NCBI GenBank assembly: GCA_024683955.1
Contig: JAIKXS010000023.1
Coordinates: 1-64,000, forward strand
Reading direction: 5' to 3'
Length of the DNA: 64,000 nucleotides
Source: Desulfovibrio sp.
Lineage (GTDB): Bacteria; Desulfobacterota; Desulfovibrionia; Desulfovibrionales; Desulfovibrionaceae
The position numbers were made by a program, and so were the translations under genes. Below are positions 1-64,000 of the stretch, piece by piece (position 1 is the first letter of the stretch; the number at the start of each line of letters is the position of its first letter). The notes under the pieces were generated by a model. The model saw only the letters and a list, made by a program, of their open reading frames with translations. It was not told where the DNA came from and made no database searches.

Positions 1-18
1 GAAATCGAGGCGTCCCAT
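1..18 (-). CDS. 5' end of a minus-strand gene leaving the window (partial)
   Basis: Only the first six codons are visible, reading M-G-R-L-D-F on the minus strand. The start is supported by a strong GGAGG Shine-Dalgarno (complement of 27-31) with an 8-base spacer to the ATG at 18. Six residues do not allow a family call. Its position beyond the T3SS translocon operon makes another T3SS-related gene possible, but that is inference. Confidence 0.45.
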
Positions 19-524
19 CTCTTCTTCCTCCGCAACCTTATAATTTCACATAGCCGAGAAAATATCTAGATGAAATTTCAAAAAAATAAACCATTTTTTA
101 CGAATCATCTCGCTCGCTGCAGGGCTACTGAATAGTTACAAATTCTTCATGTACATTTTTTTTGAAATTTATTCCTTAATTTATTTGAAAAAAATAAAGA
201 TTATGTGAGCTCGTTTTACACTCGCGGAGAAAAGTGTATCGTAGGATTTTTCTCTTTGAAAATGTCAGGATGAAAAGAGGATTTTGTACAGCATAAATAC
301 ACGTGCATTGTAGTTAAATTTCTTGCTTGTTATGATTATGGACAGGAATATTTTTGCTATTGCCAGAATGTTGAGGATATCTTTTTTTATATCTTCGCTT
401 AGTGTATTTCGCTTAGTGTATTATTCTTTCAGAGTCAGGAGAAAGGTAAAAAAGGTTGAAATTACGCTCAGTGATGAAGGAGTCTAACATGAGAGAAATA
501 ATATACCATATGATCTCTTTGAAC
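19..524. other. AT-rich intergenic region without a supported gene
   Basis: About 500 bases between the partial gene at the left edge and the terminator of the translocon operon. It is clearly richer in A and T than the flanking genes, and short reading frames in it look random. It probably carries the promoter of the left-edge gene. A perfect 14-base tandem repeat lies at 394-421. Confidence 0.6.
394..421. repeat. Perfect 14-base tandem direct repeat (two copies)
   Basis: The unit TTCGCTTAGTGTAT occurs at 394-407 and again, without a gap, at 408-421. It sits in the AT-rich region upstream of the left-edge gene. It could be a replication slippage product or a pair of regulator half-sites; the sequence alone does not decide. 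Confidence 0.8.
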
Positions 525-569
525 CAAAAAGCTGGAAAGCCAGCACTCTAAAGGAGTGTGGTTTTCCAG
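525..569 (-). terminator. Intrinsic terminator of the T3SS translocon operon
   Basis: An imperfect hairpin, CTGGAAAGCCAGCACTC at 532-548 pairing with GAGTGTGGTTTTCCAG, is followed on the minus strand by a short U tract (CTTTTTGG). It lies 30 bases beyond the stop of the last translocon gene, as expected for an operon end. Confidence 0.7.
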
Positions 570-598
570 TGTTGAGAGTTGAGAGAAAAAATCGTTCG

Positions 599-1147
599 TT
601 ATTGTCCTCTTGCAAGACTGGTGAGAACCTGATTGGATTGGGATATGGCCGAGATGGAGCCCTGCATGTAACTGTTGTACTGACCCATGAAGTCCTGAAG
701 CTGCACCATTTTGGTTTGAATATCCGCACCCAAAGTATCCAGCTTGGTTTGCATCTTAGCGATGCACAAGTCCCACGCTTTGTCGAGCTTATCGTTATCC
801 TGCTTATCCTTTTGCTTTGCTCTGCCTGCAGAGTTGTTATCAGGAAGACTTACGCCGTTCTCTTTGGCCCATTTCTTGAGTTCGTCAGGAATATAATCTG
901 TGTCTCCCCAGGGGTTCGTATAATGCCTGCCTGCCTTCATATCGCGAGCCATATTCAGGGCATCAGCACATTCTTTCTTTTTCGCCTGTTCGTTCTCGAT
1001 TTCCTTGATGCCTGCAAGAGCCTGTTCTTTATTGGCCTTTGCCAGCTCCATCTGAAGCATGGCGAGGGCCAGCTGTGGGCTTCCAGCAGCTGAAAAAGAG
1101 CCGAATACGGATTGTGAGGCTGAAGTGTTATTAACTTGTTGAGTCAT
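599..1147 (-). CDS. T3SS EspA/SseB-like translocon filament protein
   Basis: This 182-residue protein resembles the EspA/SseB family, which forms the extracellular filament or tip that links the T3SS needle to the translocon pore. Visible similarities are an N-terminal helix rich in A, L and M (about residues 17-40), a central segment IPDELKKWAKENG that parallels the SseB segment VPEDVIKYMRDNG, and a C-terminal amphipathic helix ending in SLARGQ. The start chosen is ATG 1147, because AGGAGC lies 6 bases upstream; an upstream Met in frame lacks such a site. It is the last gene of the minus-strand operon and directly follows a broken paralogue. The filament role is inferred from family and context; a tip protein role is the alternative. 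Confidence 0.7.
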   Translation of the reverse strand: MTQQVNNTSASQSVFGSFSAAGSPQLALAMLQMELAKANKEQALAGIKEIENEQAKKKECADALNMARDMKAGRHYTNPWGDTDYIPDELKKWAKENGVSLPDNNSAGRAKQKDKQDNDKLDKAWDLCIAKMQTKLDTLGADIQTKMVQLQDFMGQYNSYMQGSISAISQSNQVLTSLARGQ

Positions 1148-1157
1148 AAATATGCTC

Positions 1158-1670
1158 CTATTGTCCTTTGGCAAGAACTATGAGTACCTGATTAGACTGA
1201 GAAATAGCCGAGTTTACACCCTGCATGTAGCTGTTGTACTGTCACATGCAGTCCTGAAGCTGTACCATTTTGGTCTGAATATCCGCTCCCACGGTATCCA
1301 GCTTGGTTTGTATCTGAGCGATGAGCTTCTCCCAGTTCTTGTTGTTTTCTTCTTTATCACGGGCCTTATCAGGAACAGAGAATCCCATCCCTTCCGCGGC
1401 TTTGTAGAACTCAGCGCTCGTGTAGGGCTTCACGCCCGCTTTCATAGTTTGCGTCACTGTTCAAGTAGTCGCTCGCCTGGTTTATGCTTCTGTGATTTCT
1501 TTTTTCTTGGTCTGTCCGCTCTCGATTTCCTTGATGCCTGTGAGAGTCTGTTCCTTATTTGCTTTAGCCAGATCCAACTGAAGCGTGGCGAAGGCCAGCT
1601 GCGGGCTTCCAGCAGCAGAAAAAGTGCCAAATACCGAATATGAGGAGGAAACTTTGGTGACCTGGCTCAT
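1158..1670 (-). pseudogene. Broken tandem paralogue of the EspA/SseB-like filament gene
   Basis: The frame opens with MSQVTKVSSSYSVFGTFSAA and stays closely similar to the neighbouring intact filament gene up to KKKEITEA, where TAA (1482-1484) ends it. Reading continues in a shifted frame (INQASDYLNSDANYE), then returns to the first frame (PYTSAEFYKAAEGMGFSVPD) and matches the paralogue's C-terminus through MVQLQDCM. There a TGA (1242-1244) replaces the glycine codon of the paralogue, followed by QYNSYMQG and a normal TAG at 1158-1160. So there are two compensating frameshifts and one nonsense change. The stop overlaps the ribosome site of the downstream intact copy. The lesions are few, so loss looks recent. 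Confidence 0.85.
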
Positions 1671-1716
1671 AGTGATAATTTCTTGATGGGACTAAGAATG
1701 CTGCGATTTATAAATG

Positions 1717-2451
1717 TTACCCCATGATTCTGGACATGGTCTGGTTCATGTTGGCCTGCATTGAGTTCATGAACTCCATGGACTTGTTTATAAGATCACG
1801 CTGGGCCTGCATGGAGGTCCTCAGAGTCTCCATCATGGTCCGGTGATTTTCAATGGCCGCGTCAAGTTGTTTGTTTTCGGCCTGCTTTCCGGCGTTAAGG
1901 TAACCGCCGATAGCATTAAGTGTTCCGCTAAAGGAACCGCCGATTGTATTCATGGCCTGCCCTTTTGACTCGGCAATTTTGAGGGCGTCTCCCCCTCCAC
2001 CGCCCGCGACGGTTGAAGCGGCCGCAATACTCATGCCTGCACTTGCCACAGCCCCTGCGATGGCGAAACACATCTGCTGAAAGGCACCCTTTTCGATGTT
2101 ATCGGCCTGCGTTTGCATTGTCTGCGTCACGGCATCGTTATGCTTTAAGAGCTCCTTGGTATTTAGCTCATTCTGTTCGGCTGCCTCTTTGACACAGAGG
2201 GCAGCCAGAAGGGCTCCTGGCGAAAGAGTGGCAACAAGACCGGTGAGGCATGCCATGTCCGCATTGGCCTTCGGAGCGTCCGGAACGAAGCCGCGACCGG
2301 ACGTATCGTTGTTGGTTGGGCTTTCTGGCGGGGTTTGCGGTGTTGCGGGTGAGTTGTCAACGGCCCCGAACTTTTTGGTTGGGGAGGCACCGTCAACATC
2401 ATCCTGATAGGTATTGACGGGATGGTTGCTTGGGAAATGTACCTGAGACAT
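1717..2451 (-). CDS. sctB: T3SS minor translocator, SctB (YopD/EspB/SseD-like)
   Basis: A 244-residue protein with the layout of the minor pore-forming translocator that, with SctE, makes the host-membrane pore. The N-terminal 60 residues are polar and proline rich. A hydrophobic segment lies at about 67-87, and an Ala/Gly-rich probable membrane helix at about 125-150, followed by a Gln/Met/Asn-rich amphipathic coiled C-terminus typical of SseD and EspB. Start ATG 2451 is backed by AAGGAGA seven bases upstream. It lies 12 bases after sctE in the translocon operon. Sequence identity to named SctB proteins is not obvious by eye; operon position and hydropathy carry the call. Confidence 0.65.
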   Translation of the reverse strand: MSQVHFPSNHPVNTYQDDVDGASPTKKFGAVDNSPATPQTPPESPTNNDTSGRGFVPDAPKANADMACLTGLVATLSPGALLAALCVKEAAEQNELNTKELLKHNDAVTQTMQTQADNIEKGAFQQMCFAIAGAVASAGMSIAAASTVAGGGGGDALKIAESKGQAMNTIGGSFSGTLNAIGGYLNAGKQAENKQLDAAIENHRTMMETLRTSMQAQRDLINKSMEFMNSMQANMNQTMSRIMG

Positions 2452-2463
2452 TACGTATTCTCC

Positions 2464-3480
2464 TTATGCCATGGCGGTACCGCCGCCCTCGGTAAGGATG
2501 GCGGTCTGGGTGGCAGTATTTTCCTTGACGATTTCACCAACTGTTTCAGCGGTTTTCTGACTGTCTTCAATTACTTGCTTCATATGCTTTGTTACGAGTT
2601 CGTTCACCATCTGGATATTCTCCAGAATGGCCTGAAGACGCTTTTGGTCGGCCTGTGCCTTGGAGGCTTCGTATGTGTAGACGGAACTGGCAATGGTTGT
2701 GCCAGAACTGGTTACGTCTACGGTGCTTTTTGCAATCAGGGCTACCTTGCTTGCGGTTTGCGCAGTCTGTTCCAAATTGCCTGCGGTGCTTGAGGCACTG
2801 GCACCACACGAGCAGACAAGAGCGGCAATAGAAATGGTAACGTCTAAGCCCAACTTGACCCACATGCCTGCCTCTTTGCTCCCGGAAATTTTTTCGATGA
2901 GTTTCCCTATCCCGCTTGTCAGGCCCCATCCCTGGCCGTTAACGGCCGTTCCTATTTCGTCCAGGATGGAATCGGCGATACTAACGCCTATAAGCGTGAG
3001 CCCCGCCACTCCTGCAGCTGAACCGACTCCCGTGGCGATCATGGCAACGCAGCCTGCAGCCGCCAGAGCCATGCCGATGTACTTGAAGACGCTGGTGACT
3101 TTACTCCAGAAGCCGGCCTCTTCAAGTTTGTCGATCTGTTCCTGGATCTTAGCGATTTTTTCCTTGTTCGTTGCCTCGCGCGCCTCCGCGTTAGCCTTGA
3201 CAGTGGCTATGCCGGCATTGGTTTCCGTTGTTCGTACTTTGTCGCCAATGGCGTCAAGAAGAATATCCAGGGCAATGGATCCCCCTGCAGCCAGAGCCGG
3301 CGCTGGAAGTGTAGGAAGTTCCTGTGAACTGGCAGATTTGGTACCATCCTTTGCGGGAGGTACGATTTCTTCGGTACCTGCTCCCGGACCCGATACTGCT
3401 TTGCCGGTTGTGAGGGATACCTCTTCAGCCGAGTGGGAAGCCTGTGACTGAGCTGGCTGATTCATAATTACTTGAGACAT
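2464..3480 (-). CDS. sctE: T3SS major translocator, SctE (YopB/EspD/SseC-like)
   Basis: This 338-residue protein fits the major translocator family that inserts into host membrane. A polar, secreted-type N-terminus (1-60) is followed by a coiled-coil segment (about 90-122), a long Ala/Gly-rich hydrophobic hairpin region (about 134-168), a second hydrophobic segment (about 206-228) and a C-terminal coiled coil. Two transmembrane regions flanked by coiled coils are the hallmark of YopB/SseC proteins. The gene directly follows the LcrH-type chaperone gene, which is the usual partner arrangement. The N-terminal MSQV is shared with the SctB and filament paralogue genes. Confidence 0.75.
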   Translation of the reverse strand: MSQVIMNQPAQSQASHSAEEVSLTTGKAVSGPGAGTEEIVPPAKDGTKSASSQELPTLPAPALAAGGSIALDILLDAIGDKVRTTETNAGIATVKANAEAREATNKEKIAKIQEQIDKLEEAGFWSKVTSVFKYIGMALAAAGCVAMIATGVGSAAGVAGLTLIGVSIADSILDEIGTAVNGQGWGLTSGIGKLIEKISGSKEAGMWVKLGLDVTISIAALVCSCGASASSTAGNLEQTAQTASKVALIAKSTVDVTSSGTTIASSVYTYEASKAQADQKRLQAILENIQMVNELVTKHMKQVIEDSQKTAETVGEIVKENTATQTAILTEGGGTAMA

Positions 3481-3489
3481 AAGGAGCTC

Positions 3490-4008
3490 CTATCCCAGTG
3501 TGGCCATCAGTTCCTGGGACAATTTACGGTACCGTGCTTGTTCCGGGTCGCTGTCGTTTCCTGCAGAGATAGCTATATCGAGCACTTTGCGCGCCGCTTC
3601 CTTGTCCTGAATGGAGTAACAACATTGAGCCAGCAGATAGAGCGGCTTTGCGCTCATCGGGTAGCCCAGTTGCGCCGCACGGGCAAAGCAGAAAACAGCT
3701 TCTCGGTATTCTGCTTTTTTTTCAAGGCAACAGCCAAGCCCGATCCAGTTGCGGGGCACGTCATTATCGTACTGGCAGAGAGCCCGGTACATGGTTTCCG
3801 CATCGTGTATTTTTCCGGCGGAAAACAGGTTGCAGGCCAGAGCGTAACCGGCTTCAAGGGATTTTGCAGGGATATGGAACATCTCTGCTACACTTGCACC
3901 TTTTTTTGCCTGTTCATACAGGGAAGAGACCTCTTCCTTCGAGAGACCCGAAATTTCGGCAATACGTTCAAGAGTACTGTTCATATCGGTGTTTTTTGCT
4001 TGTGCCAT
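3490..4008 (-). CDS. T3SS translocator chaperone (LcrH/SycD/CesD family)
   Basis: A 172-residue cytoplasmic class II chaperone that would keep SctE and SctB soluble before export. The sequence shows tetratricopeptide-like helical repeats from about residue 50 on (AGYALACNLFSAGKIHDAET, then NWIGLGCCLEKKAEYREAV, then PLYLLAQCCYSIQDKEAA), the arrangement known from SycD and SicA. The start ATG 4008 has AGGAG six bases upstream. It lies just upstream of sctE with a 9-base gap, the classic chaperone-translocator order. Confidence 0.82.
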   Translation of the reverse strand: MAQAKNTDMNSTLERIAEISGLSKEEVSSLYEQAKKGASVAEMFHIPAKSLEAGYALACNLFSAGKIHDAETMYRALCQYDNDVPRNWIGLGCCLEKKAEYREAVFCFARAAQLGYPMSAKPLYLLAQCCYSIQDKEAARKVLDIAISAGNDSDPEQARYRKLSQELMATLG

Positions 4009-4020
4009 GATTGACTCCTG

Positions 4021-4335
4021 CTATATACGCATGGCACCATGCCGACGCCCACCTGGTGCCGCGCCTCCGTTGCCTGATTTTGCGGCCGACATGCTTCCGG
4101 CGAATTGGGCAGCGCGTGCAGCACCATCACGTTTTGCCTTTGCCTTTGCCTCTTCAAGTGCTCGCTGAACTTCCGGTGTAATGTCATTCTCGTTCTGTTG
4201 AAGTTTCCCTTCATCGTCTTCAGGCAGACCAGCTGCTTTCCGAAGATCTTTTTCTTTTTGTTGAAGCCGGGAAAACTCTTCCTGAAGTTCCGCAAATACG
4301 GCATCCTGACGGTCGCTGTCTTCTTGAGTAAACAT
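4021..4335 (-). CDS. Small charged protein, first gene of the translocon operon (unknown)
   Basis: A 104-residue hydrophilic protein of unknown family. Residues 8-50 form a Glu/Gln/Lys-rich predicted coiled coil, and the C-terminal 40 residues are Ala/Gly/Arg rich with basic character. ATG 4335 was chosen over upstream frames because AAGGTGG precedes it at about 4 bases. It is the promoter-proximal gene of the translocon operon, so a T3SS role (small chaperone, secreted regulator or needle-assembly protein) is likely by context only; no motif identifies it. Confidence 0.65.
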   Translation of the reverse strand: MFTQEDSDRQDAVFAELQEEFSRLQQKEKDLRKAAGLPEDDEGKLQQNENDITPEVQRALEEAKAKAKRDGAARAAQFAGSMSAAKSGNGGAAPGGRRHGAMRI

Positions 4336-4667
4336 AATCCACCTTGAAAATGGGTTAAGGGTTAAGAAAATTTCTTGAAATTTTAATAATCCTTTTTGAG
4401 GGTGGCTGCAAGGTTCTGCAAACCGTGTCCCTCTTCGTAAAGCAAATTGCATACCCGTTTGAATTACTCTTATTTCCGATTTAATTATACAGGGTTATAA
4501 AAGTCAATAACGTGAAACGAATACTTTTTTCGTCAATTATGTCGAAGTTTCATCATATACGATGGCCTTCTGTCGCATTAATGGCGACAATCGCTGTACG
4601 TTGATTTTTTATGAAACCGCTCATATAGTCAATCTTAAAAAAACCGCAAACTGCAAGGAGGAGGGCC
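4336..4667. promoter_or_regulatory. Divergent promoter region between the two T3SS operons
   Basis: This 332-base intergenic space separates the minus-strand translocon operon from the plus-strand gatekeeper/export operon, so it should hold both promoters. On the minus strand a TATAAT-like -10 lies at 4484-4489, about 145 bases from the first start codon; no well-spaced -35 is clear. An inverted repeat TGAAAC (4513-4518) / GTTTCA (4547-4552) with a 28-base spacer could be a regulator site but may be chance. A strong GGAGGAGGG leads into the sctW start. Confidence 0.5.
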
Positions 4668-5789
4668 ATGCTTAATGAAGTCACCGGCCAGATGCAGGCC
4701 ACATTCTCCAATACTCCTGGCGCCGGGCAGGCACAGGGGGCCACGGGCAAACTCATTGGGAAGGCCGTGGTGGAGGTCATTACTCCCCAGTCCATTCTCC
4801 AGGATGCAATGGAGGAGATCAGCTTTAACTTCAATAAATCTGATGACTACGCCCTTAAGAGCCGTAAAGAGCGTAACCGTACTGACAGCTCATTGAAGGA
4901 TAGACTTAACGCATACCGCAAAGTCGCGGAAAAAAATGCTGCCGATCCCAAGAAGGCTGCCGAGGAACTTGCCCAGTCCGTTGAGGAACGTCCCGAACGC
5001 GAGGCTATTCTAAAGGACGCCCTTGAGCGACATGAGGAACCTGCAGACGCCTGGGCTGCGCTGGAAGAAGCGCGCGATCTTCTTAAGCAGAAAGGCGCTG
5101 AGCCTGCGGTGCTCAGGGAATTGGACGAAGCCCTTGCACTCATGGATATTCGTTACGGAGCGGCTATTCGCGCCGGCATCACTGGTACGTTGACCGCTGC
5201 TGAGAACTATGTTTCCCTAGGCTCTCCCCTGGAACTCGGCTCTACGTACCGCCAGTGCGTTCTTGAATTCACCACCACGAAGGATCTCTATTCTTTTATT
5301 GTTAACAAATACGGTGGCGATTTTGACAAGGCGGTGGACTTTCTTTACGCCTCTCTTGCTGCGGACATGGGGTGTGACGAGCCGAGCACGGACAAGGCTT
5401 CCCTAGAAAGCGTGAATACAAGTCTGGGCAAGTTGCGCAGTTTTCAGAGTGCCCACGACCAGTGCAGCAAACAGCTGCAACGTTGGGGAGATGTGCATCA
5501 TGTTCAATGCGACATGAAGGGAATTGATCTGCTTGGCAAGATTCTTGACCTTGGCTCCCAGTCCTACATAGGAGCATCCGATGCGGAAGGCCTCGCCCGT
5601 GATGCCAAGGCAGCAGACCTTGAACACCGTATTTTCTTTTTGCAGGAACTGCAGCAGAATATTCGCGGTTTTTCACCCCTCGTTTTTGATAAGGAGGACG
5701 GCCGTGCCCACGTGCTTGATGCGGTGCAGGACGCTGTGGACAACGCCGTTGCCGAAGAAGATGCCATGCTTGCGGCGGAGGAGAGCTGA
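4668..5789 (+). CDS. sctW: T3SS gatekeeper SctW (YopN-TyeA/InvE/SepL family)
   Basis: A 373-residue gatekeeper that controls the switch from translocator to effector export and sits at the cytosolic face of the export gate. Its length matches a natural fusion of YopN (about 290) and TyeA (about 92). The middle part (about 60-160) is charged and helical, and the C-terminal part holds an HrpJ/TyeA-like helical region. It opens the operon SctW, SycN-like, SctX-like, SctY-like, SctV, which is the Yersinia order. A strong GGAGGAGGG precedes the ATG. The assignment rests on length, composition and conserved order more than on a diagnostic motif. Confidence 0.78.
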   Translation: MLNEVTGQMQATFSNTPGAGQAQGATGKLIGKAVVEVITPQSILQDAMEEISFNFNKSDDYALKSRKERNRTDSSLKDRLNAYRKVAEKNAADPKKAAEELAQSVEERPEREAILKDALERHEEPADAWAALEEARDLLKQKGAEPAVLRELDEALALMDIRYGAAIRAGITGTLTAAENYVSLGSPLELGSTYRQCVLEFTTTKDLYSFIVNKYGGDFDKAVDFLYASLAADMGCDEPSTDKASLESVNTSLGKLRSFQSAHDQCSKQLQRWGDVHHVQCDMKGIDLLGKILDLGSQSYIGASDAEGLARDAKAADLEHRIFFLQELQQNIRGFSPLVFDKEDGRAHVLDAVQDAVDNAVAEEDAMLAAEES

Positions 5790-5791
5790 TC

Positions 5792-6175
5792 ATGTCAATG
5801 CAATCGGCTGTAGAGGAATTCGGCAGGCGACTCGGTATGCCATCGCTGACTGTGGGGCCAGAAGGCCTTGCAGCACTTGATATTTCTGATGTGGGGCGCC
5901 TGACCCTTGAAATTTTGAGCAAAAGTGGTCAAGAAGAACTTCTGGTGTACCTTTCTAGACCTGTGCCGGCCCATGACCGCGATCTGGCAAAGCGTGCGCT
6001 GGCCTTCTGCCATTTCAGCACGCCAAGACCTTTTGCGCTTTGGGCGGGTATCTATAAAGACGATCTGATCCTTCTTACTCGTTTCAGCGAGAGGGAGGCC
6101 ACTGGTCAGGTTTTGGAAAATGCGGCGCTTTTTCTGACCGACAGTCTGAAGGTCATCTGTGAAAGGAGTAAATAG
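5792..6175 (+). CDS. Small T3SS chaperone, SycN-like by position
   Basis: A 127-residue acidic protein starting 2 bases after the sctW stop. Size and pattern (an N-terminal helix, a beta-rich middle around ELLVYLSRPVP and FALWAGIYKDDLILLTRF, then a C-terminal helix) fit the class I CesT/SycN chaperone fold, which binds the N-terminus of gatekeepers or effectors. In Yersinia the SycN gene lies at the same place after yopN-tyeA. Direct similarity to SycN is weak by eye, so the partner (SctW) is inferred from the adjacency. Confidence 0.6.
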   Translation: MSMQSAVEEFGRRLGMPSLTVGPEGLAALDISDVGRLTLEILSKSGQEELLVYLSRPVPAHDRDLAKRALAFCHFSTPRPFALWAGIYKDDLILLTRFSEREATGQVLENAALFLTDSLKVICERSK

Positions 6176-6177
6176 TT

Positions 6178-6543
6178 ATGCCTGACCAATTGCGTCTTCT
6201 GGATGGGAATCTCGGTATACAGAGCGTCTTAAATGCGCAGGATATGCCGCGTATGCCCGAGGCCAGGCCATTGCCCTCAACAGCATTGCGCGAGGCCGGA
6301 CTTGAGGAGCTTTTTGGCACACTGACAACTGAAAAATTTCTTGAGCAGACCCTCTGTCCTTCTGTGGGCGACGGCACGGTCCTGCAGCCGGCCGAGTTCA
6401 GCGCCTGCCTGAAGGAGAGCCTCGCCGCGCTTAAGGACAGTCGTCAGCCTGAAGTTCGTTCTTTCGTGAGCGCTGAGCTGGCTCCGCTGATCGAAAACGA
6501 GGCGCTCTTACAGGCTTACGCCGGGCTGCTTATCGGAGGGTGA
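6178..6543 (+). CDS. SctX-like protein (YscX family, early T3SS substrate)
   Basis: A 121-residue protein whose ends resemble YscX: an N-terminal stretch with GIQSV and GLEELF, and a C-terminus (SRQPEVRSFVSAELAPLIEN, then EALLQAYAGLL) that parallels the YscX tail with its helix of A, L and Q followed by a terminal LL. YscX is exported early and works with YscY and YscV. Gene order (after the SycN-like gene, before a TPR protein and SctV) agrees. YscX/YscY are known mainly from the Ysc group, so a homologue here is noteworthy. A profile comparison would be needed to make the call firm. Confidence 0.55.
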   Translation: MPDQLRLLDGNLGIQSVLNAQDMPRMPEARPLPSTALREAGLEELFGTLTTEKFLEQTLCPSVGDGTVLQPAEFSACLKESLAALKDSRQPEVRSFVSAELAPLIENEALLQAYAGLLIGG

Positions 6544-6547
6544 TACG

Positions 6548-6913
6548 GTGGCTGATTCGCCGGCATCGGTAGGTCCCCAGCAAAAACGCGCTCTGCGTGT
6601 TCTGGGATATCTTTTTTTGCGTATGGGGCAGTATGCCCGTGCACGGCGTCTTTTCGCCGCTCTGGCGGCCATTGACCCCGGGGACCTCCACGCACGTTGT
6701 TCTTTGGCTCTCGCTTGTATTCATCTTGAGGACGGAGAAGCCGCCCTGCACACACTTGTAGGTTTGGCTCCCGGAGATCCTCTTCCTGGCGGTGACGCCA
6801 CATTGCATTTGCTTTTGGCACGTGCTTACTTGTTGACCGGCAATACGCAAGCGGCGCAGCAGGCCGTGGCTGCATTTTGGAATGACCGCAAGTCGGGGAG
6901 CAGTGATACGTGA
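6548..6913 (+). CDS. SctY-like TPR chaperone (YscY family)
   Basis: A 121-residue protein made of tetratricopeptide-like helices: LGYLFLRMGQYARARRLFAA, then HARCSLALACIHLEDGEAAL, then LHLLLARAYLLTGNTQAAQQ. YscY has the same size and TPR-like fold and binds YscX and the cytosolic part of YscV. The start is GTG 6548, and the stop overlaps the GTG start of sctV by four bases, suggesting translational coupling. Another small TPR protein such as an LcrH-type chaperone is the alternative; position favours SctY. Confidence 0.6.
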   Translation: MADSPASVGPQQKRALRVLGYLFLRMGQYARARRLFAALAAIDPGDLHARCSLALACIHLEDGEAALHTLVGLAPGDPLPGGDATLHLLLARAYLLTGNTQAAQQAVAAFWNDRKSGSSDT

Positions 6914-9012
6914 ACGCACTTGCCACTGCGAGGACCTTAGTTTCCCGCACGACCCAGCACAGTGACCTTGCCCTTGTGGGTCTGCTTGTTGCTGTTATTG
7001 CGTTGATGATCATGCCCCTGCCCACCTTTTTGGTGGACACGCTTATTGGTCTTAATTTGTCTCTCTCATTCGCCATCCTCATGATGACGATGTACGTGAA
7101 AACGCCTCTTGAATTCTCTTCGTTTCCAACCATGCTCCTCTTCACCACGCTCTTTCGCGTGGGACTGAATATCACAACCACACGTCTTATTCTGCTTAAT
7201 GCTGATGCCGGCGAAATTATTCAGACGTTCGGTGAGTTTGCCCTGGGTGGCAATTTCGTGGTCGGTGCTGTGGTTTTTCTTATTCTGACAATTGTCCAGT
7301 TCCTCGTCATTTCCAAGGGTGCGGAACGTGTGGCCGAAGTGGGCGCTCGTTTTACACTCGATGCCATGCCGGGCAAACAGATGTCCATTGATGCCGATAT
7401 GCGTGCCGGCGTCATCGATATGGCCGAGGCGCAGAAGCGCCGTGAGGTCATCAGTCAGGAAAGCAAGATGTTCGGCGCTATGGACGGCGCCATGAAGTTT
7501 GTCAAGGGTGACAGCATCGCCGGTATGGTTGTGGCCGTGGTCAACATCGTGGGTGGAACTGTCATAGGTGTCACACAGCGTGGCATTCCTGCTTCGGAAG
7601 CCTTGAACATTTATGGTATTCTTACCATTGGCGACGGCTTGGTCTCACAGATCCCTTCGCTTATTATCGCCATTTCGGCCGGCATCCTCATCACACGTTC
7701 CGGCGACACTCAGGTGGATGTGGGGGCACAGATTGGCGGGCAGTTTTTTAACCAGCCAAAAGCCCTCTTTATTGCCGGTGCCCTCATTTTCCTCTTCGCC
7801 CTTATCCCTGGGTTCCCCAAGCCACAGCTTTTCACCCTGGCTTTTGCTATTGGTGGATTCGCCTACGTTCTTGACCGCATCAAGAATGCGCCTGCATCCC
7901 GCCGTGACGCCAGGTCGGATTTTCAGCAATCTGTACGCGCTTCCACCGAAAGTCAGGCAGGGCCGAGACGAAATCCCAGCGAACCGCAGGACGATTTCTC
8001 GCCAACCGTGCCGATTATCCTTGATATTTCCGAAGAACTCTCCACGGCGTTAGACTTTGACAAGCTGAACGACGAGCTTGCCGCCCTTCGCCGGGCTCTC
8101 TATTTTGATCTCGGTGTGCCCTTCCCTGGCATCAATCTGCGCGTGGCACGACGCCTTACTGGCCTGACATACGAACTGCAGATCAATGAAATTCCTCTGA
8201 CTTCAGGCAAACTTGAACCCCATATGTCGCTCGCCCGCGAAAGTGAGGAGACTCTCTCCATGCTGGGCGTGCAGGTTAAAAAGGGCGAGGATTTCCTGCC
8301 GGATGTGGAAAGTCTTTGGGTGTCGGATGCCGACGCCGAGCGACTTGCCAAGGGTAGTGTTTCCTGTATGAGTCACTCACGGATTATAGCCTATCACCTT
8401 TCTCTTCTGCTTTCTCGCCACGCCGGGGATTTTGTAGGCATGCAGGAGACGAAGTATCTGCTTGACCGCATGGAGGAACGCGCGCCTGATCTTGTGCATG
8501 AGGCAACGCGTCTTCAGCCAGTGCAGCGTATTGCCGAGATTTTTCAGCGTATGGTGCAGGAGCAGGTGTCTATCCGGGACCTTCGTGGCATCCTTGAGGC
8601 TCTTATTGAATGGAGCGCCAAGGAGAAAGACATTATTATGCTTACGGAATACGTGAGGGGGGCGCTGAAAAGACAGATCTGCTACATGCATTCTCGAGGA
8701 CAGAATATGCTGCCCGCAATTCTGTTGGATCCTCCCGTTGAGGAAACCATACGCAAATCCGTCCGTCAGACGTCGGCCGGCGCCTTTCTCTCTTTGGATC
8801 CTGATACATCCAAACGCTTTCTTGACGCGGTAACTGATGCTGCCGGCGACTACAGAAAACACAGCCAAAAACCTGTACTTCTTGCCAGTATGGATATCCG
8901 CCGTTATGTGCGACGTCTTATCGAAGCAAAACATTATGATCTTATGGTGCTGTCCTATCAGGAACTAACACCTGAAATTTCGGTGCAGCCCCTGAGTCGC
9001 ATCCGTCTGTAG
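6910..9012 (+). CDS. sctV: T3SS export gate protein SctV (LcrD/YscV/InvA)
   Basis: A 700-residue inner-membrane export gate of the FlhA/LcrD family, which forms a nonameric ring that receives chaperone-substrate complexes. The N-terminal half (about 15-330) has the family's multiple transmembrane helices and the very conserved cytosolic loop (MPGKQMSIDADMRAG, then AMDGAMKFVKGD). A polar linker at about 340-370 leads to the cytosolic nonamer domain. Length is typical. The presence of SctX/SctY-like neighbours, rather than flagellar genes, marks it as T3SS and not FlhA. The GTG start overlaps the preceding stop. Confidence 0.95.
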   Translation: MNALATARTLVSRTTQHSDLALVGLLVAVIALMIMPLPTFLVDTLIGLNLSLSFAILMMTMYVKTPLEFSSFPTMLLFTTLFRVGLNITTTRLILLNADAGEIIQTFGEFALGGNFVVGAVVFLILTIVQFLVISKGAERVAEVGARFTLDAMPGKQMSIDADMRAGVIDMAEAQKRREVISQESKMFGAMDGAMKFVKGDSIAGMVVAVVNIVGGTVIGVTQRGIPASEALNIYGILTIGDGLVSQIPSLIIAISAGILITRSGDTQVDVGAQIGGQFFNQPKALFIAGALIFLFALIPGFPKPQLFTLAFAIGGFAYVLDRIKNAPASRRDARSDFQQSVRASTESQAGPRRNPSEPQDDFSPTVPIILDISEELSTALDFDKLNDELAALRRALYFDLGVPFPGINLRVARRLTGLTYELQINEIPLTSGKLEPHMSLARESEETLSMLGVQVKKGEDFLPDVESLWVSDADAERLAKGSVSCMSHSRIIAYHLSLLLSRHAGDFVGMQETKYLLDRMEERAPDLVHEATRLQPVQRIAEIFQRMVQEQVSIRDLRGILEALIEWSAKEKDIIMLTEYVRGALKRQICYMHSRGQNMLPAILLDPPVEETIRKSVRQTSAGAFLSLDPDTSKRFLDAVTDAAGDYRKHSQKPVLLASMDIRRYVRRLIEAKHYDLMVLSYQELTPEISVQPLSRIRL

Positions 9013-9021
9013 GGAGTCGGC

Positions 9022-9279
9022 ATGGAATCGGGAACCTCCTACGCCGCGCAGGCCCTCATGCTCGTCATGGAGCTTTCGTTGCCCCCCATCTTGGTGGCCG
9101 CCGTGGTGGGTATCCTTTTCAGCCTTTTTCAGGCCATTACGCAACTGCAGGAACAAACTTTGTCCTTTGGCGTTAAGCTGATTGCCGTGGGCATTGCCCT
9201 TTTTCTTATGGCCGACTGGCTATGTGGTGCCATCCTGCGCTTCGGAGGGGAGGTTTTTGACAGGTTCCAATTGTTTTAA
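9022..9279 (+). CDS. sctS: T3SS export apparatus protein SctS (YscS/FliQ family)
   Basis: An 85-residue protein with two hydrophobic helices (about 8-35 and 50-75), as in YscS and FliQ, including the conserved region PPILVAAVVGILFSLFQAIT followed by QLQEQTLSF. SctS is part of the SctRST export channel. Ribosome site GGGAGT precedes the ATG. It follows sctV by 9 bases and precedes sctT; the usual upstream partner sctR is absent. Confidence 0.93.
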   Translation: MESGTSYAAQALMLVMELSLPPILVAAVVGILFSLFQAITQLQEQTLSFGVKLIAVGIALFLMADWLCGAILRFGGEVFDRFQLF

Positions 9280-9292
9280 GCGGAGCTGAACA

Positions 9293-10123
9293 GTGGACCT
9301 TTTCGGCATTCTGGAGCAGTTGGCCATTTTCAAGCATCTTACGGCATTTCTTCTGGGCATGCCGCGTCTTTTCGCTGTAGCTCTGGTTGCCCCTTTTCTC
9401 GGAACGGGGGTACTTGAGGGTCAGATATGGCTTCTACTGGTGCTTGGTTTGTACCTCCCCCTTCACCCAGCGGTGATGGCTGAGTTGTACCCTGCTGTCA
9501 CCATTTCCTTAGATATGGACATGTATGTGGCCGGGCGCCTTGGGCTTATTTTTCTCAAGGAAACCCTGCTCGGACTTGCTCTTGGCCTGTTGGCGGGACT
9601 TCCGTTCTGGGCTATTGAGAGTGCGGGCGTTTTCATGGATAATCAGCGGGGTGCAGCGCAGGCAGAGGGCACGGAAATTCTCACGGGTAAGAGCGTGAGC
9701 CCCATGGGCGGACTGCTCTTTCAGTGTCTTGTTTATCTTTTCTTCACGACAGGCGCTTTTTTGGCCTTTATGGGTCTTGTCTATGCCAGCTATGAACTCT
9801 GGCCAGTGACGCACTTCCTTCCGATGCCAAAAACCTCCTCCGTACCCCTCTTCTTTGCCGGCAAGGTCGCCTGGCTTATGAGTTTCATGCTGCTCATCTC
9901 TGCGCCTATCGCGGTGGCCTGCCTTCTTGTCGATATCTCGCTCGGTCTAATCAATCGTTTTTCCCCGCAACTCAACGCCTACGTCCTTGCCATGCCTATA
10001 AAAAGCGGCTTGGCTGCCGTGTTGCTTTGTCTCTACCTGGGACTTTTGGTCAACTATTCTCCGCATATCTTTCGGTATGTTGACGAACTGCTCGGAGTTT
10101 TTGAAAAAATGCTGAAGAGCTGA
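9293..10123 (+). CDS. sctT: T3SS export apparatus protein SctT (YscT/FliR family)
   Basis: A 276-residue polytopic membrane protein of the YscT/FliR family, with about six to eight hydrophobic segments. The conserved loop ESAGVFMDNQRGAAQAEGTE is the family signature (E-S-A-G then D-x-Q-R-G). It assembles with SctR and SctS into the export channel. Translation starts at GTG 9293, preceded by GCGGAG. The stop is one base before the sctU start region, so the operon is tightly packed. Confidence 0.94.
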   Translation: MDLFGILEQLAIFKHLTAFLLGMPRLFAVALVAPFLGTGVLEGQIWLLLVLGLYLPLHPAVMAELYPAVTISLDMDMYVAGRLGLIFLKETLLGLALGLLAGLPFWAIESAGVFMDNQRGAAQAEGTEILTGKSVSPMGGLLFQCLVYLFFTTGAFLAFMGLVYASYELWPVTHFLPMPKTSSVPLFFAGKVAWLMSFMLLISAPIAVACLLVDISLGLINRFSPQLNAYVLAMPIKSGLAAVLLCLYLGLLVNYSPHIFRYVDELLGVFEKMLKS

Positions 10124-10124
10124 T

Positions 10125-11165
10125 ATGGCCGACGAAAAAACAGAACAACCAACCCCAAAACGACTACGCGACGTACGGAAGAAGGGACAGGTGGCAAAAA
10201 GCCAGGATGTCGCTTCCTCGCTCTCTGTTTTGGCTATTGCCCTTTACCTTATGGCTTTGGGCCCGGATATGCTAGACTCACTCATTGATATGGCCCAGGC
10301 GCCCATAGAGCTTATGAGCCTGCCATTTGAGGAAGCTCTTCCGCGTGCTGCTGCCATTGTCTGGCAATCTTCCCTGCGTCTTTTGTTGCCACTTATGGGA
10401 ATGGTGTTGACTGTTGTGCTTGTTTCAAATCTGGCCCAAGTGGGCGTGCTCTTTGCCTTGGAAGCGGCCAAACCAAAGCTTGAGAATCTTAACCCGGCAC
10501 AGTGGTTCAAAAAGGTTTTTTCCCTTAAAAACGCCTTCGAACTTTTTAAAAACATTTTGAAGGTGACCGTACTTACCGTGGCGGTGTACATTATCTTTAA
10601 AGACTACATGCCGCTTCTTTTCCGGATTCCGCAAAGCAATATCGGGAGCATGTGGGCTGTGCTTGGATCGGCTGCTCTTGACCTTATTCTTACCTCAGCA
10701 TGTATTTTCTGTGTCCTTGCCGCACTTGATTACTTTTTTCAAAAATGGCAGTTCACCAAGAAAAATATGATGAGTAAGGAGGAGGTCAAGCGCGAATATA
10801 AGGAGAGCGAGGGTGATCCGCTCATCAAGAGCAAGCGCAAACAGGTACATCAGGAGCTCATAAATCAGAACAACCTGCAGAAAGTTAGAAAAGCGAAGGT
10901 ACTAGTTGTGAATCCTACCCATTATGCTGTTGCGTTGGACTACGAAAAGGACAAGACTCCCCTGCCGGTTATCCTGGCGAAGGGCCAGGGCGAGCTGGCC
11001 CTGAGGATGATGGATGTCGCCCGCCAGGAGGGAATTCCTATTATGCACAATGTGCCTCTGGCTCGAAGCCTTTATGCGGAAGGAACGGAGGATTCCTATA
11101 TTCCCAAGGAGCTTATCGGACCTGTGGCTGAGGTCCTGCGGTGGGCACAGGGGCTTGGCAAATGA
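10125..11165 (+). CDS. sctU: T3SS autoprotease switch protein SctU (YscU/FlhB family)
   Basis: A 346-residue inner-membrane protein with four transmembrane helices in the N-terminal 210 residues and a cytosolic domain carrying the self-cleaving NPTH motif; Asn is residue 263, the same number as in Yersinia YscU. Cleavage at Asn-Pro sets substrate specificity. The N-terminus EKTEQPTPKRLRDVRKKGQV is the family signature. It is the last gene of the plus-strand T3SS operon; about 550 bases without a gene follow. Confidence 0.96.
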   Translation: MADEKTEQPTPKRLRDVRKKGQVAKSQDVASSLSVLAIALYLMALGPDMLDSLIDMAQAPIELMSLPFEEALPRAAAIVWQSSLRLLLPLMGMVLTVVLVSNLAQVGVLFALEAAKPKLENLNPAQWFKKVFSLKNAFELFKNILKVTVLTVAVYIIFKDYMPLLFRIPQSNIGSMWAVLGSAALDLILTSACIFCVLAALDYFFQKWQFTKKNMMSKEEVKREYKESEGDPLIKSKRKQVHQELINQNNLQKVRKAKVLVVNPTHYAVALDYEKDKTPLPVILAKGQGELALRMMDVARQEGIPIMHNVPLARSLYAEGTEDSYIPKELIGPVAEVLRWAQGLGK

Positions 11166-11719
11166 TCGCCTGCTTATCCCTGACAGGTCACGCGGAACTC
11201 GCAATGAGAAGTCGCTCACTTCCTTACAAACGTCATATGGTCCAAGTTGTCTGACCGGCGCCGTACGGAAAACAATGCGGTTTCATGAAATGATTGGCTT
11301 TCCTGTCGAGAAGGGAATGTTTAGGTCGAGGTCCGAGAACTCGGGCTCAGATTTTATACAGGCAGGCCATGAGTGTGTTGGACGGGTGCCGAGAGCACGG
11401 CAGATGAACATGTTTTGTATGAGACGGGATCTTTCTGTTGGCAGAACGTGAAGTGAACAGTTGCCTTGCCGCCGCAAATTATCCCGAAAGAAAGCAGTCG
11501 AAAAGATCCGTGCCCGTTCCAGACACTTCCGGCTGCACAGATTGCATGAAAATGTTTGGGCAGGCTTACGAGCTCCTTCCCGGTCCCATTTTTGTCCGTC
11601 GCACCTCAGTAAGGGCTTCGGCTGCTGTTACAGAAGCGAAATCGCCTTGTCAGAGGTGCCTGTTGAGGGGGTAGCTTCTCCTGAGATCGGCCAGAAAAAA
11701 CGTTAAGGAGCACATGGTC
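11166..11719. other. Intergenic region after sctU with no supported gene
   Basis: About 550 bases between sctU and a terminator-like hairpin. Several open frames of 64-145 codons overlap here on both strands, but none has a good ribosome site, recognisable motif or normal composition. It may hold the worn remains of a further T3SS gene; nothing shows which one. Confidence 0.55.
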
Positions 11720-11770
11720 AAAAAAGTGAACTGTTTATCCGGCCAAGCGCGGAAAGCGGTTCACTTTTTT
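11720..11770. terminator. Probable bidirectional terminator
   Basis: A long hairpin: AAAAAAGTGAAC (11720-11731) pairs perfectly with GTTCACTTTTTT (11759-11770), and the inner part pairs imperfectly. It gives a U tract on either strand. It lies between the end of the plus-strand T3SS operon and the end of the minus-strand exported protein, so it can serve both. Confidence 0.75.
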
Positions 11771-11794
11771 TATCCCGAAAGACAGATGTTTGTC

Positions 11795-12286
11795 CTATTT
11801 CCAGAGGTGGGCGTATCGGCTTGCAATGCCGTCCGTCCGTTCGAAGATGCTGTCCACAAGGGCCCCGAGACCATCGTCTGTGATGATTCCGCTTGTGTGT
11901 TTCAGCAGGAATGGCAGATAGCCTTTGCCTTGCTTGAAGACCCAACAAATACTGTATATAGATCCTATGCTGGGTCGCGAGGGAAATTCCGTCTGCGTTG
12001 AAACCGATATAACGAGTTGAGGTTTGTCTTTATCGGATGCGGCGGCCAGGCTGAAAAGATTGCTCTGATTAAAGCGTTCCTTGAGGCGCATGACGAATTT
12101 GGCGCCGAGGCTGTCCGTTCCGTCGTTTTCAAGGCCGATGAATGTCACTGTGCCAGGGGCTTTGTCGTTTTTTTCGGCTACGGGCTTTCCTGCCTGAGGC
12201 GCCTGTGCATCGCTTTGTGCACCGTAGGTCTGTGTTGCGAGAGAAAGAGCCAACATCAGGACAAATGTGAAGAGGTATTTTTTCAT
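11795..12286 (-). CDS. Exported protein of unknown function
   Basis: A 163-residue protein with a clear signal peptide: Met-Lys-Lys, then a hydrophobic core and a probable cleavage site after TQTYGA (about residue 23). The mature part starts with a polar Ala/Gln/Lys-rich linker, followed by a compact domain starting VTFIGLENDG, a pattern seen in periplasmic domains that assess or bind envelope components, though no family is certain. ATG 12286 was chosen because the signal peptide begins there; no strong Shine-Dalgarno is seen. It is alone on its strand between the T3SS terminator and asnS. Function unknown. Confidence 0.65.
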   Translation of the reverse strand: MKKYLFTFVLMLALSLATQTYGAQSDAQAPQAGKPVAEKNDKAPGTVTFIGLENDGTDSLGAKFVMRLKERFNQSNLFSLAAASDKDKPQLVISVSTQTEFPSRPSIGSIYSICWVFKQGKGYLPFLLKHTSGIITDDGLGALVDSIFERTDGIASRYAHLWK

Positions 12287-12479
12287 CAGATGCATTTCAG
12301 CGCATACCCCGGTTTGATGGTCGGGACGGTACGCTGCCTCCAATTCTGGGTTCGAGTTTGACTTGAGAGAAATATGCCCTACTTTTTGATGATTGTACGG
12401 AACAAGTCAACGAGCCGCAATGAGTAAAACGTTTTTTTTCACCTGCACCCTTGTTTGCCTGATCTCTGATCTCAGACGT

Positions 12480-12698
12480 GTATCGTCTGTGCATGCGAAT
12501 CTATTTAGATTTTATATAATTTTTATTTTATTGTAAATATCCTGTAATTTTTCCATATTTTTATATTTCAGTACAATACATTTGTATATAACAATTATTA
12601 TATTTTTATATGTAGTGTATTGTAATAATATTGTGTTGTCGATAGGAATAGAGAAATTATTTTGTAAAATATATAAATGTAAAATAGGAATTATAGCA
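12480..12698. other. Strongly AT-rich leader upstream of asnS
   Basis: About 200 bases made almost only of A and T runs, in sharp contrast to the flanking genes. Several TATAAT-like sequences occur, so it probably contains the asnS promoter. A short hairpin AGACG-TGTAT-CGTCT lies just before it at about 12474-12488. It may also mark a junction of the T3SS island with the core genome. Confidence 0.5.
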
Positions 12699-14066
12699 AT
12701 GGAACGAGTGCTTATAAAAGATGCTCTTCTATCCAATGTCCCGTTGGAACAAATACGTATCGCGGGTTGGATAAGAACGCGAAGGGATGCGAAAGGATTT
12801 TCTTTTCTTGAACTTAATGATGGCTCATGTCTGAGCAATATACAGTGCATAGTGGACGAAGGCACAACTGCACACAAGGCACTTTTGTCAGCAAATACCG
12901 GCGCAGGACTCATCCTTTCCGGTTCTCTTGTTCCATCTCCGGGAAAGGGGCAGCGCTGGGAAATCCGTGTGCGCGATCTTGAGCTACTGGGCGTGGCTGA
13001 TCCTGAAACCTATCCATTGCAGAAAAAACGCCATTCTGACGAATTTTTGCGTTCTATCGCTCACTTACGCGTTCGGACTAACAAATATGGCGCTGCCATG
13101 CGGGTCCGTTCGGAAGCGGCATTTGCGATCCACCAATGGCTGAGGGAACATTCGTTTTACTACGTGCATACACCCATTCTCACCGGTTCCGACTGTGAGG
13201 GGGCAGGAGAGATGTTCCGTGTGTCGACGGACGGTGGCCAAAACAGTTCTTCTGATGACAGCTTTTTTGGGAAGACCTGTCATTTGACGGTCTCCGGGCA
13301 GCTGGAGGCTGAAGCGCTGGCTCTTGCCCTTGGTCGCGTCTACACATTTGGTCCTACATTTCGGGCTGAAAATTCCAATACGGCCCGTCACGCCGCTGAA
13401 TTTTGGATGGTCGAGCCTGAGATGGCCTTTGCCGATCTCAGGGATGATATGCACCTGGCCGAAGACCTGCTGAAAGGCGTAATGCGGAGCCTTCTCGAGA
13501 GATCCTCAGATGATCTAGCGCTTTTTGACAGATTTGTTCAGCCGAACCTTTTAAAAAAACTTGAAGATTGGAGCGGAAGCAGGTCCTTTGTCCATTTGCC
13601 GTACGGAGAATGTATAGAAATTTTGAAGAACTGTTCCGTAAAATTTGAGCATCCGGTCTCCTACGGCATTGACTTGCAGACCGAGCATGAGCGCTTCCTC
13701 GCAGAGGTGTACTGCAGTTTTCCCGTGATTATCACAGACTATCCTCGCGCTATTAAGCCGTTCTATATGCGGGACAACGACGACGGCCTGACTGTTGCCG
13801 CCATGGATATTCTTGTCCCCGGTATAGGGGAGATCGTCGGAGGTTCACAACGAGAGGAGCGTCTTGGAAGGCTGGAGGCCAAGATGGATGAGATGGGAAT
13901 GATGCCGGAGCGCTATTGGTGGTACAGTGATCTTAGACGTTTTGGTTCCGTGCCGCATGCGGGTTTTGGTCTTGGCTTTGAACGCCTGCTTATGCTGTTG
14001 ACGGGCATCGCCAATATTCGTGATGTGCTTCCGTTCCCACGGACGCCCGGAAATCTGGATTTTTGA
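12699..14066 (+). CDS. asnS: Asparaginyl-tRNA synthetase
   Basis: A 455-residue class IIb aminoacyl-tRNA synthetase that charges tRNA-Asn. The N-terminal OB-fold binds the anticodon (IRIAGWIRTRRDAKGFSFLE). The catalytic core shows motif 2 (FRAENSNTARHAAEFWMVEP, AsnRS type rather than AspRS) and motif 3 (GFGLGFERLLMLLTG). ATG 12699 was chosen because the protein then begins at the usual place (MERVLIKD) with AGGA nearby; the upstream frame is low-complexity AT sequence. A direct AsnRS in this genome means Asn-tRNA need not depend on GatCAB. Confidence 0.95.
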   Translation: MERVLIKDALLSNVPLEQIRIAGWIRTRRDAKGFSFLELNDGSCLSNIQCIVDEGTTAHKALLSANTGAGLILSGSLVPSPGKGQRWEIRVRDLELLGVADPETYPLQKKRHSDEFLRSIAHLRVRTNKYGAAMRVRSEAAFAIHQWLREHSFYYVHTPILTGSDCEGAGEMFRVSTDGGQNSSSDDSFFGKTCHLTVSGQLEAEALALALGRVYTFGPTFRAENSNTARHAAEFWMVEPEMAFADLRDDMHLAEDLLKGVMRSLLERSSDDLALFDRFVQPNLLKKLEDWSGSRSFVHLPYGECIEILKNCSVKFEHPVSYGIDLQTEHERFLAEVYCSFPVIITDYPRAIKPFYMRDNDDGLTVAAMDILVPGIGEIVGGSQREERLGRLEAKMDEMGMMPERYWWYSDLRRFGSVPHAGFGLGFERLLMLLTGIANIRDVLPFPRTPGNLDF

Positions 14067-14082
14067 GTCCTGAACGTGAACC

Positions 14083-14916
14083 ATGGACGAAAAAGGAGTG
14101 GACGGTGTGTCGAGGGATCCAGTTGGGCAAACAGCCCTGCTTCTTGATATCGGCAATACAGCTGTAAAATGTGGCCTAGTGCGCGGAAACGACTTCTTCT
14201 CTCGCTGTTCGTTCGCGGTTGGGTCTTGCAGAAGAGAAGACGCTAAGAAAGCGCTGCTGCGGTTTTTGGAGAAGGCATGCTGTTCGCCTTCTGAAATTAC
14301 CGAGGTCTATCTCTCTTCTGTCGTCCCTGCATGTTCGGATTCGTTTCATTCTGCCATAGATCGCATTTGCCGGGCATGTGTCGTTGATGTTCCAGCCGAT
14401 TGTCCCGTTCCCCTTCGTATCTGCTACGAGCCTGCAGAGTCGCTTGGTGCAGACCGGCTTGTGGAGGCCTTCGGTGCTCGGACGTTGTTCTCTGCAGAAC
14501 ACCTCATTGTGGTTGATATCGGAACCGCACTGACTATTGATTGCATAGAGCGCGACATGTTCTGTGGCGGTTTTATCCTCCCTGGACCAGAGGCGAGTCT
14601 TTCTGCACTTTGTCAGGCCACCGCTAAATTACCACTTCTGTCGCTTAAGGATGTGCGGGGACCTTTCAGACTTGGGCGTTCCACTGAGAGCTGTATACGT
14701 CTCGGAGTAGGATTTGGTTTTGTGGTCATGCTCGAGGGCTTGCTGAAAGAGCTTGCCAGAAATATTCAGGGTGAGGTCTCTATTGTCGGAACAGGTGGTT
14801 TTGCCATTGAGGTTGAGGCCATACGCCAGAGCCTGAATCAACCCCCCCTTTTTACCTCTGTTCTTCCTGATCTTGTACTCACAGGCCTTCTTTCGCTTTT
14901 CAGATCGCATCGTTGA
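14083..14916 (+). CDS. coaX: Type III pantothenate kinase
   Basis: A 277-residue ASKHA-fold kinase for the first step of coenzyme A synthesis. It shows the phosphate-binding motif LLDIGNTAVKCGLV near residue 20, the central GADRLVEAFGA and the second acidic motif VVDIGTALTID, and GGFILPGPEAS in the substrate region, all hallmarks of CoaX. It follows asnS by 16 bases, so the two may be cotranscribed. The later CoA enzymes CoaBC are encoded elsewhere in the window (52213). Confidence 0.93.
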   Translation: MDEKGVDGVSRDPVGQTALLLDIGNTAVKCGLVRGNDFFSRCSFAVGSCRREDAKKALLRFLEKACCSPSEITEVYLSSVVPACSDSFHSAIDRICRACVVDVPADCPVPLRICYEPAESLGADRLVEAFGARTLFSAEHLIVVDIGTALTIDCIERDMFCGGFILPGPEASLSALCQATAKLPLLSLKDVRGPFRLGRSTESCIRLGVGFGFVVMLEGLLKELARNIQGEVSIVGTGGFAIEVEAIRQSLNQPPLFTSVLPDLVLTGLLSLFRSHR

Positions 14917-15380
14917 TCGCTGACCTTGTGTCGTGTGCGTTCAGGGTGTACATGAAAGGGATCGTACGAGGGTAGTCGTTTCTTCTTCGTCAGCACCACC
15001 TCCGGACATCGATCTTTTCCCAGGAACAGCATTTTGCCTTGCCCCGCTCTGAACATGCGCCTTATGCGGAGGCACAGCGATCAGGTACCCCAATATTTAT
15101 GTATCTTGTTCCCGTTTTCATGTTATAGCCCTCTTCACAGAAGAGTCGCAAAACGCATGCTATTTCCCGTCTGGAACAGATTTGTGACAGGACCGTTTGC
15201 ATCGGGTACGGTCGAGTGCATTGTCTGCTCGTCGGGGAAAAAACGGTTGCGCTTGTCTTCCTGTGAATTCTCCCGAGTCTTGTTCTTTGCCAAGAGCCCC
15301 CTTGTTTCTTGCTGTTTTATTCCCATGACCTCGAATGCGGGCACTGCCGCTGAAATGCGCGGTGCCGCTTCAGCTAACTT
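14917..15380. other. Intergenic region with no supported gene
   Basis: About 460 bases after coaX and before the recognisable transposase remnant. The open frames here lack ribosome sites and motifs. It may contain further, unrecognisable parts of the decayed IS605-type element. Nothing else is seen. Confidence 0.5.
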
Positions 15381-15712
15381 GCTCGGGCTCCCAAAATTGG
15401 CAAAAACATCCAGGTGAAACGTGGATTGAACAAAGCCGGTCAGTCCGGATCAGTGCTGGTACGAGTTTCGGTGGCAGCTTGCCTGCAAACTGACGTGGCG
15501 GGGCGGCACACTGCTGGTTGTTCTTCAACCGCACCTCTTGCGGTTTTGAGACTCATGCCGATTTTAATGTGGCATTAAACATTTTGGCGGCCTGGCAGGC
15601 CGTGACTGCCTGTGGAGCGGGAAGGGCTGCTCAAGCACCCGCGGTTGAAGCAGGAACCCGCCTATGGTGCGGCCTAATAGGGCCCCCACCGATAGGAATC
15701 CCCCGACTTTAG
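15381..15712 (+). pseudogene. Decayed IS200/IS605-type TnpB, C-terminal remnant
   Basis: Three frames must be joined to read it. PKIGKNIQVKRGLNKA, then DQCWYEFRWQLACKLTWRGG, then TLLVVLQPHLLRF match the usual TnpB text just before the zinc finger. After a frame change comes TSCGFETHADFNVALNILAA, the typical end of the RuvC-like domain, with the first zinc-finger half missing by internal deletion. The N-terminal two thirds are gone. So this is a dead TnpB (RNA-guided nuclease ancestor of Cas12) with no TnpA nearby. Confidence 0.85.
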
Positions 15713-15729
15713 GCGGGGGAGGATGTCAA
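15690..15729 (+). mobile_element. Right end of the IS605-type element with hairpin
   Basis: The stretch ends in the common IS605/IS200 right-end form: a hairpin TCCCCCG-ACTTTAGG-CGGGGGA (15699-15720) followed by GGATGTCAA. In active elements this end is recognised by TnpA and is also the 3' part of the omega RNA that guides TnpB. Here it is well preserved although the protein is broken. The left end was not found. Confidence 0.8.
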
Positions 15730-15764
15730 ACCCTTGACCTTTCAGCATAATGGAGGCAGATACA

Positions 15765-17069
15765 ATGAGTGAAATTGTCTCAGTGCACGGACGTGAAATT
15801 CTTGATTCACGTGGCAATCCAACGGTGGAAGTGGAAGTCGGACTGAAATGCGGGATTGTGGAGCGTGCGGCGGTTCCGTCGGGTGCTTCGACGGGAACCC
15901 GCGAAGCACTTGAAATGCGCGATGGCGATAAAACTCGGTATATGGGAAAGGGGGTGCAAAACGCCGTTCAGCATGTCAATGAAGAGATCGCCGATGCTGT
16001 TATCGGTATGGATGTCATTCGCCAGATTCAGATAGACGAGTGCATGCTTGATCTTGATGGTACTGATAATAAGTCAAAACTGGGTGCCAACGCCATGCTG
16101 GGTGTTTCAATGGCTTGCGCCAGGGCTGCCGCGTCCTACACGGGTATCCCTCTCTACAGATATCTGGGCGGCGCGAATGCCAAAATTCTGCCGACACCCA
16201 TGATGAATATCATAAACGGTGGTGTTCACGCTCCAAACAACCTGGACATACAGGAGTTTATGATCATGCCTGTCGGCGCCGAACGGTTCAGCGACGCGCT
16301 TCAGATGGGTACTGAAGTTTTTCATACGCTTAAGGCTATTTTGAAAAAGGATGGGCACGTCACGAGTGTGGGAGACGAAGGCGGGTTTGCACCGAATCTG
16401 AAAAGTCATGATCAGGCCTTTGAATATATTATCAAAGCCGTAGAAGAGGCCGGTTACCATCCGGGTGTTGATATCTTTTTGGCCATAGATGCTGCTTCCT
16501 CAGAATTTTTTGAAAACGGCAAATACGTTCTGAAAGGGGAGGGTAAAACGTTCTCAAGCGCAGAGATGGCGTCCTGGCTTGAAGAATTCACCGACAAATA
16601 TCCCCTGATATCCATTGAGGATGGCATGGCAGAAAACGATTGGGACGGCTGGGCCATGCTTACGCAGACCATAGGCGGTCGGATCCAGCTTGTCGGTGAT
16701 GATCTTTTTGTCACAAATCCACTCATTCTGGCCGAAGGCATCTCAAAGGGAATTGCCAACGCCATTTTGATCAAGCTCAATCAGATCGGCACCGTGACCG
16801 AAACTCTTGATACTATTGAAATGGCCAAGGAGAACGCCTATTCAACCGTTATCTCCCACCGTTCCGGTGAAACTGAAGACAACTTCATCGCTGATCTTGC
16901 GGTCGGACTTAATGCCGGCCAGATCAAAACCGGTTCAACGTGCCGTTCGGAGCGGATGGCCAAGTACAACCAGCTGCTTCGAATCGAAGAAGAGCTTGAG
17001 GATGAGGCGGAATATTTTGGACCTACCCTCCAGAGTTATTATATGGACGATGACAGTTCCGAGGAGTAG
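15765..17069 (+). CDS. eno: Enolase
   Basis: A 434-residue glycolytic enolase converting 2-phosphoglycerate to phosphoenolpyruvate. Conserved features include [18 protein letters not shown] at the N-terminus, the catalytic loop GAST, the metal ligands around [11 protein letters not shown] and VGDDLFVTN, and [12 protein letters not shown] 15765 was preferred to an upstream ATG (15750) because GGAGG (15752-15756) lies just before it and the protein then starts MSEIVS. It stands alone behind the IS remnant and ends in its own terminator. Confidence 0.97.
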
Positions 17070-17080
17070 AAAATCTTTGT

Positions 17081-17120
17081 ACGGCAGGCAGGTCATTGTT
17101 GGCCTGTCTGTCGTTTTTTT
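17081..17120 (+). terminator. Intrinsic terminator of eno
   Basis: ACGGCAGGCAGG (17081-17092) pairs with CCTGTCTGTCGT (17103-17114) with two G-U pairs, followed by seven T. It starts 12 bases after the eno stop codon. Confidence 0.9.
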
Positions 17121-17604
17121 ACTATTCATCTGAACCTCACCCTGCCATAGTTCACTGCTGCCCCTTAGTACAAACGCACATTACGCAGAATTGCGCGTTC
17201 GCTGTCCCCTATGTACCGGATCATTGTCAGGGACTGTCTTGTCAGTAGATTTTTACCCCTGTGATTGAAGGGAATACGCCACGGCTTCTTTGAGAAGCAT
17301 AGCTCTGCGTCAGAGTATCGCAAACGGTGCGTATCATATCTCTCGCAGGGGCGTCTGTTTCTTATTTTCTTGTGGAGGGGGACCACCATATTCTGTGTTG
17401 CACCGGGCCCGGAATGGATTTCAGAACGGGTGCGATAGGCGAATGCAACGCCTTCTTTGGTGCTGACCGGGATCCCGGCCATATATTTCACTGTCGGAAA
17501 ATGTGGGGGACGGGAGTTTTTTCCTGACCTATTCTGCGTCCTTCAATATGTTTAACCCTGTTGATTTCATTATGTTTTTCCCACAACGCGAAGGATAATA
17601 GCCA
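17121..17604. other. Intergenic region before folD
   Basis: About 480 bases with no gene that can be supported. It should hold the folD promoter near its right end. Short open frames on both strands show no motif or ribosome site. Confidence 0.55.
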
Positions 17605-18495
17605 ATGCTTCTTCTAGATGGTAAGGCCACAGCTCAAACAGTGCGGGAAGAGCTGAAAAAAATTATTGCCACGGCCATCTCCGCTGGCCGGAGACCTCCT
17701 GGACTTGCGGTGATTCTTGCCGGAGAAGATCCCGCTTCTCAGGTGTATGTCAGAAACAAGGAATTTGCCTGTACACACGTGGGTATTTATGTGGAGACAT
17801 GCCGTCTTCCTGAATCCGTCACTGAAGCTGAGGTCGTTCGCTGTATTGACCGTTTTAATCAGCGAAGTGACATCGATGGGATTCTTGTCCAACTTCCGCT
17901 CCCGAAGCACATTCGCCCGTCCATCTGTCTTTTGGCGATTGATCCCGCCAAGGATGTTGATGGGTTCCATCCGGAAAATGCAGGCAAATTGACCCTGGGC
18001 CTTCCCGGTCTCAGACCCTGCACACCCCAGGGAATTATAGAACTTCTGCGCCGCTATGGGCTCTCGCCGCGTGGAAAGAAGGCCGTGGTCGTCGGACGGT
18101 CCAATATAGTAGGAAAACCCCTGGCGATCCTTTTGGCTGAACCCTTAGAATACGCCAATGCAACGGTCACGCTCTGTCATTCCGAGACGTGTAATCTTGC
18201 AAATGAATGCAGACAGGCTGACTTTCTTTTCCTTGCTGTCGGAAAGCCCCGATTCTTTACCGCTTCCATGGTCAGGGAGGGAAGTGTCGTGATTGACGTC
18301 GGCATCAATAGAACCCCTGCGGGACTTTGTGGCGACGCTGACTTTGAGGGACTGAAAGATCATGTTTCCGCGATCACGCCCGTCCCGGGAGGGATCGGTC
18401 CCATGACAGTTGCTATGCTGTTGAAAAATACGGTGGATGCGTGGCAGGGAAGAACTTCCGCCTCTCTCAAGAAAGAGACAGAAATCTCTTCGTGA
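17605..18495 (+). CDS. folD: Bifunctional methylene-THF dehydrogenase/cyclohydrolase
   Basis: A 296-residue FolD enzyme interconverting 5,10-methylene- and 10-formyl-tetrahydrofolate with NADP. The active-site region YVRNKEFAC holds the Tyr-x3-Lys pair; GILVQLPLPKHI and DVDGFHPENAGKL are standard, the nucleotide site reads VVVGRSNIVGKPLA, and the C-terminal ITPVPGGIGPMTVAMLL is invariant. The cofactor product feeds the transformylase encoded at 34506 and tRNA initiator formylation. It precedes the sugar operon by about 200 bases. Confidence 0.96.
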   Translation: MLLLDGKATAQTVREELKKIIATAISAGRRPPGLAVILAGEDPASQVYVRNKEFACTHVGIYVETCRLPESVTEAEVVRCIDRFNQRSDIDGILVQLPLPKHIRPSICLLAIDPAKDVDGFHPENAGKLTLGLPGLRPCTPQGIIELLRRYGLSPRGKKAVVVGRSNIVGKPLAILLAEPLEYANATVTLCHSETCNLANECRQADFLFLAVGKPRFFTASMVREGSVVIDVGINRTPAGLCGDADFEGLKDHVSAITPVPGGIGPMTVAMLLKNTVDAWQGRTSASLKKETEISS

Positions 18496-18560
18496 GACAC
18501 TACCCGGATGTGACGGAAGAGCGGTGGGGGCAATTTGACAAAAGAGATCCCGTTTTTTTA

Positions 18561-18592
18561 TCGCACCCAAAAAATTTGCGACGCTTTTTTTT
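18561..18592 (+). terminator. Possible weak terminator after folD
   Basis: TCGCA and TGCGA form a 5-base stem around an A-rich loop (18561-18581), followed by CGC and a run of nine T. The stem is short, so termination may be partial. It lies 66 bases after the folD stop and before the KdnB-like gene. Confidence 0.4.
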
Positions 18593-18709
18593 TACAGCCA
18601 TGTGCAAGAGAGAAAATGTCAGGTTAAAAACGCCGCTATTCATTTTAGACCCGTGTGCTGTCAACAGGTCAGGATGTATCAACCGAAAAAAGCCAAAGAA
18701 GGACTTCTC

Positions 18710-19789
18710 ATGTTTCGCAATGCAAAAAACGTAGGCTATTACATGATTGGTAAAGGGAGTCTCTCCCAACTGGGGGATGTCCTTGAAAAACGCCGTTCCT
18801 CAGTGAAGGGCCCGGCCGTTTTTTTTCTTGACCACTTTTTCCGTAACCAGGATCTTGCAAAAAAACTTCCCTTGGCCCCTAACGATATTCTACTCTACGT
18901 AGATACCACTGAGGAGCCCACAACGCACGGCGTGGACGCGTACACAGCCCAGGTAAAAGAAGAACTTCATGGTGCTCTTCCTTCCGCCATGCTGGCATTT
19001 GGCGGTGGTTCCACCATGGATACGTGCAAATGCGTGGGGAATCTGCTCACCAATCCGGGCAAATCCGAGGACTATCAGGGCTGGGAGCTCGTTAAGAATC
19101 CGGCCCCGTACAAAATTGCCGTTCCAACCCTTTCGGGTACGGGCTCCGAGACTTCTCGTACGGGCATTGTCTGCAATGAAGCCAAGAATCTCAAGCTTGG
19201 TATGAATAGTGACTTTACTATGTTTGATCAGGTTATTCTTGATCCGGATCTTACTGTGACGGTCCCTCGCAATCAGTATTTCTATACCGGTATTGACACT
19301 TATATGCATTGTTTTGAGAGCATTACCGGCACCTACCGCAATGCGGTTGTAGACGCGCTTTCGGAAAAAGCCATTGACCTATGCAAGCGAATTTTCCTTT
19401 CAAAAGACATGATGAGTGATGAAAATCGTGAATTGCTTATGATTGCCTCCTTCCTTGGCGGCATGGCAGCCGGTTTTGTCGGGACGGTCCACCCTGTTTC
19501 GGCGGGATTAAGCATGGTCCTGCACATGCACCACGGCCTTGCCAACTGTTATGCGCTCTCTGTGCAGGAGGATATTTATCCCGAGTACTACCGTGATTTC
19601 ATGACCATGATCGAACGTCAGCGAATCGACTTGCCGTCTGGCATCTGTAAGGATCTTGAGCCGGCACAGTACGACGCCCTCTATGAGGCAAGCATTGTTC
19701 ATGAAAAGCCTCTTTCGAACCGGTTAGGACCAGATTTCAAGAAAATTTTTACGAAGGACAACGTGATCGGGCGTTTTAAACGCATGTAG
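18710..19789 (+). CDS. kdnB: KdnB-like iron-containing alcohol dehydrogenase
   Basis: A 359-residue group III Fe-dependent alcohol dehydrogenase that closely resembles KdnB, the enzyme of Shewanella that oxidises C8 of Kdo on the way to 8-amino-Kdo (Kdo8N). Shared text includes GGGSTMD, LTNPGKSEDYQGWELVKNPA, PTLSGTGSETSRT, LGMNSDFTMFDQVI and YFYTGIDTYMHCFES. The metal ligands are kept: Asp196, His200, His261 and His275. Start ATG 18710 has AAGGA six bases upstream. It opens the six-gene sugar operon. Oxidation of Kdo itself is inferred; a related ulosonic acid could be the substrate. Confidence 0.8.
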   Translation: MFRNAKNVGYYMIGKGSLSQLGDVLEKRRSSVKGPAVFFLDHFFRNQDLAKKLPLAPNDILLYVDTTEEPTTHGVDAYTAQVKEELHGALPSAMLAFGGGSTMDTCKCVGNLLTNPGKSEDYQGWELVKNPAPYKIAVPTLSGTGSETSRTGIVCNEAKNLKLGMNSDFTMFDQVILDPDLTVTVPRNQYFYTGIDTYMHCFESITGTYRNAVVDALSEKAIDLCKRIFLSKDMMSDENRELLMIASFLGGMAAGFVGTVHPVSAGLSMVLHMHHGLANCYALSVQEDIYPEYYRDFMTMIERQRIDLPSGICKDLEPAQYDALYEASIVHEKPLSNRLGPDFKKIFTKDNVIGRFKRM

Positions 19790-19873
19790 CGTTTATTCTA
19801 TTTGTGTATCCCTGCAGCACCCGCGCATTCCTTGCGGAATACGAATGGGCCTTGTCATCCATGAAGGTGAATA

Positions 19874-21061
19874 ATGGATATCAGAGTTAATTTCAGCGGT
19901 CGTTCCATTCGCTATACTGACGAGGAGGTTCAGACCGTTGTCGAGGCAATGCAAAACGCCGAACCTCTCACCCAGGGAAAATACATGCAGGCTTTTGAAG
20001 GGAAGTTTGCACGGTTCCAGGGAGTAGAGGAGGGGAGTTGTTTTACAACCGTGAACGGCTGTGCTGCCCTTGAGATGAGTGCGCAGCTCTGTCGCTTTGC
20101 GCCTGGTGATGAATTTGTCATTCCGTCCCATACATTTACGGCCTCATGCTATCCTTACATCAAGAAGGGAGGGCGGCCAGTATGGGCTGATATCGACCGG
20201 AAAACGAGAGTCGTGACAGCTGAAAGCATTGAAAAGGTTCTGACAGAAAAAACCAAGGCTGTTGTGGTTGTCCATCTTTATGGATACGTTGCGGACATGC
20301 CTGAGATCGTCGCGCTTTGCCGGGAGCGCGGGATTCTTCTCATTGAGGATACCGCCCAGGCCATAGGCAGCACCCTCAGAGGGCAGCGGGCCGGTTCCTT
20401 TGGCGATATGGCAATCTTTTCTTTTCACTCTCATAAAAATCTGACCACTCTTGGTGAAGGGGGCATGCTTTACGTACGGGATCCAGCGCTGAGGGGCATT
20501 GTGCCCATGCTTCGGCATAACGGTCACTGCGCCTATGAATTTGAACGGCCAGATTACTGGGTTCCGGCCATGGGCAACGTGGATATGCCTATGCTTGGCT
20601 CGGATATGCTCTATCCGAACAATATGTGCCTCGGAGAGATTGAGTGCGCCCTCGGGGCCAAAATGCTTGACCGTATTGACAGTATTAACGCCGAAAAGCG
20701 TGAGCGTGCCATCAGGTTTATAGATGGTTTAGCAGAGTTCCCCGAGCTTCGTTTCCATCGTGAATCTACTGCCAGGCATAACTACCATCTTCTGGTGGCT
20801 GAGATGACTACGGGACCGTCACAGCGTGACCGCTTCATCCGCGCCATGTATGAGGAGAAGGGCATCAAATGCGTTGTGCAGTATATTCCGCTTAATCGTT
20901 ATGATTTCTATAAACGGCTCGGCTTTGCCAAGGCGGACTGCCCCAACGCCGACGCATTTTTTGACTCCATGGTCTCCTTTCCCTTTCAGCACTGGATGAG
21001 TGAGGAGGACTTTTCTTACATGCTTGAAATGACCCGAGAGGTCCTCTCGAGTATTCGCTAG
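19874..21061 (+). CDS. DegT/DnrJ/EryC1 sugar aminotransferase (KdnA role)
   Basis: A 395-residue PLP-dependent aminotransferase of the DegT family. The PLP-binding lysine is Lys188 in SFHSHKNLTTLGEGG; the cofactor-phosphate region and the VVHLYGYVADMPEI and LLIEDTAQAIGS segments are typical. With the KdnB-like oxidase just upstream, it probably converts the aldehyde at the oxidised carbon to an amine, the role of KdnA in Kdo8N synthesis. Overall similarity looks nearer to general DegT sugar aminotransferases than to KdnA, so the substrate is uncertain. AAGGTG precedes the ATG. Confidence 0.85.
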   Translation: MDIRVNFSGRSIRYTDEEVQTVVEAMQNAEPLTQGKYMQAFEGKFARFQGVEEGSCFTTVNGCAALEMSAQLCRFAPGDEFVIPSHTFTASCYPYIKKGGRPVWADIDRKTRVVTAESIEKVLTEKTKAVVVVHLYGYVADMPEIVALCRERGILLIEDTAQAIGSTLRGQRAGSFGDMAIFSFHSHKNLTTLGEGGMLYVRDPALRGIVPMLRHNGHCAYEFERPDYWVPAMGNVDMPMLGSDMLYPNNMCLGEIECALGAKMLDRIDSINAEKRERAIRFIDGLAEFPELRFHRESTARHNYHLLVAEMTTGPSQRDRFIRAMYEEKGIKCVVQYIPLNRYDFYKRLGFAKADCPNADAFFDSMVSFPFQHWMSEEDFSYMLEMTREVLSSIR

Positions 21062-21069
21062 GCCGACCC

Positions 21070-22686
21070 GTGAAAGAGCGCTGTCTCGTCATCCCCGCCA
21101 TCAAAAAAAATGCGGTCATTCCCGACCAGCTTGTGAAACGGCTTGCTGGGAAAACGTTGATTTCACGGGCCATTGATACTGCCCGCGGAGTCTGTCTGCC
21201 AGAAGATATCATCGTCCTGACGGACAGCCAGGAAATTACCCTTTTTTGTGAGCGTGCTGGTGTGCGTTTTCACAGAAATAAGGACCTGCGTTTTACGTCA
21301 AGGGATATTGTCCGTGAAATGCAGGATTTCCTTGGCCGTCTCGCCGCTGAGTACGTCCACTGCATTATCTATCGGGCATCATGCCCGCTTATCACGTGGG
21401 TTGACATTGAAAATGCATGGAAAGAATACCGTCATAATGGTGCCGACGCGCTTGTGACGGTCAGGAAGGTGCATCACAGACTGTGGAACATGCGTGACGG
21501 CAATCTGGAGCGTTTCCTTGAAAAGAAGGAACATCCTTTCGTGGTGGAGAACAGGGCGCTCATTATGCTGAAACTGGCCCTGCTCCCGGACTGGGACAAG
21601 CAGCACATTCGTATCCTTCCCTGCTTTCTCAACGAACAGGGCATTGAAATTCAGGGCTATCAGGATTGGTGGATTTGTGAGCGTCTTTTGCAGCGCCGGC
21701 ATATTGTCTTTGTCGTGGCCGGGTTTCCGGCCATCGGCATGGGGCATGTTTTCCGGGCGCTGATGATGGCGCACGAGATTGTCAATCACAAGATAACCTT
21801 CGTCTGTACGCGCGAAAGCGAACTGGCTGTCGAGAATATCGCAGAGCGGGACTATCCCATTGTGAGGCAGGGGGATGAGCCTTTGGAGGAGACTGTCCTG
21901 CACCTTCGCCCAGATCTCGTGATCAACGATTTTTTGAATACTCCTCTCACCTATATGCAGGCTCTTTCTTCGGCAGGAATACGTGCTATTAACTTTGAGG
22001 ACGATGGTGAAGGAGCCTCTCTGGCAGCCCTTGTCATCAACGCTCTTTACGAGGCCGGTGCATCAACCGAACGCGTGCGGACGGGCCCTTCCTATTTCTG
22101 TCTGCGAGATGAATTCCTGGAGGCAAAACGCAATGAGTTGCGCGACGGTGTGCGGACGCTTCTTATCACGTTTGGTGGGACGGATCAGTATGACTGCACG
22201 CACAGGGTGCTTGCCATTGTGGCACCGATTTGCCGTGCTTACGGTATCCGCGTCCGAATTGTTGTGGGTCCCGGCTATGCCCATAAGGAATCCCTCGCGG
22301 CCTTTGTCAAAGAGCTCGAAAATCCACTTATCGAATGCACGTGGGCCACGAATATTATGAGCCGCATGATGGAGGGGGCTGACCTGGCTATTTCTTCGGC
22401 GGGGAGAACCGTATACGAACTCGCTCATATGCGTATTCCGGCTTTGGTCCTTGCCCACCATGAGCGTGAGGCGAGGCACTCTTTTGCGCGGCCAAAAAAC
22501 GGCTTTGCCTTTGTCGGAATTATGCAAAAAGTTAGTGATACAAGAATCAGGAATATGTTTTTAGCCATGTTGAAGCAGACGCGCAGGGCCAGATTCTGGC
22601 AGCGTCAGAACAACCTTGATTTTGTGCCAAATAAAGCGCGTGTGATTGCCCTTATGGAGCGCGTCCTTGAGGCGGATGAAGTTTGA
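21070..22686 (+). CDS. Fused cytidylyltransferase and PseG-like glycosyltransferase/hydrolase
   Basis: A 538-residue two-domain protein. Residues 1-215 are a NeuA/PseF/KdsB-like CMP-sugar synthetase fold; the N-terminal nucleotide motif is unusual, reading VIPAIKKNAVIPDQLVKRLA where R-x-G-S-K-G is usual. Residues 220-538 are PseG-like (GT-B fold): IVFVVAGFPAIGMGHVFRAL holds the G-x-G-H-V-x-R site, and AISSAGRTVYELAHMRIPAL the sugar-nucleotide site. PseG normally removes UDP in pseudaminic acid synthesis. No NeuB-type synthase is present, so the second domain may act as a transferase. GTG start, 9 bases after the aminotransferase gene. Confidence 0.8.
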   Translation: MKERCLVIPAIKKNAVIPDQLVKRLAGKTLISRAIDTARGVCLPEDIIVLTDSQEITLFCERAGVRFHRNKDLRFTSRDIVREMQDFLGRLAAEYVHCIIYRASCPLITWVDIENAWKEYRHNGADALVTVRKVHHRLWNMRDGNLERFLEKKEHPFVVENRALIMLKLALLPDWDKQHIRILPCFLNEQGIEIQGYQDWWICERLLQRRHIVFVVAGFPAIGMGHVFRALMMAHEIVNHKITFVCTRESELAVENIAERDYPIVRQGDEPLEETVLHLRPDLVINDFLNTPLTYMQALSSAGIRAINFEDDGEGASLAALVINALYEAGASTERVRTGPSYFCLRDEFLEAKRNELRDGVRTLLITFGGTDQYDCTHRVLAIVAPICRAYGIRVRIVVGPGYAHKESLAAFVKELENPLIECTWATNIMSRMMEGADLAISSAGRTVYELAHMRIPALVLAHHEREARHSFARPKNGFAFVGIMQKVSDTRIRNMFLAMLKQTRRARFWQRQNNLDFVPNKARVIALMERVLEADEV

Positions 22687-22722
22687 CTGCGCGCTTGACT
22701 GGCGCACGGAAAAGGAGATGTT

Positions 22723-23433
22723 ATGGCTGGCGTAAAGGCTCCGTATGTCGCCATTGTTCAGGCACGGCTCGGATCAAGCCGTCTTCCGTTGAAATCCCTG
22801 CTATGTCTGCGTGATCTTCCGCTGATCGACTGGGTCATTACGAGACTTCAGAGCTCCAAAAGGCTTGATGGACTCATTGTGGCCATTCCCGACACTCCCC
22901 TTGACCAGGTCCTGTACGAACATCTCGCCCGGCGGGGGATTCCTTGTCTTATGGGAAGTGAGAACGACGTGCTCTCACGCTATTGTCTTGCCGCAAGGGA
23001 GACGAAGGCCAAAACCGTTATTCGGGTCTGCGCGGATAATCCCCTGATCTGGGGGGAGGCCGTGGATAGGCTGATTGACCATTATGAACGCCATCCCTGC
23101 GATTATGCCTACAATCATGTCCCACGCGACAACCGTTGGCCCGATGGCCTCGGCGCTGAGATCCTTCCGGCGGATTTGCTTTTCGGCATTGAAAAAAAAG
23201 CCTTCGAGTCTTCCCAGCGGGAGCACTGCCTCAACTACATCTGGGATAACAGGCACCATTTCCGTATATCGACCTTTGATCCTGAAGAACCATGGCTCTG
23301 CAGGCCGGATCTGAAGCTTGATATTGACCGCCCCTCGGATTTCGCCAGACTTGCTCGTCTTCCTCTTGATCCTGCAATGGATGCAAAAAGCATAGTGGCG
23401 TTGTTCCCGGCAAAGGGGGAGAACGGGTGCTGA
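22723..23433 (+). CDS. SpsF/KdsB-like cytidylyltransferase
   Basis: A 236-residue nucleotidyltransferase with the N-terminal signature AIVQARLGSSRLPLKSL, the SpsF (spore coat polysaccharide) type of the CMP-Kdo synthetase superfamily. The metal-binding RVCADNPLIWGE and the C-terminal RPDLKLDIDRPSDFARL are typical. It likely activates an acidic sugar as CMP derivative. Together with the fused domain upstream this gives two cytidylyltransferases in one operon. AAGGAGAT precedes the ATG; its end overlaps the next gene by 7 bases. Confidence 0.85.
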   Translation: MAGVKAPYVAIVQARLGSSRLPLKSLLCLRDLPLIDWVITRLQSSKRLDGLIVAIPDTPLDQVLYEHLARRGIPCLMGSENDVLSRYCLAARETKAKTVIRVCADNPLIWGEAVDRLIDHYERHPCDYAYNHVPRDNRWPDGLGAEILPADLLFGIEKKAFESSQREHCLNYIWDNRHHFRISTFDPEEPWLCRPDLKLDIDRPSDFARLARLPLDPAMDAKSIVALFPAKGENGC

Positions 23434-25073
23434 CGAAAAACTGGAGGGTCAATCCGAAAACAACGCACGCAATGGTGACGTCACCGCATTATCTTGCAAG
23501 CGAGGCGGGCCTTGCGCTCTTGCGCCGGGGAGCAAACGCCGTTGAAGCGGCCATCGCCATGGCGACCACGTTAGCCGTTGTCTATCCTCATATGTGCACC
23601 CTCGGCGGTGACGCCTTCTGGCTTGTCTATAATGCCGACTCAAAGCATCTTACGGGAATAAACGCGAGCGGAAGGGCCGCAGCAAAGGCAACCATCGAAG
23701 CCTATCGTTCAAGGGGGTTCACGCGTATCCCCTATAAGGGGCCGCTTGCGGCAAACACGGTGCCAGGGATGGTTTCAGGTCTTGAAAAAGCCTATCACCT
23801 CGCTCAGGAAATTGGGGGGACCTTCACGTGGTCTGAGCTTCTTGAAAGCGCGCTTCTGTATGCCCTTGACGGCTTTCCCCAGTCGATTTCTTACTGTCTC
23901 CACGGAAAGATGATGCTCTCACGGTGTGAACGAAAAGCCGACGGCCATGCTGTCCTTCCTGAATTTCGCCGGATTTTTTTGAGCGAATACGCCTGCCAGG
24001 AAGGTGCTGTCTTCAGACAACCCGATCTGGCAAGGAACCTTGCCATTCTTGCCAAAGAAGGACCTCGTGCTTTTTATGAAGGGGAAATAGCCCATGCCAT
24101 CGTACACGATCTTGAGACGCTCGGGGGGCTTCTTACCCTTGAGGACTTTGCGAGCCATACCGCCACGATGGTTTCCCCTATCTGTGTTTCCTACCATGGC
24201 CTCGAGGCCTGGAATCTTCCGCCAAACAGCCAGGGGATGGCTTCTCTCAGCATTTTGAATATTCTCGACAATCTTTCTCTTCCATCCTCTCTTGAGACGC
24301 CAGAAGCTCTTGCTTGCTATGTTGATACGCTTGTCTGCGCGACAAAAGAAGCGTTCCGTGACCGTGATCGGTATCTTACTGATCCGGACTTCTCCCTTAT
24401 TCCTCTTGAGAAGCTCCTCGGACGCGAACACGGACGTAGACAGGCGGAAAGAGTGTGTGCAGGCAAGACCATGTCTCTGACATATCGTCTTGACCCAGCG
24501 GGGGACACGGTCTGGTTTGGTGTCGTCGACGCTTTTGGAAACGCCGTCTCTTATATACAAAGCATTTATTATGATTTCGGCTCGGGCGTTGTGCCAAAGG
24601 GAACAGGCATTCTTTTGCAAAATCGCGGAGCCTTTTTCTCTCTGGATCCTCGCCATGTGAATGCCCTGGCTCCCGGAAAACGTACTTTCCATACGCTCAA
24701 TCCCGCTATGCTTCTGAAAGAGGGAAAGCCCTTTCTCGTGTACGGTACCATGGGTGGTGAGGGGCAGCCCCAAACCCAGAGCGCTCTCGTGACCCGCATC
24801 GTAGACTACGGAATGACGCCCATGGAGGCCATTTCCGAGCCACGGTGGCTGTACGGAAGCGCTTTTGGTGAGCAAACAAATTCCCTTAAGATCGAGGACC
24901 GTTTCGGAAAAGAGGTCGAGCGTCTTCTTTCCCAGCGCGGGCATTCTGTATCTGCCGTTGACGGCTTTCATGAGATGATGGGGCATGCAGGAGCCATTCT
25001 TATCGAGCCGAGGACAGGGGTTCTACAGGGAGGAACTGATATCAGAAGTGACGGCCTGGCCACAGGTTTTTGA
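23427..25073 (+). CDS. Gamma-glutamyltransferase homologue, cytoplasmic (YwrD-type)
   Basis: A 548-residue Ntn-hydrolase of the GGT family. The presumed self-cleavage and catalytic threonine is Thr361 in GDTVWFGVVDAFGNAVSY, leaving a 188-residue small subunit of normal size. The large subunit shows MVTSPHYLASEAGLALLRRG and GGDAFWLVYN. No signal peptide is visible, unlike periplasmic GGTs, and the sequence around GVVPKGTGILLQNRGAFFSL resembles the YwrD-like branch. It overlaps both neighbours by a few bases, so it is translated with the sugar genes. A role in amide hydrolysis or transfer of an acyl group on the sugar is possible; a true glutathione role is the alternative. Confidence 0.85.
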   Translation: MLTKNWRVNPKTTHAMVTSPHYLASEAGLALLRRGANAVEAAIAMATTLAVVYPHMCTLGGDAFWLVYNADSKHLTGINASGRAAAKATIEAYRSRGFTRIPYKGPLAANTVPGMVSGLEKAYHLAQEIGGTFTWSELLESALLYALDGFPQSISYCLHGKMMLSRCERKADGHAVLPEFRRIFLSEYACQEGAVFRQPDLARNLAILAKEGPRAFYEGEIAHAIVHDLETLGGLLTLEDFASHTATMVSPICVSYHGLEAWNLPPNSQGMASLSILNILDNLSLPSSLETPEALACYVDTLVCATKEAFRDRDRYLTDPDFSLIPLEKLLGREHGRRQAERVCAGKTMSLTYRLDPAGDTVWFGVVDAFGNAVSYIQSIYYDFGSGVVPKGTGILLQNRGAFFSLDPRHVNALAPGKRTFHTLNPAMLLKEGKPFLVYGTMGGEGQPQTQSALVTRIVDYGMTPMEAISEPRWLYGSAFGEQTNSLKIEDRFGKEVERLLSQRGHSVSAVDGFHEMMGHAGAILIEPRTGVLQGGTDIRSDGLATGF

Positions 25074-26620
25074 GGCGGTTTCGCTGCCTTTCGGGAGACA
25101 CAACGAGGGTGAGACCTGAACGTTTTTTTGTTTCCGACTTTGCCGGCCGTTCCATGGCTATGGACGGAAACTGGCGAGCATGGATTCCTCTTTCTGAAGG
25201 GGAAAACGTTCTTCTTTTGGGTCTCGGTCCGACAGGGGCAGACATTCCATCCCTTCTCCTTAATCGTCCCGTTTTTTGGCTTGATTCTCCCTCCCTTCTG
25301 GAAGCGACAGGACGTGAGCGAACCCTTCCGGCTTCGTGGAGGAAGGCCTCTCCGGAAGAGGCAATAGCTCTTTTTCCTGCTGCGCGCTGCTACTTTTACA
25401 GGCCCGGCCTTCGCATCGACCCATTTTTCTGGCAGCCCTTCCTTGGACGTCTCTTTGCCACGGCTGATTCCTGGTCCTCACCCTCTTCCAAGGCGGCTCC
25501 CCAGGTCCTTCTTTTCGGGAACTCCTCTGACCTTCTGCATTCGGAACTTCTGACAGCCCTTATGCATGAGGGCTCCCGCGTTGTCTCAAGCCTTCCCGTC
25601 CAGTCCGGAACGAACATTGAAACCCTTCTTTGTGATGCCTGTCAGGGCAGTGTTCCATCTCTCTGTCTGAGCGTGAACGGTCGTGGCCTTGATGCGGACG
25701 GGCGCATTTTTGGTCTTCTTGAGGCCCTGCGTGTCCCTGTCGTCATCTGGTTCGTTGACAATCCCTTTCACGTTCTCTCGAGAATAAAGCTTCCTTTTTG
25801 GAAGCGTGCCACTCTTTTTGTTACGGACGCATCCTTCATTCCCCTTCTTGTCTCGGAAGGGGCCCGGCATGTCCGTCATTTACCCCTTGCCGTTGCCTGG
25901 CATATGTGGCGTGATCTCCCCTGTGAAAATCCACGTGCACTTCAAGGGCACGCCGAGTCTCCTCCATTGTTCGTCGGGCGTTCCGCCTTTCCTGACAAGA
26001 ACCGCTATTTTGCAGCAGTTCGCCTACCAAAGGCTTTGGAAATGGAGGCGTGCTCGCTTGACAGGAAGGGTGAGGTCCCCGATATCCACTGGTGGTATCG
26101 AAAGGCAAGGACGTGTTTCTGGCCAGGTCATGATGTGCGAATGCCGGGTCTTGGGGCCGAGATGTGTTCGCAGAAGAATCGAACACGCTGGCTTTCCTGG
26201 GGACTGAAATGCGGTATGCGTATTGTCGGGGATGAGGGGTGGAGGAAGCTTCTGCCGGGGGCCCAGATAGATGCACCGGTGGATTATTATGGGACTCTGC
26301 CGGATCTCTATTACAGGGCTCTTGCCACGCTCAACGTCACAAGCTGGCAGTTGCCGGCAAGTCTGAGTCAGCGGCATTTTGACGTGTGGGCCTCGGGCGG
26401 GTTCCTGCTGAGTGATGCAACAAGGGGACTCTCGATTTTTCCGGAGGAGCTTGTGCGTCCGATCACGGTCGAACATCCCTCCCTGCTCGGTAATGCCATC
26501 GGCTTTCTCAAAAACCACCGGGAGGAAGGCCTTTTGCTTAGAAAGGCCTGGCGGGCGCACCTGCTTGAAAAGCATACCTATTCGCACAGACTTAATGACA
26601 TGCGCCAGGCGTGCATGTAG
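25070..26620 (+). CDS. CgeB-like glycosyltransferase
   Basis: A 516-residue GT-B glycosyltransferase of the CgeB/Glyco_trans_1_2 group, common in Desulfovibrio surface-sugar loci. The C-terminal part has YYRALATLNVTSWQLPASLS, then QRHFDVWASGGFLLSD, the nucleotide-sugar site of the family; VVIWFVDNPFHVLSRI marks the N-terminal domain. It is the last gene of the operon and probably transfers the sugar made by the upstream enzymes. The start is uncertain: TTG 25070 overlaps the GGT stop by 4 bases, while GTG 25109 is an alternative. Confidence 0.82.
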   Translation: MRRFRCLSGDTTRVRPERFFVSDFAGRSMAMDGNWRAWIPLSEGENVLLLGLGPTGADIPSLLLNRPVFWLDSPSLLEATGRERTLPASWRKASPEEAIALFPAARCYFYRPGLRIDPFFWQPFLGRLFATADSWSSPSSKAAPQVLLFGNSSDLLHSELLTALMHEGSRVVSSLPVQSGTNIETLLCDACQGSVPSLCLSVNGRGLDADGRIFGLLEALRVPVVIWFVDNPFHVLSRIKLPFWKRATLFVTDASFIPLLVSEGARHVRHLPLAVAWHMWRDLPCENPRALQGHAESPPLFVGRSAFPDKNRYFAAVRLPKALEMEACSLDRKGEVPDIHWWYRKARTCFWPGHDVRMPGLGAEMCSQKNRTRWLSWGLKCGMRIVGDEGWRKLLPGAQIDAPVDYYGTLPDLYYRALATLNVTSWQLPASLSQRHFDVWASGGFLLSDATRGLSIFPEELVRPITVEHPSLLGNAIGFLKNHREEGLLLRKAWRAHLLEKHTYSHRLNDMRQACM

Positions 26621-26627
26621 GCAGAAC

Positions 26628-26662
26628 AAAAAACGGTGAAGCCCTTAGAGCAGGCTTCACCG
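26628..26662 (-). terminator. Intrinsic terminator of the cop genes
   Basis: CGGTGAAGCC (26634-26643) pairs perfectly with GGCTTCACCG (26653-26662); on the minus strand the stem is followed by TTTTTT. It lies between the convergent sugar operon and the copZ-like gene. On the plus strand there is no U tract, so it mainly ends the minus-strand transcript. Confidence 0.9.
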
Positions 26663-26681
26663 CTGAAGACGCAGGAAGGCA

Positions 26682-26882
26682 CTACGCGCAGGTATATCCC
26701 GCATCGGTAATTGCCTTGCGCAGTGTTTCGTCGGATACCGTATCGGATGCGTTGATCGTCACTGTGCATGCCTTGTGGTCGGCTTTTGCATCCGTAACAC
26801 CGTCAATAGCCAGAACGGCTTTTTGAACGCGGGCCTCACATTTTGGGCATTTCATGCCATTTACAGTAAGCGTCTTTGTCAT
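26682..26882 (-). CDS. copZ: CopZ-like heavy-metal-binding chaperone
   Basis: A 66-residue heavy-metal-associated (HMA) domain protein, ferredoxin-like fold, with the metal site GMKCPKC near the N-terminus. Such proteins carry Cu(I) to CopA. ATG 26882 gives the normal CopZ length; an upstream Met in frame would add 14 residues with no family match. It follows copA by about 100 bases, and its own sequence (CEARVQKAVLAIDGV) is similar to the two extra C-terminal domains of that CopA. Confidence 0.9.
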   Translation of the reverse strand: MTKTLTVNGMKCPKCEARVQKAVLAIDGVTDAKADHKACTVTINASDTVSDETLRKAITDAGYTCA

Positions 26883-26983
26883 GGTTGTTTCAGCCTCACA
26901 TCTTTTCGCATGAAAGAGGGACACTGCCTCATTGCGGGTTACATGGTTTTTTGAGAAGTTTTATCTGAAGCGTAAAAAAAGGG

Positions 26984-29785
26984 TTAACGGCTCTTTTTTT
27001 CCGCGTAGCCTTCAAATACGTAATCCTCTTCCTGAAGGACCCTTTTAATGTCCTCTTCTGAAATGGTGCCCGATACGCGTATGCTGACAAGACCTTTCTT
27101 GTGATTCGCAAGGGCTTCCTCAATACCCTTAATCGAAAGCAGGGCTTTCTGCACATGGGCCTCGCAGTTCTCGCACATCATGCCGGAAACCGAAAGAAGC
27201 CGTGTGTCGTTATTTTTACTGACGAGAGTACTGTCTGCATACCCTTCAAAAACGTAGTCTTCCTTTAGAAGGCGTTCCCGTATCTCCTCTTCTGGGACTT
27301 CACCCGATACGCGTATACGGACAAGACCTTCCTTGTGATTCGCAACGGCCTCCTCAATACCATTAATTGAGAGAAGCGCTTTTTGCACATGGCCCTCACA
27401 GTTCTCGCACATCATGCCGGAAACCGAGAGCGTTCGCGTTCCACTGATCCCGGAGGTCTCTTCAGCCGTTAACGTACCGTGTTCTGGAACGCCTGCCACC
27501 GGGTGCTTTGAGAGGTGCTTTTTATGCTTTCTTACGGCAAAGGGATCAAAGAAATTGAGCCTAAGGGCATTCGACACCACGCAGAAACTTGAGAGACTCA
27601 TGGCCGCCGCGCCTATGATGGGGCTTAAAACGATCCCGAAGAAGGGATAAAGAAGACCGGCTGCAAGGGGAATTCCAAGAACATTGTAGAAAAAAGCCCA
27701 AAAAAGATTCTCACGGATTGTTTTTAGGGTGGCACGGCTCAGACGTATGGCGGCGCAGACATCGGTGAGACGGCTTTTCACTATCACAATGCCTGCGGCG
27801 TCTATGGCAATATCAGTTCCTGCACCGATGGCAATGCCCGAGTCAGCCCGGGTGAGTGCCGGTGCGTCGTTTATTCCATCGCCCACCATTGCAGTGGAAC
27901 CGCTTTTTTTGAGCGTTCGGATAATGGCTTCTTTTTCATTTGGCAGAATGCCCGCGTACACCGTGTCAACACCGGCCTGCTCGCCGATTGCCATGGCTGT
28001 TTTTTCATTATCTCCCGTCAGCATGACAACGGAAAGGCCGAGATCTTTCAACTGCGCGACTGCGTCCTTGCTGTCTTTTTTCAGCGTGTCCGCCACGGCG
28101 ATAACCCCAAGACAGACAGATCCGAGGCTGAAAAAGAGCGGAGTCTTACCCGATTCCGCACAGGTTTTGGCGCGGTTCAGCAAGTCAGGTGCAATGTGGG
28201 CTTTTTTTGTAATAAAATCCCTGTTCCCCCCGCAGACAATCCCTTCCGCGCATTTGGCCAGAAGCCCCTGGCCTGGAATGGCTTGAAAACCCCCGAGATC
28301 CCTTTTCTGGACGTTCTGCTTTTTTCCCTCCTCGACAATGGCTCCGGCAAGGGGATGCTCGCTGAACCGTTCCAGAGAATATGCAAAGGAGAGAAGTCGC
28401 TCCGATGTCCCGTCGTCGGCCGGAAGGATGTCTGTCACAACTGGCTTCCCCTCAGTAAGTGTTCCGGTCTTATCGAGGGCAACAATTTTTGTCCTGCCGG
28501 ATTCTTCAAGCGCTACGGCGGTCTTAAAAAGGATTCCGTGTCGGGCACCAACTCCGCTTCCGACCATAATGGCGACAGGAGTTGCAAGACCAAGTGCGCA
28601 GGGGCAGCTTATTACAAGCACAGCAATGCCGCGGGCGAGGGAAAAACCCATACTTTCGCCCGTAAGGATCCAGATAATGGTCGTGACGAGGGCAATTAAC
28701 AGAACACAAGGAACAAAGATCCCCGCGACCGTGTCCGCAAGTTTCGCGATAGGGGCCTTTGTTGCCTGCGCGTCACTTACCATGCGGATGATTTGTGAAA
28801 GGGTTGTATCCTCTCCGACACGTGTCGCCCTGCACCGCAGAAAGCCGCTTATATTTGTGGTCGCCTGGGAAACATGCTGCCCGGAGACTTTGTCGACAGG
28901 GATGCTTTCGCCCGTAAGAGCTGCTTCGTTGACGGCACTGGTTCCGTCAATCACCACCCCGTCGACAGGAATATTGTCGCCAGGGCGAACAAGAAAGACG
29001 TCTCCAACCTGTACTCGTGCTACCGGAACTTCCTCTTCAACTCCGTTTTTTTCAAGGATGGCTTTCTGCGGGCTCAGTTTCATGAGGCCCTTGAGGGCAT
29101 CTGTTGTCTTTCCCTTGCTACGGGCTTCAAGCAGTTTTCCGACAGTGATGAGGGTTACGATCATAGCAGCCGTCTCAAAGTACATGTCGGTAAGACAACG
29201 TGAAACTTCGCCTGCGTTGCCCTTTGCAAGGAAGTTCATCATGTCAAAGAGAACAACAGTACTCCACCCGAAAGATGCCAGTGAGCCGAGCGCTACAAGG
29301 GTGTCCATATTCGGCGCTTTATTCAGAAAGCCACGGACTCCGTTTATAAAGAATTTTTGATTAATGACCATGACAAGGGCCGCAAGAAGGAGTTCCGTGA
29401 GGGCCAGTCCTCCAGGATTGGCGGAGAGCATTGAGGGAAGTGGCCAGGAAAAGAGCATATGGCCCATGCTGAGGTAGAGAAGGGGCAACAGAAGAATAAC
29501 GGACCAAAAAAGGCGCTTTTCAAGGTGTTGAATGTCAAGTCGCGCTGTATCCCCTGCCCCGGTTGTTGACGGCTTTGCGTTTCCAGCAACTTCGGCCCTG
29601 TATCCGGCGTCGGTAACGGCTTTTATGATGACATCTTCTGGGACGTCTCCCTCAACGCCCATACTGTTTGTCAGAAGACTCACTGCGCATGAAGTGACTC
29701 CCTGAATTTCTCTGACAGCCTTTTCAACGCGTGCGCTGCAGGCGGCACAACTCATGCCGTACACTGAAAATTTTTGCATTGCCAT
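26984..29785 (-). CDS. copA: Copper-exporting P1B-type ATPase with tandem C-terminal HMA domains
   Basis: A 933-residue copper pump. One HMA domain lies at the N-terminus (GMSCAACSARVEKAV), followed by eight membrane helices with the CPC metal site (VISCPCALGLATP), the phosphorylation motif DKTGTLT at Asp438, the ATP site GDGINDAP, and the Cu(I)-type FYN and MSLSS motifs in the last helices. Unusually, two nearly identical HMA domains are joined to the C-terminus, at residues 783-860 and 861-933, both with GMMCENC. Normal CopA ends after the last membrane helix. It is likely read from a promoter just upstream, after holB. Confidence 0.95.
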   Translation of the reverse strand: MAMQKFSVYGMSCAACSARVEKAVREIQGVTSCAVSLLTNSMGVEGDVPEDVIIKAVTDAGYRAEVAGNAKPSTTGAGDTARLDIQHLEKRLFWSVILLLPLLYLSMGHMLFSWPLPSMLSANPGGLALTELLLAALVMVINQKFFINGVRGFLNKAPNMDTLVALGSLASFGWSTVVLFDMMNFLAKGNAGEVSRCLTDMYFETAAMIVTLITVGKLLEARSKGKTTDALKGLMKLSPQKAILEKNGVEEEVPVARVQVGDVFLVRPGDNIPVDGVVIDGTSAVNEAALTGESIPVDKVSGQHVSQATTNISGFLRCRATRVGEDTTLSQIIRMVSDAQATKAPIAKLADTVAGIFVPCVLLIALVTTIIWILTGESMGFSLARGIAVLVISCPCALGLATPVAIMVGSGVGARHGILFKTAVALEESGRTKIVALDKTGTLTEGKPVVTDILPADDGTSERLLSFAYSLERFSEHPLAGAIVEEGKKQNVQKRDLGGFQAIPGQGLLAKCAEGIVCGGNRDFITKKAHIAPDLLNRAKTCAESGKTPLFFSLGSVCLGVIAVADTLKKDSKDAVAQLKDLGLSVVMLTGDNEKTAMAIGEQAGVDTVYAGILPNEKEAIIRTLKKSGSTAMVGDGINDAPALTRADSGIAIGAGTDIAIDAAGIVIVKSRLTDVCAAIRLSRATLKTIRENLFWAFFYNVLGIPLAAGLLYPFFGIVLSPIIGAAAMSLSSFCVVSNALRLNFFDPFAVRKHKKHLSKHPVAGVPEHGTLTAEETSGISGTRTLSVSGMMCENCEGHVQKALLSINGIEEAVANHKEGLVRIRVSGEVPEEEIRERLLKEDYVFEGYADSTLVSKNNDTRLLSVSGMMCENCEAHVQKALLSIKGIEEALANHKKGLVSIRVSGTISEEDIKRVLQEEDYVFEGYAEKKSR
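26987..27439 (-). repeat. Tandem duplication encoding two C-terminal HMA domains of CopA
   Basis: Two adjacent in-frame copies, 27206-27439 and 26987-27205, each encode TR-LSVSGMMCENCE-HVQKALLSI-GIEEA and end in EDYVFEGYA. Protein identity between them is roughly 75-80 percent by eye, pointing to an internal duplication after fusion of an HMA domain to the pump. Confidence 0.88.
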
Positions 29786-29879
29786 GCTTGGTGCCTCATA
29801 ACATTCGAAAATGAAAACTAAAGTTTAATTCAGAAAAAAATGTTTGTATAGTATTTCGGCAAGACGATTCAGAAAATTT

Positions 29880-32600
<2,721 letters not shown>

Positions 32601-32666
32601 AGTTGTTTCCAACGTGTCGTGGAACGGTGCCTTCGGTTTTGGCTGAAGATACAAGGACTATTCTTA

Positions 32667-33776
32667 TTAATCTTGCATGCCGATGATTTTTTTGACGGTT
32701 TTCTGGGCTTTCTGCATGAATCCTTCTTCTGCACATGCCTCAAATTCGCGGAGCAGTTCCACCTGGCGGGAGGTCAGATGTGTCGGGGTGAGAATTTTCA
32801 CCTCGACGTACAGATCTCCCCTGGTTTTGCGACCCGGATAGGGCATCCCTTCACCTGGAAGACGAAGGAGAGAACCTCCCTGGGTGCCAGCCGGAACATC
32901 GAGGGAAAGGGGGCCGTCAAGGCCCGGGACCTCTGTTTTAAATCCAAGTGCTGCCTGCACAAAGGATATTTCAAGATGATAGAATAGGTCCTGGCCGTTG
33001 CGCTCAAAACGTTTGTCCTCTTCGACAGTGATCACGACGTAGAGGTCTCCGGGAGGACCGCCGTGGACCCCAGGTTCACCTTCTCCTCGGACGCGGAGTC
33101 GTACTCCCGTGTCAACTCCGGCCGGAATGTTGACCTCTAGCCGTTTGGTATCGACGACAACCCCTTCCCCCTTACAGCGAGGACAGGGCTTGACGATGAT
33201 TTTCCCCTGCCCGTGGCAAACGGGGCACGTGGTGGCGATTTGGAAGAAGCCCTGCTGGCGTCTGACCTGGCCCGTGCCGTTGCAGTGGCGGCAAGATTCC
33301 GCATGGCTTCCAGGCGCGGCTCCGCTTCCGTTACAGTCCGTGCAGGTCACGTGCTTTGGCAAGGAAAGGGTGATCTTGTCTCCCTTTGCGGCCTGTTCAA
33401 AGCTGATGGTCAGGTTGTAGCGCAGGTCGGCACCCGACTGCGCCCGTGTTCCGGACATGGTCGACGAGAAGCCAAAGAGGTCTCCAAAAATATCCCCAAA
33501 GTGGGAGAAAATGTCGTCAGCGTTGTTGAAGCCTCCTCCGGCGGCGCCACCCTGAACACCGGCGAAACCGAATCGGTCATAGCGGGAGCGTTTTGTCGGG
33601 TCACGCAATACATCATAGGCTTCAGCCGCTTCCTTGAATTTTTGCTCGGCCTCACTGTCTCCCGGATTATGATCCGGATGGTATTTCATGGCCAGCTTGC
33701 GGTAGGCGCGTTTGAGCTCATCTTCGGAGGCATTTCTATTGACGCCAAGAACTTCGTAATAATCACGTTGGGACAT
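32667..33776 (-). CDS. dnaJ: Chaperone DnaJ
   Basis: A 369-residue Hsp40 co-chaperone. The J domain (1-70) has the HPD motif (YHPDHNPGD), followed by a Gly/Phe-rich linker, then a zinc region with four CxxCxGxG units ([32 protein letters not shown]) and the C-terminal substrate domain. It stimulates DnaK ATP hydrolysis. The family length is normal. No dnaK or grpE is in the window. Confidence 0.97.
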
Positions 33777-33885
33777 GCTGTTTTGTATGCCTTAGGTCTG
33801 TTGCTGGAAATTCCTGAAGAAACGTTTCTGGTCTCGTAGAGCATCAAGAGCATGCGGCGGAGATGCCGCACGGAAGAATGAATGC

Positions 33886-34143
33886 TTAGTTTTCAGGGAA
33901 ATCCCGCATGGTTGAAAGTTTGCTTTCGATTTCGTCCGGGAAGGGGGTGTACAGTCGTTCGTCATCGGGTCGGACTTTACCGGCTGCGATTTCACGCAAT
34001 GCCGTGACGCATTCCTTGTTTTTTGTGTCGATCTGCGGTTCGTATCCGTCTCGGTACTGATGAACCCGCTTGATGGCCATTTGGACGAGTAGAAAACGAT
34101 TGTTTACTCTTTCTTGGCAATCCTCGACTGTAATGCGGGCCAT
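33886..34143 (-). CDS. rpoZ: RNA polymerase omega subunit
   Basis: An 85-residue omega subunit, which stabilises the beta' subunit. It begins MARITVEDC, and [17 protein letters not shown] and [15 protein letters not shown] are characteristic. ATG 34143 has GGAGG five bases upstream. It is the first gene of the minus-strand run that continues with dnaJ. Upstream there is about 360 bases of divergent promoter region shared with purH. Confidence 0.95.
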
Positions 34144-34505
34144 AGATATCCTCCACAAGCGTAAAAAGAGCGTTTGAGCGGCAGGTGAAAGAGGTCCGTT
34201 TTTGGATCGACTTTCACGGAGCCGTGGTAGTTTGACGGTCATCAATGTCGCACAAAATGACCGTGCAGAAATTTTTTTTATTATTCGATGCATTTTTTTT
34301 TGTCAAGGATGCTATTTCTGAGCCGAAGAAGATCTTGGCTGCCCTCATTTTTTTACGGCGCTTCTTCTTTCGTTCGGGAAGCTGAGTAGCTGTTTTTGTT
34401 TTGCGTAAAGTGTGCTAGGAAAAAGGAAGGCACGGGGTATCCGTGTCTCCCTGCGTCAACGCTGGGCAGACCTTTATTCTTTTCGACACTGTTGCAGGAG
34501 GACGT
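34144..34505. promoter_or_regulatory. Divergent promoter region rpoZ / purH
   Basis: About 360 bases between the divergent rpoZ and transformylase genes, containing T-rich tracts near 34275-34305. No gene can be supported in it. Promoters for both flanking genes are expected, but no clear -35/-10 pair was fixed by eye. Confidence 0.5.
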
Positions 34506-35786
34506 ATGGCAGATTCCCTCAAGGCCATGTATTCAACCGTTGTCAAAGATTCGTTCCCTGACCATCTGACCATTCTTCTCGGTGACGAGAAACTTGTCTA
34601 TGAAAAACGTACGTGGACCCTCGGTGGAGAGGAGAAAGGCCTGCGTTACGGGGAAAATCCTGATCAGCCTGCTGCTCTCTACCAGCTTCGTGAGGGATCA
34701 ATTTCCGTAGGCGGACTTTCCTGGCGCGGTCCCGGCAATGCCATAGTTTCGGCGATGACCGAGGCGCAGATGATTCAGGCAGGAAAGCATCCAGGCAAGA
34801 CCAATCTTACGGATGTGGATAACGGCGCCAATATTTTACAGTATCTGACGGAACGTGCGGCGGCAATCATTATCAAACACAACAATCCTTGCGGTGCGGC
34901 ATGGTCGTCCGAGGGAATTGATAAAGCCCTTTCCGATGCCTTCTGGTGCGACCGCATTGCGGCCTTTGGTGGCGCCATCGTCGTCAACCGCCCCTTTACA
35001 CGCGAGGCCGCTGAACTTGTGTCTGCCAACTACTTTGAAGTTGTGGCGGCTCCGTCCTTTGAAGAAGGTTCTGTTGACATTCTGAAGAGCAGAAAAAATT
35101 TGCGAATTATGGAACTTCCGGGACTCGGGCGTCTTGAGGAACTGACCAAATCAGCCTTTCTTGACATCAAATGTCTGGCTGACGGCGGTCTTGTGCTGCA
35201 AAAATCGTTTCTCGACCGGATTACGAAGAACGAGGACTTTCAACCTGCTGTGGGCAAAAACAAGGACGGCCTTGAGGTTGCCGCACGCAAGCCCTCAAGA
35301 GAGGAACTTGATGACCTCCGTTTCGCCTGGGCTGTTGAATCGGGCGTAACCTCAAATTCCGTGATTTTTGTCAAGAACGGGGTGACCTGTGCCATTGGTA
35401 CGGGAGAGCAAGACCGCGTTGGCTGTGTCGAGCTGGCTATTCATAAAGCCTACACCAAGTACGCCGATGTGCTTTCCTTTCGCGAAGAGGGACTTCCCCT
35501 GTATGAACTTAAGCAAAAGGCCCAAAATGACTCGAGCGCATCAGACCGGCTGCAGGATATTCAGGAGCGGACTAAGAAGGCTCACGCGGGGCTTTCAGGG
35601 TCACGGCTTGTGTCCGACGGCTTCTTCCCCTTCCGCGACGGAGTGGATGTGGCCGCGAGGGAAGGGGTTACTGCCATTGCTCAGCCTGGCGGGGCCATGC
35701 GTGACTGGGAGGTTATCATGGCCTGCAACGAAAGTTCGCCACAGATAGCCATGGTTTTTACGGCGCAGCGATCCTTCAAACACTAA
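34506..35786 (+). CDS. purH: AICAR transformylase, standalone (PurH C-terminal domain)
   Basis: A 426-residue protein matching only the AICAR formyltransferase half of PurH, which adds the last carbon in purine synthesis using 10-formyl-THF. The catalytic KHNNPCGAA, AFGGAIVVNRPF and SDGFFPFRDGVD segments are present. The N-terminal IMP cyclohydrolase domain is missing, so that step must come from another gene. The ATG follows GGAGG. The folate cofactor would be supplied by FolD (17605). Confidence 0.9.
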   Translation: MADSLKAMYSTVVKDSFPDHLTILLGDEKLVYEKRTWTLGGEEKGLRYGENPDQPAALYQLREGSISVGGLSWRGPGNAIVSAMTEAQMIQAGKHPGKTNLTDVDNGANILQYLTERAAAIIIKHNNPCGAAWSSEGIDKALSDAFWCDRIAAFGGAIVVNRPFTREAAELVSANYFEVVAAPSFEEGSVDILKSRKNLRIMELPGLGRLEELTKSAFLDIKCLADGGLVLQKSFLDRITKNEDFQPAVGKNKDGLEVAARKPSREELDDLRFAWAVESGVTSNSVIFVKNGVTCAIGTGEQDRVGCVELAIHKAYTKYADVLSFREEGLPLYELKQKAQNDSSASDRLQDIQERTKKAHAGLSGSRLVSDGFFPFRDGVDVAAREGVTAIAQPGGAMRDWEVIMACNESSPQIAMVFTAQRSFKH

Positions 35787-35804
35787 GTTTGGAAGCGTTC
35801 CTCC

Positions 35805-37262
35805 ATGTCTGCCCTTCTGAAAAGCCATGAGCCTTCGTGTAGGAAGTGCTTCAGGGTTTGTGTCTCTGCCATGTCTGGAGGAGGCGGGAAGACCTTCGTC
35901 TCTCTGGGTCTTGCCAGATTTTTTTCCAAAAGAGGCATGACGGTGCAGCCCTTTAAAAAAGGGCCGGATTTTATCGATTCAGCCTGGCTCGCCCTTGCGG
36001 CGGGCCGGGCCTGCCCTCCTCTTGACCCTTTTTTTCTTGATGCCAGGACTCTTGCCTCCCTGTTTCAGGAAACGCTTGAACGCTTGACCGGAGACGGTCC
36101 CTTTCTTGCTCTTATCGAAGGTAACAGAGGACTTTTTGACGGGCTTGATGTCGAGGGTCGCTGTTCGACCGCGGAAGTGGCAAAAGCCGTGCAAGCTCCC
36201 GTACTTCTTGTTATTGACTGCACGAAAATAACTAGGACTGTGGCTCCCCTTGTCCAGGGGCTTACTGCCTTTGATGAGGGACTTTCCTTTTGCGGTGTAA
36301 TTTTAAACAATGTGGGCACAGAACGCCAGGGAGGGCTTCTGCGTGCCGTTCTTGAACGGTATACGGATATTCCTGTTTTCGGCGTTCTCCCCCGTCTTCC
36401 AGTCAATCCTTTGCCGGAGCGACATATGGGGATTGCAAGCGTCGGAGACTTCTTTTCTTTGAGGAGAAAAGACGCCCTGGATAGGCTTGCCTCCCACGTA
36501 GCGGAGAATGTGAACACGGAGTCCCTGCTAAGTAACGTTGCCTGCTCCACTCTCGGGATCGATACTCCTAGGCGTGGCGGGAGTCTGGATATTTTTTCGA
36601 GACCCGGCCGTCCGCGGATAGGTGTTATTCGTGATGCATGCTTTTGGTTTTACTACGAAGAGAATTTGCAGGCTCTGCGAGAAGAGGGGGCCGAACTGGT
36701 TTTTCTTGCAGTTGTCGGTGATGATGCCGGAGCCCCATGGCCACGTCTAGACGGCCTTTACATTGGCGGAGGCTTCCCTGAAGACTATGCACAGGCCATT
36801 TCGGAAAGCGTTGCACTGCCCCGTATACGCGGCCTTGCCGAAGCAAATGTCCCTATATATGCAGAGTGCGGCGGATTTATGCTTCTTGCGGAAGCGCTCG
36901 TACATCACGGGGTGCGTTATCCCATGACGGGTGTTTTTCCTCTTGATGTGGAATTTTGTGCTAAACCGCAGGGGCTTGGTTACGTTGAAGGCGTCGTGTG
37001 CATAGACAATCCCTTTTTTGTCAGAGGAGAACGGATTCGGGGGCACGAATTTCATTATTCGCGCCCCTTTATCAGGGGAAACGAGCAGTTTTCCCTCAGG
37101 CTTTGCCGCGGGCACGGCATGTGTAGCGAAGGTGACCATGCGTTTGATGGCCTTGTAAAAAAACGTGTATGGGCCGCCTACACTCATATTTTTGCGCCTG
37201 CCGTACCATCATGGGCCTCAATGTTTGTCAACGCGGCAAGACGCCGGGGCGTTCCTAGCTGA
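35805..37262 (+). CDS. cbiA: Cobyrinic acid a,c-diamide synthase
   Basis: A 485-residue CobB/CbiA-type enzyme that amidates cobyrinic acid side chains a and c with glutamine and ATP. The N-terminal P-loop region SAMSGGGGKTFVSLGLARFF and KKGPDFIDSAWLALAAGR are typical. The C-terminal class I glutaminase has the catalytic Cys in YAECGGFMLLAEAL and the His in RGHEFHYSR. It starts 18 bases after purH. Its 3' end overlaps the convergent nitroreductase by 8 bases. With cobS nearby it indicates vitamin B12 synthesis. Confidence 0.93.
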   Translation: MSALLKSHEPSCRKCFRVCVSAMSGGGGKTFVSLGLARFFSKRGMTVQPFKKGPDFIDSAWLALAAGRACPPLDPFFLDARTLASLFQETLERLTGDGPFLALIEGNRGLFDGLDVEGRCSTAEVAKAVQAPVLLVIDCTKITRTVAPLVQGLTAFDEGLSFCGVILNNVGTERQGGLLRAVLERYTDIPVFGVLPRLPVNPLPERHMGIASVGDFFSLRRKDALDRLASHVAENVNTESLLSNVACSTLGIDTPRRGGSLDIFSRPGRPRIGVIRDACFWFYYEENLQALREEGAELVFLAVVGDDAGAPWPRLDGLYIGGGFPEDYAQAISESVALPRIRGLAEANVPIYAECGGFMLLAEALVHHGVRYPMTGVFPLDVEFCAKPQGLGYVEGVVCIDNPFFVRGERIRGHEFHYSRPFIRGNEQFSLRLCRGHGMCSEGDHAFDGLVKKRVWAAYTHIFAPAVPSWASMFVNAARRRGVPS

Positions 37263-37833
37263 GTGCTTGAAGCACGAGCTCTTCCTTTGTTCTTTTTGGG
37301 ACAAAGTGGATTCCTTTCTCATCCCTCCAGTAAGTCAAATCCTTCCCCCTTTCCGCATCTACCGCCTTTCTTACCTCGACGGCCTGGCCGAGTCCGAGCA
37401 GCAGTTCCACTTCATAGGGACTTTCTGGTTTGAGCAGCGCTGTTGTTTTCTCCTGATCAAAAGATTTGATGATGCAGCACCCCCAGCCCCGGCTTGTGGC
37501 GGCAAGCTGTATGGTTTGGGCAATGATTCCTAGGTCAATATAGGAAATTGTAGGGCTTTTTTCCGGAAGAAGGAGGGCAAGAAATGCCGTTGGGCGCTCC
37601 CCTTCCGTCGGTCCTTTCCAGTTTTTGAGGGCCATGGCCCAGTGCGTCAGAGGAAAGAGGGCCTCGGCGCTTTGGTCAAGTACCTCAATTACACGCACAA
37701 CCTGTGCGTTTCGGGCGGAGGGGGTGAATCGGGCACATTCCACAAGCCAGTCCAGATCGGTTTTCCGGAGAGGTTTGTCTTCCGCAAAACGTCTGCAGGT
37801 CCTGGCCTTTTGTACAAAGGGAAGAAAATCCAT
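37255..37833 (-). CDS. Nitroreductase family protein
   Basis: A 192-residue flavin-dependent nitroreductase fold protein. RTCRRFAEDKPLRKTDLDWL (the FMN-phosphate Arg region), PSARNAQVVRVIEV and the C-terminal LLLGLGQAVE are typical of the small nitroreductases. Substrate is unknown. It lies between two B12 genes, so a BluB-like role could be asked, but the sequence gives no BluB-specific feature that I can see. It may be cotranscribed with cobS. Confidence 0.88.
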   Translation of the reverse strand: MDFLPFVQKARTCRRFAEDKPLRKTDLDWLVECARFTPSARNAQVVRVIEVLDQSAEALFPLTHWAMALKNWKGPTEGERPTAFLALLLPEKSPTISYIDLGIIAQTIQLAATSRGWGCCIIKSFDQEKTTALLKPESPYEVELLLGLGQAVEVRKAVDAERGKDLTYWRDEKGIHFVPKRTKEELVLQALS

Positions 37834-37905
37834 AGAGCGCTCCTGTGTTGAAGGAAAAGTGAATGTTGCAACTGAGTTGGCCGCTAAGCAGGCAGGTTTG
37901 GTTGG

Positions 37906-38646
37906 TTATAGGGCTGAGAAGAAAAAAGCCAGCTCGCTGAGGCAGATGCCGGCCCCAAGAAAGTCACCAGAAATTCCACCACGTGCGGTGCCCATGCGGA
38001 TAAAAATAAAGAGAATGGCGTATTCGAAGGGGAGGAGGAGAAGAAATCGGAGAGAGAACGTTGCGATGGAGAGCAGGAGGGGAATCAGCAGGAGGAGAAA
38101 TGCGCAGCATTTAGTCAACGAGGGATGTGCGTTCAGGGCATTTGCCACATAAAGACCAAGGTACGAGGATGGATGACAGGGAACTCGTGAGCCGATCCAA
38201 AGAGGAAAAAGACGCGACCAGGCAGGGGCAAAAATAAGCAAGAAGTAACTCCTTTGCGCAAGAAGAATGCTGACAAGAAGCCACTTCCCGAGCAATACGA
38301 GAAAGAGTGCCAAAGCTCCGAATGTACCCAGGCGACTATCTTTGAGAATGGCCCAAAAGTGTTCTCGGTCCTTTGCCCCTCCCGCATCAAAAATGTCGGC
38401 AAGCCCGTCCCAATGAATGCCACGGGTGAGGATGCAGTCACCGACAAGCCAGAACCAGGCTGCAAGAAAAGCAGTTGTTGTTTGTGAAAGGGATCCCGGA
38501 AGAAGTCTGATACCAAGAACCGAAATAAGGTACAGGCAGAATCCAAGAACAAGACCCGCTAGGGGAAAAAAGAATACGGAGAGGGTGTGAGGCGCCCTGT
38601 TTTTTGCCCGTATAAGACAAGTGAGAAAGGAGAGCGCATCGGTCAT
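37906..38646 (-). CDS. cobS: Adenosylcobinamide-GDP ribazoletransferase
   Basis: A 246-residue polytopic membrane enzyme for the last assembly step of cobalamin, joining adenosylcobinamide-GDP and alpha-ribazole. The signature HWDGLADIFDA with the following KDSRLGTFG matches CobS. About six to seven hydrophobic segments are present. ATG 38646 was chosen since MTDALSFLTCL starts as other CobS proteins do. It follows rex on the same strand by about 40 bases. Confidence 0.93.
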   Translation of the reverse strand: MTDALSFLTCLIRAKNRAPHTLSVFFFPLAGLVLGFCLYLISVLGIRLLPGSLSQTTTAFLAAWFWLVGDCILTRGIHWDGLADIFDAGGAKDREHFWAILKDSRLGTFGALALFLVLLGKWLLVSILLAQRSYFLLIFAPAWSRLFPLWIGSRVPCHPSSYLGLYVANALNAHPSLTKCCAFLLLLIPLLLSIATFSLRFLLLLPFEYAILFIFIRMGTARGGISGDFLGAGICLSELAFFFSAL

Positions 38647-38689
38647 AGACTGAAGTAAAATGCTGCAACGAGCGGGCATCGTAGCACGC

Positions 38690-39415
38690 TTAATCACGTA
38701 TCTGTCCGGGATCGGAATCAAAGAGGTGTTTTTTTATGTCCATTGCGTCGCGTTCCGGTTTTGCCTCTTTTGGATCCTGTGTGAGATTGAATATCAGATT
38801 GTACATATGTCTGAAAAAATCAACGTATTCGACATGAACATGGTCCGGTACCTTTATTCGGGCCGGAGCAAAGTTGAGAATTCCCTTGATTCCCCCTTCA
38901 GCAAGGTAGCTCGCGGCACGCTGTGCCCTCTCCGGAGGCGTTGTGATAACAGCTATTTCAACACCTAACTTTTCAACAATAGGCTTGATTTCCTGCGTTG
39001 GAAAGACTTCGAGCCCGTGAACCTTGTCTCCTATTTTAAAGGGGTCACAGTCAAAAATCGCTTTGATGTGGAAACCATGCGCGTGAAAGCCGATGTGATT
39101 GATCATTGCCTTGCCAAGATTCCCGACGCCAACAAGTACCATTGGCCATTCGTGATCTACACCAAGAGAGCTTGTAATGGAAGATATGAGATGGTTTACC
39201 TGATAGCCGACACCTCGTATGCCGAATTCCCCGAAATAAGCCAGATCTTTCCGTATCTGTGACCCCTGCACGCCACAGGCCTCGGCCAAAGGGTTTGAGG
39301 AAATGACGGAGACATTATCCCTCGCAAGACTTTCCAGAACCTGGACATAGGTTGCCAGGCGCTTGATCGTGGCCTGCGGTATGTGTTTTCTCTTAGGTTG
39401 CGGCGTATCAGTCAT
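38690..39415 (-). CDS. rex: Redox-sensing transcriptional repressor Rex
   Basis: A 241-residue repressor that senses the NADH/NAD ratio. The N-terminal winged helix (IPQATIKRLATYVQVLESLA, then QIRKDLAYFGEFGIRG) binds DNA, and the Rossmann domain shows VLVGVGNLGKAMINH for NADH. A C-terminal swapped helix ends the fold. In sulfate reducers Rex is known to act on energy genes; the ATP synthase genes lie just beyond, but no obvious Rex operator was found in the nearby spacers. Confidence 0.95.
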   Translation of the reverse strand: MTDTPQPKRKHIPQATIKRLATYVQVLESLARDNVSVISSNPLAEACGVQGSQIRKDLAYFGEFGIRGVGYQVNHLISSITSSLGVDHEWPMVLVGVGNLGKAMINHIGFHAHGFHIKAIFDCDPFKIGDKVHGLEVFPTQEIKPIVEKLGVEIAVITTPPERAQRAASYLAEGGIKGILNFAPARIKVPDHVHVEYVDFFRHMYNLIFNLTQDPKEAKPERDAMDIKKHLFDSDPGQIRD

Positions 39416-39784
39416 ACATTTCTATGCGGTTACTCCCACAGCCGAACTGTTACGGGAAGACCGCATTCTCCCTTTGCAAGTAAAAAATTGTGTCTTTGTT
39501 TAGGTGCGCAGCGCTCGCTGCAGGACGGTTTTCATTTCAGGAATACCAGGGCGTACGCTGTGCCTATTTTTTTGGCAATCGCGATATTGTTATGCCCGAA
39601 CGCGGACAATGATTTCTGTACTGTCGGCAGAAATGGCGGCTTTCATGGCCTCACTATTTGTCGATCAAGACGTTGTCCAGCACTACTTGAGAAAAGAATC
39701 ACAAGGATACGCTAAAAAACGCGTTCGCGCAAATTTGGATCTTTAGCCTTCATTATTTTCCGTGCCCGATCTTGTGGCGGCACG
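39416..39784. other. Intergenic region between rex and the atp terminator
   Basis: About 370 bases that should hold the rex promoter. No gene is supported: the one open frame on plus (80 codons) has no ribosome site. I looked for a TTGTGA/TCACAA Rex-type palindrome and did not see a good one. Confidence 0.5.
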
Positions 39785-39813
39785 AAAAAAAAGAGGCCCC
39801 TGAAAGGGGCCTC
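39785..39813 (-). terminator. Intrinsic terminator of the atp operon
   Basis: A perfect 8-base GC-rich stem, GAGGCCCC (39793-39800) with GGGGCCTC (39806-39813), is followed on the minus strand by eight T. It lies about 25 bases beyond the atpE stop. Confidence 0.95.
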
Positions 39814-39836
39814 GAACAATCATTTTGCTGCGCTTA

Positions 39837-40169
<333 letters not shown>

Positions 40170-40221
40170 CTAAGAGTTGAGTTATATGTTTGGGTCGCAC
40201 GCGACCATTCCCCGCTTGGTT

Positions 40222-40929
40222 CTAGTGCTCAGGTCCCTCAAGGGCACTCTTTAAGTAGAACATGGTGAGCATGAAGAAGACGAAGGCTTGCATTGTCTTG
40301 CCGAGAAGGAACAGAGCATAGATCGGAACCGTACTCAGAATCGGCGCCATGGAGAAGAAGAGGATCATGACGATTTCTTCACCGCGGATGTTGCCGAAGA
40401 GACGGAGAGAAAGAGAAAGAGGTCTTGCAAGGTGGGACACCATCTCAAGCGGAACCATGAGAGGCATGAGAACCTTTGACGGTCCAGTGAACTGATTGAT
40501 GTAGTGTCCTTTCCAACGAATAATTCCGACAATATTGTAGAGGACAAATACAAAGAGGGCCATGCAGACCGTGGAATTAAGGTTTGCAGTAGGCGCATCA
40601 AAGCCGGGAACGAGACCGAGGAAATTCATGCAGAAAATATAGAGGAACATGCCGGCGAGGAGAGGCGTGTAGAAATGACCATCCTTGCCCATATTCGAGA
40701 CGACGAAGTTTTCGATGGCATCGACGACCGTCTCAAAGACATTCTGCAACATTCCAGGTGTTTTCTCGGTCAGACGGGATCTGAGCAAAAGCGCCAGGAC
40801 AACGAGAATGCCGATGGCGACCCACGAGAAAAACACGTGTTTGAACACAATCACCTGTCCATTAATCGTGATCTCATCCAAGCCCAGGGCTGTGGAGAGA
40901 AGTACCGGTTCTGGCAAAGCGCCTGCCAT
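40222..40929 (-). CDS. atpB: ATP synthase F0 subunit a
   Basis: A 235-residue polytopic membrane protein forming the proton half-channels beside the c ring. The essential Arg lies in [20 protein letters not shown] 40929 was chosen since AGAGGGGGT is right upstream; a start 6 codons earlier is possible. It is followed by atpE after 61 bases. F1 genes are not in the window, as in other bacteria that keep F0 and F1 operons apart. Confidence 0.95.
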
Positions 40930-40948
40930 AAAGACCCCCTCTAGCAAC

Positions 40949-41368
40949 TTATGTGTTGCGTTGCGTTATAGCGTAGGTAAGCAATGCTACGACTGAGGCA
41001 CAGACCAGACCTGCCAGAATGGCGGTCACAGGTGCGCCGCAGAGAACTAAAGCTCCATACAGTAGCAAAACGGTCAGCCCGAATCGAAGACTCCAGCGAA
41101 GGAGCACCGAAAGAAATAGGGCCGCGGTATACGTATCAATTTTTCGATGCAAAAAAAAGTGCGTCAGCCCGAAAAAAGTATAGGCGAGAATGCCTGCTCC
41201 AAAGCCAAACCAGAAAAGCCATGGTGTAATGACAAAGAGAGGAAGGCCTAAGGCCATGGGGAGAGCGGCAAGAAGAATTTCGTTTCTTAAAATCGGCATC
41301 AAAACCGGATGACCGAGTCCCCGTTGCCAGAGCCATTTGTCAAGATGAAAGGCCAGGGCGAAAGACAT
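40949..41368 (-). CDS. atpI: ATP synthase subunit I-like membrane protein
   Basis: A 139-residue protein with four hydrophobic segments (about 25-45, 48-68, 82-105, 110-132), the layout of AtpI, which assists c-ring assembly. Sequence conservation in this family is low; the position between the AtpZ-like gene and atpB decides the call. Confidence 0.72.
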
Positions 41369-41371
41369 GCT

Positions 41372-41671
41372 CTATGCTTTTTTTTGAGGGGAAGACGTGT
41401 CGGCGTCATTTCCCCTTTGTTCACGCTGTCTGAGTTTCAGCAATAAAATCTGCGTATCCCGGTAGACGTTTAGAAAACCGGCTCCAATTCCGATGAGCAG
41501 AAAAATGATTTTCCCCCACGGGTGCGTCCCGACAAAGTGATCAAGACCGTATCCAATAACAAAGCCTACCATGGGGCCGCTGACCATATGGAGGCCTATG
41601 ACGCCGGCGCTCGCTAGGGCTGACATGCCCTCCTGCTGCTGCCTGAGAAAATCTCTGAACGTTGCTTTCAC
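41372..41671 (-). CDS. atpZ: AtpZ-like F0 accessory protein
   Basis: A 99-residue protein with two membrane helices linked by a short loop (GPMVGFVIGYGLDHFVGTHP, then WGKIIFLLIGIGAGFLNVYR). The G-x-x-x-G-Y-x-L-D and G-x-G-x-x-x-G segments are typical of the AtpZ/UncI family, proposed to handle Mg2+/Ca2+ uptake or c-ring assembly. It is the first gene of the block atpZ-atpI-atpB-atpE; its stop and the atpI start are 3 bases apart. Confidence 0.85.
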   Translation of the reverse strand: MKATFRDFLRQQQEGMSALASAGVIGLHMVSGPMVGFVIGYGLDHFVGTHPWGKIIFLLIGIGAGFLNVYRDTQILLLKLRQREQRGNDADTSSPQKKA

Positions 41672-41913
41672 GGTAATTCCGTGACCGTTGGTCTGTCTAG
41701 TGGTTACGGGCTGCTACGGTTATATCGTATCTTGGCACACGGCGGCTGCAGTCAGTAGCATGACCACTCCTGAGGAATTCCGACTACTTTACATCCTCTG
41801 ACTGATTTTTGCAATTGCTTTCTTTTCCATCATCCCTTCTTTTTTGAAAGCTTTTCTTCGCTACGTTGATGATGCCGGAGTAATGGCTTGCAGGGGGCGG
41901 TAAAGCACATCAC

Positions 41914-43347
41914 TCAGCGTTTGTGAAAAGCGAGGACGGTTTCGACGTGCGGGGTGTGGGGAAAAAGGTCAACGGGAGCGCAGGAGACAGGATGGTAAGC
42001 CTTCAGAAGCATCCCGGTATCCCTTGCAAGTGTGGCAGGGTTGCAGGATACGTACACAATCCGGTGGGGGACCTTATTTATAATCCACTCAAGGCTTTCT
42101 TTTGCTAGACCGCTTCTTGGAGGGTCAAGGAGAAGCGCAAAAGGAGTGGAGAGAGGAAGGGAAGCCAGGTGTTTCTTCTCTACAGTGCGAGCGTAAGGAA
42201 TATAGTTGCCGGCGTGAAAGCGGGCGGCATTTCTCGCTGCCAGTGCGACGGAGCGCGGGTTCGCTTCAAGAGCGTGTATCTTCGAAAAGTTCTTGGCAAG
42301 CAGAAGTCCGGGTGCCCCGACACCTGAAAAAAGGTCAAGGAGAGTATCCGGCGTCCTTTGTCCCATTGCATTCTGTACTAGTTTTGCCAGATTGTCCGCG
42401 GCAGAAGAATTAACCTGAAAAAAAGAGGCTACATCAAGATGAAACTGCTTCCCTGCAAGAGGGAGGGAAAGGAGTTCATCGTCTTCGCCATTTTTCCCCA
42501 AAACAAAAATCCTTTTTTCCCCCGTGGAAAGCCCGTCAGGGCTCTGACGCTCCTCATGGACTGTGGCGCGAAGGGCCTCAAAGCGTCCGAGAAGTTCAGA
42601 CGCGACCCTGCGAACAATGGCACGTTCCCTCTGGTTGCCGTGACTTGTTAACAAAAGGAGCCAATACCCGGGACGAGATTCTCGTATGTCAAAACCTGTA
42701 CGTAGGACAGCGAAGCGCCAGAAACCACGGGCTTCCTTTTTGCGGCGACCCATGGTCGTAAATGTGTAAGCCCTACCTCCATATTTTCGGACTTCCTCTT
42801 CAAGGGCGGTCAGAATTTTGCGAGCTTCTTTATTAATAAGAATACAGTCACTTGTCTGTAAAACCTTATGACTTGCAGCAGAACGTAGCCCAAGGACAAG
42901 AGTTCCTTCCGTCTCGCCAAAGGCGAATTCCATTTTATTGCGAAACCCTTCGGTTTCAGGAGATGGAAGTACCGGTGCAACGAGATTTTCAAGAAGAGAT
43001 TGTGGAAGCCCTCCAATCCGGGCCATGGCGTTTTTTACGATATCCCTCTTCCAAAAAAGTTGCTCTGAATACGGCATGCGTTGCAGTGGGCATCCGCCGC
43101 AGTGCTCCCAGTGTGGGCAGAGGGGGCGGATCAGCCCTTTCTCGGCGCATATTTTGTCGACCTCTGCTTCGATAAAACGAGGGCTGACGCGGACTGTTCT
43201 AACGTCAACCTTCTGACCAGGGAGAGCTCCCTGCACAAAAACCGTGAGGGAACCCGTATGAGTGGAGTGTTCCGCGAGTCGTGCAATGCCTCTCCCATCG
43301 TGGCTTAGCGCTGTTATGGTAAGGCCATGGAGGTGTTCATTTTTCAC
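41914..43347 (-). CDS. rlmD: 23S rRNA (uracil-5-)-methyltransferase (RlmD/RumA family)
   Basis: A 477-residue SAM-dependent RNA m5U methyltransferase. An N-terminal TRAM domain (about 1-60) precedes the 4Fe-4S cysteines (Cys pattern in CPHWEHCGGCPLQRM), and the methyltransferase core has LLDLFSGVGAPGLLLA, LLLDPPRSGL and the catalytic Cys in YVSCNPATLARD. RlmD modifies U1939 of 23S rRNA; other family members act on U747 or tRNA U54, so the exact site is not fixed. Length fits RlmD. Confidence 0.92.
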   Translation of the reverse strand: MKNEHLHGLTITALSHDGRGIARLAEHSTHTGSLTVFVQGALPGQKVDVRTVRVSPRFIEAEVDKICAEKGLIRPLCPHWEHCGGCPLQRMPYSEQLFWKRDIVKNAMARIGGLPQSLLENLVAPVLPSPETEGFRNKMEFAFGETEGTLVLGLRSAASHKVLQTSDCILINKEARKILTALEEEVRKYGGRAYTFTTMGRRKKEARGFWRFAVLRTGFDIRESRPGYWLLLLTSHGNQRERAIVRRVASELLGRFEALRATVHEERQSPDGLSTGEKRIFVLGKNGEDDELLSLPLAGKQFHLDVASFFQVNSSAADNLAKLVQNAMGQRTPDTLLDLFSGVGAPGLLLAKNFSKIHALEANPRSVALAARNAARFHAGNYIPYARTVEKKHLASLPLSTPFALLLDPPRSGLAKESLEWIINKVPHRIVYVSCNPATLARDTGMLLKAYHPVSCAPVDLFPHTPHVETVLAFHKR

Positions 43348-44822
<1,475 letters not shown>

Positions 44823-44981
44823 GGCGTGCGTTTATCCTCCGTCATAGCGGTTCTATCTTGGAATTCTTCTTGGTCCATTTGTCTGTTTTGTGTGACAACG
44901 CTGGTAAATGCTTCTTTTTTACGGAAAGGGCATTGAAGTGTTGTCATTTCTTTTATCTACGGTCCTATTGAAGAGACGCGC

Positions 44982-45878
44982 GTGTCCCTACGTCGAATAC
45001 TGGTTTTTTCTGGTGTTTTGCTGATGCTGTTTCTGGGGATGTATTCCTGGAATCAGACAACGCATACACTTGATGATTTTGCGACAGACACAGGCCTTGA
45101 GCTTGGCGGTGCTGTTCTTTCTCCCGTGCGTGCTTTGGAGGACGCGGTGCGCACGCTGTGGACGCGGTACGCGGATCTCGTTGCGGTACGAGAGGAGAAC
45201 GAGGTCCTGAAGACCGAAGTGGCTCAGCTTGAAGCCCAGCTTTTGACAGTCAGGGAGGATCTAGCTGAACTGCGCAGGTTGCGCGTGCTGCTCCAGGTTC
45301 CCATTGATAAAAATTGGCGGCCGTTGGCGGCCAGGGTGCTTTCAGGCCAGATTGGCCCGAACGCTGTCCTGAACAGTATTACGATCAACCGCGGGTACGC
45401 TACTGGTGGACGTCCGGGTACTCCCCTTGTGTCGAGCAAGGGGCTTATCGGGCGAATATTGAAGGCCAGCGCCCACAGCGCAAGTGTTATGCTTATGACG
45501 GACCCCGGAAGCCATATCGCCGTCTATACACAGCAAAGCAGGGCGCTTGGTGTTTTGCGGGGGGCCGGTGCCGCCAAGCGTCTGGCTCTGGATTTTGTCC
45601 CGAGAGACACCTTGGTCAGTATCGGTGAAGTGATAGTGACAAGCGGACTGGATGGTGTCTACCCCAAGGGCTTGCCTACAGCGCGGGTCGTCACTGTCGA
45701 ACCTTCAAATTATACCGAATTTCTGGCCATTACCGCAGAACCGTTGGTAGATCTGCAGCATCTTGAAGAAGTTCTGCTGCTTGAGCACACCGGAGCTGCT
45801 CCCGAGGTTGAGGAAGGCGTGATGGCGCCAAGGGAGTTTGTCGGTCCGCCAAAACCTGAAAAGCGCGCCCGGAAATAG
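44982..45878 (+). CDS. mreC: Rod-shape determining protein MreC
   Basis: A 298-residue protein with one N-terminal membrane helix (about 6-24), a coiled coil (about 70-105, EENEVLKTEVAQLEAQL) and a periplasmic beta domain (VSSKGLIGRILKASAHSASV, VIVTSGLDGVYPKGLPTARV). It organises the rod complex with MreD and PBP2. GTG start at 44982. About 160 bases separate it from mreB. Confidence 0.95.
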   Translation: MSLRRILVFSGVLLMLFLGMYSWNQTTHTLDDFATDTGLELGGAVLSPVRALEDAVRTLWTRYADLVAVREENEVLKTEVAQLEAQLLTVREDLAELRRLRVLLQVPIDKNWRPLAARVLSGQIGPNAVLNSITINRGYATGGRPGTPLVSSKGLIGRILKASAHSASVMLMTDPGSHIAVYTQQSRALGVLRGAGAAKRLALDFVPRDTLVSIGEVIVTSGLDGVYPKGLPTARVVTVEPSNYTEFLAITAEPLVDLQHLEEVLLLEHTGAAPEVEEGVMAPREFVGPPKPEKRARK

Positions 45879-45923
45879 CGTGCACGTATCTGGAGGCAGG
45901 CCTCTGGCGGCTTTGCTAGGCGC

Positions 45924-46412
45924 TTGAAGAGCATGGGCTGGTTTGGAAACGTCTTATGGTGGTTGGGTTTCACGTGCACAGGCATTGTTTGCCAGATGCT
46001 TGTTCCGCGTATAGATGCTCTTTTGGCCGGACTTATTCTTCTCCTGCAGCAGCGTGACTACAGGACCCTTCTTTGGGTTCTCCCCCTTTTCATTTTTTTG
46101 CAGGAAGGACTCGGCACAAGTCGTTTTGGGAGCAGTATCGTCTGGTATGCCCTGATTTTTCTGCTTTTTCATATTGGCGAGCGTTTTTTCAGGTCAGACA
46201 CCTTTGTTTTTGTGTTTTTTCTTTCGGCAGCCGGCGGTGCAGCATATTATGGGATTCACCTACTCATGGCTCCGTTGCAGGAATTGGACGTCAATGTGGA
46301 ACAGCTTGTGGACGCAAGTTTTCTGCAGGCTTTTTTTCTGCCTCTTTTCTGGCGTATATGCTCCCTTTTGCGTCCTAAAGAGGAGCTCCATCCGGATCAC
46401 GATGATGGCTGA
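45924..46412 (+). CDS. mreD: MreD-like membrane protein
   Basis: A 162-residue protein with about five hydrophobic segments, fitting MreD by size, topology and place between mreC and the PBP2 gene. Sequence is weakly conserved in the family. The start is uncertain: TTG 45924 and ATG 45933 are both possible, neither with a strong Shine-Dalgarno. Confidence 0.78.
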   Translation: MKSMGWFGNVLWWLGFTCTGIVCQMLVPRIDALLAGLILLLQQRDYRTLLWVLPLFIFLQEGLGTSRFGSSIVWYALIFLLFHIGERFFRSDTFVFVFFLSAAGGAAYYGIHLLMAPLQELDVNVEQLVDASFLQAFFLPLFWRICSLLRPKEELHPDHDDG

Positions 46413-46489
46413 TTGTTCCGGCATTATCGAAAAAAAACGGCAGTGCTTTTTCCGTGTTTGATGGCTTCACTCAATAAAGGCATGGCCCT

Positions 46490-48373
46490 GTGAAAAAGAA
46501 CGCCACACAAGAAATCATTGACGCTCAGGAACCTGAAGATCAGGGCCATTCTTGGCTGAAGATACCAGTCGAGCAGGAGCACTACCAGCCTCCGCGTTTC
46601 GGAGTGGTCTTGCTTCAGGTGATGGTCGGCATCTTTTTTTTCGTGGTGGTGATCCGTTTCTGGTATCTGCAGGTCCACCGAGGCGACTTTTTTGCCAGAC
46701 AGGCCATCGAGAATCGGATGCGTCAGGAGCGGGTGCTCGCTCCGCGAGGACGCATTCTTGATGTTCATGATCATATCCTCGCTGATAACCGTACAGCATA
46801 CGGCCTCTACCTTGTGCGCGAAGATTGTTACGATATCCCTGCTACGCTCGCGCAGATCAGTGCCTGGTCAGGCGTTCCCCTTGCAAAAGTAATTGAGAAA
46901 TACCAGCAGGATCGGTTCAAAATAAAGCCCTATGAACCGCTTCTCATGATAACAGACATAAATTTTGATCTCGTTGCACGAATAGAAGGTGAAATCCATG
47001 CCTGGCCGGGATTGAAGATAGATGTCCGGACGAAGCGAAGCTATCCTGAGCGGGAACTCTTCTCCCATATCCTCGGCTATGTGGCGGAGGTCAATGAACA
47101 GGAGATGGAGAAGGATCCCCAGCTCGCCATGGGTGACCTTGTCGGCAAGCAGGGCCTAGAGCTGGAAATGGAGAAGCGGCTCAGGGGGAGCAAGGGCCTC
47201 TACGAAGTGGAAGTCGACGCTCATGCACGCGTTATGGGCAGATCTATGAGCGAAGAGCCACAGGGCGGCCACGATCTTCAGCTTGCGCTCGACCGGGATT
47301 TGCAGGAGGCGGCTTGGGAGGCCCTCCAGGACAAGTCCGGATGTGTTATTGTAATGGAGCCTGATACGGGGAAGGTGAGGGCCCTTGTTACCACTCCGGC
47401 TTACGACAACAACCTTTTCGCGAGAGGCATTTCCCATAAAGACTGGGAAATGCTGCGCAATGACAAAACCTTTCCCCTGCAGAATAGGGCCATTCAGAGT
47501 GTCTATCCGCCTGGTTCCGTGTGGAAGCTGCTTATGGCGGCCCTTTTTCTTGAGCACGGCGTCAATCCGCGAGAGACAGTGTTCTGTCCGGGCTACGCAA
47601 AACTTGGTAAACAGATCTTTCGCTGTTGGAAGCACAGCGGCCACGGTTCTCTCAATCTTGAGCAGGCGCTGATTCACTCGTGTGACGTATATTTTTACCT
47701 CATGGCCGAGCGGCTTGGCATCGACAATCTTGAGAAGTTTGCGAAAGCCTGCGGTTTTGGCCGGCCGACAGGGATCGACCTTCCTCACGAGCGTTCAGGT
47801 CTCGTGCCTTCAAAGCAGTGGAAGAGAAAGCGCTTTGGTAAACCTTGGTTACGTGGGGACACCTTCAACGTTTCGATTGGCCAGGGCTTTACCTTGGTTA
47901 CTCCCGTACAGATTGCTGTCTATGTCTCAGCTCTTTTGAACGGCGGTTCCCTGCTTAAACCCCAGCTTCTTGAAAAGGACGACCGTGTTGTCATGGGGAC
48001 CCTTCCCTGCAGCAAGGAGACCCTTGAATTTGTCGTTCAGGCCATGCACCGTACAGCGACCGTCGGCACGGCGAGAGTCGTTTCCCGTAAGGATGCTGTC
48101 ATGGGCGGGAAAACAGGAACCGCACAGGTTGTGAAATTGCGTCTTCTTGGAGGCAGCCGAAGGGTCAAAAACAAGGATCTGCAGTATTTGATGCGCGACC
48201 ATGCCTGGATTGCCACGTGGGGGAAAAAGGGGGATAAAACCTATGTGGTTGTCGTGATGGTTGAACACGGAGGAGGAGGCTCGTCGGTTGCGGGACCGGT
48301 TGCCAAGAAGGTATACGAGTACCTTTTTGGCCCTGATCAGGGAAAAAACAAAAAAGGCGCAGGTGGTCAATAG
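46490..48373 (+). CDS. mrdA: Penicillin-binding protein 2 (transpeptidase)
   Basis: A 627-residue class B PBP for lateral wall growth. A single membrane helix lies near residues 43-63, then the pedestal domain (ENRMRQERVLAPRGRILD), and the transpeptidase with S343-V-W-K346 in YPPGSVWKL, S397-C-D and K541-T-G-T. Translation starts at GTG 46490. It is encoded between mreD and rodA, its normal partners. Confidence 0.96.
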   Translation: MKKNATQEIIDAQEPEDQGHSWLKIPVEQEHYQPPRFGVVLLQVMVGIFFFVVVIRFWYLQVHRGDFFARQAIENRMRQERVLAPRGRILDVHDHILADNRTAYGLYLVREDCYDIPATLAQISAWSGVPLAKVIEKYQQDRFKIKPYEPLLMITDINFDLVARIEGEIHAWPGLKIDVRTKRSYPERELFSHILGYVAEVNEQEMEKDPQLAMGDLVGKQGLELEMEKRLRGSKGLYEVEVDAHARVMGRSMSEEPQGGHDLQLALDRDLQEAAWEALQDKSGCVIVMEPDTGKVRALVTTPAYDNNLFARGISHKDWEMLRNDKTFPLQNRAIQSVYPPGSVWKLLMAALFLEHGVNPRETVFCPGYAKLGKQIFRCWKHSGHGSLNLEQALIHSCDVYFYLMAERLGIDNLEKFAKACGFGRPTGIDLPHERSGLVPSKQWKRKRFGKPWLRGDTFNVSIGQGFTLVTPVQIAVYVSALLNGGSLLKPQLLEKDDRVVMGTLPCSKETLEFVVQAMHRTATVGTARVVSRKDAVMGGKTGTAQVVKLRLLGGSRRVKNKDLQYLMRDHAWIATWGKKGDKTYVVVVMVEHGGGGSSVAGPVAKKVYEYLFGPDQGKNKKGAGGQ

Positions 48374-48483
48374 CCCTCGCCTCATTTTTTTTCTGTCGTT
48401 TTCCTGCGGGTTTTGTGTTGTCGTTCGGTGTCTTACCTGTAAGTGCTATGCACGCGGGCATGAATATGGAGAGTGCGGCTTTT

Positions 48484-49590
48484 ATGGACACGCGCCTTTT
48501 TAGCCACATTAACTGGTCTCTGATCGCTTGGATGCTCCTTCTCTTTCTGACTGGCCTTCTTAATCTCTATTCGGCCAGCGGGACACGTTTTGAAGACGGT
48601 ATTTTTGTATCGAGTTTTTATCAAAAGCAGATTATCTGGGGCGTTTGCGGCCTTCTTTGCATGATCGCTGCCTTGAGCTTTGACTACAGGCGCCTGCGGA
48701 ATTTTGCCTGGCCTTTTTACTGGGTGACCCTTTTTCTCCTGGCACTCGTTGCTGTTATGGGAAAAACCGTGTACGGCGCAACCCGTTGGATTTCCCTTGG
48801 GTTTATTTCCCTTCAGCCTTCCGAACTGGCCAAGATTGCGGTTCTCGTCCTGGCGGCGCGTCTGCTTTCCTCGGACGGACAGGAACTCGGCTGGAAACGC
48901 TTTTTTTCGGTGCTCCTCATGGGTCTTGTACCTTGTGTCTTCATTCTGAAGCAACCAGATCTCGGTACAACCATGATGCTTCTTTTGATTCTTGGGGGCA
49001 TGATTCTTTTCCACGGATTGCGCGCCTCTGTGCTTAGAAGCTGCCTTGTAGCGGTCCCCTGTGCTGCCGCTCTGCTTTGGTTTGTTGGCATGCATGACTA
49101 CCAGCGACAGCGTATTTTAAGTTTTCTCGATCCGGGCATAGATCCCCGAGGGACGGGGTATCATATTTTACAGTCACGCATTGCCATTGGGTCCGGACAG
49201 TTCTGGGGAAAGGGATTTACCGAAGGGACACAGAGCCAGTTACGGTTTTTACCCGAACGACACTCCGATTTTGCACTGGCTGTCTTTGGAGAAGAATGGG
49301 GCTTTGTTGGTTGTGTATCTCTCGTTGCCCTGTTTTGTTTCTTCTTGCTATCAATATTTTCGACGGCAATTCAGGCCAAGGACCGGTTTGGAAGCATGCT
49401 TGTCGTGGGTATCTTCTTTTATTTTTTTTGGGAGATACTCATAAATATGTGCATGGTTATTGGTCTTTTGCCGGTTGTCGGAATCCCTCTTCCCTTTATC
49501 AGCTATGGCGGCAGTGCTACGCTTGTAAATTTTACACTTCTCGGAATTGTCCTTAACGTATCTATGCGGCGTTTTATGTTTAAAGGATAG
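48484..49590 (+). CDS. rodA: Rod-shape SEDS glycosyltransferase RodA
   Basis: A 368-residue SEDS-family peptidoglycan polymerase with about ten membrane helices. Family segments include GATRWISLGFISLQPSELAK, KQPDLGTTMMLLLI and the C-terminal GLLPVVGIPLPFISYGGSA. It works with PBP2, encoded just upstream. ATG 48484 was chosen since MDTRLFSHINWSLIAW fits other RodA N-termini; TTG 48415 or ATG 48460 would add residues. Confidence 0.93.
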   Translation: MDTRLFSHINWSLIAWMLLLFLTGLLNLYSASGTRFEDGIFVSSFYQKQIIWGVCGLLCMIAALSFDYRRLRNFAWPFYWVTLFLLALVAVMGKTVYGATRWISLGFISLQPSELAKIAVLVLAARLLSSDGQELGWKRFFSVLLMGLVPCVFILKQPDLGTTMMLLLILGGMILFHGLRASVLRSCLVAVPCAAALLWFVGMHDYQRQRILSFLDPGIDPRGTGYHILQSRIAIGSGQFWGKGFTEGTQSQLRFLPERHSDFALAVFGEEWGFVGCVSLVALFCFFLLSIFSTAIQAKDRFGSMLVVGIFFYFFWEILINMCMVIGLLPVVGIPLPFISYGGSATLVNFTLLGIVLNVSMRRFMFKG

Positions 49591-49628
49591 AAATAAGCGT
49601 TTTTTAACCTATATTTCGGAGGTTTGTT

Positions 49629-50645
49629 ATGAGTAAGGTAAAAGTTGCTATTAATGGTTTTGGACGTATTGGACGCCAAGTATTTCGGGCGTTACATCAA
49701 TCTTACAAAGACAAGGTTGAAGTAGTTGCTATCAATGATTTGTATAGTGCCGAGCAGAATTTTCACCTTGCCGAGTATGATTCAGTGTACGGACGTGGCA
49801 ATTTGAACGCCAAAGTCAACGGGACAGAGGTTGAAGTCGGTGACTGGCATATTCACTGCTTTGCAGAAAAAGATCCCAAAGCCCTTGACTGGAAGAAATA
49901 CGGAGCCGAAATTGTTGTTGAAAGTACCGGCATTTTCCGTAAAGCCTCCCAGGCTGCCGTTCATCTTGAAAACGGCGCCAAGAAAGTCATCATTACCGCT
50001 CCTGCCAAGGAAGAGGATATCACTATTGTCATTGGCGTGAACGACAATGCTTACGATCCCAAAAAACATAATATTGTTTCCAACGCCTCTTGCACAACGA
50101 ACTGCCTTGCCCCGGTTGCTCTTGTTTTGCAAAAAGAATATGGCATCAAACTTGGCAATATGGTGACCATCCATTCCTACACGAATGACCAGCGTATCCT
50201 TGATCAGGCCCACAAGGATCCTCGTCGTGCACGCGCTGCAGCCTGCAATATTATCCCCACAACAACTGGAGCTGCCCAAGCCGTTGCCAAGGTTATTCCC
50301 GAACTCGCCGGAAAATTTTCCGGTTATTCCCTTCGTGTTCCGACTCCGACAGTTTCTGCCGTTGATTTTACAGGCATTCTGGAAAAGTCCACGGACACGG
50401 AATCCCTGCTTGCCAAGATGAAGGAAGCGTCCGAGACGTACTTGAAGGGTATCCTTGCCTACAACGACAAACCTCTTGTTTCAATGGATTTCAAAGGCGA
50501 TTCAGCCTCTTCCATTCTTGAGGCATCCTGCACGACAGTTCAGGAAGGGACACTTGTCAAAGCGGTTGCGTGGTATGACAATGAATGGGGCTATTCCTGC
50601 CGCGTATGCGATTTGATTTGCCTCATGCAGAAAAAGGGCCTCTAG
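49629..50645 (+). CDS. gapA: Glyceraldehyde-3-phosphate dehydrogenase
   Basis: A 338-residue phosphorylating GAPDH. The NAD site INGFGRIGRQVFRAL and the catalytic Cys in SNASCTTNCLAP are intact, and Asp in AINDLYS suggests NAD preference. RVPTPTVSAVDFT and WYDNEWGYSCRV complete the signature. GGAGG precedes the ATG. It follows rodA after 38 bases, perhaps on the same transcript, and converges on queA. Confidence 0.97.
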   Translation: MSKVKVAINGFGRIGRQVFRALHQSYKDKVEVVAINDLYSAEQNFHLAEYDSVYGRGNLNAKVNGTEVEVGDWHIHCFAEKDPKALDWKKYGAEIVVESTGIFRKASQAAVHLENGAKKVIITAPAKEEDITIVIGVNDNAYDPKKHNIVSNASCTTNCLAPVALVLQKEYGIKLGNMVTIHSYTNDQRILDQAHKDPRRARAAACNIIPTTTGAAQAVAKVIPELAGKFSGYSLRVPTPTVSAVDFTGILEKSTDTESLLAKMKEASETYLKGILAYNDKPLVSMDFKGDSASSILEASCTTVQEGTLVKAVAWYDNEWGYSCRVCDLICLMQKKGL

Positions 50646-50700
50646 CGTTCCTTTCAATTGCAATTGTCCTTATTTCAGACCGATCTGACCGAGATTGTTT

Positions 50701-50732
50701 GCCTGCCCTCCCGTGCACAACGGGGGGCAGGC
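50701..50732. terminator. GC-rich hairpin between convergent gapA and queA
   Basis: GCCTGCC plus CCCGT pairs with ACGGG plus GGCAGGC (50701-50732) with a small bulge. There is no U tract on either side, so classic intrinsic termination is doubtful; it may stabilise transcript ends. Confidence 0.45.
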
Positions 50733-50784
50733 GCATTTGTATAAGGTGTCCTCCGACCTGGAAGAGAAACGACGTGTTTGCCTG

Positions 50785-51903
50785 TTATGGTCGGATGAAC
50801 ATGGCGTCGCCGTAAGAGAAAAAGCGATATCCTTTCCTTACGGCTTCCTGATAGGCTGCAAGAATACGCTTGCGTCCGGCGAGGGCTGAAACAAGCATGA
50901 GGAGAGAGGAAAAAGGCAGGTGGAAATTTGTGATGAGACCGTCCACCAGCCTGATGGGCTGGCCCGGGTAGAGAAAAATATCGGTCCATCCTCCAAAGGG
51001 TACAATTGCGCCCTTTGCACGCATCATTCCCTCAAGGGCTCTGAGGCTTGTTGTGCCAACGGCAATGATCGGACGTTTTTCCTTTTTTGCCATTTCCAAC
51101 GCACGGCATGTCTGTTCTGAAATTTCAACATACTCCTTGTGCATGGTGTGCTTTCGGATATCATCCACCCGGACGGGGCTGAATGTCCCGTACCCAACGT
51201 AAAGCGTTACGGATTCCCACAGTATGCCACGGGCCTTGAGGCTCGAAAGAATCTCTTGGGTAAAATGCAGGCCAGCTGTCGGGGCTGCAACAGAACCCGT
51301 CTTCTCGTTATCCGCGTACACGGTTTGGTAGCGTTCCTTGTCAAGGTTTTCGTCGGATCTGTTTATATAAGGGGGAAGGGGAATATGCCCTATACGGGTA
51401 AAGATTGACTCTAGATTACCACGCCATGTGAGACGGACTTTTTTGCGTCCGAAGGGGCCGTTTTCGAGGATGGTAACAGAAAGGGCAGGGTCAAAGAAAA
51501 AGGTGTCACCCGAACGGACGCGGAAGCCGGAACGGAAAAGCCCTTCGGCCGGTGCTGTAAACATGTCCTGCTCACGTCTTGCCCCGGCAAGAAGAAGGGG
51601 AAGGGGGGTAAGAAGAAGGAATTCCATTTTCCCGCCTGTTTCCCTGTGCCCCAGAAGGCGTGCCGGCAAGACCCTGCTATTATTTCCCAGAAGAAGGGCC
51701 CCGTCCGGAAGATATGCCCCCACTTCATTGAAAGACGTATGGATAAGGTGGGGGGGAATGTCGTCTTTTGGGCCCTTGTTCATGACAAGAAGTCGTGAGT
51801 CACCTCTCGCTTTTGCGGGAAATTGGGCAATCTGTTCTTGTGGCAGGTCAAAATTATAGCTTCTCAGGAAAAAGTCATCCGGTGTGCAGGGAGATTCATG
51901 CAT
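50785..51903 (-). CDS. queA: tRNA ribosyltransferase-isomerase QueA
   Basis: A 372-residue enzyme that moves the ribosyl part of SAM to preQ1 in tRNA to form epoxyqueuosine. The N-terminus YNFDLPQEQIAQFPAKARGD, then APTAGLHFTQEIL and the C-terminal TNFHLPFSSLLMLVSA are invariant. ATG 51903 follows GAGG at 5 bases, giving MHESPCTPDDFF. Monocistronic; diverges from coaBC. Confidence 0.96.
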   Translation of the reverse strand: MHESPCTPDDFFLRSYNFDLPQEQIAQFPAKARGDSRLLVMNKGPKDDIPPHLIHTSFNEVGAYLPDGALLLGNNSRVLPARLLGHRETGGKMEFLLLTPLPLLLAGARREQDMFTAPAEGLFRSGFRVRSGDTFFFDPALSVTILENGPFGRKKVRLTWRGNLESIFTRIGHIPLPPYINRSDENLDKERYQTVYADNEKTGSVAAPTAGLHFTQEILSSLKARGILWESVTLYVGYGTFSPVRVDDIRKHTMHKEYVEISEQTCRALEMAKKEKRPIIAVGTTSLRALEGMMRAKGAIVPFGGWTDIFLYPGQPIRLVDGLITNFHLPFSSLLMLVSALAGRKRILAAYQEAVRKGYRFFSYGDAMFIRP

Positions 51904-52212
51904 CTTTGCCTCGCCAGAAAAATGGCACAAAATGTGAAAAAAGAGAGATCCGCAGACACCCGCAGCGTGGTTGCGTCGAAAAATCCGCAAGGTCTTTGTA
52001 CAGTTAGGACATAGAACGCGGCCGAGAGTCTACCTTTAAACGTTTTTGAGCACAATGCGGCCTATCCCTCTGCCAAAGTTTTACGATATCTGTCCGAGTT
52101 TTTTTCTTCGCAGCTCAGGTAGCGACCCCTGAAGTCTTGTGCTCTTCTTCCGAATGGCTTATTTTTTTCATGCTCGCCTTTCCTACGCTTTTTCGGTTTT
52201 CCGAGGAGAACT
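51904..52212. promoter_or_regulatory. Divergent promoter region queA / coaBC
   Basis: About 310 bases without a gene, expected to hold the promoters of queA (minus) and coaBC (plus). No clear promoter pair or operator was identified by eye. Confidence 0.45.
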
Positions 52213-53451
52213 ATGCCTAGCCCTGTTCTTTTTGACGATACCACGCTTTTTGCTCACCGCAGACTTCATCTGGCCCTTTCGGGCTCTGTTGCCTGTTATA
52301 AAATATGTGATTTGCTTCGGGCCTTTGGTCGCCTTGAAGTGCACTCGTCCGTGACGTTGAGTAATGGGGCGCGGACATTTGTTACGCCGACCCTCTTTGA
52401 AGCTCTGGGGGCTCTTCCCGTGTATACGGATATGGTAAAAAGCGGTGAGGACTGCTTTGCCCATCTTGAGCCTGGTCACAGGGCCGAAGCCATGCTTCTT
52501 GCCCCTGCCTCAGCAAATATGATTGCAAAACTTGCCAATGGTATGGCCTGTGATATGGTTTCCGCCCAGGCCCTTGCCTTTCCAGGACCACTTCTCTTTG
52601 CACCGGCCATGAATCCGACAATGTGGGCCAATCCTTCGGTCCGGGAGAACGTAACCAAGCTCCGTGAGCGTGGGTGTTTGTGCATTTTTCCGGAAGGCGG
52701 AAAAACAGCCTGCGGTGATGAGGGGACCGGGAAGCTTGCGGCACTAGAGGAGCTCTTCTGGGCCGTTTTGCGCGTCCTGTCTCCTTCCGATATGGAGGGG
52801 AAAAAGATTCTGATCACCCTTGGCCCCACACGTGAATACGTGGATGGAGTACGCTTCCTGTCAAATCCTTCAAGCGGGCGGATGGGTGCATCATTGGCTC
52901 TTGCCTGTTACCTGCGAAAGGCCATAGTACATGTTCTGGCCGGGCCGGGCGTCGACTTCACCCTTCCGCGCGGCATTACACGTTACAATGTGACAACGGC
53001 CAGGGAGATGTACGAAAAGGCCGAGGCCCTCTGGCCTGATATGGATATGGGCATGTTTGCTGCAGCCGTAGCTGATTTTGCTCCGCATCTTCTGTCGTCC
53101 GGCAAGGTAAAAAAACAGAATGTCAATGGTGCTCTTTCACTTTCCCTTGATAAAAATCCGGATATTTTGGCCAGTCTGGCGGCCGTCGCAAAACCCGAAC
53201 AGAAAATTCTTGCCTTTGCCGCTGAAACAACGGACTCCCTTGAAACGCTTATCCCGCTTGCTCTTGAAAAACACCGGCGTAAGGGGGCAAGCATTCTGGC
53301 GGCAAACCGTGTCAACGGCAGTACTGGAGCCTTTGGGGCAAGAGAGAACACAATGGTTGTTGTCGATAGAAGGGGGGAAGCAAAATGCTGGCCTACTATG
53401 CGGAAGTCTGATCTTGCCTGGAGGCTGTGCTCGTGTCTTTTGGAACAATAG
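52213..53451 (+). CDS. coaBC: Bifunctional phosphopantothenoylcysteine synthetase/decarboxylase
   Basis: A 412-residue enzyme for two steps of CoA synthesis. The CoaC flavoprotein half (1-190) has APAMNPTMW and ACGDEGTGKL, the active-site loop; the CoaB half has LGPTREYVDGVRFLSNPSSG, AAAVADF and KVKKQ with the ligase lysine. GGAGAA precedes the ATG. The N-terminal His and substrate segments look normal. Its end overlaps the next gene. Works downstream of CoaX. Confidence 0.94.
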   Translation: MPSPVLFDDTTLFAHRRLHLALSGSVACYKICDLLRAFGRLEVHSSVTLSNGARTFVTPTLFEALGALPVYTDMVKSGEDCFAHLEPGHRAEAMLLAPASANMIAKLANGMACDMVSAQALAFPGPLLFAPAMNPTMWANPSVRENVTKLRERGCLCIFPEGGKTACGDEGTGKLAALEELFWAVLRVLSPSDMEGKKILITLGPTREYVDGVRFLSNPSSGRMGASLALACYLRKAIVHVLAGPGVDFTLPRGITRYNVTTAREMYEKAEALWPDMDMGMFAAAVADFAPHLLSSGKVKKQNVNGALSLSLDKNPDILASLAAVAKPEQKILAFAAETTDSLETLIPLALEKHRRKGASILAANRVNGSTGAFGARENTMVVVDRRGEAKCWPTMRKSDLAWRLCSCLLEQ

Positions 53452-54176
53452 GGCTTCTTGCAAGACTTTGGCAGGCAAAAGGGTTGCGGGTTCTTCTTTC
53501 GGAGAATCCTGTTCCTCCTGAGCTTTCTCTTTTGAGGTACGGACGTGCTTTGCAACGGGGCAAGGAGACAAACGGGAGGCTTTTACGTGCAAACCCTGCG
53601 CGGTCAATGCCCCGCAGGGAATCCCCACCGACATCCTCTTCGCCTGTCAGTGAACGCCAGGGAGAACCGGAGGATCCGTTGCTTGCACCGGTGGGAGCCC
53701 CTGCCGTCTGGCCCGATGTGTGGAAGAAACTCCTTGATGGGGCAAAAACAGGACCCGTTGTCTGGACGTATTCCTCACTGGGCCTGGATCTTCTGCAGCG
53801 GCAAACACAAGGTATTGATGGCCGCAGGGGCTTCTTACGTCGGCTTTTGACGCAAAAACCCACCTTTCCTGCCGGAACCCACACTTTTTGGCCGTATGTC
53901 CTGCCTAATGAGGCCGGGGATCTCTGTGCTGACGCCGATCTTTTCTGGGCCGGAGTGCAGGCTCTCGGAGGCCGTGTCGTGATGATTCTGGGTGAAGAGG
54001 CCTGTGCTTTTCTGTTGAAGAAGAGGCCGCCATATTTTCAGACGCGAATGCACGGAGTGCACGTGACGGTTTTTCAGTCAGTAGAGATCTTGAACGCGGA
54101 CAACGCGCTTTTTACCCGGATGCACGCCATGGCAGTGGATGTGATTATCCGATATGCGGGTACTCACCCCTCTTAA
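53433..54176 (+). CDS. Unknown protein with possible UDG-like C-terminal half
   Basis: A 247-residue protein with no firm family. The middle (about 45-80) is Pro/Ser/Arg-rich and probably a linker. The C-terminal half (FWPYVLPNEAGDL, then GGRVVMILGEEACAFLL, then MHGVHVTVFQSVEIL) recalls the uracil-DNA glycosylase superfamily layout, but the usual catalytic motifs are not visible, so this is only a suggestion. GTG 53433 is preferred, as GGAGG lies 8 bases upstream; GTG 53427 is too near. It overlaps coaBC by 19 bases, so translation is coupled. Confidence 0.65.
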   Translation: MSFGTIGLLARLWQAKGLRVLLSENPVPPELSLLRYGRALQRGKETNGRLLRANPARSMPRRESPPTSSSPVSERQGEPEDPLLAPVGAPAVWPDVWKKLLDGAKTGPVVWTYSSLGLDLLQRQTQGIDGRRGFLRRLLTQKPTFPAGTHTFWPYVLPNEAGDLCADADLFWAGVQALGGRVVMILGEEACAFLLKKRPPYFQTRMHGVHVTVFQSVEILNADNALFTRMHAMAVDVIIRYAGTHPS

Positions 54177-54202
54177 GCGCCTTATCCGGAAGGAGAAACG
54201 GG

Positions 54203-54895
54203 ATGGCACGTATGCGAGCGGCAAAAGCACAGTTGCGTTCCTGTCTTCAGTCAGAAGACTGGCGTTCTCATTTACCCGAGATCGCTGAGGCGGGCACAAC
54301 CAGTGTGGGACCTCTTTTTTCTTTTCTTTTGCTGGATCCGTGCATGATGCACCGTGCAGCAGTAGCTCTCGGTCACACGTGTGCCGTCCTGGCGTGCCAC
54401 GAGCCGGAAAAAGCACGTAATGTTGTACGGCGATACATGTGGCATCTGAGCGAAGAATCTGGAAACATCGGATGGGGAATCCCCCAGGCCTTTGCGGAGA
54501 CCCTTGTGGAAAGTCCTCTTTTGGCAAAAGAGTTTCACCGTATTCTAATAACCTATGTGATCGATCTGGGGAAAGAGGACAACTATTGTGATAACGGCCT
54601 GCTGCGGCGTTCCTGCTACTGGGCGTGCGGCAGGTTTTGCGGAGCGAAGCCGGAATGGTGTCTTACATGGCGGGAATGGCTTTTGAAGGGACTTCGCGAC
54701 GTGGATATCCCCTGCCGCGGATACGCTGCATGGGCGCTCGGGCAGCTGCCTGGAGATTTTATGGACCAGCCTCTTCTCCGTGAACTCGCACAGGCTGAGT
54801 TTCATGAGGAGTGCATACTTTTTGACGGACACACCACGTATACAAAGACCGTGAGTGAGCTGGCCTTAGAGGCTATGGCTAAAGAACCGCGTTGA
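54203..54895 (+). CDS. HEAT-repeat-like protein (unknown)
   Basis: A 230-residue, all-helical protein with repeats of the HEAT type (VGPLFSFLLLDPCMMHRAAV, then GYAAWALGQLPGDFMDQPLL) and many Cys and Trp residues in the middle. Such proteins are often adaptors; the function here is unknown. GGAGAAACGGG precedes the ATG. It follows the UDG-like gene by 26 bases and its end overlaps the convergent proB by 17 bases. Confidence 0.7.
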   Translation: MARMRAAKAQLRSCLQSEDWRSHLPEIAEAGTTSVGPLFSFLLLDPCMMHRAAVALGHTCAVLACHEPEKARNVVRRYMWHLSEESGNIGWGIPQAFAETLVESPLLAKEFHRILITYVIDLGKEDNYCDNGLLRRSCYWACGRFCGAKPEWCLTWREWLLKGLRDVDIPCRGYAAWALGQLPGDFMDQPLLRELAQAEFHEECILFDGHTTYTKTVSELALEAMAKEPR

Positions 54896-56063
54896 TCAGC
54901 ATATTGTCGCGGTGAATGACATCGGGATAGTGGGCGTTGCCCAATACTGCGGCCACTTCATGCCGCTTGAGTCCCATGATTCGCAGTATCTCCTGGGAAG
55001 AGTAGTTACTGAGTCCGACGCCGATTTCTTTTTCCTCTCCCTGCTCCGCGCGGAGAGCTACAAGACTTCCTTTTTGAAAGCAGCCTTCGACCCGAACGAT
55101 GCCTCCGGGAAGGAGGCTTCTTCCTTCGTGAAGAAGGGCCTTGGCGGCTCCCTCGTCAAGAAAGAGTGTTCCGGCCGGGTCCGTCTGATACGCGAGCCAG
55201 TACTTGCGGCGCGTGACGACTTTAGATGCGGGAAAAACAAGTGTTCCGGCCAGTTCATTCCCACAGAACACCCGTTCAATGATTCCTTCCTCCCTGCCGG
55301 GGAGAATGAGGGTCGGGACACCAAGTTGCGCTGTCCTGCGTGCGGCACGCAGCTTGGAAAACATCCCTCCCGTTCCCAGATTTGTCTTGGATCCACACAT
55401 CTTTGTGATGTCGATGGAGGAAATATTGGTGATAAACGGTAGTACGGGTGCTGATGGATTTTTTTGCGGATCCTCGGCACGTACTCCTGGTGCAGATGTA
55501 AGATTGACCACAAGGTCCGCATTTACCAGATTGGCTAAAAGACTTGAGAGAGAATCGTTGTCCCCGAATTTCAATTCGGAAACGGAAACGGTGTCGTTTT
55601 CGTTGACGATGGGAAGAACCTTCCAGGAGAAGAGTTCAGCAAATGTGTTGCGGACATTGAGGTAGCGCTGTCTCGCCCGGGTGTCATCGCGGGTTAGGAG
55701 CACCTGGGCAGTGGCAAAACCCTCCTGATTGAAGGATTGGTCCCACGCCTGCATAAGTAGTCCCTGGCCGATGGCGGCGATGGCCTGTCTGGCTGAAAGC
55801 CCGGTATCGGGTTCCGTCCCAAGTTTTCGGAGGACCGTCCGTCCTGCGGCAACGGCACCGCTTGTAACTAGAACAAGAGTCCTTCCAGCAGACATTTTCC
55901 AGATTGTACTCATGCCTTTTGCAAGCTGCCTCATAAGGTCTTTTTTAAGGCCAAGCGAATCGGTGATGACAGCGCTTCCGACCTTAAAGACAATGGTCCG
56001 GGCTTTCTTAAGAATGGCAGATGCTTCGGTACGCAGCGACTGAAGATCCTTGCTATCTGTCAT
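54879..56063 (-). CDS. proB: Glutamate 5-kinase with PUA domain
   Basis: A 394-residue enzyme for the first step of proline synthesis. The amino-acid kinase domain (about 15-275) shows VFKVGSAVITD, LVTSGAVAAGR, PIVNENDTVSVSELKFGDND and GTGGMFSKLRAARRTAQLGV. The C-terminal PUA domain (about 290-394) is present, as in E. coli. It starts within the end of obg (11-base overlap). ProA is not in the window. Confidence 0.95.
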   Translation of the reverse strand: MTDSKDLQSLRTEASAILKKARTIVFKVGSAVITDSLGLKKDLMRQLAKGMSTIWKMSAGRTLVLVTSGAVAAGRTVLRKLGTEPDTGLSARQAIAAIGQGLLMQAWDQSFNQEGFATAQVLLTRDDTRARQRYLNVRNTFAELFSWKVLPIVNENDTVSVSELKFGDNDSLSSLLANLVNADLVVNLTSAPGVRAEDPQKNPSAPVLPFITNISSIDITKMCGSKTNLGTGGMFSKLRAARRTAQLGVPTLILPGREEGIIERVFCGNELAGTLVFPASKVVTRRKYWLAYQTDPAGTLFLDEGAAKALLHEGRSLLPGGIVRVEGCFQKGSLVALRAEQGEEKEIGVGLSNYSSQEILRIMGLKRHEVAAVLGNAHYPDVIHRDNMLINAVL

Positions 56064-57210
56064 GAGACTGCTCCTCGACGCGAGATCTCGCCGGATCAGA
56101 CGTCACATACTCGTATTCAACATCTCCATCGTTGAACTTTTCTGTATCCATTGCCGGTTCTTTTTTGGACGGCTGTTTGGAAAGCAGCGGCGCATTTCTT
56201 TCCAACTTCTCGTACTCCTCCCATACCGCATCCATCAAAGACTCTATTCCCGTTCTTTCTTTTGCGGAAATAAAAAAGACGTTGATTCCCTTTTGCTGCG
56301 CGCTGTTTTTTAGCTCTTCAAGGCGCGACGGGGACAACAGATCTATTTTATTGACAACGAGAACCTGTTTTCGTTTTCCAAGTTCTTCATTGAAGGTGCT
56401 GAGTTCTTCGTTGATCAGCGCAAAACCCGCCCATGGATCTTCCGCGTCCATGTCCTCGCAGCTGAGCAGGTGGATGAGGAATCGGGTGCGCTCGATATGT
56501 TTCAGGAAACGGAGTCCAAGTCCCTGTCCGAGATGGGCTCCTTCTACCAGTCCAGGAATATCTGCCATAACGAGGCGTTTGTCGATATCCTGTTCATGCT
56601 GGACCACCCCGAGATTTGGTTCCAGAGTTGTAAAGGGGTAGGGCGCGATTTTGGGTCTGGCCTGAGAAACCGCGGAGATAAAGGTTGATTTGCCGGCATT
56701 TGGAAGCCCGAGGAGACCTACATCGGCAAGAATTTTGAGTTCCAGGTGGAGGGTGAAGGCCTCCCCCTCTTCGCCGGGCTGGGAGAAGCGTGGTGAACGG
56801 TTTGTCGCGCTTTTGAAAAATTCATTGCCCTTTCCGCCTCGTCCTCCTTTTGCCAGGAGGACGCACTGGTCCTTTTCCGAAAGGTCGGCCATAAGGCGGC
56901 GTCCTTCTTCGCACTCCAAATAGACTTGGGTTCCCAGGGGGAGTCCCAGTACAAGATCTTCACCCTTCGCCCCGTCGCACTGACTTCCCTGTCCAGGACG
57001 GCCGTTCTGCGCTGCGTAGGACCGTTTTAGTCTGAAGTCGTAAAGCGAAAGGAGTCGCGTGTCGGTCCGAACGTAAACACTTCCTCCGTCTCCCCCGTTA
57101 CCACCGTTTGGACCACCTTTCGGAATGAACTTTTCTCTGCGGAACGAAACGCAGCCATGTCCGCCATGTCCTGCTTTGATTTGAATGGTTGCTTCGTCGA
57201 TAAATCGCAT
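56053..57210 (-). CDS. obg: Obg/CgtA ribosome-associated GTPase
   Basis: A 385-residue GTPase for late 50S assembly and stress response. The glycine-rich Obg fold (1-158: GGHGCVSFRREKFIPKGGPN, GGNGGDGGSV) leads to the G domain with GLPNAGKSTF, DIPGLVEGAH and NKID. The C-terminal 45 residues are acidic and probably disordered. Standard rplU-rpmA-obg order is kept, but a terminator stands between rpmA and obg. Confidence 0.96.
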   Translation of the reverse strand: MRFIDEATIQIKAGHGGHGCVSFRREKFIPKGGPNGGNGGDGGSVYVRTDTRLLSLYDFRLKRSYAAQNGRPGQGSQCDGAKGEDLVLGLPLGTQVYLECEEGRRLMADLSEKDQCVLLAKGGRGGKGNEFFKSATNRSPRFSQPGEEGEAFTLHLELKILADVGLLGLPNAGKSTFISAVSQARPKIAPYPFTTLEPNLGVVQHEQDIDKRLVMADIPGLVEGAHLGQGLGLRFLKHIERTRFLIHLLSCEDMDAEDPWAGFALINEELSTFNEELGKRKQVLVVNKIDLLSPSRLEELKNSAQQKGINVFFISAKERTGIESLMDAVWEEYEKLERNAPLLSKQPSKKEPAMDTEKFNDGDVEYEYVTSDPARSRVEEQSHDR

Positions 57211-57234
57211 GGGTATTTCCGGGGGAAAGAGGTG

Positions 57235-57266
57235 AAAAAAGAGGAAGAGTCATATGACTCTTCCTC
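57235..57266 (-). terminator. Intrinsic terminator between rpmA and obg
   Basis: A fully self-complementary 26-base stretch (57241-57266, GAGGAAGAGTCAT and its complement) is followed on the minus strand by TTTTTT. It would end or attenuate transcription before obg, 24 bases from the obg start. Confidence 0.85.
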
Positions 57267-57495
57267 AATAAACAGGAGAAAACAGTGGCAGCTTATGAAT
57301 TTTTTCGTTCAACAAAGCGAGGCAATCATTTCCAAGAAAAGAATCAGGCTCTAAACAATGCAGAAACTTTTTGGTCTTCAACAATGGCTCAAACCAAATG
57401 AGCCAAGGTGGTACCATGAAAACAGCAAAAAGCATGCAAATCAGCGACAATCATCTCCGGAAATGGCATGTCCGCCATAGTATCGTGAAAAAACT

Positions 57496-57768
57496 CTAAT
57501 TCGCCACCACAGCATCCACATGAACGCGTTTCATAACGCGACGTTTGCGGACGTATTTTTCGAAGCGAACAACACCATCGGACGTGGCAAAGAGCGTATA
57601 GTCTCTTCCCATGCCGACGTTTTCTCCTGGGTATACAGTTGTGCCCAGTTGGCGCACAATAATATTGCCCGCAAGAACGTGTTCGCCGGAATAACGCTTC
57701 ACGCCGCGTCGTTGACCGGCGCTATCTCGCCCATTTCGCGATGAGCCGCCAGCTTTTTTATGAGCCAT
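57496..57768 (-). CDS. rpmA: 50S ribosomal protein L27
   Basis: A 90-residue L27 starting [20 protein letters not shown] directly, so it has the bacterial form without the cleaved N-terminal extension seen in Firmicutes. [16 protein letters not shown] is conserved. The N-terminus reaches the peptidyl-transferase centre. GGAGG precedes the start. Confidence 0.97.
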
Positions 57769-58134
57769 ATGATCCTCCTAACACAAAAATCAACGATCTT
57801 TCGTTATCTTTACTCGGCTCTCTGTCAACAGTAAGAGATATCCCGAACTGAGTAGGGGGATACGTATAAGGCCGAAGAAAAAGAAAGCTTTTGTTGGATG
57901 AGGCAAGAATTTTTGCTGTTCTGTTCTCATTAGCTGAAAACAAAGAGCACGTTCTTACGCTGTCTTGCAAGAGCTCTTCAGGGAGTATACAGAAAAATTT
58001 TCCGAAATACTACCCCTGGGGATGACTCGTGCAAAAAGTTTGCCTAAAGAGGTCGGTGACCTCAAGGATATATTTTTGTGTTGTGTATTTTTACAGAATG
58101 TGAGCCAGTTAGCGGACAAAAGCAGTATTGAGAG
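57769..58134. other. Long spacer between rplU and rpmA
   Basis: About 366 bases where usually only a short gap is found. A hairpin GAGGTC-GGT-GACCTC (58049-58063) with a short T run on the minus strand may be a weak terminator or attenuator after rplU. No gene is supported. A separate rpmA promoter is therefore likely. Confidence 0.55.
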
Positions 58135-58440
58135 TTATGCAATGCCCGTGATACGTAATGTGGTATAATGCTGACGGTGACCGTTCAGACATCTTGAATC
58201 GTTGCGACGCCAGCGCTTGAAAACGCGGATACGGGGGCCGCGGCTTTGCTGCACGACTTCAGCCGTGATCTGAGCTCCCTCCAAGTAGGGCTTCCCTACC
58301 TTACATTCGTTTCCGCCAAGCAGCAGGACTTTGTCCAGCGTGAGGGTGGTGCCTGCTTTACCGGCAAGTTTTTCCACCATGATCTGGGAGCCTTCTTCAA
58401 CGCGGTATTGTTTTCCGCCCGTTTCGATAATTGCATACAT
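58135..58440 (-). CDS. rplU: 50S ribosomal protein L21
   Basis: A 101-residue L21 (MYAIIETGGKQYRVEEGSQI, then GKPYLEGAQITAEVV and GHRQHYTTLRITGI). It binds 23S rRNA with L20. The start ATG 58440 has GGAGGT upstream and the standard N-terminus; a longer frame upstream has no support. Confidence 0.97.
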   Translation of the reverse strand: MYAIIETGGKQYRVEEGSQIMVEKLAGKAGTTLTLDKVLLLGGNECKVGKPYLEGAQITAEVVQQSRGPRIRVFKRWRRNDSRCLNGHRQHYTTLRITGIA

Positions 58441-58777
58441 GATATGAACCTCCAAAAAGAGAAGTAAACTCATGCATGAACTGTCTGAAAATGTCAAGCT
58501 CCTTCGGCCTGGTTTGCAAAAAAATACGCGTTTTTTAAGATCTTTTTTTCGATCCTGCCTTTTTCGGGCCATTTTCCTTCCTCGCACGAATGCGGATTGT
58601 GTTCGCAATGTCTCCTTGCCTGAGGGGCTTAAGTGGTACATACTACCTGCTTTCCTTCTTTAATTTATGGAAAGCAGTGGGCCGATATTTTTAAGGATAC
58701 GTTTGCTCCCTGCCATCGTGGGGCTTGAACTTTTTTGGAATATCCTTTGTTATCTTAAATACCATTTTGGAGGTCCT
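58441..58777. promoter_or_regulatory. Divergent promoter region rplU / icd
   Basis: About 340 bases between the divergent L21 and isocitrate dehydrogenase genes. No gene is supported. L21 operon and icd promoters are expected here; no clear element was fixed by eye. Confidence 0.45.
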
Positions 58778-59992
58778 ATGGGTGAGGCAATTACCGTGAC
58801 TGGGGACGGTCAAATCTGTACGCCAAAAAATCCTGTTATCCCGTTTGTTCCCGGGGACGGGATCGGTCCCGATATCTGGGTTGCGGCGCAAAAGGTCTTT
58901 GACACAGCCGTGGTCAGGGCAGGCGGTGGGCGTGCCATCGACTGGCTTGAAATCAAGGCAGGAGAAAAGGCCCTTAAGGAGACAGGCGATACCCTTCCCG
59001 AGGCTTCGCTCGATGCGATTCGGACGTATCATGTGGCCATCAAGGGCCCTCTGACGACGCCTGTCGGAAAAGGTATCCGCAGCGTTAATGTCGCCTTGCG
59101 CCGAACCCTTGACCTCTATGCCTGCGTGCGTCCCGTGCGGTATTTCCCCCCTGTCCCCTCGCCCGTGAAGCATCCTGAAGACGTGGATATGATTGTTTTT
59201 CGCGAGAATACAGAGGACGTGTACGCGGGAATTGAATGGCCGAAGGATTCTCCGGAAGCCAGGGAAGTCATTGCACTTGTTGAAAAGCTCTCGGGCCGGA
59301 AACTTCGCGAAGACTCGGGCATAGGAATCAAGCCCATGAGCCCCTTTGGCAGCAAGCGGCTTGTCCGTATGGCCATACAGTATGCGCTGGATCACTCTCG
59401 TACGAGTGTCACTCTTGTTCACAAGGGAAATATCATGAAGTTCACGGAGGGAGGCTTCCGGCAGTGGGGGTACGAAGTCGCGGCCGAGGAATTCGGGGAT
59501 GTGACCATTACCGAGGCTGAGCTTTGGGAACAGCACAACGGGGTTATGCCAGCCGGCAAAAAGCTTGTGATCAAGGATAGGATCGCCGATGCCATGTTTC
59601 AGCAGGTTCTGTTGAATCCTTCGGATTACAGCGTCCTGGCGCTTCCAAACCTTAACGGTGACTACATGTCGGACGCGCTTGCTGCACAGGTTGGCGGTCT
59701 TGGCATGGCTCCTGGGGCCAATATAGGCAAGGGCGTTGCCATTTTTGAGGCCACTCACGGTTCTTCTCCAAAGGATGCAGGACAGAACAAGGTCAATCCG
59801 AGCGCCGTAATTTTGTCCGGCGCAATGATGTTTGAGTATATGGGATGGAACGATGTGGCGGCTATGATTCGTAAGGCGGTAGCCAAGGCCGTGCAGACGC
59901 GTCGTGTGACGTTTGACCTTCAGGCCCAGATGGAAGGCAGTACGCTTGTCTCCTGCTCGGAGTTCGGGGACGAGATCGCGGCGGCCCTGTAG
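58778..59992 (+). CDS. icd: Isocitrate dehydrogenase
   Basis: A 404-residue enzyme of the NADP type, converting isocitrate to 2-oxoglutarate. [48 protein letters not shown] and [18 protein letters not shown] are typical. ATG 58778 has GGAGG upstream; the in-frame extension from 58667 has no family support. The segment NADP Lys/Tyr preference was not checked in detail. Monocistronic with its own terminator. Confidence 0.95.
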
Positions 59993-60050
59993 AGAACGCC
60001 CCGACACAGCGTTCATATCGGAAATGCCGTGTCATCCATATATCTAATCC

Positions 60051-60077
60051 AAGAGCGGATTTTTTCCGCTCTTTTTT
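60051..60077 (+). terminator. Intrinsic terminator of icd
   Basis: AGAGCGGA (60052-60059) pairs with TCCGCTCT (60065-60072), followed by a T run. It lies about 60 bases after the icd stop. Confidence 0.93.
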
Positions 60078-60202
60078 GTTGTTTTTTTTGTCGAAAAGGT
60101 CCTCTACCCCGCATTTTTGGGACTTTGGTCTTGTCGAAGACAGTATTTTCTGCTATGAATCTGCCACCCTGAATAGGGAAGTTTTTTTTGGAGGAATTGG
60201 CT

Positions 60203-61957
60203 ATGGCAGATAAGGATAGCGGACAAGAAGAACTCAGTTTTGAAGCAGCTCTTGAAAATTATATGACCCCGGAATTCGGAGATCTCGAAGAGGGGTCCAT
60301 TACCAAGGGCCAAGTTGTCCGCGTGGACGACGACACCGTTTTGGTCGATGTAAACTTTAAGTCAGAAGGACAGATCCCTGCTGCGGAATTTCGTGATGCT
60401 GAAGGCAACATGTCCATTGCGGTCGGTGATAAGATCGATGTGTATGTTGTACGCAAGAACGAAAACGACGGCACAATCACCCTTTCTTTTGAGCGTGCCA
60501 AAAGAATGCAGGTCTTCGACCAACTCGAGGAAGTGCAGGAGAACGACCGTGTCATCAAAGGCCGTATCATGCACCGCATCAAGGGTGGCTATACCGTCAA
60601 CATTGGTGGCGTCGAGGCTTTTCTGCCCGGTTCCCATGTGGATTTGCGTCCCGTGCCCGATATGGATGCGCTTGTGAATCAGGAATTTGAATTCAGGGTT
60701 CTGAAAATCAACCGTCGGCGCAGCAATGTTATTGTTTCCCGGCGCGTCCTTTTGGAAGAGGAGCGTGACAGCAAGCGTAAAGAACTGCTCGCCACTCTTG
60801 AGGAAGGGCAGATGGTTACGGGCAAGGCGAAAAACATTACCGAATACGGTGTCTTCGTCGATCTGGGCGGCCTTGATGGTCTGCTTCATATTACGGACAT
60901 GAGTTGGAAGCGCATTCGTCATCCGAGAGAGATGATCACTCTTGGTCAGGAACTGACCCTGAAAGTGCTTTCATTTGATCGTGACAATAACAAGGTTTCT
61001 CTGGGACTCAAACAGCTCGTTCCCGATCCGTGGAAGGACATTACAGAGCGCTATCCTGAAGGCACAAAGTGCCAGGGCAAGGTCACCAACCTTGTGGATT
61101 ATGGTGCTTTTGTCGAGTTGGAGGCCGGTGTTGAAGGTCTTGTGCACATCTCCGAAATGTCTTGGACCCGCAAACTTCGTCATCCTTCACAGATGGTTCA
61201 TGTGGGTGATGAGGTTGAGGTCGTCATTCTCGGTGTGGATGGCGAGAAGAAGCGGATCAGTCTTGGAATGAAGCAGGTTCGTCCCAATCCCTGGGAACTT
61301 GTGGCCGAAAAATATCCTGAAGGAACCATTCTTGAGGGTGTCATTAAGAATATCACCGAATTTGGCATGTTTATCGGCATTGAGGACGGCATTGATGGCC
61401 TGATTCACGTGTCGGATATATCCTGGACGCGTAAGATCCGCCATCCCAATGAAGTGTACAAGGTCGGTGACACCGTGCAGGCCAAGGTCTTAACGGTTGA
61501 TCAGGCCAACGAAAAGTTCACTCTCGGCATCAAGCAGCTGGCCGATGATCCCTGGGCCCATGTTCCTGAAACCTATCCTGAAGGCTGCACCGTGAAGGGT
61601 GTGATCACAAACATCACGGATTTTGGCCTTTTTGTTGAGGTAGAAGACGGCATTGAAGGCCTTGTGCATATTTCCGAACTCTCCGGTGGCAAGAAGGGGA
61701 AACCCTTACCCGCTGACACCTATAAGGAAGGTCAGGAGATTGAGGCCAAGGTCATTCACGTCAGCGCCGAAGAGCGTCGCCTTGGTCTTTCGATCAAGCA
61801 GATCCGTGACGAGGAAGAGCGCCGTAAACCAAAGGAATTTCATGCTGGTCCCCAGGAAAGTGGGCAGAATCTTGGCGACCTTTTGAAGGCCGCACAAGAG
61901 GATTCCGCTGACCCCGTCTCCGAGGAACAAAGCGTTGAAGGTGAAAAGGCAGAATAA
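60203..61957 (+). CDS. rpsA: 30S ribosomal protein S1
   Basis: A 584-residue S1 with six S1 (OB-fold) domains, about 36-105, 121-190, 205-275, 290-360, 378-448 and 465-540; repeats such as ITEYGVFVDLGGLDGLLHIT, VDYGAFVELEAGVEGLVHIS and ITEFGMFIGIEDGIDGLIHV are evident. It melts mRNA on the 30S subunit. ATG 60203 follows GGAGG; TTG upstream is less likely. The tail (545-584) is acidic. Alone in its transcript, with a strong terminator. Confidence 0.97.
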   Translation: MADKDSGQEELSFEAALENYMTPEFGDLEEGSITKGQVVRVDDDTVLVDVNFKSEGQIPAAEFRDAEGNMSIAVGDKIDVYVVRKNENDGTITLSFERAKRMQVFDQLEEVQENDRVIKGRIMHRIKGGYTVNIGGVEAFLPGSHVDLRPVPDMDALVNQEFEFRVLKINRRRSNVIVSRRVLLEEERDSKRKELLATLEEGQMVTGKAKNITEYGVFVDLGGLDGLLHITDMSWKRIRHPREMITLGQELTLKVLSFDRDNNKVSLGLKQLVPDPWKDITERYPEGTKCQGKVTNLVDYGAFVELEAGVEGLVHISEMSWTRKLRHPSQMVHVGDEVEVVILGVDGEKKRISLGMKQVRPNPWELVAEKYPEGTILEGVIKNITEFGMFIGIEDGIDGLIHVSDISWTRKIRHPNEVYKVGDTVQAKVLTVDQANEKFTLGIKQLADDPWAHVPETYPEGCTVKGVITNITDFGLFVEVEDGIEGLVHISELSGGKKGKPLPADTYKEGQEIEAKVIHVSAEERRLGLSIKQIRDEEERRKPKEFHAGPQESGQNLGDLLKAAQEDSADPVSEEQSVEGEKAE

Positions 61958-61990
61958 CAGCCCTTTTTTGATATTGCTCAGAATAGAGCA

Positions 61991-62040
61991 CGAATAAGAA
62001 AAGCCCTTCCGGCACTGCCGGAGGGGCTTTTCTTATTCTT
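61991..62040. terminator. Strong bidirectional terminator
   Basis: A nearly perfect long stem, AATAAGAAAAGCCC-TTCCGGC (61993-62013) with its complement up to 62037 around an ACT loop, with A/T runs at both outer ends. It can serve rpsA (plus) and the minus-strand sugar gene. Confidence 0.95.
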
Positions 62041-62081
62041 ACATGTCCGGCGTATCCGGTTCGCGGGGGCCTCTCCTGAAC

Positions 62082-63992
62082 TCAGCGTGTTTTGATAAGA
62101 AGCTTCCTCCACGACGTGAGGGTATTGTCAAGGAGAAGATAGTCGGCCGGAAGGGTCAGTGGAGCAGCTTTCTCCAGCATAAGCGCCACATCTTTCAGAG
62201 AGCCCGTTCTCAAAAGGTCCTTGCATGATTGGAGCGGTGAAAGGTCAAAATCGCCTGTAGGACGCATGACCGCAACAGCGAGACCATTTATTGCAGCTTC
62301 AAGAGCTGCCGAGGTGGAATTGGAGGCCCAAACGAGAGTTCCCTGTATCAGGTAGTCTTCTATCTTTCCTTCTCCGATGGTGCAGTGCGGATGATTGAGA
62401 CCTGTCAGATACGGGGCTAGCGGAAGATATGGATGCGGTTTCAGAATAATGGTGTAGCCGTCCAGAAGACCTGCCTGAGAAGCCTTGAGAAAGAGTCGCA
62501 TATGCTCTGCTGTTTCATCTCTGAAAAAACTCGTGAGGAGAAGGAGCCTCGGGCGTTCACATCGGGCCGGTGAAATGCTTGTTTGTTGGACTTCTTCTTT
62601 TTGGGCTGTTTCAAGGTACAGATAGCGGAGTGCTTCAACCTTGCCAAGGAGTTCGGGGGGGACCAACGCGTTCCTCCATTGTTCACAGGCACTTCTGCCG
62701 TTGCCCAGAATTTTGTCCGGAACAGGAGGACCGTCCTGATTCCCCTGGAAAATACGCGGGTCATCAAAATATCGAAGATCGCTTGGTCTTAGCGTCGAAT
62801 GCTGGGCCCCGTAGACGGGACCGTTGTGGGCCTTATGGACGGCAAAGGTGAGCATACGTTCCCAGGGACAGTTTTCGAGGGGAAAGAGGGTGAACCGAGA
62901 CGGACCGCATTCCTGAACAAAGTTCATGAAGGCGCGTCGCTGCATTGTCCGCTCAAGGGAGCGCCAGCCTCTGAAGGATTCTATCCAGTCGGCTTTGGCA
63001 AGAGGGGCAAAGTCGATATGGGAATTCGTGAGATGAAAATGGGGAAAAATTTTCTTTTCAAGGCGTCGGCTCGTGAAGCTCAGGGCGAGAAAGTCCCGCA
63101 AGGATTTAAGAAGATCACGGAAGGAGAGGAATTCTTCTAGGTAGTGGAAGGAAATACCGTCTTTTTTCTGTGCGTCAAAGGCGTCACGGTAGCGTATGCA
63201 ATCTTTGAGACTTCCCTGGGGTGAGGGAAAGCGAATGAAGAGCCAGCGTACGAAATGTCGCCCCAGGCGTTCCGCCTCCTCATTCAGGAGCTCATGAAGC
63301 TTTTCCCAGTATCGGGAGCGGAAACGTCCACTTTTGGCCATTTCCAAATCGATGTTTGGGAAATAGGTTGCGATAGTGGCTGTCTCTCCCTCGGCCTTCC
63401 GAAGTCTTCTGCGGGGGAGTAGACGCTTTACGCGAATAAGCCAGTCAAAAAAACGGACAGCGGCGCGGATAAGTGCCGGGAGCCCCCTGTAGACAGCAGA
63501 AAGGGTAATGGTTTTTTTGGTGGAAGAGCTATTTTCCCAAACAAAGTCTTTTCCCGTTTTTGTGCAGAAATCCCTGAGAATCCCGGCAATCGTTTCCTCC
63601 CCGCCAAGCTGAACGATTTTCCCGATAGTTTCTTTTCCCGCAAGAAAGTGTTCCAGAGTGAGAAGCTTGAAGAGCGGATACAGAAACGGTGTCATTTTCG
63701 GATGACGTTCATAGAGGAGCGAACACCACCACATGGACAGTTCCGCTCCCTGGCAAAGCCATTGGTCGACCCGCTTTCCGTCAATTGTCGTCTTGCCGAG
63801 TTCATATGCCCAGGCAGCATGCTCACGTCTGATGCGCGTGAGATCCTGATGCATGAGAGCGGGCAGGGAATAGTGCGTCTCAGGGACATCCCATTGGTCC
63901 CAATGCATATAAATATCTTCGTCCTGATCGTGCTGTTGTGCTTTCAGCGGTGAGGGACTGTTTGCCGACATAAGAAGAAATAGGTTCTTCAT
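62082..63992 (-). CDS. Surface carbohydrate biosynthesis protein, GT-B-like (start may lie outside)
   Basis: A protein of at least 636 residues. The C-terminal half has the GT-B type nucleotide-sugar features of polysialyl-/Kdo-transferase-like proteins: ILKPHPYLPLAPYL (the HP motif) and WASNSTSAALEAAINGLAVA (the S-T-x-A-x-E-A motif). Segments such as VYGAQHSTLRPSDLRYFDD recall a surface-carbohydrate family (TIGR04326-type, from memory). It probably transfers an acidic sugar. ATG 63992 lacks a visible ribosome site and the frame is open to the window edge, so the true start may lie further out. Confidence 0.7.
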   Translation of the reverse strand: MKNLFLLMSANSPSPLKAQQHDQDEDIYMHWDQWDVPETHYSLPALMHQDLTRIRREHAAWAYELGKTTIDGKRVDQWLCQGAELSMWWCSLLYERHPKMTPFLYPLFKLLTLEHFLAGKETIGKIVQLGGEETIAGILRDFCTKTGKDFVWENSSSTKKTITLSAVYRGLPALIRAAVRFFDWLIRVKRLLPRRRLRKAEGETATIATYFPNIDLEMAKSGRFRSRYWEKLHELLNEEAERLGRHFVRWLFIRFPSPQGSLKDCIRYRDAFDAQKKDGISFHYLEEFLSFRDLLKSLRDFLALSFTSRRLEKKIFPHFHLTNSHIDFAPLAKADWIESFRGWRSLERTMQRRAFMNFVQECGPSRFTLFPLENCPWERMLTFAVHKAHNGPVYGAQHSTLRPSDLRYFDDPRIFQGNQDGPPVPDKILGNGRSACEQWRNALVPPELLGKVEALRYLYLETAQKEEVQQTSISPARCERPRLLLLTSFFRDETAEHMRLFLKASQAGLLDGYTIILKPHPYLPLAPYLTGLNHPHCTIGEGKIEDYLIQGTLVWASNSTSAALEAAINGLAVAVMRPTGDFDLSPLQSCKDLLRTGSLKDVALMLEKAAPLTLPADYLLLDNTLTSWRKLLIKTR

Positions 63993-64000
63993 GATGAGAT

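Follow-up and report, generated by a model that had tools for sequence, protein, structure and literature searches.

The window, a 64,000-nucleotide stretch of a Desulfovibrio sp. contig, contains six consecutive open reading frames on its forward strand, separated by short gaps or overlapping. P1 (positions 18710‒19789, 359 residues) encodes a KdnB-type iron/zinc alcohol dehydrogenase, and P2 (19874‒21061, 395 residues, 84 nt after P1) a DegT/PseC-like PLP aminotransferase. P3 (21070‒22686, 8 nt after P2) fuses a NeuA/PseF-like N-terminal domain to a PseG-type hydrolase domain, and P4 (22723‒23433, 36 nt after P3) is an SpsF/KdsB-like cytidylyltransferase. P5 (23427‒25073, overlapping P4 by 7 nt) is a γ-glutamyltransferase (GGT) homologue that scores 397.5 bits with TIGR00066, above the cut-off of 357.85, and retains Thr361, the presumed nucleophile. 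P6 (25070‒26620, overlapping P5 by 4 nt) is a CgeB-like glycosyltransferase (DUF3880, weak; Glyco_trans_1_2, PF13524, 65 bits). The original prediction had placed six genes of these families between positions 18710 and 26620, and both the location and the family calls are borne out. The gene folD (17605‒18495, forward strand), which lies outside the pathway, ends 214 nt before P1 and is, together with coaX and eno, a conserved upstream neighbour of the operon. Scans for promoters and terminators gave matches no more numerous than in shuffled sequences.

Although the six genes had been proposed to form one unit, the comparison of genome contexts keeps only four together, and the conserved core is P1 (KdnB-type), P2 (DegT), P3 (cytidylyltransferase/PseG fusion), and P4 (SpsF-type). 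Among 78 scanned loci, 53 hold all four genes, and the order P1-P2-P3-P4 on one strand is kept in 52 of them; the scan pattern was derived from the degenerate P3 motif described below, and its proportions are no census. GGT (above 400 bits) was found in four and CgeB in two of the 78 loci, some of which are short, and, apart from the window, only two of these loci (L176 and L178) have both beside the core. GGT and CgeB are lineage extras outside the core. P3 is present in 66 of 79 congeneric genomes, including that of the window, and a KdnB orthologue occurs in 65 of these 66 (in one case as a 71-residue fragment) and in none of the other 13, although these are not 79 independent samples and those without the operon may stem from just a few clades. 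KdnB was not found in the P3-bearing congener G012, nor for locus L243. Further exceptions are G045 (L098 and L190), with DegT-P3 and no adjacent KdnB or SpsF, G027 (L240), with P3-SpsF and KdnB on another contig, and G059 (L187), where no SpsF was found within 4.2 kb after P3. In high-GC loci, where longest-ORF calling is misleading, genes were placed by tblastn and conservation-weighted calling.

P1 matches Shewanella KdnB (PDB 5k8c, E = 4e-89; PDB 3rf7, E = 6e-91) with 43% identity across 360 columns, and a homologue of the KdnB 8-oxidase on which the Kdo8N pathway depends is present as P1. Asp196, His200, His261, and His275, which we take to be the metal ligands after the Fe-ADH family, are invariant in all 55 aligned rows. 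P2 scores 281 bits with PF01041, and its Lys188, presumably the PLP lysine, is invariant in 61 of 61 aligned rows. The best NCBIfam model for P2 is PseC (221 bits, under the cut-off of 423.5), and KdnA (PDB 5k8b; E = 2.5e-31, 112 bits) ranks 23rd in its PDB match list; P2 is nearer to PseC and other nucleotide-sugar aminotransferases than to KdnA. The earlier proposal that a KdnB-type oxidase works in a pair with an aminotransferase towards an amino ulosonic acid is supported.

P3 gives profile matches to PpNeuA (7e-29) and the PseG-type hydrolase 3hbm (3e-12), and scores 43 bits with PseF and 123 bits with PseG, under the equivalog cut-off of 153.55. The PseG-type nucleotide-sugar hydrolase domain (about residues 209‒465) carries GxGHxxR and represents the sugar-freeing hydrolase (PseG or NeuC) that a nonulosonic acid pathway requires. 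In the N-terminal domain (residues 1 to about 205), the motifs that we take to be the catalytic motifs of cytidylyltransferases are lost. They are degenerate in all 65 readable KdnB-type copies, including that of the window, and canonical in the other eight of 73 readable rows. None of the eight canonical rows has KdnB, DegT, or SpsF in the fetched flank, and each of the 64 degenerate loci besides the window has one or more of these three genes in its vicinity. No KdnB orthologue was found in the seven searched genomes with a canonical P3 (best match, 32% identity), and when a KdnB-type P3 has no KdnB nearby, KdnB is located elsewhere in three of the four genomes checked. In a tree of PseG domains from 33 chosen rows, the two kinds are parted by one branch (100/99). 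The PseG domain directly follows DegT in L245 and L253, leaving no space for a CTP domain, and NeuB directly follows P3 in L246‒L252 (Bordetella, Geomonas, Ferrimonas, and others), where KdnB is missing. These patterns suggest a dead fused cytidylyltransferase domain wherever KdnB occurs, and, if the reading is right, they provide a testable rule, namely that a dead CTP domain on a PseG fusion accompanies KdnB and SpsF. P4 (PF02348, 78 bits) has intact QARxGS.RLP.K and D.D motifs, presumably the catalytic motifs of a CMP-sugar synthetase, and the motif residues are found in 64‒65 of 65 rows. By motif, P4 is the CMP-sugar synthetase that a nonulosonic acid pathway calls for; it scores 19‒57 bits with KdsB models, whose cut-offs are 155‒281, and does not represent a KdsB-type enzyme.

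No NeuB is located within the operon, and the earlier statement that a NeuB synthase is absent stands for the locus but fails for the pathway. The genome of the window encodes a NeuB-family synthase with NeuB and SAF domains on another contig (G000:C40). This synthase scores 330 bits with TIGR03569, under the cut-off of 399.65, and its score with NeuB_NnaB exceeds that with PseI. Across the 79 congeneric genomes, a NeuB orthologue and P3 occur together in 65, P3 alone in one, NeuB alone in two, and neither in 11. Since the operon-adjoining folD is missing from both NeuB-only genomes as well (no match in G039 and a 44% match in G077), an assembly gap is likely in both. KdnB and NeuB share a single cluster in 10 of the 78 loci, which belong to Nitratidesulfovibrio oxamicus, Desulfovibrio cuneatus, four other records titled Desulfovibrio, two titled Desulfarculus, and two Bacteroidota. 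In D. cuneatus DSM 11391, the pathway genes lie in one run. The NeuB/SAF synthase of a nonulosonic acid pathway is available, unlinked and co-occurring in the genus and linked in the other loci. A gene for a LIC12162-family protein adjoins neuB in 20 of the 21 neighbourhoods examined. This family also occurs in four genomes that lack both NeuB and the core (G006, G050, G057, and G078), and in the window's genome it adjoins another CMP-ulosonate module. A comparison of its alignment profile with the PDB found nothing useful.

From the observed gene content, conservation, co-occurrence, and motifs, we infer the reactions, their order, the amine-bearing carbon, and the acceptor of a NeuB-dependent pathway, split over two loci, that would yield a sialic-acid-type amino ulosonic acid and whose core lies in the window; we favour this reading with moderate confidence. 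The PseG domain of P3 would release a sugar from a UDP-sugar; the source of its substrate was not found. The unlinked synthase would condense the freed sugar with phosphoenolpyruvate to an ulosonic acid keeping its terminal CH2OH, which P1 would oxidize to an aldehyde and P2 would aminate. The amine most likely sits at the terminal carbon. P4 would make the CMP-sugar from the aminated acid, and a glycosyltransferase, possibly the LIC12162-family protein, would transfer the sugar to a cell-surface glycan. The dead CTP domain of P3 would prevent activation of the un-aminated acid. The product is likely a 9-amino-9-deoxy nonulosonic acid, analogous to Kdo8N but with nine carbons; it may instead have eight. 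In 25 genomes chosen from the 66 operon-bearing ones by assembly quality or small size, PseB is above its cut-off in only five, and Epimerase_2 is missing from 13; PseB is not above cut-off in the window's genome either (92.8% complete). With PseB so seldom above its cut-off and Epimerase_2 so often absent, there is no need for a 9-deoxy Pse/Leg route, and neither PseB nor a hydrolysing 2-epimerase is supported as a required upstream enzyme.

KdnB and DegT could also act before NeuB on the UDP-sugar, replacing the PseB/SpsM dehydratase and its aminotransferase, so that oxidation at C4 would put the amine of the nonulosonic acid at C7, and oxidation at C6 would put it at C9. The likeness of P2 to PseC over KdnA fits amination before rather than after NeuB, the scarcity of PseB in the chosen genomes points the same way, and the core gene order, as we see it, resembles the pse order. 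A precedent is found in Bacillus subtilis, where spsC, D, G, E, F, and M constitute a genetically tested UDP-linked route to CMP-legionaminic acid, according to PMC7439481. However, PMC5125639 lists a single characterised P1 relative, and this enzyme, with 43% full-length identity, oxidizes Kdo at C8, a primary alcohol of a free ulosonic acid. Amination ahead of NeuB also gives no clear reason for the dead fused CTP domain where KdnB is present, and we consider it unlikely.

Kdo itself had been suggested as the likely substrate, in which case P1 and P2 would make Kdo8N and P4 CMP-Kdo8N, while P3 and NeuB would serve another sugar. This is compatible with the homology of P1 to KdnB, and the genome should make Kdo (kdsA, a kdsB-kdsC fusion, and kdsD); Kdo was measured in D. 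desulfuricans LPS, contrary to an older suggestion of its absence, according to PMC3354558. Nevertheless, PseG and NeuB stay with KdnB in loci from different phyla, P2 is not nearest to KdnA, and P4 is far under the KdsB cut-offs. We therefore regard synthesis of Kdo8N here as improbable. Since the conserved partners are PseG and NeuB, Kdo loses its place as the likely substrate. The other part of the original prediction, that the set differs from the known Kdo8N set and probably makes a different sugar, gains support.

Decoration of flagellin by the sugar was suggested by the window's genome (L101), where neuB adjoins fliS (Pfam FliS, 77 bits), and by a fliS homologue, an ORF that we recognise as FliD-like, or both in 10 of the 21 neuB neighbourhoods. 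Flagellin does not track the operon, however: no flagellin match was found in 14 of the 66 operon-bearing congeners, ten of them rated at least 90% complete, and 8 of the 13 operon-lacking congeners have a match (Fisher p = 0.28). Candidatus Desulfovibrio kirbyi (L203) retains the operon, although PMC7608387 describes its flagellar components as missing save fliM. Given these 14 genomes, flagellin is no obligatory target; we reject it as a general one and consider flagellin decoration very improbable. An essential part for GGT and CgeB in making the amino-acid-linked sugar proposed originally is scarcely credible given their rarity, despite the P4-P5-P6 overlap in the window and the position of the pair after the core in L176 and L178.

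In the open-licence literature (titles and abstract openings), we found neither a KdnB-NeuB cassette nor a natural 9-amino nonulosonic acid, which is weak evidence as subscription papers are mostly outside it; PMC3210612 describes an 8-amino nonulosonic acid in Flexibacter maritimus. We tentatively propose an undescribed route in several phyla to a terminal-amine, sialic-acid-like sugar (9-amino-9-deoxy nonulosonic acid), in which a KdnB-type oxidase and an aminotransferase may have been recruited into a PseG-NeuB pathway, the old CTP domain silenced, and its role taken over by a new enzyme. The sugar would be very common in the Desulfovibrio envelope and kept even in a genome-reduced protist ectosymbiont. 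If true, this would be a new branch of nonulosonic acid biosynthesis in gut sulfate reducers and protist symbionts and a second context for KdnB. The surface sugar would be zwitterionic (amine and carboxylate), with possible consequences for charge, cationic-peptide resistance, and recognition by host proteins that bind sialic acid. The prediction can be tested directly in D. cuneatus DSM 11391, where the genes follow one another in a single run.

The pathway logic is that of Kdo8N in Shewanella oneidensis (KdnB and KdnA), with which the present set shares a KdnB homologue with conserved presumed metal ligands, the pairing of an oxidase with a PLP aminotransferase, and, as we understand it, a cytidylyltransferase separate from the usual enzyme; here, though, a nonulosonic acid is the probable product. 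In the kdn pathway, CMP-Kdo8N is made by a KdsB-type enzyme, and Shewanella KdsB prefers Kdo8N. In contrast, the enzymes here have PseG and NeuB as partners, an SpsF-type CMP transferase, and an aminotransferase not nearest to KdnA, and the normal kds genes are elsewhere in the genome. By family names, the B. subtilis Sps legionaminic acid pathway (SpsM, C, D, G, E, and F) shares the aminotransferase, PseG-like hydrolase, NeuB-type synthase, and SpsF-type cytidylyltransferase, whereas here KdnB takes the place of the SpsM 4,6-dehydratase, the four-gene core has no acetyltransferase, and PseG carries a fused, dead CTP domain. The pseudaminic acid pathway (PseB, C, H, G, I, and F) is similar in its PseC-, PseG-, and PseF-like domains, but here PseB is rarely above cut-off in the chosen genomes, the synthase is nearer to NeuB_NnaB than to PseI, and the PseF-like domain has lost its motifs. 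The CTP-PseG fusion and NeuB pairs of L246‒L252 (Bordetella genomosp. 7, Geomonas, Ferrimonas, Pseudidiomarina, and others) have the same fusion and a NeuB 55‒58% identical to that of the window's genome; unlike the window, they have intact CTP motifs and flanks without KdnB, DegT, or SpsF partners.

The original prediction placed six consecutive ORFs (P1–P6) at 18710–26620, and all were found there on the plus strand with tight spacing or overlaps. Their family names were upheld by family searches of all six ORFs and PDB sequence searches of P1, P2, P3, and P5. P1 is a KdnB-type Fe-ADH (43% identity to Shewanella KdnB across 360 columns), and P2 is a DegT aminotransferase whose best NCBIfam match is PseC (221 bits, under the cut-off of 423.5). 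P3 fuses a NeuA/PseF-like domain to a PseG-type domain, P4 is an SpsF/KdsB-like cytidylyltransferase scoring under the KdsB cut-offs, P5 is a gamma-glutamyltransferase (GGT) exceeding its family cut-off, and P6 is a CgeB-like glycosyltransferase. As judged from alignments, four presumed metal ligands of P1 are kept in 55/55 rows, the presumed lysine of P2 in 61/61, and the presumed catalytic residues R15, S18, R20, K24, D200, and D202 of P4 in 64–65 of 65. A 13-pair hairpin at 26632–26664, with a T-run on the minus strand, lies between the operon and a convergent copper ATPase gene. The window comes from a draft genome of 2.58 Mb that is 92.8% complete.

P3 is present in 66 of 79 congeneric genomes (a total that counts the window's own), and a KdnB orthologue accompanies it in 65 (in G011 by a 71-residue fragment alone); none was found in G012, a draft 90% complete. 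None of the 13 P3-less genomes has a KdnB orthologue, their best matches being generic Fe-ADHs. The order P1-P2-P3-P4 is constant in the congener loci fetched with all four genes, and coaX, eno, and folD lie upstream of the core in most of these loci. Among 78 loci from named records, possibly excluding the window genome's own, 53 contain all four core genes, with order and strand kept in 52; L179 alone departs from this, by an inverted P4. Since GGT occurs in 4/78 loci and CgeB in 2/78, the proposed togetherness of six genes holds for the first four and fails for the last two. Rearranged loci show DegT-P3 with neither KdnB nor SpsF adjacent (G045) or P3-SpsF with KdnB on a separate contig (G027/L240), and L187 has no SpsF within 4.2 kb downstream of P3. 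Another accessory is a WcbI-like gene directly after kdnB in four fetched loci (L077:7119-8150, L078:7129-7998, L080:12007-12873, and L094:7141-7992), followed by degT where this is on the same contig; the L077 gene was tested and matches PF18588 (104 bits).

The N-terminal cytidylyltransferase (CTP) domain of P3 carries IPARGGSKGIPxKx and DID in KdnB-free relatives (canonical), versus IPAxKKxxxIPDQLxK and EIx.YQDWW, or close variants, in KdnB-type loci (degenerate). We take the replaced residues to be the catalytic ones of CMP-sugar synthetases, and the degenerate domain to be dead. The motif was readable in 73 of 80 rows, 8 canonical and 65 degenerate (the window's among them), proportions that are biased because one of the two peptide patterns in the locus scan was the degenerate YQDWWI. 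The association of motif loss with KdnB is not due to this pattern, since canonical loci could have held KdnB and did not: all eight lack KdnB, DegT, and SpsF in the fetched flanks (827 bases upstream in L087), and seven searched genomes of such loci have no KdnB orthologue (best identity 32%). KdnB is missing from the flanks of 13/78 loci despite a degenerate P3 or an unreadable P3 N-terminus; genome-wide checks of four located it elsewhere in three and found none in the small draft of L243. In L245 and L253, the PseG domain directly follows DegT, and less than 70 nt between them leaves these loci without the CTP domain. In a PseG-domain tree (33 rows, five with unreadable motifs pre-labelled KdnB-type), one branch with support 100/99 parts the canonical and KdnB-type kinds. 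By tree labels, the latter spans Thermodesulfobacteriota, Myxococcota, Bacteroidota, Campylobacterota, and one draft titled Betaproteobacteria, and KdnB itself was seen in all of these except Myxococcota.

The operon was originally described as lacking NeuB, which is true of the six-gene run; yet one NeuB-family protein with NeuB and SAF domains is encoded on contig C40 of the same genome (TIGR03569, 330 bits, under the cut-off of 399.65). Across the 79 genus genomes, a NeuB orthologue and P3 are both present in 65 and both absent in 11, with one P3-only and two NeuB-only genomes (Fisher p 1e-10, kinship not corrected for). The P3-only genome, G038, has a 27-residue NeuB fragment left, adjoining a LIC12162-family transferase gene. 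In the NeuB-only genomes, the folD that adjoins the operon has no match (G039) or just a 44% match (G077), so an assembly gap is the simplest cause of the missing P3. G039 is rated 100% complete yet lacks a folD match, which suggests that sequence from eno through folD to the operon is missing from this assembly. KdnB and NeuB share one cluster in 10/78 loci: L223, L224, L229, and L230 (titled Desulfovibrio sp.), L227 (D. cuneatus), L237 (Nitratidesulfovibrio oxamicus), L234 and L244 (titled Desulfarculus sp.), L233 (Cytophagales), and L235 (Bacteroidetes). In L246–L252 and L087 (G090), a P3 homologue is directly followed by NeuB, with no KdnB in the flank. From these two arrangements, P3 and NeuB look like old partners, later joined by KdnB, DegT, and SpsF. 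At G129:C62:2280-4181, in a genome from a different family, a stop-riddled P3-like stretch, apparently a decayed copy, lies beside a NeuB relative (75%).

Among 25 chosen operon-bearing genomes, PseB is above its cut-off in five (two more score 287 and 189 bits), and Epimerase_2 is absent from 13, among them four reduced genomes and the window's own. These distributions argue against a Pse/Leg-type 9-deoxy route, and the NeuB product should therefore retain its terminal CH2OH. The sole characterised KdnB, as outlined in PMC5125639, acts on the terminal CH2OH of Kdo. Taken together, these points favour the order PseG, NeuB, KdnB, DegT, SpsF. PseG would free the sugar and the NeuB synthase would act second; KdnB would oxidise the terminal CH2OH of the NeuB product, DegT would then aminate it to a terminal amine, and SpsF would come last. 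The WcbI-like protein might acylate the new amine. Nearly as economical is an earlier action of KdnB and DegT, on the UDP-sugar, in keeping with the resemblance of P2 to PseC.

The likeliest destination of the sugar is an envelope glycan, because flagellin does not track the operon and a LIC12162-family transferase gene accompanies neuB. This gene lies directly 3' of neuB in 20 of 21 neighbourhoods (20 chosen congeners plus the window's genome, which is the exception), and two proteins tested score 302 and 410 bits against TIGR04331 (cut-off 225). The family is present in 66/66 operon-bearing genomes (a 52-residue fragment in G060) and 6/13 others, but four genomes have it without NeuB or the core, which counts against tying it firmly to this sugar. 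Decoration of flagellin is suggested by fliS or FliD-like ORFs close to neuB in 10/21 neighbourhoods, but 14/66 operon-bearing congeners have no flagellin match (10 of them at least 90% complete), whereas 8/13 operon-lacking ones have flagellin (p 0.28). The 14 include G062, a single-contig genome of 1,410,056 bp. L203 shows that Ca. D. kirbyi retains the operon, and this organism is described in PMC7608387 as likely non-motile, with several lipopolysaccharide genes lost.

LIC12162 also adjoins a second CMP-ulosonate-like module in the window's genome (L103:2506-7614, contig C85) and three other loci (L227:17408-20526, L223, and L237, downstream of LIC12162 in the last two). It comprises an HpaI-type aldolase, an NAD epimerase, and, in L103 and two of the other three (L227 and L237), a second KdsB-like enzyme, which exceeds its subfamily cut-off in both copies tested; L103 adds an acetyltransferase, a GT8, and a HAD phosphatase. 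An aldolase-made ulosonic acid is a possible product. At L102:9987-11243, between kdsA and kdsD, a single ORF joins kdsB to kdsC.

The pathway is real and conserved, and in this genus it is split across two loci; these gene-level claims are well supported, and the product is a prediction. Its general kind, NeuB-dependent ulosonic acid synthesis, is known, and its composition is new. As set out in PMC7439481, the B. subtilis sps genes place the aminotransferase SpsC, SpsG, the synthase SpsE, and SpsF in one CMP-legionaminic acid route, the same named families as found here.
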